A stretch of 32,554 nt of DNA from a bacterium (GTDB taxonomy: Bacteria; Cyanobacteriota; Vampirovibrionia; Gastranaerophilales; Gastranaerophilaceae). The stretch is taken from positions 1 through 32,554 of the forward strand of contig JAKSUQ010000022.1 in assembly GCA_024408855.1 (NCBI GenBank), in the 5' to 3' direction. Positions within the stretch are counted from its first letter, which is position 1. Each line of letters starts with the position of its first letter. A model generated the notes under the pieces. It made no database searches, had not been told where the DNA came from, and was given only the letters and a program-made list of their open reading frames with translations. The position numbers and the translations under genes were made by a program. Positions 1-32,554 of the stretch are shown here, piece after piece.

Positions 1-115
1 TTACAGTTTGCTATTAACGTAAAACCATAGTATTGAATATATCAACAACATAAAAACTTTTCAACTATAAATTTTCTCTTTATTAAGATAATATTCCTAT
101 CAAATTTTTTATTAT

Positions 116-144
116 TTGCAAGCATTTAAATAATTTGCTAAAAT
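116..144 (+). promoter_or_regulatory. sigma70-type promoter of the TrmB-family gene (leaderless)
   Basis: A TTGCAA -35 box at 116-121 and a TAAAAT -10 box at 139-144 are separated by 17 bp. The ATG of the next gene begins 6 nt after the -10 box, where transcription would be expected to start. No Shine-Dalgarno sequence precedes the ATG, so the mRNA is probably leaderless. Confidence 0.6.
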
Positions 145-150
145 CATTTT

Positions 151-978
151 ATGGCAGACTTGATTGAAAAATTAAAAGAGATAGGCTTTAATTCGTATGA
201 AGCAAAGGTTTACATTTCTTTGCTAAAGAAATATCCTGCAACAGGTTATGAAGTGGCAAAATTGGCAGGGATCCCTCAATCCAGAACCTACGACACTTTA
301 AAAGTTCTTTCAGATAAGAATGTTGTTGCAATGTCCAATACTCAACCGGTTACTTACATACCTATTAAGCCAAAACAACTCTTATCAGCTTTCAAAAAAA
401 AGATGGAGTCTACTGTCAGTTATTTGGAAAAACATCTTCCGGAAGTCAAAGACAATTATAATGAACCTATTATCACCATAACTAATCCAAAAGATATGAG
501 AGAAAAGATTTCAGAAGTGATAAAAAATGCAAAGCGTGAGATATATTTAGAAATTTGGTCACAGGATTACAATATTTTTGAAAAAGATTTATTAGACGCT
601 TACAACAGGAATGTAGAAATAAGAATTGTCGGATATGATAATTTCCAATCACGGTTTGGCTTGGTATTTGAGCATGCTTTTGCAAAAGATATTGAAATGT
701 CATTAAAAGGTAGGATGATTGTGCTTGTTGCGGACGATTGTGAAGGGATTATCGGTAAGTGTTCTTCATTTGGAAGTAATAATATTGATGATATCAATAT
801 TGTATGGACAAAAAACAAAAGTATTGTTTTTATTATTAAAGAATTTATTGTGCATGATATGTACTTGGTGGATATTGAAGAAAACTTAGTCGAACAGATA
901 AAATATATTTATGGCAAGGGATTACGACGTCTTAAAGACAAAGTGTTAGGAGTCAATCCCAAATACAAAATTCACTAA
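151..978 (+). CDS. TrmB-family transcriptional regulator
   Basis: The 275-residue protein starts with a TrmB-type winged helix-turn-helix (about residues 1-75) carrying the family signature: short helices around GFNSYEAKVY, then GYEVAKLAGIPQSRTYDTLKVL as the recognition region. A short helical linker (about 75-100) follows, then a C-terminal effector domain (about 105-265) of the phospholipase-D-like fold that binds sugars or other ligands in TrmB proteins. Family members repress or activate sugar transport and metabolism genes; the ligand here cannot be read from the sequence. The gene stands alone, converges on a DUF115 gene 23 bp downstream, and has its promoter directly at the ATG, so the transcript is probably leaderless. 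The family call is firm; the regulon is unknown. Confidence 0.85.
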   Translation: MADLIEKLKEIGFNSYEAKVYISLLKKYPATGYEVAKLAGIPQSRTYDTLKVLSDKNVVAMSNTQPVTYIPIKPKQLLSAFKKKMESTVSYLEKHLPEVKDNYNEPIITITNPKDMREKISEVIKNAKREIYLEIWSQDYNIFEKDLLDAYNRNVEIRIVGYDNFQSRFGLVFEHAFAKDIEMSLKGRMIVLVADDCEGIIGKCSSFGSNNIDDINIVWTKNKSIVFIIKEFIVHDMYLVDIEENLVEQIKYIYGKGLRRLKDKVLGVNPKYKIH

Positions 979-1001
979 AAATTTGTAAATAGAAATGTGT
1001 T

Positions 1002-2672
1002 CTATATTAGTTTGTTTCTTTGCAAAATTTCAACAACATTTTTGATTGCAAGTTTTGTTTTTTCAATAAATTCATCTGCATATTGTGTATCAAAATTTTT
1101 CTTTAATACTGCCAAAACATCTCCTTGCATAGATTGGTATATAAATGCAGATTTAACAATTGATGATACCAATGCCGGAGAGAACACCCCTTTTGAAAGT
1201 ACTTCTATAATGTTATTAATATTATAAAATTCTTCTTTTACAAAATCTTTCATATTAAATTTGAAAGAATCAACAATATTAACGGCATGTATATTTGCAG
1301 GTATGATTAATTCAATATTTTCAAAAGCAGAATGTTTAGTTCCCGCAATTTCTGCTCCGAACGAAGACAGGTTATATACGTTTTCATATTTCAATTCTTT
1401 TATCAAAATTTCAAAATGTTTTATAAACGTTTCATAATCTGATCTTGTGTAGACCTCTCTGCCGGTTACAGATTTTACTTTTACCAATGATTTTTTCTCG
1501 TTATCAACGAGTAACTCATCTTGGGAAATTCTTTCCATTGTTTCTCCGGTAGCATAAGTGATATTGTCTTTGAATGCCAAATCAATACCGGTCATCAAAA
1601 CTTTTGCAAAACCGAATTTTATTGCCAATACCATTGCCAAAGTCGCAGATGAACCGCCGGTTTCATACAAAGGTATGCTTGAATTATCAGACATCATTTT
1701 CTTTATCAATGGGTCAGAGTTAGAAAAAGTTACAAATATTTTGTTAAATTTTTTGTTGTATGTTTGGTAATCGGATCTTATATCTGCAATACAGTTAATT
1801 TTTGATAATGTAACTTCATCTATATCAAGAGTTTCTGAGATATATTGAGCATCCAAACAAACTGCAAAATCAGGAATAATGCCATTTTGAACCAAATATT
1901 TAACAATTTTATTTACTGCAAAAATAACAAATTTATTTCTTTGAGCTTTAATTTTTTCAATGTTTTCGGATAATGACGGACCTGCACCTATTATCAAAGC
2001 TGTTTGACCGAGAAATTTGTTTTCCAAATCTGATGCCAAGTAAAGTTCGCCGTCATTAACCTTTGCGATATTTTCAAGGGTATTATTCAGCCATACTTTG
2101 GAATATTTTGCAATCGTGTTTACATCTATAAGTTTGCTCTTGCAAGCATCATAAACTTTTTGAGTCAGCAATAAAATTTCTTTGTTTTTAATAATTGCAT
2201 AATTTTGTAGGTAAACAATTTCAACTTTATCCTGACTTAAATAAGAGTTTTCTATTTTGGAAACCAATTCATCCAAATCATTAGAAATAAAAATTCGTCC
2301 GCTTGAGAGATGTTCGCTAAGATCTACATTACTCAAAACAAAGTGAAGAAGCATTAAATCAGGTTCATATAAGTATATTTTTGACGAATAAGTATTAAAA
2401 ACTTCATCCAATAAATACCCCATTCCTATTCCGAAAATGACAATAGAATCATTGTTATTCATGTCTTTCTTAATATTAGACTTTAAGTGAGCTTGTATTG
2501 CTTTTCTTGGGTCATTAATATCATCAAGCGGAATTTCATCTTTGAGCAAAATGTAATCATTAGACGGTGTTACACAATAAGATATGCCAACTTTACTTTC
2601 GTCTAAAGAAATTTTTTCTAAACGGCGTTTTAAAGCACTATTATTAATATATTCCAAATTTTTTTCCAGCAT
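1002..2672 (-). CDS. DUF115 / Maf-like (motility-associated factor) glycosyltransferase-type protein
   Basis: This large protein (556 residues from the chosen start) has the DUF115 core, including the nucleotide-binding-like stretch ALIIGAGPSLSENI at about residues 225-238, followed by FVIFAVNKIVKYL and an NGIIPDFAVCLDA segment. DUF115 occurs in Maf proteins, which transfer nonulosonic acids (pseudaminic or legionaminic acid) to flagellin, and in MptE-like enzymes. A NeuB-family synthase and a FliO-like gene lie 6-8 kb away, which favours the Maf role, but this is inference. I chose the ATG at 2672 because AGAGGG stands 9 nt before it. An upstream in-frame ATG at 2714 would add 14 residues but has no clear ribosome-binding site. 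The gene follows the two paralogous exported proteins and is probably co-transcribed with them, although a weak TTTACT-17-TAATTT promoter is visible just upstream. Confidence 0.75.
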   Translation of the reverse strand: MLEKNLEYINNSALKRRLEKISLDESKVGISYCVTPSNDYILLKDEIPLDDINDPRKAIQAHLKSNIKKDMNNNDSIVIFGIGMGYLLDEVFNTYSSKIYLYEPDLMLLHFVLSNVDLSEHLSSGRIFISNDLDELVSKIENSYLSQDKVEIVYLQNYAIIKNKEILLLTQKVYDACKSKLIDVNTIAKYSKVWLNNTLENIAKVNDGELYLASDLENKFLGQTALIIGAGPSLSENIEKIKAQRNKFVIFAVNKIVKYLVQNGIIPDFAVCLDAQYISETLDIDEVTLSKINCIADIRSDYQTYNKKFNKIFVTFSNSDPLIKKMMSDNSSIPLYETGGSSATLAMVLAIKFGFAKVLMTGIDLAFKDNITYATGETMERISQDELLVDNEKKSLVKVKSVTGREVYTRSDYETFIKHFEILIKELKYENVYNLSSFGAEIAGTKHSAFENIELIIPANIHAVNIVDSFKFNMKDFVKEEFYNINNIIEVLSKGVFSPALVSSIVKSAFIYQSMQGDVLAVLKKNFDTQYADEFIEKTKLAIKNVVEILQRNKLI

Positions 2673-2746
2673 AATATTAAGCCCTCTTTTTGTTAAAATT
2701 AGCATGTTTTCCAAGAAAAGTAAACAAAATTTTATTAAAATCCACT

Positions 2747-3637
2747 TTATTCAGTAGGAATTGAGTATCTTCCGTCAATATTTGTTTCAAACTGCTTGAA
2801 AATATCGTTTCCTACCAACTGTTCCAATCTTGCTCTTTTTTCAAAAAATTGTCCTCTTGCTCTTTGATTTTCATCTTGTGCTTCACGATAAAATGTATCT
2901 GTCATCAAAACAACTTCTTTTGAAAGATTTTGAGCGGATAAATAATTGTTATAACTTTTTTTCACCATTTCAGAAGTCATGTTATAAAGCTGTCTTGCTG
3001 ATATGTAATCATAATACATATCTACAACTTTTTGTTGTAAATCTTCAACTTTTCTTACCAATAAAATCATGTCAGCATCAGTAACCTGTGTATACTTATA
3101 GTTTAAGGCTTTTGTATCTTGCGACATAATTCCGAGTGTATTACCGCCAATTAAAGCAGCACTTGCAAGCATTGGATTTCCCATACCGGCTCCGATAAAA
3201 GTTGACATACCGGCAATTGTCGTAAGAACTTTTTTTACGGCATTACTGTCAGGCTTGTCTTTATCAGGATTTGAAAGTTTATATATGGCAAACTTTATGG
3301 TATCGCTATTGGTTGCAGCGCCTTGCCACAATAATGACAGATCATTTTGCATTTCATCATAATCAGATTCGATTATTTGAGAAATTTCTAATGACATCTT
3401 TTTTATGCTTAAATCTGCATACGTTAGCGGCTGATTGTCTTTAATTGTAACTTCTTTTTGCACAATCGGTTTTACATCGGGTTGAATTTCATAGTTAAAT
3501 TTTTTCTCCGGAATATCTGTTGTTCCAAATCTGTAAAATATTTCGTCGGCAGAGTTTACTTCATCCAAAGTCAACTCTGCATAAGAAGCATTAATTGTTA
3601 AAAGCAATATTAACAAAAAGGAGCAGATTCTTTTCAT
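2747..3637 (-). CDS. exported helical protein, paralogue of the upstream gene
   Basis: This 296-residue protein has a clear Sec signal peptide (about residues 1-20, ending at Ala-Tyr-Ala). A DLSLLWQGAATNSDTIKFA segment follows, then a Gly/Ala-rich hydrophobic stretch (about 145-175), and a C-terminal half of long amphipathic helices rich in Leu, Gln and Lys. It is a diverged tandem copy of the product at 3634-4491. The shared landmarks are the LLW-[QK]-G segment, the Gly/Ala stretch, a TD-containing helix ending YYDYISA or YYSYKNT, and an L-x-x-L-[VA]-G near the C-terminus. The helical half and L-x-x-L-V-G ending recall TolC-type outer-membrane factors, but the protein is too short for a full TolC and I do not assign it. 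Its ATG overlaps the upstream stop (ATGA), so the two are translationally coupled. Confidence 0.6.
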   Translation of the reverse strand: MKRICSFLLILLLTINASYAELTLDEVNSADEIFYRFGTTDIPEKKFNYEIQPDVKPIVQKEVTIKDNQPLTYADLSIKKMSLEISQIIESDYDEMQNDLSLLWQGAATNSDTIKFAIYKLSNPDKDKPDSNAVKKVLTTIAGMSTFIGAGMGNPMLASAALIGGNTLGIMSQDTKALNYKYTQVTDADMILLVRKVEDLQQKVVDMYYDYISARQLYNMTSEMVKKSYNNYLSAQNLSKEVVLMTDTFYREAQDENQRARGQFFEKRARLEQLVGNDIFKQFETNIDGRYSIPTE

Positions 3638-4491
3638 TTGTTTTCTCCTTTCTGTTTCGGTTTATATTCGTTTCCTTTGTACAAAACAGAATCAAAGTCA
3701 TATTGGTACATTTCAAGTGCATCAACATTCTTTTTCCCTGCAAGTCTTTGAAGTTGAATATGGTATTTTTTAGCAGACTGTTCAAGTTCGTACTCTTGTA
3801 GCCTCATTGCATCATATAATGCTGTTGATATGGAAACTTCCATAACATTTTTACTCATATTGGCTTTTGAATAATTTTTGCTGTACAAAATCATTTTTGC
3901 TCTTACTGTTTTTAATTGGGTTAAAGTGTTTTTATAGCTGTAATATGAACTTATCAAATCATCTTGCAAATCTTCAATCATGCCGGACAGTTCAATAAGT
4001 TCGGTATCCGTAAGCGGAGTTTCTTGCGGAATATTTTTCTTATTTAACAGAGTTTGAGCAACTCTGCCTGCAGAAAATGCTGATGTTTGAATTGCAGGGT
4101 TAGTTCCCATTAAACTTGGAACAAAAGATGCTCCTGACACAATAGCTGATAAAGTTTTTGCCATTAATGAAGAATGTATTCTCCTTTGAGATTCAGGAGT
4201 AGCAAGTTTCTTTAATGCAAATTCTATCATTTGATTATTTTCAACAGTACCTTTCCATAAGAGTTCTAAATCTTTTATGTCATGTTTTTTTTGCTCATCA
4301 ATAAGTTGTTCCAAGGATGCGGAATCGTTTATTAAAAGAGAATTTTGTAAATCAGTATTATTTTTTCCGGTATTAAGCTCCGGTTTTTCAACTGCTTGCT
4401 TGTCTAAGGTTACAATTTCTCCGGACAGTGAATATGCCGGAACAAGCGTTAAAAATAACGTAAATATACTCCAAACGACTCTCTTAATCAT
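3634..4491 (-). CDS. exported helical protein, paralogue of the downstream gene
   Basis: This 285-residue protein has an N-terminal signal peptide (about residues 1-21, ending PAYS-L). Its layout matches the next gene: an IKDLELLWKGTVENNQMIEFALKKL segment, a Gly/Ala/Ser-rich stretch around SAIVSGASFVPSLMGTNPA, and long helices with the ending L-Q-R-L-A-G. No catalytic motif is visible, and a structural envelope or secretion role is only a guess. The gene has its own promoter, with the -10 box 6 nt before the ATG and no Shine-Dalgarno sequence, so it probably heads a separate leaderless transcript. That transcript would include the 4-nt-overlapping paralogue and perhaps the DUF115 gene. Confidence 0.6.
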   Translation of the reverse strand: MIKRVVWSIFTLFLTLVPAYSLSGEIVTLDKQAVEKPELNTGKNNTDLQNSLLINDSASLEQLIDEQKKHDIKDLELLWKGTVENNQMIEFALKKLATPESQRRIHSSLMAKTLSAIVSGASFVPSLMGTNPAIQTSAFSAGRVAQTLLNKKNIPQETPLTDTELIELSGMIEDLQDDLISSYYSYKNTLTQLKTVRAKMILYSKNYSKANMSKNVMEVSISTALYDAMRLQEYELEQSAKKYHIQLQRLAGKKNVDALEMYQYDFDSVLYKGNEYKPKQKGENK

Positions 4492-4497
4492 ACTTTA

Positions 4498-4526
4498 TTT
4501 ATAACCTAAACCTTGTAAAAAGACAA
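4498..4526 (-). promoter_or_regulatory. promoter of the paralogous exported-protein pair (leaderless)
   Basis: Read on the minus strand, TTGTCT (4526-4521) and TATAAA (4503-4498) are 17 bp apart, and the ATG starts 6 nt after the -10 box. There is no Shine-Dalgarno sequence. The arrangement matches the promoters before 151 and 18330. Confidence 0.5.
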
Positions 4527-4542
4527 ATCCGCCATACAAACT

Positions 4543-5301
4543 CTATTTTACATAAAATGTAGCATTTACATTTGCGCTCAGGTTAATCATTCCGCCTGAT
4601 ACGGGAACTCCGGATGATGCACTTTCCGCTACGGCACCATCAGCGTTTGTATCCATAGCCTTTGCATATCTTGCAATATTATAAGAATATCCGTTATTTG
4701 TACTGCAACTCGATTGCAAAGTTCTTACTCCTGACAAACTTGTATCCATTGCATTTGCTAAAAGTTTTCCTCTTTTGTATGCTTCTTTGGTTGCTTTTAC
4801 TAAGAGATCATTGCAATGGGATTCATAGTCGGATATTGAAAAATTGATGCTGTTTACATTTGTAAAACCTGCATTAATAGCACTGTCTACAATTTTACCT
4901 GTTAAATCAACAGATTTTGTATGAACTAAAACTCTATTGGTAACTTGATAAGTATTAAATATTTTTTTTGAGCCTGAATAGGTATAAATCGGAGTTGCGT
5001 TGAAATCTGCGGTTTTTATATAATCACCATTTTGCGGATTAATCATTGTCTTTAATGTTCCGTAAACCTTATCTGATATTTCTTTGTTATGTTCGGACGC
5101 TTTTTGCATAGATTTTGTATCTGTTGTTAAAACCGTAAATGAAATATCTGTGGTATCAGGAGATATTTCGGTTTTTGAAACGGAATTAACAGTTATGTAC
5201 CCGTCTTCTCTTTTTGTATCATTTGAAACTGCTTGAGTCGACAGAGATGCACAACCTGCAAATAAGCTCAATAATGTAATAGCAATCAATATTTTATTCA
5301 T
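4543..5301 (-). CDS. SIMPL-domain (DUF541) lipoprotein
   Basis: The 252-residue protein begins with a lipoprotein signal peptide and a good lipobox, LFAGC, with the acylated Cys at residue 17. The SIMPL/DUF541 domain fills the rest: YITVNSVSKTEISPDTTDISFTV at about 35-57, a helical middle, the IYTYSG/YQVTNRVLV strands, and a Cys-containing C-terminal half ending in INLSANVNATFYVK. Family members are periplasmic or outer-membrane proteins, some linked to oxidative stress or signalling, without a known reaction. An AAGGAAA ribosome-binding site precedes the ATG. It lies 19 bp after the response regulator gene and is probably the last gene of the histidine-kinase operon. Confidence 0.85.
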   Translation of the reverse strand: MNKILIAITLLSLFAGCASLSTQAVSNDTKREDGYITVNSVSKTEISPDTTDISFTVLTTDTKSMQKASEHNKEISDKVYGTLKTMINPQNGDYIKTADFNATPIYTYSGSKKIFNTYQVTNRVLVHTKSVDLTGKIVDSAINAGFTNVNSINFSISDYESHCNDLLVKATKEAYKRGKLLANAMDTSLSGVRTLQSSCSTNNGYSYNIARYAKAMDTNADGAVAESASSGVPVSGGMINLSANVNATFYVK

Positions 5302-5320
5302 AATTTTTCCTTTCTTTTGT

Positions 5321-5701
5321 TTAATCCTCTAAAATTTTATATGAATCAGGAAATTTTATTGCAGTGGATTTTCTTATATATTCAACTCCAAAGTTATCCG
5401 CAATAAAACTGATATTATAACTTGCTGAAACTATGATAATCTTTGTTTTAAGGTAGTTTTTAAATGTTTTTATTTGTTCTACCAACCATTCTCCTGCAAG
5501 TTTTGGTTCATAATCATTCTCCATTTGCAAGTCGGTTATTATAATATCAAACGGAGAATTATTATTTTCCATCAATTTATTATATCCTTCAGTTGCTGAA
5601 GATGCTGTTATAATTTCACAATTTGCAAACAATTCATTTACGATTTGCGAATGATAGTTCCGCCAACCTTGAACATCATCTACAATAAGAATTTTTTTCA
5701 T
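5321..5701 (-). CDS. single-domain response regulator (receiver only)
   Basis: This 126-residue protein is one CheY-like receiver domain with no output domain. The acidic pair D8-D9, the phospho-acceptor D57 (in IIITDLQM), S92 in place of the usual Thr/Ser, and the conserved Lys K111 are all present. A receiver of this kind passes phosphate on or acts by protein contact. Its ATG overlaps the chorismate mutase stop by 4 nt. The only sensor kinase in the window lies two genes upstream in the same operon and is the obvious partner. Confidence 0.85.
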   Translation of the reverse strand: MKKILIVDDVQGWRNYHSQIVNELFANCEIITASSATEGYNKLMENNNSPFDIIITDLQMENDYEPKLAGEWLVEQIKTFKNYLKTKIIIVSASYNISFIADNFGVEYIRKSTAIKFPDSYKILED

Positions 5702-6051
5702 TTTCTAAGACTTTCAGCTCCGCCCATATACACAAATTCCGGAACAAAATTCTCGCTGCAATTCACAACTACAAGTACCCGTAAGCACATTTTTAGTGAG
5801 TCCGGTACGGGAATTTCATTAAAACATAACATTGGAACATCTTTCCAACGGAGATTTATTCTTGCATACTTAGCCGGAAATTCCGCATTCAAATCCGGAG
5901 TAAGAGAAAATATTACATGGGATATCAACTCCGTTCCGTCTATATTATTTCTTTTAACGATTTCATTCAACAGTTTAATAGTGGCTCCGCCTATTGCTTC
6001 CGAACTGTTTTCGTCTATGGTAATAGCTCCTCGAATGCCTTTTGATATCAT
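5698..6051 (-). CDS. aroH: chorismate mutase, AroH type
   Basis: This 117-residue protein matches the trimeric AroH chorismate mutase of Bacillus, which converts chorismate to prephenate for Phe and Tyr synthesis. Shared landmarks are the N-terminal KGIRGAITI (catalytic Arg7), SLTPDLNAEFPAKYAR, W-x-x-VPMLCFNE (Cys75/Glu78 region) and LKMCLRVLVVVN (the Arg90 region). The length is normal. It overlaps the Nudix stop by one base (TAATG) and the response-regulator start by 4 nt, so it is buried in a signalling operon rather than next to other aromatic amino-acid genes. Confidence 0.9.
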   Translation of the reverse strand: MISKGIRGAITIDENSSEAIGGATIKLLNEIVKRNNIDGTELISHVIFSLTPDLNAEFPAKYARINLRWKDVPMLCFNEIPVPDSLKMCLRVLVVVNCSENFVPEFVYMGGAESLRK

Positions 6052-6605
6052 TAGTTTCCCTTTCTGTTAAAAAGATAATACAACGCTGCAAGAGTATGAG
6101 CAGTCAATACATAGCCTTTTTCTTGCATTTGATTTATCCATTCATAAACTTTCGTTTTCTTTATCCATATTCTGTCTTGAATTATACCACCGTCATCAGT
6201 CGGTACGCAAATTTGTTTCTTATCCTTAATATATGCAATCGCAATGGCACAAGTCTCAGAAACACATCCGGATGAACTTGCAACTTTATTTGCTACTATT
6301 TCAAAATATTCGGCGACAATACCGGCTTCTTCTTTTAATTCTTCTGTTATTGCATTTTCAACGCTTTCGCCTTTTCTTACATCTCCTACAAGTCCGGCAG
6401 GCAATGATATTGTATGTTCCCCTTTGTTTTCTGCCTCTAATGGCGGACGTTTTTCAATAAGAAACAATATTTCATCTTCTGTTTCCGGCAATATGACCAC
6501 TACATCTTTGGCATTCGGTCTGTGAGCATAAACCCATTCATGTCCGTCATATGATGTCGTGCTTTTGAGCTGTAAATATTCCGTATCATACAAAACTTTA
6601 TTCAA
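6051..6605 (-). CDS. Nudix hydrolase, ADP-ribose pyrophosphatase-like
   Basis: The 184-residue protein carries a Nudix box at about residues 74-96: G-x5-E, x7, then EELKEEAGI. The first residue of the REUxEE core is Glu instead of Arg, a tolerated but uncommon change; the metal-binding glutamates are intact. The N-terminal strand pattern and the ISLPAGLV segment before the box resemble ADP-ribose or GDP-mannose pyrophosphatases, though the substrate is not certain. A GAGG precedes the ATG at 11 nt spacing. It sits between the histidine kinase and chorismate mutase genes. Confidence 0.85.
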   Translation of the reverse strand: MNKVLYDTEYLQLKSTTSYDGHEWVYAHRPNAKDVVVILPETEDEILFLIEKRPPLEAENKGEHTISLPAGLVGDVRKGESVENAITEELKEEAGIVAEYFEIVANKVASSSGCVSETCAIAIAYIKDKKQICVPTDDGGIIQDRIWIKKTKVYEWINQMQEKGYVLTAHTLAALYYLFNRKGN

Positions 6606-6629
6606 ACTATATCCTCGTTTTATTAAATT

Positions 6630-7952
6630 TTATGCAGGTATCTTAATGCAAAATTCGGTATACTCACCGATTGTGCTTTCGACAGAAAGTTCTCCTCCGT
6701 GTGCTTTTATTATCTGAAAAGCAAGATATAAGCCGAGTCCTGTTCCTATCTTTTTAAATTTTTTTGTAGCTGAATAATATTTGTTAAAAATTTTTTCAAC
6801 TTCTTTTGGTGAAATTCCTTCTCCTCGGTCTTTAATTTTGATTGTTATATATTTAGGGACCTCTCCTATTGTAATTGTAATCGGAGTTTTGGGGGTTCCG
6901 TAAAGTATTGCGTTTTGAATAAGATTTTTTATAACTCTTGTAAGTTGAAATTTATCTGCGTAAACTCTGATATCTCTTTCAAGTACCAGTTCTATATTGT
7001 TTTTTGTTTTTTGGGAAATTGGCGACATCTCCAAAATAATTTCATTTAAAAACGCTTTAAGCATTATGTTTTCTTTGAATAACGACAGTTTACCAATTTT
7101 ATATGTTTCTAAAACGGTTTGTACTAATTCTAATAATTCTTTATTTGAAGTTTGCATATTTTGCAGTGCAAGTTTTTGTTTTTCACTTATTTTTCCAAAA
7201 CTTTCATTCAAAAATAATTCCACCATATTTGCTTCCGCTATAATCGGAACTTTTAAATCATGTGTAAGTGTTGCAACAAAATCTTCCTTTAAATTTTCGA
7301 GTTCTCTTTGATCCGTTACATTTTTTAAAATTACGATGTAGTGAGGTTTCTTTTCAACTCTTAATGCGACTGAGCTAACAGTAAAATTTGAATCTTTATC
7401 ATTGCATAAAACAGCATCATTGTTATCCCATATAGCAAGCGGTCGTTTGTTATTTAGAATTATATAATCTGTTAATCTTTTCCCTTTTAGAGAATTTTTA
7501 TCAACACAAAACCATTTTAAAACATTATCTGTTGCTCTTAAAATCTTTCCATCAGAATCTGTAATAATCAAACCGTCTGAGAGGGAATTAATCGTTGTTT
7601 CAAGTATTTTATTTTGTTTTGAAAGTTCACTTTGATATTCGTGAACCATGGATTCTCTGTCATGAAAAGTTTCCAACAATCGATTAAGGCTTTCTGTCAA
7701 GACTTCTGCTTCAGGGAAATTATTATTTACTATTTTTTTTGATAAATCACCATATCTTGCTGAATTTATAATCCTTACTGCATCATCATAAAAAGATGTA
7801 ATTTTACTTAATTTTTGTCTTTCTTTTTTTGATTTAAGCCAAAATATCACAATAGAAGTCAGTAATAATAAATTTCCGATTAACGAAATTAGCAAGCCAT
7901 AATCTTTAAGTATTGTTTCAAAATTATACAAAATCATGTTCAATAGACCCAT
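6630..7952 (-). CDS. PAS-containing sensor histidine kinase
   Basis: This 440-residue membrane kinase has one transmembrane helix (about residues 18-39), a HAMP-like/coiled linker (about 40-115), a PAS domain (about 115-215), a HisKA domain with the phosphorylated His231 in ATLTHDLKVP, and a HATPase domain with the N box around N347, the G1 box DRGEG (375-379) and the G2 box GTGLGL (403-408). There is almost no extracytoplasmic part, so the PAS domain probably senses an internal signal. It heads the minus-strand operon with a Nudix hydrolase, AroH and a receiver-only regulator. The start is the first ATG of the frame; a second Met at residue 6 is possible, and neither has a strong ribosome-binding site. 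Confidence 0.9.
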   Translation of the reverse strand: MGLLNMILYNFETILKDYGLLISLIGNLLLLTSIVIFWLKSKKERQKLSKITSFYDDAVRIINSARYGDLSKKIVNNNFPEAEVLTESLNRLLETFHDRESMVHEYQSELSKQNKILETTINSLSDGLIITDSDGKILRATDNVLKWFCVDKNSLKGKRLTDYIILNNKRPLAIWDNNDAVLCNDKDSNFTVSSVALRVEKKPHYIVILKNVTDQRELENLKEDFVATLTHDLKVPIIAEANMVELFLNESFGKISEKQKLALQNMQTSNKELLELVQTVLETYKIGKLSLFKENIMLKAFLNEIILEMSPISQKTKNNIELVLERDIRVYADKFQLTRVIKNLIQNAILYGTPKTPITITIGEVPKYITIKIKDRGEGISPKEVEKIFNKYYSATKKFKKIGTGLGLYLAFQIIKAHGGELSVESTIGEYTEFCIKIPA

Positions 7953-7999
7953 TTAGTTTTTTTATGATATAATTATAACAGAAATTAAGGTATTGATAA

Positions 8000-8809
8000 A
8001 TGAAGAAGATAAAGGAGTATATTTTAGGGGCTGTTTGCTGGCTTAATGCAATTACGTGTTATGCTACGGATAAGTTTGAAATACTTCCGGATTTGCCGGA
8101 CCCTTTAAATTATGCAGTTCAGCCGGCTGAAGCATCAACCGTTTCTTCCAAAGCAGATACTCCGGTTTTGTTAGGAACTCAAGCAATAGGCGGAGAACCG
8201 AGCTTAATTTCTGTTGCTCTTTCTGTCATATTTGTTGTTATACTTATTTATTTAACCGGAATTTTATATGCAAAGCTAAATAAAGTCGGATTTAATACCT
8301 TAAAAAAATGTAACAGTGGACTCGCAAAATCACAAGTAGCTGTTGTTTCTACTACCCAGTTGGGAAGCAACAAAACTTTGCACATTGTAGAGCTTGACGG
8401 AAAAAGAATGTTGATAGGTGCATCCTCCGGCACAATTCAGTTGATAAAAGATTTAGGGAGTGTTAATGATGGTGAAGAAGACGGAGAGTATTCACATATA
8501 GAAATTCCGAACATAAAAATCCCCAAAATTGAAATCCCAAAAATTGAAATTCCGTCTATTGGTTTTTCGAAATTGATTACAAAAACTCATAATATTGATG
8601 CAGAGGATAAAGAAGAAGATACTATAACATCTGATGTTACAGGTGAAACAGAACAATCGGCAACAGAAGAAGAAAATCCTTGTGAAATTATTGACTCTCT
8701 GTTTCAGGCAAACGGTGAAAAAGGCAATATTGAAACATCTCCTGAGGAAGTCAATGAGCACAAAGTCGACCCTGATGAGTATGCATTATACAAGAAGTAT
8801 TTAAGTTAG
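8000..8809 (+). CDS. fliO: FliO-like flagellar export assembly protein
   Basis: The 269-residue protein has an N-terminal signal-like hydrophobic segment (about 4-22), a short extracytoplasmic loop, a strong transmembrane helix (about 73-93), and then the FliO domain with its typical strand pattern VAVVSTTQLGSNKTLHIVEL, DGKRMLIGAS and IQLIKDL (about 112-155). FliO helps assemble FliP/FliR of the flagellar type III export gate. The C-terminal 110 residues are an unusual extension: tandem K-I-[EK]-I-P units at about 165-183, then an acidic tail. AAGG lies 9 nt before the ATG. No other flagellar gene is in the window, which lowers certainty. The neighbouring nonulosonate genes fit a flagellated cell. 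Confidence 0.7.
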   Translation: MKKIKEYILGAVCWLNAITCYATDKFEILPDLPDPLNYAVQPAEASTVSSKADTPVLLGTQAIGGEPSLISVALSVIFVVILIYLTGILYAKLNKVGFNTLKKCNSGLAKSQVAVVSTTQLGSNKTLHIVELDGKRMLIGASSGTIQLIKDLGSVNDGEEDGEYSHIEIPNIKIPKIEIPKIEIPSIGFSKLITKTHNIDAEDKEEDTITSDVTGETEQSATEEENPCEIIDSLFQANGEKGNIETSPEEVNEHKVDPDEYALYKKYLS

Positions 8810-8823
8810 ACAACGGAGTTTAT

Positions 8824-9693
8824 ATGGGCAAGAGTGTGAACATAGCCGGAAAAACAATTGGAGATGGTTTCCCTTGTTTTATAGTGGCAGAAATAGGTAT
8901 TAATCATAACGGTTCGGTTGAATTAGCCAAAGAACTGATTGATATAGCGGTTAATGCAGGATGTGATGCCGTTAAATTTCAAAAAAGAACTATTGATATT
9001 GTGTACTCACAAGAAGAATTGTCCAAAAAACGACAAAGTATATTCGGTGAAACAAATGGTGATTTAAAGCGAGGTTTGGAATTCGGATTTGATGAATACT
9101 CACAAATTGATAAATATTGTAAAGATAAAAATATAATTTGGTTTGCTTCTTGCTGGGATGAAAGTTCTGTTGATTTTATGGAACAGTTTGATTGTCCTTG
9201 TTACAAAATTGCATCCGCATCCTTAACTGATGATAACTTATTAAGATACACAAAAAACACGGGAAAATCGATTTTACTTTCAACAGGTATGTCATCTATG
9301 GAAATAATCAGGCATGCTGTTGATATTTTAGGAGAAGATAATCTTCTTATATATCATTGCACTTCTACTTACCCGTCTAACCCGGAAGAAATTAATTTGA
9401 AAGTTATAGAAACCTTGAAAAATGAATTCAACTGTCCGATAGGTTATTCAGGACATGAAAGAGGAATTTCACCGTCTGTACTTGCAGTTGCCCTTGGGGC
9501 TTGTTCTGTTGAAAGACATATTACAGCAGATAGAACTAATTGGGGTTCTGATCAGGCAGCAAGCCTTGAACCTAACGGATTGTGTCATATGGTAAGAGAT
9601 ATACGACAAGTCCCTGCGTTACTTGGCAATGGTAAAAAAACTGTATATGAAAGGGAACTTCCTATTATAGAAAAATTGAGGAGAGTAAAATGA
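8824..9693 (+). CDS. NeuB-family nonulosonate (sialic/pseudaminic/legionaminic acid) synthase, no SAF domain
   Basis: The 289-residue protein is a NeuB-type TIM barrel that condenses phosphoenolpyruvate with an N-acyl hexosamine to give a nine-carbon acid. Characteristic segments are FIVAEIGINHNGS, CDAVKFQKR, FASCWDESS, YKIASASL, LLSTGMSS, LIYHCTSTYP and IGYSGHERG. Typical NeuB/PseI/LegI proteins are about 335-350 residues long and end in an antifreeze-like SAF domain; this one stops after the barrel. Which acid it makes cannot be told. GGAG lies 5 nt before the ATG, 14 bp after fliO, and the stop overlaps the next start by 4 nt, so the three plus-strand genes look like one operon. Confidence 0.85.
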   Translation: MGKSVNIAGKTIGDGFPCFIVAEIGINHNGSVELAKELIDIAVNAGCDAVKFQKRTIDIVYSQEELSKKRQSIFGETNGDLKRGLEFGFDEYSQIDKYCKDKNIIWFASCWDESSVDFMEQFDCPCYKIASASLTDDNLLRYTKNTGKSILLSTGMSSMEIIRHAVDILGEDNLLIYHCTSTYPSNPEEINLKVIETLKNEFNCPIGYSGHERGISPSVLAVALGACSVERHITADRTNWGSDQAASLEPNGLCHMVRDIRQVPALLGNGKKTVYERELPIIEKLRRVK

Positions 9694-10175
9694 TTTCTTT
9701 ACCCCGTACGATTAAAATGGTAATTACAGATTTTGACGGAATTGTTACGGACAACTGCGTTTATATTAATGACAATGGCGAAATGACAAGGAAACTTAAT
9801 TTTAAAGATATTATGGCCTTCTCTTTGCTTCAAAAAAACGGGTATAAAACGGGTATTATTTCAGGAGAAAAAAATAAAGCGATTGAAATATTATCAAAAA
9901 AATTTAATATTTCAGAAGTTCATCAAGATATAAGAAAAAAAGTAGACGTTTTAAATTCCATTATAAAAAAATATTCTCTTACTCCGGAAGAATATGTTTA
10001 TATTGGAGATGATGTAAATGATTTTGATTCTTTATTGATAGCTAAGTATGCAATTACGGTACCTAATGCAATAAAAAAAGTTTTGGAAATTCCGCATATC
10101 CAAATTACGGAAAATATTTCCGGAAATGGTGCTTTTAGAGAAGTTGTAGACTGCTTGCTTAATGGTAACGACTGA
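9690..10175 (+). CDS. KdsC-like HAD phosphatase
   Basis: This 161-residue protein is a C0-type HAD phosphatase of the KdsC/acylneuraminate-phosphatase group. It has the nucleophile motif DFDGIVTDN (about residues 14-22), GIISGEKN (motif II Ser), a Lys in KVDVLNSIIKK, and YIGDDVNDFDSL (metal ligands). KdsC relatives dephosphorylate KDO-8-phosphate or nonulosonate-9-phosphate. Overlap with the NeuB-family gene (ATGA) suggests it acts on that product or on a precursor. GAGGAG precedes the ATG. The last 17 bp overlap the end of the convergent mfd gene. Confidence 0.85.
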   Translation: MISLPRTIKMVITDFDGIVTDNCVYINDNGEMTRKLNFKDIMAFSLLQKNGYKTGIISGEKNKAIEILSKKFNISEVHQDIRKKVDVLNSIIKKYSLTPEEYVYIGDDVNDFDSLLIAKYAITVPNAIKKVLEIPHIQITENISGNGAFREVVDCLLNGND

Positions 10176-13100
10176 TTGTTGATTTAATTTTATCAAATAG
10201 ATTTAAGAGTAGTTCATACATTTCATCAAATGACATGCCTGTTTGAGAAATTAAAAGTATTGATTTTCCATCGGTGCAGGAAGCCGGAGCTATTGTGAAT
10301 TTGATTTTTGATATAATTTCCCGATTAATGTTCTGTTTTAAAATATTCCATTCATATTGGGTAAACGGAGTATATATTCTTATATCATTACCACATTCTC
10401 TAATCACAGGTACATAGCAATCTGTTGCAATAAGTCTTATTTTTATTAATTTAATAAGATTTTCGACTTCATCCGGTATTCTTGAAAATCTGTCTTTCCA
10501 TTCAGAAATGATATAATCAAGTTCGGTTTCATTGTTAACATCTGAAAGCCTTTTGTATTCAATCATTTTTTGTTCGGTTGAACCTACCCATTCATCAGGT
10601 ATGAATGCTGTAATATTAATGTCGATAATTGTAGGTTTAGATTTATTAACAGTTTCACCTTTAAGTTCTTGAACTGTTTCCTCAAGAAGTTGGCAATATG
10701 TATCAAATCCGACATTTATCATATGTCCATGTTGTTTTGTGCCAAGTATATTACCGACTCCTCTTATTTCTACATCACGCATAGCAATTCTGTATCCGCT
10801 TCCCAATGAAGTAAATTCTTTTATTGCTTTTAATCTTTCGGAAGCATCCTGGGTAAGGTCTTTGTCTTTCTTATATAAGCAATAGCAATATGCTTGTTTT
10901 TCACTTCTTCCGACTCTGCCTCTTAGTTGATAAAGTTGAGCCAATCCAAATTTGTCCGCATCATGTACTATTATTGTATTGGCATTCGGTATGTCCAAAC
11001 CGTTTTCAATAATGGTTGTGCAAAGCAAAATGTCACTTTCATGCTTATCAAAACCAATAATTACATTTTCAAGTTCCTTTTCGCTCAGTTTTCCATGACC
11101 AATCGATATTCTTGCATTAGGAACAATTTTTTGAAGTTTTAGTGCAAATTCGTTTATTGTTTCTACTCTGTTATAGAGGTAAAAAATTTGTCCGTCTCTG
11201 TCAAGTTCGTTTGTTATAGCGTTTTTTATAATTTGTTCATTATATTCGCCGACATAAGTTTTTATAGGAAGTCTGTTTTGTGGTGGTGTGTTGATTATAG
11301 AAATATCTTTAATTCCTGACAACGACATATAAAGTGTTCTTGGGATAGGAGTTGCAGACATTGAGATTATATCAATATTTTCCCGAAATTCTTTCAATTT
11401 TTCTTTATGTCTTACTCCAAATCTGTGTTCTTCATCAATTACAAGTAATCCTAAATCTTTAAAAACTATATTATCTTGAAGCAATTTATGAGTAGCAATA
11501 ACCACATCACACTTTCCGGTTGCTAAATTTTTGAGGGTTTCCTTTTGTTCTTTTGCACTTCTAAACCTGCAAAGCAATTCTACATTAACTCCAAAAGGTT
11601 TAAATCGGTCCAGTACGGTTTGATAATGTTGAAGTGCTAAAATAGTTGTTGGTACGATTACAGCTACTTGTTTTAATGAATTTACGGCTTTAAACATTGC
11701 ACGCATCGCAACTTCAGTTTTGCCAAAGCCAACATCACCGCAAATTAATCTGTCCATAGGAGAAGAATTTTCCATATCAGATTTTATTTCATTAATAGCT
11801 TTTGCTTGATCAGGAGTCTCAATATATTCAAATGCTTCTTCCATTTCAAGCTGCATAGGAGTATCTTCTGCAAAAGCAATTCCTTCTTGCATTTTTCTTC
11901 TTGCATATAGTCTTAAAAGATCGTAAGCGACACTTTCAACCTCTTTTTTTACTCTTGTTTTTGTATTTTCCCAATCAGAGCCCCCCATTCTGGACAATTT
12001 TGGTTTTATTTGTCCGGAACCTCTGTAACGGCACAACATATTAATTTGTTCAGCTGGAATATGTAATTTGTCTTTGTTTGCGTATTCAATAGTTAAATAA
12101 TCTTTAAGTTGACCATCAATCTCTTGTTTAGTGAGTCCTATATATATACCAACACCATGAACCGTATGAACAACATATTCACCGGATTTTATATCATTAA
12201 TATTTTCTATATATTCAGGTTTTGCCTTATATTTAGACTTTTTGCCCGACGGTATATCTTTTTGTCGTTTGTTAAAAAGTTCTCTGTCTGTTATTACAAG
12301 AATTTTGCCGTCTGACATTTCTGTTCCGGATGAATTTATACAGCTTATGTATTGCGGAGAAAATATTTGATATTCAGACAAAACCTCTTTAACCCGTTCT
12401 TTAAAATCCGTTGCAATTATAATTTGATAATCCTTGTGATTTAATATATATTCTGCGACTTTATCCATATCGGCATCAAATATTGGTATTGAAGAAGAAT
12501 TAATATCAATAATTTCGGCAGCTTCATCCGATAAAAAATTATTTAATGAAATTTTCTGAAATTTTATCAATTTTTCATATATTTCATTAAAAGAGAAATG
12601 ATTAAGTTCTCGAAGCGGCTCAATTTGATTGAGTTTAAGCGCTTCATTAAAAGCGTTATCAGATACTTCCGTAACTTGTTTTAATTTGGAACTAATTTCA
12701 ACGTATTCATCATAGACAATTATTGCGTCATTAAAAGAATCTAAAATATTTATCAGTTTGTTATTAAAATACGATTGATAAACTCCGATCCCCTCAAAAT
12801 AGCCTTCTTCTTCAAATTTTTCTTTCAGTTCGGGGGAAAACTCCTCGGGTGAATTTTGAGGTAAAACAAATTTATAAAGCGGAAGAATTTCCACTTTGTC
12901 AATTTTTTCAATTGATTTTTGTGTTTCATTATTAAAAAATCTTATGTCAACAATTTCATCCCCCCAAAACTCAATCCTTACAGGATTTTGATGAAGTGCA
13001 AATATATCAGAGATATCCCCTCGTATTGAAAATTCTCCGATATCCGATACCATTGTTGCCCGTCTGTAACCTAATTCAGATAACTTATTAAGTAAATCTT

Positions 13101-13518
13101 TTTGTGAGATATTATCTCCAATTTTTAAATCCAATTTGTTATTCTCAAAAAATTCCAGAGTCGGAAATTTTTCGCACAAAACTTTCACCGGAATTATTGT
13201 TATTTTTTCAGGATTTCTGATTATATCGACTTGTCTTTGATAATCATACAAATCATTTTGCAATGTTTCGTACAATGAAATGCTTGTGTAGGGCATAATG
13301 TTGGATTTTATTTCAAAAATTTTTTCCAGATCTGCTTGGTAGCGTAATCCGTTTTGTTCGGTAGAAGTCAAAAATAAAATTGGTTTTGTTGAGTATTTAT
13401 TAATATAATTTAAAATCCACAACTTACTAAACGAAGTTAATCCTGTTAATGTAAAACTTCGATTGGTATTAATATTGCGGACAAATTTATTAAAAAAAGA
13501 ACACTTATCAGGTTTCAT
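10159..13518 (-). CDS. mfd: transcription-repair coupling factor Mfd
   Basis: The 1119-residue protein has the full Mfd layout: a UvrB-like N-terminal module (about 1-340) without helicase motifs, a middle linker, the RNA-polymerase-interacting domain (about 445-510, with VVHTVHGVGIYIG), a RecG-like translocase with Walker A GDVGFGKT (about 594-601), the DEEH box (about 697-700) and SATPIPRTLYMSL, the TRG region, and a C-terminal domain. Mfd removes stalled RNA polymerase from lesions and recruits UvrA. It is the last gene of murA-(RWYD gene)-mfd; its ATG overlaps the preceding stop by 4 nt. Confidence 0.97.
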   Translation of the reverse strand: MKPDKCSFFNKFVRNINTNRSFTLTGLTSFSKLWILNYINKYSTKPILFLTSTEQNGLRYQADLEKIFEIKSNIMPYTSISLYETLQNDLYDYQRQVDIIRNPEKITIIPVKVLCEKFPTLEFFENNKLDLKIGDNISQKDLLNKLSELGYRRATMVSDIGEFSIRGDISDIFALHQNPVRIEFWGDEIVDIRFFNNETQKSIEKIDKVEILPLYKFVLPQNSPEEFSPELKEKFEEEGYFEGIGVYQSYFNNKLINILDSFNDAIIVYDEYVEISSKLKQVTEVSDNAFNEALKLNQIEPLRELNHFSFNEIYEKLIKFQKISLNNFLSDEAAEIIDINSSSIPIFDADMDKVAEYILNHKDYQIIIATDFKERVKEVLSEYQIFSPQYISCINSSGTEMSDGKILVITDRELFNKRQKDIPSGKKSKYKAKPEYIENINDIKSGEYVVHTVHGVGIYIGLTKQEIDGQLKDYLTIEYANKDKLHIPAEQINMLCRYRGSGQIKPKLSRMGGSDWENTKTRVKKEVESVAYDLLRLYARRKMQEGIAFAEDTPMQLEMEEAFEYIETPDQAKAINEIKSDMENSSPMDRLICGDVGFGKTEVAMRAMFKAVNSLKQVAVIVPTTILALQHYQTVLDRFKPFGVNVELLCRFRSAKEQKETLKNLATGKCDVVIATHKLLQDNIVFKDLGLLVIDEEHRFGVRHKEKLKEFRENIDIISMSATPIPRTLYMSLSGIKDISIINTPPQNRLPIKTYVGEYNEQIIKNAITNELDRDGQIFYLYNRVETINEFALKLQKIVPNARISIGHGKLSEKELENVIIGFDKHESDILLCTTIIENGLDIPNANTIIVHDADKFGLAQLYQLRGRVGRSEKQAYCYCLYKKDKDLTQDASERLKAIKEFTSLGSGYRIAMRDVEIRGVGNILGTKQHGHMINVGFDTYCQLLEETVQELKGETVNKSKPTIIDINITAFIPDEWVGSTEQKMIEYKRLSDVNNETELDYIISEWKDRFSRIPDEVENLIKLIKIRLIATDCYVPVIRECGNDIRIYTPFTQYEWNILKQNINREIISKIKFTIAPASCTDGKSILLISQTGMSFDEMYELLLNLFDKIKSTISRYH

Positions 13519-13850
13519 TCTTTAAAATTCGGGCTTTCGTATTCAATTCCCATTTCTCTTATTGCAGCAATAAACCTCTCTGCACAGGAGTGTTGAACTT
13601 CAGGCGGAACGACTCTTAAAATTTCAACTGTTCTGGAAATAATGGGATCTTTATCGTACCATCTTGCACCATTAACAGGTTTTACTAAATCATAAAATCT
13701 GTCCAGCGCCTCTTTGGATACCTTTTGCTCCAATTTATCCAAGAAAATAACCGCATGCTCTCTCAATTCATCCTGATAATTTTTCAAAAGCTCAATAACT
13801 TCCATTAATTTAGGATCATGATCATACCATCTCTTATAAACGGGACTCAT
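13515..13850 (-). CDS. small protein with two RWYD-x-DP repeats
   Basis: This 111-residue protein contains two copies of a roughly 35-residue unit beginning RWYD-[HK]-DP (Trp8 and Trp64). Each is followed by a predicted helix pair with L-x-x-x-[IV]-E-[IL]-L and a second helix about 15 residues on. The same unit occurs twice in the gene at 30822-31232, so this is a small family in this genome. I do not recognise a named domain. There is no signal peptide or membrane segment, so it is cytoplasmic. Translation starts inside the end of murA (17-nt overlap) behind a GGGGGT ribosome-binding site, and its stop overlaps the mfd start, so it is tightly coupled to cell-wall and repair genes. Confidence 0.8.
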   Translation of the reverse strand: MSPVYKRWYDHDPKLMEVIELLKNYQDELREHAVIFLDKLEQKVSKEALDRFYDLVKPVNGARWYDKDPIISRTVEILRVVPPEVQHSCAERFIAAIREMGIEYESPNFKE

Positions 13851-15147
13851 TTAATACCCCCTGTTCAATATTTGTTTCATCATTATATCTTTGAATTTTG
13901 CCACCTAAGTCTCTTAGTTTCTTTTCAAAAAATTCATAACCTCTATCAATGTGGTGCAATTTTTCTACTATTGTTTCACCATTTGCCATTAATCCTGCAA
14001 GAACCAAAGCTGCACCCGCACGCAAATCGCTCGCAACTACGTTTGCTCCCGTCAGATTTTTTACACCTTTAATAATCGCGTGATTGCGATCTTGATGGAT
14101 ATCAGCCCCCATTCTTCTTAAATCAGGAACTTGCATAAACCTGTTTTCGTAAAGGCTTTCTGTAATAATTCCGACTCCGTTAGCTGTAGTCAGCAAAGTC
14201 ATAGCAATAGCTTGCAAATCAGTCGGGAACCCGGGATATGGCTGAGTAACAAAATTTATGGAATTAAGTCTGCCCTTTGTGCTTACTTCTATTGTTGTAG
14301 GATCAGCCAACTTAATATTTGCTCCCATTTTTATTAATTTATCATTAAAGAAAGTTAAATGCGCCGGATAAACATTTTTAATAACAGCTTTACCTCTTGT
14401 CCCGACAACAGCTGCAATAAATGTACCGGCTTCAATTCTGTCCGGAATTGTTGTATACTCTGCCGAATGAAGGCTCGATTGTTTAACTCCGTTGATAACA
14501 ATTTCGGAAGTGCCGGCGCCGTTGATGTCTGCGCCTATTGTGTTTAAAAAGTTTGCCAAATCAACGATTTCAGGCTCTTGAGCCGCATTTTGTATTCTTG
14601 TGGAACCCTCAGCTGTAACAGCTGCTAACATAAGATTCTCAGTTGCACCAACAGACGGAATGTCTAAGTAAATGTCAGCTCCTACAAGTTTTGGTGCTTT
14701 TGCATGTACGTAGCCGTTTTCTATTTTAATTTTTGCACCAAGTGTTTCCAATCCTTTTATATGAAAGTCAACTCTGCGTTCGCCGATTGCACAACCTCCG
14801 GGTAAAGCAACAATAGCTTCTTTACATCTTGAAATCAATGCTCCTAAAATTGTAAAAGATGCTCGCATCTTGCTGACTAATTCATATTTTGCCGTTACCG
14901 AAGATATATTTGTAGCATCGACGACTACCGATTTTTCTCCTTTGTTATAATCAAGTTTGGCACCCAAATCACGAAGTACTTGCAGCATTACATTAACGTC
15001 TGTGAGATTTGGTACATTATATATTTTTGTAACTCCGCTCACTAAAATAGACGCTGCAAATAATTTTAAAACGGAATTTTTAGCTCCGCATACGGAAATT
15101 TCACCTCTTAATGGTTCACCACCCTGAATTTTGTACTTTTCCGTCAA
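13834..15147 (-). CDS. murA: UDP-N-acetylglucosamine 1-carboxyvinyltransferase MurA
   Basis: The 437-residue enzyme transfers enolpyruvate from PEP to UDP-GlcNAc, the first committed step of peptidoglycan synthesis. It shows the inside-out alpha/beta barrel landmarks: CGAKNSVLK (Lys23/Asn24, PEP binding), the catalytic loop LPGGCAIGERRVD with Cys119 (so fosfomycin-sensitive type), and the C-terminal DLRAGAALVLAGL. The start is a TTG at 15145-15147 preceded by a strong GGAGG 6 nt upstream; no ATG fits better. Its 3' end overlaps the next gene by 17 nt. It heads the murA-RWYD-mfd unit and is divergent from rimP-nusA. Confidence 0.96.
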   Translation of the reverse strand: MTEKYKIQGGEPLRGEISVCGAKNSVLKLFAASILVSGVTKIYNVPNLTDVNVMLQVLRDLGAKLDYNKGEKSVVVDATNISSVTAKYELVSKMRASFTILGALISRCKEAIVALPGGCAIGERRVDFHIKGLETLGAKIKIENGYVHAKAPKLVGADIYLDIPSVGATENLMLAAVTAEGSTRIQNAAQEPEIVDLANFLNTIGADINGAGTSEIVINGVKQSSLHSAEYTTIPDRIEAGTFIAAVVGTRGKAVIKNVYPAHLTFFNDKLIKMGANIKLADPTTIEVSTKGRLNSINFVTQPYPGFPTDLQAIAMTLLTTANGVGIITESLYENRFMQVPDLRRMGADIHQDRNHAIIKGVKNLTGANVVASDLRAGAALVLAGLMANGETIVEKLHHIDRGYEFFEKKLRDLGGKIQRYNDETNIEQGVLNESRL

Positions 15148-15283
15148 AAATTGCCTCCAATCTATCGTACATTATTATAATACAATTATTATAAAATCTT
15201 GTAAAGTATTGTGAAATAAAAAAGTAAATATAGTAAAACAGTTGTTTTTTCTGACGTTAGAATTTACATAGCTTAACATTAGA

Positions 15284-15312
15284 TTTACAAAACTATAAAA
15301 ATTTGATATATT
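15284..15312 (+). promoter_or_regulatory. promoter of the rimP-nusA operon
   Basis: TTTACA (15284-15289) and TATATT (15307-15312) are separated by 17 bp. The expected start near 15319 gives a leader of about 80 nt that contains a terminator-like hairpin. Confidence 0.55.
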
Positions 15313-15336
15313 TTAGGTGTAATATGTTTCTTTAGG

Positions 15337-15364
15337 AAAGAACGGCAGTGGCTCGTTCTTTTTT
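15337..15364 (+). terminator. leader terminator hairpin (candidate attenuator) upstream of rimP-nusA
   Basis: AAAGAACG (15337-15344) pairs with CGTTCTTT (15354-15361), with extra GC pairs possible in the loop, and the stem runs into six T residues (15359-15364). It lies between the predicted promoter and the rimP start, so it could end transcription early. Confidence 0.6.
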
Positions 15365-15398
15365 CATTATTACGGATGATACAAAGGATAGGAGCAAT

Positions 15399-15881
15399 AT
15401 GAAACAAGATTTGAACAGACATGAAATTTTGGAAAAAATAACTCCGATTATTGAAAATACTGCTGTCAGGTACAATCTTATTCCTGTCGAAATTGAATTT
15501 GTGAAAGAAAATCACAGATGGTATGTGAGGATATACATATATTCTTATGAAAAAGACGTAACGCTTGATGATTGTGAAAATATGACCCGCAGTCTGAATG
15601 ACTTTTTAGATACACTAATTCCGGTAAAATATTATTTAGAGGTATCTTCTCCCGGTTTAGAACGGAAATTCAAATCAGATAAAGAATTCCTTATATTTAA
15701 AGGCAGACGGGTTAGTATTAAGTTAAAAGAGCCATTGGAAAGTGAAGAAGAAAAAATTTTTAAAGGTGAAATTATTGATTGGGATGATAAAGATGGACTT
15801 ACTTTTTTCCGTTTTGAGGACGGACAAGAATTGGTAATTCCAAAAGAAAACATTCAATCTGCAAAATTATATATTGATTAA
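15399..15881 (+). CDS. rimP: ribosome maturation factor RimP
   Basis: The 160-residue protein has the RimP (YlxS/DUF150) layout: an N-terminal alpha/beta domain containing RWYVRIYIY, the signature YYLEVSSPGLERKF (about 88-101), and a C-terminal SH3-like barrel beginning FKGRRVSIKL. RimP assists maturation of the 30S subunit. The ATG at 15399 is chosen because AGGAG stands directly before it; an in-frame upstream codon would run back through the leader hairpin. nusA follows after 28 bp, the normal neighbour of rimP. Confidence 0.95.
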   Translation: MKQDLNRHEILEKITPIIENTAVRYNLIPVEIEFVKENHRWYVRIYIYSYEKDVTLDDCENMTRSLNDFLDTLIPVKYYLEVSSPGLERKFKSDKEFLIFKGRRVSIKLKEPLESEEEKIFKGEIIDWDDKDGLTFFRFEDGQELVIPKENIQSAKLYID

Positions 15882-15909
15882 AATTTATAGATAAAAGAAA
15901 GGAATAAAA

Positions 15910-17145
15910 ATGATTAAAATCGGTACAGCATTATTTGAAGCCTGCGAAGAGCTTGAAAGAGAAAGAGGTATATCTAAGGATGTTTTGGTAGCTTCGTTAT
16001 GTGATGCAATGGTTGCTGCTTACAAAAAGCACATGCATGTTAAAGAAGCTGCTAATATTGAAGCAATTTTGGATGAACAAACCGGCGAAATCGGAGTATT
16101 TTCAACAAAATTGGTTGTTAATGAAGTTGAAGATTCTGATTTGCAAATATCTCTTACTGATGCAAAAGAAATTGATGACGAAGTTGAAGTTGATGATGAA
16201 GTTAAGATTGAAGTTACTCCGGATCAGTTTGGCAGAATAGCTGCACAATCAGCAAAACAAGTCATTACTCAAAGAATTAGAGATGCTGAAAGAAATAATA
16301 TTCTTCAAGAATTTTTGGAAAAGAAAGGAACTCTTACGACAGGTATTATTCAAAGAGTTGAAAATAGAAATGTAATAGTTAATATCGGTAAAACAGATGC
16401 AATAATGCCTCAAAAAGAGCAAATCCCCCGTGAATACTATAAACCGGGAAACAGAATAAGAGTTTTTGTGCTCAATGTTAAGGAAACAAACAGACTTCCG
16501 CAAGTTATTGTTTCTCATGCACATGCTGAAATCGTAAGAGAACTTTTTGAGTTAGAAGTTCCGGAAATTGAGGATGGAATTGTTGAAATCAAGTCTATCG
16601 CAAGAGAAGCAGGTTTTAGAACAAAAATTGCGGTTTGGTCAAATGATCCGGAAGTTGATTCTGTCGGAGCTTGCATAGGACCAAGAGGTTCAAGAATTCA
16701 GACAATTGTTGGTGAATTAAAAAATGAAAAAATTGATATTGTAAGATGGTCTCCGGATCCTGTTGAATTTATTGTTAACGCAATTTCACCTGCAAGGGTT
16801 GTTTCTGTCGATATTATGACTGATGATGAAGAAACGAAGGATGCATTGGTTGCAGTGCCTGATGATCAACTTTCACTTGCTATTGGTAGAGAAGGTCAAA
16901 ACGTAAGATTGGCACATAGATTAACCGGTTGGAAGATTGATATAAAGAGCGTTTCACAATTAGAAAACGAAGAAACAGCAAAAGCTAACAACTATGATTA
17001 CGAAAATGAAGAACCGGAAGAAAGTTCTGTTGATGAAGATGAATTAAATCAAGAAATCGAAGAGGAAATGAATCAACAAGGCGTAGATGAAGAAGATTTT
17101 CAAGAAGATGCTCTTGAAGAATCCGAAGAAGCAACAGAAGAGTAA
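15910..17145 (+). CDS. nusA: transcription termination/antitermination protein NusA
   Basis: The 411-residue protein has an N-terminal RNA-polymerase-binding domain (about 1-125), an S1 domain (about 135-200), KH1 (about 215-285, with CIGPRGSRIQ) and KH2 (about 300-345, with AIGREGQNVRLA). The last 45 residues are a strongly acidic tail of mostly Glu, Asp and Asn/Gln instead of the AR repeats of E. coli. An AAAGGA ribosome-binding site lies before the ATG. It is the last gene of the operon: a strong terminator follows directly, so ylxR and infB, which often come next in bacteria, are not here. Confidence 0.97.
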   Translation: MIKIGTALFEACEELERERGISKDVLVASLCDAMVAAYKKHMHVKEAANIEAILDEQTGEIGVFSTKLVVNEVEDSDLQISLTDAKEIDDEVEVDDEVKIEVTPDQFGRIAAQSAKQVITQRIRDAERNNILQEFLEKKGTLTTGIIQRVENRNVIVNIGKTDAIMPQKEQIPREYYKPGNRIRVFVLNVKETNRLPQVIVSHAHAEIVRELFELEVPEIEDGIVEIKSIAREAGFRTKIAVWSNDPEVDSVGACIGPRGSRIQTIVGELKNEKIDIVRWSPDPVEFIVNAISPARVVSVDIMTDDEETKDALVAVPDDQLSLAIGREGQNVRLAHRLTGWKIDIKSVSQLENEETAKANNYDYENEEPEESSVDEDELNQEIEEEMNQQGVDEEDFQEDALEESEEATEE

Positions 17146-17172
17146 TTGAAACAAACAATTATTAAAATATTA

Positions 17173-17200
17173 AAAGGAGAGGAATTTTTCCTCTCTTTTT
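17173..17200 (+). terminator. intrinsic terminator of rimP-nusA
   Basis: GAGAGGAA (17077+100, i.e. 17177-17184) pairs perfectly with TTCCTCTC (17188-17195) around a 3-nt loop. A-rich and T-rich flanks extend the stem and give a U tract ending at 17200. The A-rich left flank may also let it end the convergent transcript. Confidence 0.85.
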
Positions 17201-17238
17201 AATTGGATATATTTTTAATAAAATAAAAAACTCTTAAT

Positions 17239-18330
17239 TTAATTGTATCCTCTTAAGGTCGGTTTATTACGAATGTTATCTCCGTACAAATTGTTTATTA
17301 TTGATCGTTTATTAATTTCAACAGGCTCGATATTCGAATCTGTATTATAAACGGCAGGAGCTTCTTTTTGTTCAACTTTGACGGTATTAATTTTGATTAA
17401 ATCTTCGCTATAAGGAACCGCTTTGACTTCTAATTTTGTTTCTGCTTCTTTTTCGGCTTTTTCTTTCAACTTTTCAGCTTTTAATTCGGCTCTTTTTTGT
17501 TTGTTTTCTTGCCATTGTTGTTTTTTTGCGTTAAATGTTTCTCTGTTTTCTTCTTTTATTTTATCCGCCTCAACTTTTAAATGACGGTATTTTTTTGTGA
17601 ATACGTTATCAATATTTCCCATATCATATTCAATTTTTGTATTTTCTTTTGCTAAAATTTCCGATGGTAAAAGATTTAGTTGAACATTTTGAGCAATTTG
17701 CGGACAAACATAAACGGAATAATCCTTGATTTTTCCCAACTGTTCTGTTTGTGGAGATTGTCCTCTTGTAATTATACGATTTTCGCAAACGCTTATAGTT
17801 TTATAGTAAGTATCTGCCCACAACTTTCGATTATTTGCGGTATCAACCAATACTGCATAAGTTGAAATTTTGTAAGCAGGATCTATAACGCTTGCACCAG
17901 GAATATTGAAAAAATCCCACCATGTTCTTCTTAAAATATAATTTTCCGCATCAACCGAGGATGTAATTAGTAAGATGTATCTGTCGCCCGTTGCGGTAGC
18001 AACCCTTTTTAAGGCGTTGTAATCAATATTATAGGTTGTTCTAAATCTGTTTAGCAGTTCTTTAGCGGAATTTCTGACATAAATATTTTTGTTTAGCGCA
18101 GTTCGTGTTTGACTGAGCGGTCTGCATTTGATATATGTTGTTCCGTTTAAAAGTGTAATAATTTCATCTGTAAAAAATTCTGCTGTATCGTTATATATAT
18201 ATGAATCCAGTGCGACATTTTGTGTAACTGCATTATCTGGTAATATCAGCAACTTGTATTCCTCAGCCATAGCACATGGTGATAGAAAAATGATTATTCC
18301 AACTACAAAAATTTTAAATAACTCTCTCAC
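17239..18330 (-). CDS. exported protein with C-terminal coiled coil, unknown function
   Basis: The 363-residue protein has a Sec signal peptide (about 1-22, cleavage after Ala-Met-Ala) followed by a mixed alpha/beta domain (about 25-215) containing two Trp-rich segments and four Cys, and a long Lys/Glu-rich coiled coil (about 255-310). The N-terminal domain has the feel of periplasmic lipoprotein-like sensor domains, but I do not recognise the family. The start codon is GTG (18328-18330): it is directly preceded by a promoter whose -10 box ends 6 nt upstream and there is no Shine-Dalgarno sequence, so the mRNA is probably leaderless. It converges on nusA. Confidence 0.7.
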   Translation of the reverse strand: MRELFKIFVVGIIIFLSPCAMAEEYKLLILPDNAVTQNVALDSYIYNDTAEFFTDEIITLLNGTTYIKCRPLSQTRTALNKNIYVRNSAKELLNRFRTTYNIDYNALKRVATATGDRYILLITSSVDAENYILRRTWWDFFNIPGASVIDPAYKISTYAVLVDTANNRKLWADTYYKTISVCENRIITRGQSPQTEQLGKIKDYSVYVCPQIAQNVQLNLLPSEILAKENTKIEYDMGNIDNVFTKKYRHLKVEADKIKEENRETFNAKKQQWQENKQKRAELKAEKLKEKAEKEAETKLEVKAVPYSEDLIKINTVKVEQKEAPAVYNTDSNIEPVEINKRSIINNLYGDNIRNKPTLRGYN

Positions 18331-18336
18331 ACGAAA

Positions 18337-18365
18337 ATTATATCATATATTAAAATTTCTGCCAA
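18337..18365 (-). promoter_or_regulatory. promoter of the exported coiled-coil protein gene (leaderless)
   Basis: On the minus strand TTGGCA (18365-18360) and TATAAT (18342-18337) are 17 bp apart, and the GTG start follows 6 nt after the -10 box. This is the best consensus promoter of the leaderless group. Confidence 0.65.
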
Positions 18366-18411
18366 AATGGAAGTTATAAAGTCGAAAAAATGACATATTT
18401 CGTAATATTTC

Positions 18412-18440
18412 TTGCTTAATTTCCTAAAATAAGCTAAAAT
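18412..18440 (+). promoter_or_regulatory. promoter of the small F-N-G-motif protein gene
   Basis: TTGCTT (18412-18417) and TAAAAT (18435-18440) are 17 bp apart. The -10 box is part of GCTAAAAT, the same octamer as before the gene at 151. Confidence 0.55.
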
Positions 18441-18465
18441 CTGATTGTTGTGTAGAGGAGAATAT

Positions 18466-18927
18466 ATGAGAGTACAATCAGTTCAATCATCAAAGTGTAG
18501 TTTTAACGGTGGATATGCATTGAAAAAAAGTGTATCAAAGGAAACGGGAGTATCTTATTATAACAAAGTAAACTACAAGTTGCATGAATTTGTTTATCAT
18601 CCGTTCGAAAATGAAACGGCTGAACAAATCGCAAATGCAATTAAGTCTAACTTTCGAGGTCGTTCATTTTATTTAGTGGAAAAGGAGCACGGACATAGAG
18701 ACGGTTTGTATTATCAGATGAATCGTGTTGTGTTGGGTTCAAAAATAAAACCATCCGACAATCTTGAGAAATTAGGATTAACCGAAGAGCCGATTGCCGG
18801 AATCTTAAATGACGATGCTTTTTATGAAGTTTATAACAATAACCAATATGCGACCATGGATGTTGAGGACTTAGATGATAAAAGAGTTATTGAAATTGCA
18901 ACCAAAGGAGGTCTTTTGACGTTATAA
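18466..18927 (+). CDS. small protein with N-terminal CSFNGG motif, unknown function
   Basis: This 153-residue protein is not one I recognise. The ATG at 18466 follows AGAGGAG at 5-nt spacing, which rules out the earlier in-frame Met at 18445. Its first 20 residues are polar and contain C-S-F-N-G-G, matching the F-[KN]-[SGA] motif seen near the N-termini of other proteins in this region. The rest is a compact alpha/beta domain (residues about 30-153), with no membrane segment and no obvious catalytic set, although H and E are clustered at VEKEHGHRDG. It is the first gene of the repeat-rich accessory region. Confidence 0.65.
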   Translation: MRVQSVQSSKCSFNGGYALKKSVSKETGVSYYNKVNYKLHEFVYHPFENETAEQIANAIKSNFRGRSFYLVEKEHGHRDGLYYQMNRVVLGSKIKPSDNLEKLGLTEEPIAGILNDDAFYEVYNNNQYATMDVEDLDDKRVIEIATKGGLLTL

Positions 18928-19352
18928 CATACAATTTTTATTAACAAAATTTAAATGTTTTTTCCATTTTGGATATTTCAATTGAATTCTTCATTAAGTA
19001 TAAGGTTCATAATTGTTGCAAGAGTTGGAAAAGTTTGGTGCAAATAGTTGGATTAAAACTGTTGATATTATAAATCAAGTTTAAATTTTCTCTGTATTTT
19101 GAGTTGTAGGTTAGAAGTGGGAAAAACAACGGTTATTTAAAATGTTTTCAATGCAAGATTTTGTGCATATTTTCGTACGGCACATGCACAGTTTGCACAG
19201 TTTTATTTTTACAAAAATTAACAGCAACTTGTTTTGTCATGTTTGTACGATGAGTAAACAACACTTGTATTTTATACGGGTTTATATTACCATGTACGTC
19301 TCAAAATGTGTATTTATTTGAATTTATAATTTGCAAACAAAAGGAGATATAG
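18928..19352. other. AT-rich intergenic spacer without a gene
   Basis: This 425-bp stretch has no credible reading frame. It contains an inverted repeat, TGTGCAT (19162-19168) and ATGCACA (19184-19190), separated by 15 nt. An AAAGGAG ribosome-binding site for the next gene lies at its right end. No convincing promoter pair was found. Confidence 0.6.
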
Positions 19353-20216
19353 ATGGCAGTTAGATTTAATCCGATAAAAAGTACCGTACAGCCGGGTATT
19401 CGAAATGTTATACCATCAAAGTTTTCGACAAGGTCAGGAAAATTAATTAAACCCGCAATTCTTGCATTGGGATTGATGACGTCATCTTGTGTTAACGACT
19501 ATAAAGATGTTGATAAACTTGATTTCTATCAAGGAGTTGATAAAAAAGAATTATTGAAAAAAGGTTTTCAAGTTGATATTTTGAATAATGTAAATAAACC
19601 TGCTCCGAATGTATATTCATTTAATGTCGGCTTTCGAACTCTGTGTTCGCTTGGGGCATATAACGGTGATATTTATGGAGCAACCAATATAATAGTAGAT
19701 AAAAATGATGAAAATCATATTTACGGAAAAATTGATTTAAATCATATTGCCCATGGATGGAAACGCTCTTATAGAAAAGATAGCTTTGGAAGGTACGTTC
19801 CTTATGATGACAGAACTCATTATTATGAAGATTACGGAAATTACAGATTTGATGCCAATTTGGTACAAGAAGAAAATTCCAAAGATTATGAAATTAAGCT
19901 GAAAGTATTTAAGAATACGAATATTGAGCCTGAAATGATTAATATTTGCGTCGGTGATAACGATATTCAAATAAACGGGAAAAAATATTCAAAAGAAGAA
20001 ATTGAACAATTTAAAGAAATTCTTCTTAAACGTACAGATGAAAAGATTACTTTGGATGGGAAAAAACCAAATCATGAAATTGTTAGGGCACACAGAGCAT
20101 TGGCTATTCTTTTAGGGTTTTTCCCAACAGCACTTGTTGCAATTTTTGTCGGTTCGCTTATATCGTCCAAAGTTGATGAATTACGCAACGAACAACAAAA
20201 TGAAAATGACGAATAA
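19353..20216 (+). CDS. membrane-associated protein, unknown function
   Basis: This 287-residue protein is not one I recognise. An AAAGGAG ribosome-binding site precedes the ATG. The first 30 residues are basic and polar, followed by a hydrophobic segment ending in LMTSSC (about 35-46), which resembles a lipobox but lacks the usual Leu at -3. A hydrophilic middle domain (about 50-240) follows, with a Tyr/Asp-rich stretch at about 135-160, then a transmembrane helix near the C-terminus (about 245-268) and a charged tail. The long polar stretch before the first hydrophobic segment is odd for a normal signal peptide and resembles the metallopeptidase at 22085. Confidence 0.65.
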   Translation: MAVRFNPIKSTVQPGIRNVIPSKFSTRSGKLIKPAILALGLMTSSCVNDYKDVDKLDFYQGVDKKELLKKGFQVDILNNVNKPAPNVYSFNVGFRTLCSLGAYNGDIYGATNIIVDKNDENHIYGKIDLNHIAHGWKRSYRKDSFGRYVPYDDRTHYYEDYGNYRFDANLVQEENSKDYEIKLKVFKNTNIEPEMINICVGDNDIQINGKKYSKEEIEQFKEILLKRTDEKITLDGKKPNHEIVRAHRALAILLGFFPTALVAIFVGSLISSKVDELRNEQQNENDE

Positions 20217-20293
20217 TTTGTATTTGTTAAAAGATTCAGCAAATTCATACGTTGAGGATAATATTCTCTAAATTATTCTCAAATACTATATAT

Positions 20294-20371
20294 AAATTAA
20301 TACCCGATTTAATGATTAATAACAGTTAATGTGATTATTGTGTAAATAATTTGTAATAATCAGGCAATTTT
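20294..20371. repeat. composite repeat, uninterrupted copy (A1 + C1)
   Basis: Part A (20294-20335) recurs at 20627-20668 with about 38 of 42 positions identical. Part C (20343-20371) recurs at 22008-22036 with 27 of 29 identical. Here A and C are adjacent. The second copies lie on either side of the calpain gene at 20700-21899. Confidence 0.75.
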
Positions 20372-20626
20372 GGGGTAAATGTAACGGAATGCAAAGACGA
20401 ATTTTTAGGGGTTCTAACATGGTGGAAACCCTTGTAAAATCTGCTATATAATATAAACTTCCGACTTAATTTTTACTGGTTGGTTTAAAATGTCCGACAT
20501 GGTTAATATGTCATGTCTATTTATAGCTACAATTCAAAACACACCGTAAACACAGGCAGAATACGCATTTTAACCGTACAAACGCAACTGAGGTGTTAAA
20601 TTACACTTTTTCTGTATTGTCCTTGT

Positions 20627-20668
20627 AAATTAATACTCGATTTGATGATTAATAACAGTTAGTTTGAT
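20627..20668. repeat. repeat part A, second copy
   Basis: The 42-bp segment matches 20294-20335 at about 38 positions. It ends directly at the hairpin that follows the calpain gene. Confidence 0.75.
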
Positions 20669-20697
20669 GATTTCGTTGGGTTAAACCCCCAATCATC
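20666..20697 (-). terminator. nested hairpin just 3' of the calpain gene
   Basis: GATGATT (20666-20672) pairs with AATCATC (20691-20697), enclosing TTGGG and CCCAA arms. It starts 3 bp after the stop codon of the minus-strand calpain gene and has no long T tract, so it may be a weak terminator or an mRNA-stabilising REP-like hairpin. Confidence 0.45.
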
Positions 20698-20699
20698 CA

Positions 20700-21899
20700 C
20701 TAAATTTTAACAGGAATTTGTTCAAAACCATCTTTGTATTTTTCGTAATCGTCATCTATATTTACTACTGTAACATTATTTATCTGATTTAAGAAATCGC
20801 CAAGCGATTTTTTAATTAAAATATCACTGTCATGTGGATTTATAAGTATAATATTTGTTATGTTATTATTTTCATCTTTTTCTATATTTTTAATAACGTA
20901 TGCGTGTTCTGACAAATTATCAAAAGAGTTTATATCCTTTTCATCATATAATTCTTTTTTAAACCAATTTCTTGATTCTTTGAATGAACATGTAAGAGCA
21001 GTATCATTATTTTCACTTAATTTGTACAACAGCTTTTTAAATGTGTCCTGAGAGTATGTGTTAAACCAATAGTCTTGAGTATTTTTATAACCAAATTTCA
21101 TTGCTTCACTTGCTTCAGAGAGCTTTTGTTCCGTTTCTTTTATTTTTTCCTCTTTTGATTGAGCTAAACAAAAACCAAAACCTTTTTCCCCAGTTAATAA
21201 GTATTGAGCGCTTATTTCTCCAATTCCAGAAGAGCCCTCTAAAACGTCACTTTCTCTTACTATATTTCCTTTTTCAACCTCTTGTCGTAAATAGCGTTCT
21301 GTTGCTAATTCAATCAATAAAACATCCAAATCTCCAATAGAATAATATTCTTCTCGTGCTTTATCAATATCTTCTTGATTAATTATCGTTTCAAAATTTA
21401 CTCCGTTTAATTTTACGGTATATGTCCCTTCATCATTATTATCTAAAATGCTATCTTTTATGGCTTTTTTACCCCATGAGGTTAAAGAGAGACTCTTAAT
21501 TCCGGATAACAACCAGCAATCAGACTTTTCTAATTGAAAAAATGATTCAATTTGTCCATTGGATTCGTTCAACCTAGATTTTTTACTATAGTAAGTAATG
21601 TTTTCTATGAATTCATTAAATTTTCTAACGGACATTTTTTTATCCATAGGGGTAGATTTGAGGAATTTTCTTATTTCTTTTTTGCTATACTGACCGTCAT
21701 TATTTATATCAGCTTTTTTGATATCTGATATAAGTAATTTGAGTTCGTCGCCTTGTAAAATATCGTCTGGATTAACATTATAATGGTCAAAAATAGAAAT
21801 TTCCTTTGAAGAAATTGAATCTCTATCAATTCTCATTACGTCTGTATCGAAAGACATCAATTTTGATATGTTTTCATTAAGTTTTGTTTTTAAAAACAT
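20700..21899 (-). CDS. EF-hand protein with calpain-type (C2) cysteine protease domain
   Basis: The 399-residue protein has an N-terminal helical region with one canonical EF-hand Ca2+ loop, DINNDGQYSKKE (64-75), preceded by a degenerate one. A papain-fold calpain domain follows, with Gln122, Cys128 (in SDCWLLSG), His332 (EHAYVI) and Asn354 (LINPHD) in the expected order and spacing; the usual Gly residues around Q-G-x-x-G-D-C-W are replaced. No signal peptide or membrane segment is present. Ca2+ control is inferred from the fused EF-hand. A GAGG ribosome-binding site lies before the ATG. The protein is a distant homologue of the calpain at 27720-29273. Confidence 0.85.
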   Translation of the reverse strand: MFLKTKLNENISKLMSFDTDVMRIDRDSISSKEISIFDHYNVNPDDILQGDELKLLISDIKKADINNDGQYSKKEIRKFLKSTPMDKKMSVRKFNEFIENITYYSKKSRLNESNGQIESFFQLEKSDCWLLSGIKSLSLTSWGKKAIKDSILDNNDEGTYTVKLNGVNFETIINQEDIDKAREEYYSIGDLDVLLIELATERYLRQEVEKGNIVRESDVLEGSSGIGEISAQYLLTGEKGFGFCLAQSKEEKIKETEQKLSEASEAMKFGYKNTQDYWFNTYSQDTFKKLLYKLSENNDTALTCSFKESRNWFKKELYDEKDINSFDNLSEHAYVIKNIEKDENNNITNIILINPHDSDILIKKSLGDFLNQINNVTVVNIDDDYEKYKDGFEQIPVKI

Positions 21900-21948
21900 A
21901 TAATTCCTCGTATATTTATATAAAGTTTTTTTAGGTCATAAATTTGCC

Positions 21949-21976
21949 CCAAATATTAATTTTTATTAATATTTGG
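21949..21976. repeat. perfect inverted repeat upstream of calpain 1
   Basis: CCAAATATTAAT (21949-21960) and ATTAATATTTGG (21965-21976) are perfect 12-bp arms around TTTT. They lie about 50 bp upstream of the calpain start and could be an operator or a 5'-UTR hairpin. Confidence 0.7.
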
Positions 21977-22002
21977 CAAAAATTCTATATTTAAAAATTT
22001 TT

Positions 22003-22036
22003 TATTGTAAACAATTTGTAATTATCAGGCAATTTT
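22003..22036. repeat. repeat part C, second copy
   Basis: The core at 22008-22036 matches 20343-20371 at 27 of 29 positions. The TATTG preceding it also matches the sequence between parts A and C in the uninterrupted copy. Confidence 0.7.
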
Positions 22037-22084
22037 TTTGCTTTACAATACTTTATATAAGTAGTAGAAGTTCATAGGAAAATT

Positions 22085-23503
22085 ATGTCTGTAGGCACAA
22101 ATCTTCAAACAATAAATTACAATAATATCAATATTTAGCCCAAAGTACGAACAAATTTTAAGGCACAAACTGTTTCTGTTCAGAATTATCCACCCGATAC
22201 AGTTGAAATTGCCGGTAAAAAGAAAAACTTTAGTATTGGAGCAAAGATTGCAATAGGAGTTGGTACAACACTTGCTGTGTTGGTTGGTGGTGCTTATGCA
22301 ATATCAAAACATCAGACATATAAATTGCAAAAATTATATAAAGAAAAACTTGTTCCAAAGATTTTTGATAAAGAGCTTACATTTACGGAAGCAAAAACAA
22401 AAGAAGATGCTTTAAAATATGCGAAAGATATTTTAGGTGTAAAAAATATTGATGAGCATATGACTCTTGAAGCATTAAACTATACAAATCATGGAATTAC
22501 AGATGTTGTAAATAAAAATATAGGACAAGAAGTATTTATACCTAGAAGCTATTTATATGATGATATAGATGGACTTGCTCATGTCGTAAGTAGCATTAAA
22601 GATAAAAACTTTGGTGAATTAGCAATTAATAAAAAATTTTTTGATAATGAATTTTTAACAAAAGAATTAGACAAACAATTCAGTTTACGTGATTTTGCAA
22701 AAAATATAAAGGAAGATGCAAAGGAATCTGCAAAAAAAGCAGAAAACGGATTACATTCACACTTTGCATCAGAAAGCAAATTAGTTGACTTACTAGACAG
22801 ATATAAAGCAAATCCTAATAATTTATCAGTAGCTGAAAAACGTACTTTGTTATATTCATTCGGAAGAACATCAAAACTAAATGCATTGTTTAAGTTTGAT
22901 TATATTAAATTTGCAGAAAAGAATAAAGACAAAATAAAAATAGACATTGAAGAATTTAAAAAATTAACTAGAGCAGAACAAAGAAATTCACTAGATAAAT
23001 ATTTAAAAGATAATAAAATGTCCATGGATTATTACAGATATCTACCGGCGGATAATGGTATTTCAACAATTTATCATGAAATGGGACACTTGCAGGATTT
23101 TGCAAAAAATCTTAAAGAGATAGACTTAAAATTTTGGAAATTGCCAACTTGGAAAGAATCTAAAGCTGCTGTAGAAGCAAAAAAAGCAGGTAAGACTGTA
23201 GAAGATAGAAGTCGTGTTGATGAAATTGAAAACAGATGGGGTGGAACTACTTATAGTGGATTCAAAGATTTATTAAAAAATAATCCCGAAAAATTTAAAA
23301 AATTATACCCGGATTTATACAAGCATCTTAAAGATGAGAACATTCAAAAAACTACAATGAAAGTATCTTGGTATGCAGGCACAAGCATAGGCGAATTCAT
23401 AGCAGAAGTTTATAAAATGATGATATCAGGAAAAGAAATCCCGGAAGATGTTATGAAATTATACAAGAAATATAATGGACCTTTACCAAATGGTTTTAAA
23501 TAG
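22085..23503 (+). pseudogene. membrane-anchored zincin metallopeptidase with an in-frame amber codon
   Basis: An ATG at 22085 behind AGGA opens a frame of 473 codons, except for one TAG at 22136-22138 (codon 18). Beyond it come the N-terminal motif T-N-F-K-A-Q, a transmembrane helix (about residues 54-72), a helical region, and a zinc-protease motif HEMGH with the downstream SIGEFIAEVYK segment typical of HExxH zincins of the lethal-factor-like group. After the TAG the frame has no ATG, GTG or TTG until a GTG at 22277 inside the transmembrane segment, without a ribosome-binding site. So either the gene is broken by a CAG-to-TAG change, or UAG is read through. The rest of the frame is undamaged, suggesting a recent or tolerated event. 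Confidence 0.65.
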
Positions 23504-23523
23504 ATGATTTAAAATTTAGAGTA

Positions 23524-23781
23524 TTAAATATCTTCTAAATCTTTTGAAAGTGAACGCAAACTTTCTTCTATCTTTTTATAGATATTCTCATCCTTAAATT
23601 TATTTAGTAATTCTTCTTTTTTCCCAAAACCAATAACAATAATTTTTCTATAAGGTTCTTTTCCGTATGTTGGTAAAATATATGTTTCATTAAATTTTCC
23701 TTCAAATTTATCTTCTTCGATAGCATATTTATTAGCAAGTTCAGAAGATGTGATTTCATCTTGAAACTTGTTTATAACAAG
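23524..23781 (-). pseudogene. remnant of leucyl aminopeptidase (M17) N-terminal domain
   Basis: On the minus strand an open stretch of about 85 codons without a start codon reads like the N-terminal domain of M17 leucyl aminopeptidases: FEGKFNETYILPTYGK, then KIIVIGFGKKEELLNKF, then a helix ending at a TAA (23524-23526). A stop (23782-23784) closes its 5' side, and the catalytic domain that should follow is absent. It is convergent with the metallopeptidase gene. I read it as a decayed fragment left by recombination. Confidence 0.55.
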
Positions 23782-23889
23782 CTATTTTATAACAAAACTT
23801 ATTTGTTGTTAATTTTTAAATAGCAAAAAAAATATTTTATCGTTTTATATATATATATATCATCATTATATCCTATGGAGATCTCCTTA

Positions 23890-25152
23890 ATGAAACTAAC
23901 GGATCCGTTATCTATACATATCTGCCATCACCCTGTGAAAAAAAACGGATTGAAAATTTGGCAGCTTGCTGATTTTCCGCATACATACGGAAATAAACTT
24001 GCATCTGAATCAAATGAAATGTATGGTAAAGGTTGTAATGGTGTAGTTTCAATATTAAAAGCCTTTGGCGAAGAAACAAACATGGTCGTTAAAAGATTTC
24101 GCCCTAAAGAAGGACAAAAACAGCGAGAAGCACTAAAAGAAGTATATGCACTACTTGCATTATTGGTAAATGATATCGTCATGGCTTCAGGTATCCAAAT
24201 GGGATGTATTGCATATAAAAACAAAGATGGTGATTATGTTCTTATATCTCAAAAGATAAATGGACAAAAACCGGATCCGCATAATAATCGGTTCAATGAT
24301 AAAAATCTGAATCAAATGGTGGCTGTTTTAGCAAAACTAGATACGCCGGATGTATACTGGAACATGAAAAAACCATTTAAAACACCTCGTAAAAACTCAC
24401 TTTTAATGCATTATGATTTAAAGCCGGGAAATGTTTTAATTTCTCAGGATAATTTTGGTGTTGTAGATTTTGAATACCTTGATTTTATTGAACCTCCTAG
24501 GTTTAAAATAAAAAAAGAAAAAAATTGGGGTATAATTGTCAATTATTCAGATATATCAGGTGTTCCATCAAACTTGAGGAATTTTGAGTATAGAACTTTG
24601 CTTCCGTATCTGATGAAATTAGAGCCAAAAGAAGCAAATAAATTATTTGTTCAATATTTGAAACATAAAAGTAATTACTACAACGATTTAAACATTCAAT
24701 ACCCTCGCGACAAACATTTTACAAAAATTATAAAGCTTCAACAAGCACATTGTAATATACTGAGCAAACCAACTCAAGATGTTATAAAATCCGAAGCAAT
24801 AAAAATTCAAATCGCCAGAGATATCTATCTTTTAAGTACCCATGCCCATGGTGAAAAAACTGAAATAAACTTAAATGAAATTAAACAATATATTATTGAT
24901 GCATTAAAATTTTTTGAATATAAATACGATTCTTGTTGTAACCAAGATGAAAAAACTTACTATATGGATTGTATTGAATTAATAAATATTTGGAAAAATA
25001 TCATACCAATTATTGACAATAATAACTTAGAGTCATTGGATTATTATAAAGATATCTCAGGTTGTAACAACAACGATAATAGTAGTAAATTAATTAAAAC
25101 TACATATACAGATAAACACCTACCAACGCTTGATGAAAAGGTAACCGGATAA
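23890..25152 (+). CDS. kinase-like protein (protein kinase / aminoglycoside-phosphotransferase fold)
   Basis: The 420-residue protein (from the ATG at 23890) has kinase landmarks in order: a Gly-rich loop GKGCNG (about 46-51), VVKRF with the ATP-binding Lys (about 68), the catalytic loop HYDLKPGNVLIS (about 174-185, Asp176, Asn181) and VVDFEYLDF in place of DFG (Asp193). The rest is helical and not recognised. The combination HYDLKPGN plus DFE suggests a small-molecule or atypical protein kinase. GGAG at 23877-23880 lies 9 nt before the chosen ATG; an earlier ATG at 23875 lacks a ribosome-binding site. The stop overlaps the HAD phosphatase start (TAATG). A TA-dinucleotide run at about 23846-23860 lies upstream. 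Confidence 0.75.
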   Translation: MKLTDPLSIHICHHPVKKNGLKIWQLADFPHTYGNKLASESNEMYGKGCNGVVSILKAFGEETNMVVKRFRPKEGQKQREALKEVYALLALLVNDIVMASGIQMGCIAYKNKDGDYVLISQKINGQKPDPHNNRFNDKNLNQMVAVLAKLDTPDVYWNMKKPFKTPRKNSLLMHYDLKPGNVLISQDNFGVVDFEYLDFIEPPRFKIKKEKNWGIIVNYSDISGVPSNLRNFEYRTLLPYLMKLEPKEANKLFVQYLKHKSNYYNDLNIQYPRDKHFTKIIKLQQAHCNILSKPTQDVIKSEAIKIQIARDIYLLSTHAHGEKTEINLNEIKQYIIDALKFFEYKYDSCCNQDEKTYYMDCIELINIWKNIIPIIDNNNLESLDYYKDISGCNNNDNSSKLIKTTYTDKHLPTLDEKVTG

Positions 25153-26090
25153 TGCAAATAATAACTACACCGTATCAAAATTATTCTATTTATAAAACAA
25201 ATTCTCAATGTATAAATTGTAAAAAAAACACTTTCAAATCTAAACATACAACTACAAAATACATTAATCAATTACCAAAAATACACTCAGATAAGGTAAC
25301 TACATTAGTCTCAGATTTTGACGGAACAATTAGAAACTACTATACAAATTCTGTTACAAAAGACACACAAACTGCGCTTAAAAACCTTATAAAAACCAAA
25401 GTTTCGGTAATAATTGCAACAGGACGTGTTAATAATGAGCTAAATTTAATCAAAGACTGTCTGGAAATTCAGCCGGAATATTATATATTAGGTCATGGCT
25501 CACATATAACAGATAAAGAGGGACACCTGTTATATAGCAAAACACTTACAGGTAATCAGGTCAAAGCTATAATAAATTATGGGAAAAAATACAAGCAGTT
25601 TCACCCTCACACAAAAATATACATTAAAGGAAAAGATTTTATTGAAGAAATAGACAACAGCAATAATATTGATTTAAACAATGTCTATTTGATAATGTTC
25701 AGAGAACCTCAATCTACGTCGTATCAAACCATAATGCCAATGTATAATAGTCTTCAATATAATCTGTCAAATCAGGGATTAAATATATTCACATCATCGC
25801 CAAGATGTTGCGAAATTGTTAATAATGATATAAACAAATGCGTTGCATTATCAAACCTTGCAAAGCAAATAAATTTAAAAATACCAAACATTGCTTTCAT
25901 TGCAGATGGGAATAATGATATTGATTTAATGAATTTTATAAGAAAACACAACGGCGTTTCTATTAGTATGGGAAATGCTTCTCAAGAATTATTATCTTGT
26001 GCTGAATATACAACAGATCACATATCTGATTCAGGTTTCGCAAAAGCAATAGATAATATAATCAAACTAAATGCAAATTTATCATATTAA
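25152..26090 (+). CDS. Cof-type HAD phosphatase with N-terminal extension
   Basis: The 312-residue protein begins with about 48 polar residues containing N-T-F-K-S (F28), then a HAD type IIB phosphatase: DFDGT (nucleophile Asp55, Asp57), IIATGR (motif II), a cap domain (about 110-235), NDINKCVAL with the motif III Lys, and ADGNNDIDLM (metal-binding Asp). This family dephosphorylates sugar phosphates and related metabolites; the substrate cannot be read. Overlap with the kinase gene by one base (TAATG) means coupled translation, so kinase and phosphatase probably act on the same or linked metabolites. It converges on the nucleotidyltransferase gene. Confidence 0.85.
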   Translation: MQIITTPYQNYSIYKTNSQCINCKKNTFKSKHTTTKYINQLPKIHSDKVTTLVSDFDGTIRNYYTNSVTKDTQTALKNLIKTKVSVIIATGRVNNELNLIKDCLEIQPEYYILGHGSHITDKEGHLLYSKTLTGNQVKAIINYGKKYKQFHPHTKIYIKGKDFIEEIDNSNNIDLNNVYLIMFREPQSTSYQTIMPMYNSLQYNLSNQGLNIFTSSPRCCEIVNNDINKCVALSNLAKQINLKIPNIAFIADGNNDIDLMNFIRKHNGVSISMGNASQELLSCAEYTTDHISDSGFAKAIDNIIKLNANLSY

Positions 26091-26118
26091 ATTAACGCGA
26101 AAACACTTTTTACAAAAA

Positions 26119-27192
26119 TTAATACAAAATATTAATTCCATCAATATTACAGTTCTTAATAGGTTTACTTTTATCACTGCAAAAATCTATACTTTTTTGC
26201 TCTTGATTAACTCTTAAATTAATTTCATTCTGTAGCTCTTTCGCATTTTCTACACTTAATTGGTTAAATATATTATTTGTTTTCAATGCTAACAAGAATT
26301 TATAAAAACCCTCAGTTTCTCCAACATCATGCCAGGTATTTGTCATTATTATTTTAGGATTTGTCTGAATATACTCCGGAAACCAATCTTTCGTTTTAGA
26401 ACATACATATTCTATAGATTTTCCAAAATCATATATTTCTACATCATTTTTCTTTATTGGATTGCTTCCGGATTTTAGCTCATCAATCAAGTGTCCCATT
26501 ACATCTTTGCTAAAATAACAACACCCCGTATTGACTATATTTTTCCCACCAATTGCATACTGACAAGCATTTTCATAAGAAGGTTTTTCTATAAAATCTT
26601 TTATAATACCATTTTTGTTAACTACAACTATACCATATCTTGAATCAACTTCTTTTGGGGTTCTTTGTGCTCCAAGCACGGCACAGTGAGATGTACTGTC
26701 TTGGACTGCTTTTAATAAATCATCAGTCAATTTATCAGTTATTCCGCAAAACACACTATCGCCACTACAAATAACAGTATCCTTAATAGGATTACCTGAC
26801 ATGTAGTAATCAATGACGCCACCGAAAGAACCATTTGGTTTATTTGATAACAATGGTTGTACACATTTGTTATCTATAAAAGGTAATGACAACATCATCA
26901 CAAAATCAATCGCATAAAATAGATTTTTTCCTGTTGGAAGTGGTATATTTATTTTATTGTAGTCCCCGATTGTATGTGCAATTTTAAAACGAGACCCTGC
27001 ACCTGCAGCAGGAATAAAAAAATTTGCATCAATTTTGGGCTGATTTTTACAAAATGGCAATATTTCCTTATTAAAATGTGTTAAAACGGTATCAACAATT
27101 TTTTGACCTTTATTTTGTTGAGATAACGGAACAAAACAAGACTTAAACTGTACATTATTCGTATTTAATAAATCTACATTACAAACACGCAT
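26119..27192 (-). CDS. sugar-nucleotidyltransferase-like protein with N-terminal F-K-S motif
   Basis: The 357-residue protein carries an N-terminal polar stretch with V-Q-F-K-S (F16), then a nucleotidyltransferase domain of the NTP_transferase group. It has PAAGAGSRF (about 61-69, a G-x-G-[ST]-R loop), CSGDSVF with the metal-binding Asp, and the product-side motifs RYGIVVV and IKDFIEKPS. Such enzymes join a sugar or alcohol phosphate to a nucleoside triphosphate. The last 60 residues are an unassigned Asn/Lys-rich tail. There is no Shine-Dalgarno sequence before the ATG. With the facing kinase and HAD genes it may form one pathway, but this is inference. Confidence 0.8.
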   Translation of the reverse strand: MRVCNVDLLNTNNVQFKSCFVPLSQQNKGQKIVDTVLTHFNKEILPFCKNQPKIDANFFIPAAGAGSRFKIAHTIGDYNKINIPLPTGKNLFYAIDFVMMLSLPFIDNKCVQPLLSNKPNGSFGGVIDYYMSGNPIKDTVICSGDSVFCGITDKLTDDLLKAVQDSTSHCAVLGAQRTPKEVDSRYGIVVVNKNGIIKDFIEKPSYENACQYAIGGKNIVNTGCCYFSKDVMGHLIDELKSGSNPIKKNDVEIYDFGKSIEYVCSKTKDWFPEYIQTNPKIIMTNTWHDVGETEGFYKFLLALKTNNIFNQLSVENAKELQNEINLRVNQEQKSIDFCSDKSKPIKNCNIDGINILY

Positions 27193-27338
27193 ATTAATAT
27201 AAAACCCATAAAAAATAATTTTGACTTAGATAAGTGCTAAAATAATAAATCAGACATCCACACGTCATTATATTTTATTTTAATCAAAATTTTACTTAAA
27301 ATCCAAAATAAAACAGTCGAAATGCAATAGTTTGTAGG

Positions 27339-27364
27339 GTGGGCAGAAGTGAAACAATGCCCAC
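27339..27364. repeat. REP-like hairpin (GTGGGCA/TGCCCAC)
   Basis: GTGGGCA (27339-27345) pairs with TGCCCAC (27358-27364). The unit is GC-rich in an AT-rich spacer. It resembles the widespread GTAGGGTGGGCA...TGCCCAC interspersed elements known from memory of many bacterial genomes. Confidence 0.6.
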
Positions 27365-27410
27365 GCCGACAATTCAAGAACTTTTGACAGACTATATAAA
27401 TCTCAATATT

Positions 27411-27550
27411 TTAGTGCAAAAATGTGCAAAAATAGTGTATTTTGTGCAAGTTTAAAATTACAAATTGTTAGCTAGTCGGATACGGCTGAAATTCAAATAT
27501 ATTATAATTTTACGCTAATAGTGTCTTCAATAATTTCCGACTTAATATAC
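27411..27550. repeat. left direct repeat flanking calpain 2
   Basis: The core 27411-27494 contains AAAAATGTGCAA, AGTGTATTTTGTGCAAG, TTTAAAATT and CGGATACGGCT. These recur in the same order and orientation at 29594-29690. CCGACTTAATATAC (27537-27550) likewise matches CCGACTCAGTATAC at 29732-29745. Confidence 0.8.
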
Positions 27551-27614
27551 TGTAAAAGAACACATGAAATGACTTTTTTTGACGGGTAAAATGACTTTTT
27601 CGGAAATATGAATG

Positions 27615-27637
27615 TTACAATTTTACCAAAATTGTAA
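27615..27637. repeat. perfect inverted repeat upstream of calpain 2
   Basis: TTACAATTTT (27615-27624) and AAAATTGTAA (27628-27637) are perfect 10-bp arms around ACC, about 80 bp before the calpain ATG. It may be an operator or hairpin. Confidence 0.7.
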
Positions 27638-27719
27638 AGATTTCACAAAATCTCCTAAAGTTTTCGAAAAAAATGCCGAAATACATATAACAAAATAAAA
27701 TTAACTTAAGGAGTAAACT

Positions 27720-29273
27720 ATGACGGATTTCAAATGGTATGGAAATGAAGAACATAAAGACTATTATTTTGACAATTATGATGGAAGTATGGTTTTAAAA
27801 TCAAATGATAAAAAGACACAAGATGTCTATAACAAAATTTTATCAATTTTTGATGATAATCATAACAATAAGTTGGATGCCAATGAGATAAAATCGCTAT
27901 GGGACAATGTTGTATCAGCAGATGAAGATAGAGATGGTACAATTACAGAAGATGAAGCTAAAAAGGCTTTAAAAAATAATCCGATTCTTTCTAATTTAAA
28001 AATTAGTGCAAATGAATTATTAAAATCTATAGATTCAATTTATAAAACCATTGATAAATCTTTTGAAAAAACAAAGGCTAATGTTCATAACAAATTAATG
28101 AAAGATATTCAAAAGAAATATCCAAATGATAAATATTCAGTCAATATTCAATATAATGATAAAGATTATTCAGAAATAACAATTACTTCAAAAAACAATA
28201 ATGATTACACTATTTATAAAATTTTTGAAAATGGTAACTATCAAATTTATACTAGAATTGGTGACAATGAAAAAGCTGAAAACTACGATAAAAATGGAAA
28301 TATGACTTCATATAGTAAACTAAATAATGAAACACATTGCTGGGAAGAAGGTCATCCTCTAGCAGATGCAATTAATGGTGAAATCACAGCAAAAAATAAA
28401 CTTGGCTTACCAACGACGGGCAAAGATTTAGAAAAATATATTAAGCAAATTAATCCTAAAAATATAATTCAAATTTTTGATGCTTACAAGGATACTTATG
28501 GAGAAACCTTGTTAGATGCAATCAATGAAGAATGGGGCTTAGATAACAAAATTAAAGAAAGGTTGCTAAAACATTTAAACAAATGTTGCATTGAATCAGA
28601 TTATTGGAAATATAACAAACCAAATTGTAAAATTGATGAAGATTTTTATCAAGGTCAAATAGGTGATTGTTGGTATTTAGCAACAATTTCTGCAATTCAA
28701 CGTTCCCCGAAAGGGCAAGAAATTCTAAATAACATGATAACAGATAATAAGGATGGCACTTATACAGTAAAATTTAAAGGTGCAGATAAAAGTTATACTG
28801 TTAGTGCTTTAGAATTAATGAGTAAAAGTAAGTACGCAGAGGGAGATTTTGATGTTAGAATATTGGAACTTGCTGCTAAAAAACATTATTTCGTAAGGGG
28901 AATTAATGGTGGTAATCCAGCTAAAGCATATGAACTATTACTAGGAACTGGAGATAAGTGGAAAAATATAGCTAGAAACTATTCTTCAAAACCTAGTCCA
29001 CAAAAAATAAAAGAACTGTTAAACAATAAAAATATCGTTATGACAGCAACTATTCATCCATTCTCAAAATTATGGGGGATGATAGCAAAAAGCATACCGG
29101 AAGATGCTGAATATAAAGATGATGTTGCAACTAGTCATGCTTATGCAGTTCATGATATAGATGATAAAAATATATATTTAAAAAATCCTTGGCGCACTGA
29201 TCAAACGATTGCAATTCCGTTAGACATATTTGAAGAATATTGGGGTAGTGTAACTTATACTGAGATTGAATAA
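27720..29273 (+). CDS. EF-hand pair with calpain-type (C2) cysteine protease domain
   Basis: The 517-residue protein has two canonical EF-hand Ca2+ loops, DDNHNNKLDANE (45-56) and DEDRDGTITEDE (68-79), a helical and beta-rich middle region (about 100-300), and a calpain catalytic core with the full signature: YQGQIGDCWYLA (Gln311, Cys317), SHAYAV (His473) and LKNPW (Asn489). All catalytic residues are intact. There is no signal peptide or transmembrane helix. Calpains are Ca2+-dependent regulatory proteases best known from eukaryotes; bacterial members are scattered. AAGGAG lies 6 nt before the ATG. The gene stands alone between direct repeats about 2.2 kb apart, suggesting mobility as a unit. 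Confidence 0.92.
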   Translation: MTDFKWYGNEEHKDYYFDNYDGSMVLKSNDKKTQDVYNKILSIFDDNHNNKLDANEIKSLWDNVVSADEDRDGTITEDEAKKALKNNPILSNLKISANELLKSIDSIYKTIDKSFEKTKANVHNKLMKDIQKKYPNDKYSVNIQYNDKDYSEITITSKNNNDYTIYKIFENGNYQIYTRIGDNEKAENYDKNGNMTSYSKLNNETHCWEEGHPLADAINGEITAKNKLGLPTTGKDLEKYIKQINPKNIIQIFDAYKDTYGETLLDAINEEWGLDNKIKERLLKHLNKCCIESDYWKYNKPNCKIDEDFYQGQIGDCWYLATISAIQRSPKGQEILNNMITDNKDGTYTVKFKGADKSYTVSALELMSKSKYAEGDFDVRILELAAKKHYFVRGINGGNPAKAYELLLGTGDKWKNIARNYSSKPSPQKIKELLNNKNIVMTATIHPFSKLWGMIAKSIPEDAEYKDDVATSHAYAVHDIDDKNIYLKNPWRTDQTIAIPLDIFEEYWGSVTYTEIE

Positions 29274-29568
29274 AATAATTATATTATAGTTTGCAAACCT
29301 TGAAAATTTTTTAGATAATGTTATGAAATAAATTACCAACCAAAACTAGATGAATATAAGTAAGAGCATCGAATTAAATACTTTTTTGGCATATTTACAA
29401 TCTTTTTTAGTGTTGATATGAATGTAAGATATAATGAACTTAGCAATAAATTAGACAAATCAAAGACCCACCATCCTGAATATCAAAAATTATATTTTGT
29501 TTTATATTTTGTTAAGCTTATGTCTATAAAAAATAATTTTGTGATAAAATACAGTTTGTAGTACGTAG

Positions 29569-29587
29569 GTTGGGTTTTCAACCCAAC
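29569..29587. repeat. REP-like hairpin (GTTGGGTT/AACCCAAC)
   Basis: GTTGGGTT (29569-29576) and AACCCAAC (29580-29587) form a perfect 8-bp stem with a TTC loop. A degenerate relative is inside the hairpin at 20666-20697. Confidence 0.7.
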
Positions 29588-29593
29588 AAAATT

Positions 29594-29745
29594 TTTAGTG
29601 CAATTTCGGTGCAAAAATGTGCAATAAAAGTGTATTTTGTGCAAGTTTAAAATTGCAAATTCTCACATAGACGGATACGGCTAAAACCTAAATGGATTGC
29701 TTCGTTTCGCTCGCAATGACAGAAAATTTTTCCGACTCAGTATAC
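29594..29745. repeat. right direct repeat flanking calpain 2
   Basis: This copy of the repeat at 27411-27550 has an extra 12-13 bp near its left end. Its right part is split by an ATTGC...GCAAT hairpin element (about 29695-29719), which resembles the interspersed GGATTGCTTCG...GCAATGAC sequences of many bacteria. Confidence 0.75.
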
Positions 29746-29832
29746 ATAAAAACATATATATACATAAAAATGTATAATAATAGTTGTTATAATACAAAAA
29801 GTCCAGTTAAAATACAAATAAATTATACATAT

Positions 29833-29865
29833 AAAAACACCTAATCCTTTCTGGTTAGGTGTTTT
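29833..29865 (-). terminator. terminator of tRNA-Ser
   Basis: AAAACACCTAA (29834-29844) and TTAGGTGTTTT (29855-29865) are perfect 11-bp arms around a 10-nt loop. On the minus strand the stem leads into TTTTT. It begins 4 bp past the tRNA 3' end. Confidence 0.85.
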
Positions 29866-29868
29866 AAA

Positions 29869-29958
29869 TGGAGGAGGAGGTGGGATTCGAACCCACGGAA
29901 CGCATAAACGTTCGACAGTTTTCAAGACTGCTCCAATCAACCGCTCTGGCACTCCTCC
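29869..29958 (-). tRNA. tRNA-Ser (anticodon UGA)
   Basis: The 90-nt cloverleaf is complete. The acceptor arms are GGAGGAG and CTCCTCC. The anticodon loop CTTGAAA gives UGA, which reads UCA codons. A long variable arm (stem around GAACG/CGTTC) is typical of Ser. The T arm is GTGGG-TTCGAAT-CCCAC, and CCA is encoded. The base before CCA (position 73) reads U instead of the usual G of tRNA-Ser. Confidence 0.95.
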
Positions 29959-29983
29959 AAAGATTTTAATTGGTTACTTTGTA

Positions 29984-30012
29984 ATATTACACAAAACAAG
30001 TTCCTTTGTAAA
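29984..30012 (-). promoter_or_regulatory. promoter of tRNA-Ser
   Basis: On the minus strand TTTACA (30012-30007) and TAATAT (29989-29984) are 17 bp apart, with TGTG before the -10 box (an extended -10). The box ends 25 nt before the tRNA 5' end. Confidence 0.55.
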
Positions 30013-30262
30013 GTATTTTTGCTCATGCCAATTTTTTCTACAAGGCATGCTTATTTTAACTTAATTATTTCTAATTTGCCGGCATGGCTAAATATTAATA
30101 TTCTGAGTTTTATATGTAAACTTGGCCAAACGCCTATAATGACTTACTCCTGCGTGCATATATCTTATATGCACATTTTCATTTTAACTTAGTTTTATCC
30201 GTTATAATACCTTTAAATATTGAATGTTTTCGGTTAAGTTATGTAACATTTCAAAAAAATGC
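30013..30262. other. spacer with two inverted repeats, no gene seen
   Basis: CATGCC (30024-30029) and GGCATG (30044-30049) form one loose hairpin. GTGCATATA (30154-30162) and TATATGCAC (30166-30174) form a perfect 9-bp stem with a TCT loop followed by a T-rich run, which could be a weak terminator. No reading frame with a ribosome-binding site is present. Confidence 0.55.
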
Positions 30263-30290
30263 TTGCAAAATTATTAACTATGTGTATAAT
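30263..30290 (+). promoter_or_regulatory. promoter of the HU gene
   Basis: TTGCAA (30263-30268) and TATAAT (30285-30290) are 16 bp apart, with TGTG directly before the -10 box (an extended -10). The expected start is near 30297. Confidence 0.65.
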
Positions 30291-30296
30291 GAAGTC

Positions 30297-30400
30297 ATAA
30301 GTCGGTTAAGTACTTGTAGAGATAGGAACTTTAGCAAACTGATGAGTGGCTTTATGAGTATCTATACGGCGAGGGTAGAATAAATTATAGGAGATTTATC
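30297..30400 (+). promoter_or_regulatory. 5' leader of HU mRNA, about 100 nt, possibly structured
   Basis: The leader is long for a 90-residue protein gene. GTAGAGATA (about 30316-30324) can pair with TATCTATAC (about 30359-30367) with one mismatch. A 13-codon frame (30342-30383) ends 17 nt before the HU start and could be a leader peptide, but lacks a well-placed ribosome-binding site. No known riboswitch class was recognised. Confidence 0.35.
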
Positions 30401-30673
30401 ATGAACAAAGAAGAATTGGTAAAAGAAATTTCAAAGAAAACCAAATTGTCTCAAAAGATTTCATCTGATGTTTTATCAGCTACTTTAGAAATCATTCAAA
30501 AGACAGTTGCTAAAGGTAAAAAAGTAACTTTGGTTGGTTTTGGTACTTGGGAAGCTCGTAAGAGAGCTGCAAGAATCGGAAGAAACCCTCAAACAGGTAA
30601 AGAATTGAAGATCGCTGCTAAGACTGTTCCTGCATTCTCAGCTGGTAAGAGCTTCAAAGAACTTGTTAAGTAG
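30401..30673 (+). CDS. hup: HU-family nucleoid DNA-binding protein
   Basis: This 90-residue protein has the complete HU fold: the helical N-terminus MNKEELVKEISKKT, the strand GFGTWEARKRAAR, the DNA-binding arm with GRNPQTGKELKI (the Pro intercalates in the minor groove) and the C-terminal helix ending AFSAGKSFKELV. HU bends and compacts DNA. AGGAG lies 7 nt before the ATG. It is a single-gene unit with its own promoter and terminator. Codon choice is more regular than in the neighbours, as expected for a highly expressed gene. Confidence 0.97.
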   Translation: MNKEELVKEISKKTKLSQKISSDVLSATLEIIQKTVAKGKKVTLVGFGTWEARKRAARIGRNPQTGKELKIAAKTVPAFSAGKSFKELVK

Positions 30674-30692
30674 TTTCTTTACAGAGCTTTTG

Positions 30693-30734
30693 ATAAAGGA
30701 TATATCTTTAAAGGTATGTCCTTTATTTTTTTTT
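30693..30734 (+). terminator. intrinsic terminator of the HU gene
   Basis: ATAAAGGATATA (30693-30704) pairs with TATGTCCTTTAT (30715-30726) with one G-U pair and a 10-nt loop, followed by nine T residues. Confidence 0.85.
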
Positions 30735-30758
30735 GATTAATCTTAAAAATCTCTGTTC

Positions 30759-30788
30759 TTTACAACTACTGCTATATTAGTGTATAAT
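30759..30788 (+). promoter_or_regulatory. promoter of the second RWYD-repeat gene
   Basis: TTTACA (30759-30764) and TATAAT (30783-30788) are 18 bp apart. The expected start lies near 30795, about 27 nt before the ATG. Confidence 0.55.
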
Positions 30789-30811
30789 TATTGTATGCTA
30801 AATTAGTGTAT
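30771..30811. repeat. 15-bp direct repeats around the promoter of the second RWYD-repeat gene
   Basis: GCTATATTAGTGTAT (30771-30785) and GCTAAATTAGTGTAT (30797-30811) differ at one base and are 26 bp apart. The first overlaps the -10 box and the second ends at the ribosome-binding site, so they could be paired operator half-sites. Confidence 0.6.
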
Positions 30812-30821
30812 GGAGGTTTAT

Positions 30822-31232
30822 ATGAAGGATGAGTTCTCAACAAATGCCAGAAGATGGTATGACCAAGACCCTGTTTTATCTTCTGCAATGAAAACATTAG
30901 AAGAGTCTGATGACGAAACTCAAATTAAAATAGCTTTAAATTTGATTAAAATTATAACAGAACACAATATTTCCGACTCAGAGTATGAATCGGTTGAAGA
31001 TATTGTTTCCGCAACAGAAGATGTTTTGGAAAGGGATAAAAAAGAGCGTTGGTATGACCTCGATGCTACACTCAGAACAGCTATCAGTTTGTTGCAAAAT
31101 TGTCCGGAAAAAACAAGACATATTATTGCAAAAGAAATGGCAAAAAATGTTATCGAAATAATTAAGAAAGAAGATAGCGAAGATGAAATAGACGAGTCCT
31201 CTGAATCACCCGAGGAAAATCCTGAAGTTTAG
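30822..31232 (+). CDS. small acidic protein with two RWYD-x-D repeats
   Basis: This 136-residue protein has two RWYD units (Trp12, RRWYDQDPVL; Trp77, ERWYDLDATL), each followed by a helix pair, and an acidic Glu/Asp/Ser tail (about 117-136). It is a paralogue of the product at 13515-13850. I do not recognise a named domain. The ATG at 30822 is chosen because GGAGG (30812-30816) stands 5 nt before it; the earlier ATG at 30810 overlaps this site. There is no membrane segment. It has its own promoter flanked by direct repeats and ends at a terminator shared with pheS. Confidence 0.8.
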   Translation: MKDEFSTNARRWYDQDPVLSSAMKTLEESDDETQIKIALNLIKIITEHNISDSEYESVEDIVSATEDVLERDKKERWYDLDATLRTAISLLQNCPEKTRHIIAKEMAKNVIEIIKKEDSEDEIDESSESPEENPEV

Positions 31233-31248
31233 AAAGAGAGTTCTATAA

Positions 31249-31288
31249 AAAAATATGAAGCTGATTTGTCCGTCAGCTTCATATTTTT
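31249..31288. terminator. bidirectional terminator between the RWYD gene and pheS
   Basis: A perfect 16-bp inverted repeat (31249-31264 with 31273-31288, core GAAGCTGA/TCAGCTTC) with an 8-nt loop has an A run on the left and a T run on the right, so it can serve both converging genes. Confidence 0.85.
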
Positions 31289-31304
31289 ATAGGTACAAAA
31301 ATCT

Positions 31305-32339
31305 TTAAAATTGTTCCAAAAACCGTTTATCATTATTAAAGAACAGTCTAATATCATCAACGGCATATTTAAGCATAGCAAGACGTTCAACGCCCATTCC
31401 GAATGCAAATCCGCTATAAACGTCAGGATCAATATCCAAACCCTTTAATACATTAACATCAACCATCCCGCAACCTAAAACTTCGAGCCAACCTGTTCCG
31501 CTGCATATTTTGCAACCTTTTCCTTGGCACATAATACATTGTACATCAACTTCTGCTGATGGTTCTGTAAACGGAAAGAAACTGCTCCTAAATCTTGTCG
31601 GGCGCGAGGAACCAAAATATAATCTTACAAATTCATTTAGGACTCCTTTTAAATCTCCAAAAGTAACGCCTTTATCGACATACAATCCTTCAATCTGGTG
31701 GAAAAAATTATTTTTTCGGGCATTAATATTTTCGTTACGATAAACTCGCCCCGGAGCAATAACCTTTATTGGTGGTTTTCTATTTTCCATAACATGAATT
31801 TGCGCACCGGAGGTTTGGCTTCTTAATACCACATTATTAGCGATATTTGAATAGAAAGTATCTTGAACATCTCTTGCCGGATGATCTTTGGGAACATTAA
31901 GCATATCAAAATTGTAATATTCTGTTTCGACTTCCGGCGACAACGAAGAATCTACAACGGAAAATCCTAAATTTTGAAAAATTGAAACAATTTCATTTGT
32001 TGTTTGTGTAAGCGGATGAATTTTACCCATAGGAATACTTTTGCCCGTAAGGGTTATATCAATTCGTTCAGTTTCAAGGCGTTTTTTCAATTCTTCCGAA
32101 TAAAAAGCATTATGTTTTTCTTGCAATAGGGTTTCTAAATCTTGACTAATTTTGTTGGCATAAGCTCCGATAGTACGCTTATCTTCATCTGACAAATCTT
32201 TTAAACCTTTTTTTATGTTATTAAGTTCACCTTTCCTGCTAAGATATTTCAATCTGATATCATCAAGTTCACTTATTGATACAGCCTTTTCAATATCAGT
32301 AGTTGCGGTATTGTAAATGTTTTCCAACTGAGTTTTCAT
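31305..32339 (-). CDS. pheS: phenylalanyl-tRNA synthetase alpha subunit
   Basis: The 344-residue protein has the N-terminal coiled-coil tRNA-binding region (about 1-85) and the class II catalytic core. Motif 2 is around GRVYRNENINARKNNFFHQIEG, then the FFPFTEPSAEVDV segment and motif 3 near the C-terminus (GFAFGMGVERLAML). A Cys cluster C-x2-C-x4-C-x2-C (in IMCQGKGCKICSGTGW) is typical of the zinc-containing form found in many bacteria. It charges tRNA-Phe with the beta subunit, whose gene is not in this window. AGGGAG precedes the ATG. Confidence 0.96.
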   Translation of the reverse strand: MKTQLENIYNTATTDIEKAVSISELDDIRLKYLSRKGELNNIKKGLKDLSDEDKRTIGAYANKISQDLETLLQEKHNAFYSEELKKRLETERIDITLTGKSIPMGKIHPLTQTTNEIVSIFQNLGFSVVDSSLSPEVETEYYNFDMLNVPKDHPARDVQDTFYSNIANNVVLRSQTSGAQIHVMENRKPPIKVIAPGRVYRNENINARKNNFFHQIEGLYVDKGVTFGDLKGVLNEFVRLYFGSSRPTRFRSSFFPFTEPSAEVDVQCIMCQGKGCKICSGTGWLEVLGCGMVDVNVLKGLDIDPDVYSGFAFGMGVERLAMLKYAVDDIRLFFNNDKRFLEQF

Positions 32340-32362
32340 GTTTTGTTATCTCCCTTATATTT

Positions 32363-32391
32363 ATGGTAGCTCAATTAACCACAAATGTAAA
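32363..32391 (-). promoter_or_regulatory. promoter of pheS
   Basis: On the minus strand TTTACA (32391-32386) and TACCAT (32368-32363) are 17 bp apart. The -10 box is a weak match. Confidence 0.4.
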
Positions 32392-32422
32392 CAACTAACC
32401 CAAAGAAACCAAAATCTTATAC

Positions 32423-32451
32423 TTGCAAGATTTAAGATTTTTGTATATAAT
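32423..32451 (+). promoter_or_regulatory. promoter of tRNA-Glu
   Basis: TTGCAA (32423-32428) and TATAAT (32446-32451) are 17 bp apart, giving a start about 10 nt before the tRNA. This is the closest match to consensus in the window. Confidence 0.7.
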
Positions 32452-32468
32452 TGCTTTACAAATCACGT

Positions 32469-32543
32469 AGCGGTATCGTCTAGTGGTTAGGACGGGAGAT
32501 TCTCATTCTCCAAACAGGGGTTCAATTCCCCTTACCGCCGCCA
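32469..32543 (+). tRNA. tRNA-Glu (anticodon CUC)
   Basis: The 75-nt cloverleaf has the Glu-type D arm GTCTAGTGGTTAGGAC, an anticodon loop TTCTCAT giving CUC (reads GAG), the T arm AGGGG-TTCAATT-CCCCT, G73 and an encoded CCA. Positions 2-7 of the acceptor pair normally (GCGGTA with TACCGC), but position 1 is A opposite C72, a mismatch at the end of the stem. A UUC-anticodon tRNA-Glu is expected elsewhere in the genome. Confidence 0.9.
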
Positions 32544-32554
32544 ATAAGAGTCCT

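What the first reader, a model, noticed from the sequence alone, without database searches (positions are those of the whole stretch)
18466..27192. Shared N-terminal F-[KN]-[SGA] motif in unrelated accessory proteins
Four otherwise unrelated products carry a polar, low-complexity N-terminus with a near-identical short motif: C-S-F-N-G (18466 gene), T-N-F-K-A (metallopeptidase at 22085), N-T-F-K-S (HAD phosphatase, 25152) and V-Q-F-K-S (nucleotidyltransferase, 27192). The folds behind it differ: small alpha/beta protein, membrane zincin, HAD, nucleotidyltransferase. In the HAD and nucleotidyltransferase the motif lies in an extension that the catalytic domain does not need. The stretch is not a Sec signal. 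A common tag on different enzymes suggests a sorting, secretion, compartment or processing signal not described to my knowledge; I recall similar starts in other Gastranaerophilales hypothetical proteins.
Basis: partly seen in the sequence, partly recalled or inferred. Interest (0 to 1): 0.75.

Follow-up and report, generated by a model that had tools for sequence, protein, structure and literature searches.

The report
Shared N-terminal tag in gut cyanobacteria
Dozens of unrelated proteins in each genome of a gut-dwelling, non-photosynthetic order of cyanobacteria start with the same two-part, unfolded peptide tag, which looks like an undescribed address label and may send them out through a flagellum-type secretion gate that every sampled genome of the order keeps.

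Summary
Three of the four N-termini are intact. The fourth (22085) has an in-frame TAG stop between its start and the motif, but orthologues of that metallopeptidase keep the tag in an open frame. The tag is wider and more structured than described. It begins M-[QNKR]-[IV]-x-x-[IV], continues with an N/Q/S/P-rich linker, and ends [VPI]-[SN]-F-[KGR]-[GAS] at residue 10-61. F-[KR]-[GAS] is the second most enriched of 7,349 N-terminal tripeptide classes tested. A model trained on this genome alone finds tags in held-out genomes of the order (20/708 proteins), none in 514 proteins from outside it, and 1 in 1,867 internal stretches. Orthologues keep the tag with synonymous codon changes, so selection acts on the peptide. 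Sec, VirB4-type T4SS and contractile injection are excluded or unlikely. Every sampled tag-bearing genome carries a second, flagellar-type T3S gate, including genera that have lost flagellin. Best explanation: a targeting tag, most likely an export signal for that gate. The tag itself is well supported; the route is inferred, at about 0.4. Against it: no gene linkage, no match to the known flagellar docking motif, and two tagged proteins that also carry Sec-type signals.

The parts
18466..18510 (+). Tag of the 153-aa protein 18466-18927: MRVQSVQSSKCSFNG (F at residue 13)
   Evidence: read; model score 9.7; strong SD upstream; no Pfam family
22085..22165 (+). Tag of the membrane metallopeptidase frame, interrupted: ATG 22085, TAG 22136-22138, N-F-K-A at 22154-22165
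   Evidence: orthologues with open frame and tag-like start; HEMGH zincin motif in 22277-23503
25152..25241 (+). Tag of the HAD phosphatase 25152-26090: residues 1-30, F28-K-S
   Evidence: Hydrolase_3 matches residues 52-300 only; tag kept in the 81% identical orthologue L163:5607-6545
27139..27192 (-). Tag of the nucleotidyltransferase 26119-27192: residues 1-18, F16-K-S
   Evidence: F16 invariant in 16 homologues; residues 1-16 disordered in the model
18466..29273 (.). Accessory region that holds the tagged genes, GC 0.29 against 0.33-0.34 in the flanks; its other genes (19353, 20700, 23875, 27720) are untagged

Best explanation
The shared start is a two-anchor, intrinsically disordered N-terminal targeting tag: a short non-polar start (M-x-[IV]-x-x-[IV]), a polar linker of free length, and a second anchor [VPI]-[SN]-F-[KGR]-[GAS]. 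SHOWN: the tag recurs on many unrelated proteins of the order, is absent from the sampled sister orders and from internal sequence, is conserved between orthologues at the peptide level, and is disordered in a predicted model of one carrier. INFERRED: a cytosolic receptor reads it. INFERRED, less sure: the receptor is the export apparatus, or a chaperone, of the order's second flagellar-type type III secretion system (FliE/F/H, FlhA2, FlhB2, FliO/P/Q/R), which is kept where flagellin is lost; tagged proteins would be its non-structural substrates. These would include orphan proteins, hydrolases, sugar-metabolism enzymes diverged from untagged housekeeping copies, and proteins with weakly hydrophobic membrane segments.
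For: Tag real and clade-wide. Peptide-level conservation. Disordered and outside the fold. Composition is that expected of T3S signals (N, Q, S, P up; D, E, L down; mean net charge +1.8) and no hydrophobic N-terminus in 0/77 strict tags against 362/1747 untagged. The system-2 gate (FlhA2, FliP2, with FlhB2 in nearly all) is in all sampled genomes of the order, also in genera without flagellin, and tag frequency does not depend on the flagellar system 1 (p=0.65). VirB4 absent in 17/17, contractile sheath absent in 14/17 including G000 and G059. Membrane segments of tagged proteins are fewer (25% against 42%) and less hydrophobic (median 1.76 against 2.02, p=0.025), as reported for T3S membrane substrates (PMC6110835). 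A tagged 5'-nucleotidase (a family that is usually extracytoplasmic; own knowledge) has no Sec signal. Tagged starch-synthase-like, GH77 and AGPase-fold enzymes recall secreted glycogen enzymes of Chlamydia (PMC3722199, PMC4829429; titles and abstracts).
Against: Tagged genes are not enriched near system-2 genes (9/181 against 85/1258). The second anchor does not match the flagellar gate recognition motif Fxxx-hydrophobic (F+4 hydrophobic 23/66, background 0.31) and 28/66 tags are shorter than the 19-residue minimum spacing. Two G044 tagged proteins carry a lipobox or a Sec-like signal behind the tag. Several carriers need nucleotides and would be idle outside a cell. The f9 genomes have a T3S gate but no detectable tag. 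No chaperone, needle tip or translocon was found or systematically sought.
Confidence: 0.4

Rival explanations
1. An intracellular sorting or docking tag: the peptide ties enzymes, lipoprotein precursors and membrane proteins to one cytoplasmic partner (a scaffold, inclusion or granule, chaperone or protease adaptor), with no export through system 2.
For: Carriers include enzymes that need cytosolic nucleotides (nucleotidyltransferase, starch-synthase-like, AAA). Sugar and alpha-glucan enzymes recur among the carriers. Tags precede Sec-type signals in two proteins, where they can act only in the cytosol. No linkage to secretion genes.
Against: Carriers are mostly orphan and divergent accessory proteins rather than one pathway; a 5'-nucleotidase without Sec signal is tagged; no shell or scaffold protein was identified.
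Confidence: 0.3
2. A removable N-terminal propeptide: a protease recognises [SN]-F-x-[GAS] and trims the tag to mature or activate the protein.
For: The motif sits at the boundary between the disordered part and the fold (nucleotidyltransferase), has small residues after F, and the linker is free in length.
Against: The start anchor M-x-[IV]-x-x-[IV] would not be needed for cutting some 20-50 residues further on; no candidate protease was sought; no proteomic data were at hand.
Confidence: 0.12
3. A by-product of translation initiation: A-rich, weakly structured 5' codons give N/K/I/S/Q-rich starts, and F-[KR]-small is a hitch-hiker.
For: Starts in AT-rich genomes are generally rich in K, N and I.
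Against: The second anchor lies at residue 10-61, far from the start; its position in the sequence varies while the motif stays; codons vary while residues are kept; AT-rich Prochlorococcus-like and sister-order genomes lack it.
Confidence: 0.08
4. Chance resemblance of a few short tripeptides picked by eye.
For: Single forms such as F-N-G are not enriched on their own (17 against 15.6), and start-codon errors create some false positives (TsaD).
Against: All composition, position, held-out and orthologue tests.
Confidence: 0.03

Closest known systems
Export signals of early flagellar rod/hook subunits (small non-polar residues near the N-terminus plus gate recognition motif; FlgD, FlgE; PMC8983047)
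   Same: Disordered N-terminus, non-polar residues at positions 3-7, a second phenylalanine-led anchor further on, variable linker; a flagellar-type gate is present in every tag-bearing genome sampled
   Different: No Fxxx-hydrophobic pattern; 28/66 tags are shorter than the 19-residue minimum; the carriers are enzymes and orphans, not rod/hook subunits
N-terminal secretion signals of type III effectors
   Same: Unstructured, polar, poor in acidic residues and leucine, on otherwise unrelated proteins; less hydrophobic membrane segments (PMC6110835)
   Different: Known T3S effector signals have no fixed sequence motif (own knowledge); here a motif is conserved across an order; no translocon was identified
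Motifs in extended n-regions of Sec signals (YSIRK-G/S, ESPR)
   Same: A conserved motif ahead of a Sec-type signal in two G044 proteins
   Different: Most tagged proteins have no Sec signal at all; the motif differs (own knowledge)
Encapsulation peptides of bacterial microcompartments
   Same: Short N-terminal extension on enzymes, joined to the fold by a flexible linker
   Different: Known ones form amphipathic helices (own knowledge); this tag is N/S/Q/P-rich and modelled as disordered; no shell proteins were sought

Membership tests
Sec signal peptide | hydrophobic core within the first ~35 residues | tested here: not met
   0/77 strict tags against 362/1747 untagged proteins
Flagellar rod/hook export signal | gate recognition motif Fxxx-hydrophobic | tested here: not met
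   F+4 hydrophobic in 23/66, background 0.31, p=0.6
Flagellar rod/hook export signal | at least 19 residues between the two signals | tested here: not met
   28/66 tags have F before residue 24; threshold from PMC8983047
Flagellar rod/hook export signal | small non-polar residues at positions 3-7 | tested here: met
   position 3 I/V 62%, position 6 I/V 50% in the fitted model
Type III secretion substrate | a T3S export gate in the same genome | tested here: met
   FlhA2 and FliP2 in every sampled genome of the order, FlhB2 in nearly all
Type III secretion substrate | N-terminus needed and sufficient for export | not testable with these tools
   needs a reporter export assay
Type IV secretion substrate | VirB4-type ATPase in the genome | tested here: not met
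   PF03135 0/17 genomes
Contractile injection system cargo | sheath protein in the genome | tested here: not met
   PF04984 absent in 14/17, including G000 and G059, which have tags
In-frame DNA repeat (such as palindromic elements) | conservation at the DNA level | tested here: not met
   synonymous codon variation at F, K and A in the 16 nucleotidyltransferase homologues
Microcompartment encapsulation peptide | amphipathic helix and cognate shell proteins | not tested
   the tag is modelled as disordered in one carrier; shell proteins were not searched

The most novel reading that the evidence does not exclude
A sequence-defined, bipartite N-terminal secretion code that marks dozens of effector-like proteins per genome for a flagellin-less flagellar T3SS, kept throughout a whole order of gut cyanobacteria and used to deliver enzymes to neighbouring cells.
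Probability: 0.25. Interest if true: 0.92.

Novelty: new variant of a known kind. Interest (0 to 1): 0.68.

Why it matters
Three full-text searches on Gastranaerophilales or Melainabacteria with motif or secretion terms gave no paper whose title or abstract points to such a tag or to a type III secretion system in these bacteria. Earlier work read the leftover flagellar genes of non-motile members as too few for a flagellum (PMC4040986); here they form a conserved second export gate. If the tag is its signal, one simple sequence rule would list the secreted proteins of hundreds of uncultured gut species, most of them orphans, and would make the unknown host interaction of this order directly testable. 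If the tag instead serves a cytoplasmic partner, it is still a widespread bacterial address label that I have not seen described.

Tried and rejected
De novo ungapped EM on all N-termini was dominated by helix-like E-L-L-K patterns and not informative, so discriminative counting replaced it. TsaD as a tagged housekeeping enzyme: rejected as a start-site error. CHAP and SLT proteins without Sec signals: their N-termini are not strict tags, so not used as evidence. FlgM: no hit over the cut-off in these genomes; a resemblance of tags to FlgM N-termini is recalled only, not tested. Searches of viral contigs and plasmids for carriers: none. Tags in other phyla could not be tested: the one genome-contig scan returned only relatives that look like this order. 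Gene starts come from my own simple caller, not from an annotation.
Full report
WHAT WAS CLAIMED AND WHAT IS THERE. Four accessory products were said to share F-[KN]-[SGA] near a polar N-terminus. Three are intact and carry it: 18466 (F13-N-G), 25152 (F28-K-S) and 27192 minus (F16-K-S). At 22085 the frame has a TAG at 22136-22138 between the ATG and N-F-K-A; the next start in frame is GTG 22277, inside the membrane segment. The gene is therefore broken in this assembly, or an error lies there. Its orthologues in G033, G237, G071 and G396 have open frames with tag-like starts (for example MVNSTTNVNNTGIYSVNNPTVSLPTNFRGN and MSIQPLSISNANTVNRINFGNK). The neighbours 19353, 20700, 23875 and 27720 do not carry the tag.

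MORE THAN CHANCE. In 539 proteins from 620 kb of this genome F[KR][GAS] at residues 8-60 is enriched 1.85-fold (p=1.5e-4) and [SNTAV]F[KRNG][GAS] 2.4-fold (p=2e-6); matched controls (L, Y, F-acidic, swapped order) are not. The motif co-occurs with an M-x-[IVL]-x-x-[IVL] start (odds ratio 4, p=7e-4), and this coupling vanishes in an internal window. Over 1,200 proteins of the order, F-[KR]-[GAS] ranks second of 7,349 degenerate tripeptides; the first, V-T-L, is probably inflated by nucleotidyltransferase homologues, which share Y-V-T-L-S, and the same homologues also add some F-K-A counts.

CONSENSUS. A two-anchor EM model fitted to 1,237 non-redundant proteins gives M-[QNKR]-[IV]-[NSL]-[SPN]-[IV]-[SNQ], a linker rich in Q, N, P, S and poor in L, D, E, G, and [VPI]-[SN]-F-[GKR]-[GAS]. 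Scores above 5 occur in 6.3% of proteins of the order, 0.19% of 514 proteins outside it and 0.23% of internal pseudo-N-termini. Some top scorers are low-complexity starts without a real F motif, so this is an upper bound; 77 of 114 candidates meet a strict motif rule. Trained on this genome only, the model finds 8/441 proteins of G059 and 12/267 of G044 (another family) against 0/514 outside and 1/1,867 internal (p=1.6e-5 and 8e-11). An independent DNA pattern (SD, ATG, [KQ][IV], F-[KR/Q]-small; frame not enforced) gives 364 matches against 56 for its reversed control in 132 genomes of the family, but 148 against 100 in 153 genomes of other classes of the phylum. The organism is most likely a member of Gastranaerophilales: carriers of the same nucleotidyltransferase come mostly from gut MAGs, several of them labelled Gastranaerophilales.

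SELECTION ACTS ON THE PEPTIDE. In 16 nucleotidyltransferase homologues the motif F is invariant, while its codons and those of K and A/G/S vary. Between this window and L163 the HAD phosphatase is 81% identical and keeps the MQIITT start and F-K while the linker changes. AlphaFold2 gives the nucleotidyltransferase a confident fold (mean pLDDT 83) with residues 1-16 below 50; the fold is of the AGPase/RmlA type, so the tag lies outside it.

WHO CARRIES IT. Starch-synthase-like glycosyltransferases in three genomes, nucleotidyltransferases, GH77, HAD, calcineurin-type phosphatases, a 5'-nucleotidase, AAA and FtsH-like proteins, RNase T, ankyrin repeats, an alpha/beta hydrolase and weak PARP-like matches; about half or more of the carriers that were scanned singly have no Pfam family. 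The usual GlgA, FtsH and simple nucleotidyltransferases of these bacteria score as untagged, so tagged copies are divergent paralogues. Tagged proteins have fewer and slightly less hydrophobic membrane segments. Two G044 carriers have a lipobox or a Sec-like signal after the tag.

WHICH MACHINE. Two T3S gates exist. System 1 (FlhA1, with flagellin next to it on C16 in this genome) is confined to some genera. System 2 (FliE, FliF, FliH, FlhA2 on C16; FliP2 and FliR2 on C22; FlhB2 on C67) is found in the sampled genomes of the order, including genera where flagellin is gone (G219 is an exception that lacks FlhA1 but keeps a flagellin; FlhB2 was not seen in three assemblies). Tag frequency does not depend on system 1 (p=0.65). 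VirB4 is absent from 17/17 genomes and a contractile sheath from 14/17. System 2 is thus the only dedicated secretion gate found here that is present wherever the tag is. That is correlation within one clade. Tagged genes are not clustered at system-2 loci, and the tag fails the gate-recognition-motif test, so it is not filed as a flagellar rod/hook signal.

JUDGEMENT. That the tag is real and reads as a targeting element is well supported (my estimates 0.95 and 0.75). That it serves system 2 is the best single reading (0.4). Intracellular sorting is the main rival (0.3).

Noticed in passing
window 22136-22138: In-frame TAG stop between ATG 22085 and the tag motif of the membrane metallopeptidase; orthologues are open here, so this copy is broken or the base is an error.
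   Followed up: partly
G000:C16:29082-35107, C22:17803-20132, C67:49250-50326 (L090, L164, L165): A second flagellar-type T3S system (FliE-FliF-FliH-FlhA2, FliP2/R2, FlhB2) kept in the order, also in genera without flagellin; earlier papers describe only an incomplete flagellar gene set.
   Followed up: partly
L099:10724-12202 and homologues listed: A soluble ~490-aa protein that holds only the cytosolic part of FlhA (FHIPEP positions 309-653), found in most genomes of the family; a free-standing FlhA-C is unusual.
   Followed up: no
L176:9848-12343 and 12487-13659: Neighbouring related G044 proteins whose tag is followed, some 50 residues on, by a Sec-like signal (VKA-AD) and a lipobox (LTAC) respectively: very long n-regions.
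   Followed up: partly
window 19353-20216: Probable lipoprotein with a ~45-residue polar N-terminal extension before its hydrophobic stretch (LMTSSC); it scores as untagged.
   Followed up: no
window 20700-21899 (-) and 27720-29273 (+): Two calpain-like cysteine proteases (the second with EF-hand-like repeats; the first by SDCWLL and EHAY motifs only) flank the tagged genes and are untagged.
   Followed up: no
L182:4026-5501 (-): Three tandem paralogues in G044 all start MLNSINN[ST]SPSFGA while their bodies are 33-60% identical.
   Followed up: no
L162:7703-8995 (-): A protein whose second anchor is repeated in tandem (MTGLQSNFRSNQ ... VTGLQPNFRSNQ).
   Followed up: no
L167:8914-12020: Two tagged genes, one a 5'-nucleotidase, sit directly beside flhB2 in G059; in G033 the metallopeptidase orthologue also lies about 1 kb from flhB2, though tagged genes overall show no linkage to system 2.
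   Followed up: partly
window 23875-27192: A kinase-like (APH/Pkinase), HAD phosphatase and nucleotidyltransferase lie together, as in nucleotide-sugar or phosphocholine activation cassettes; the HAD and nucleotidyltransferase pair recurs in L163.
   Followed up: no
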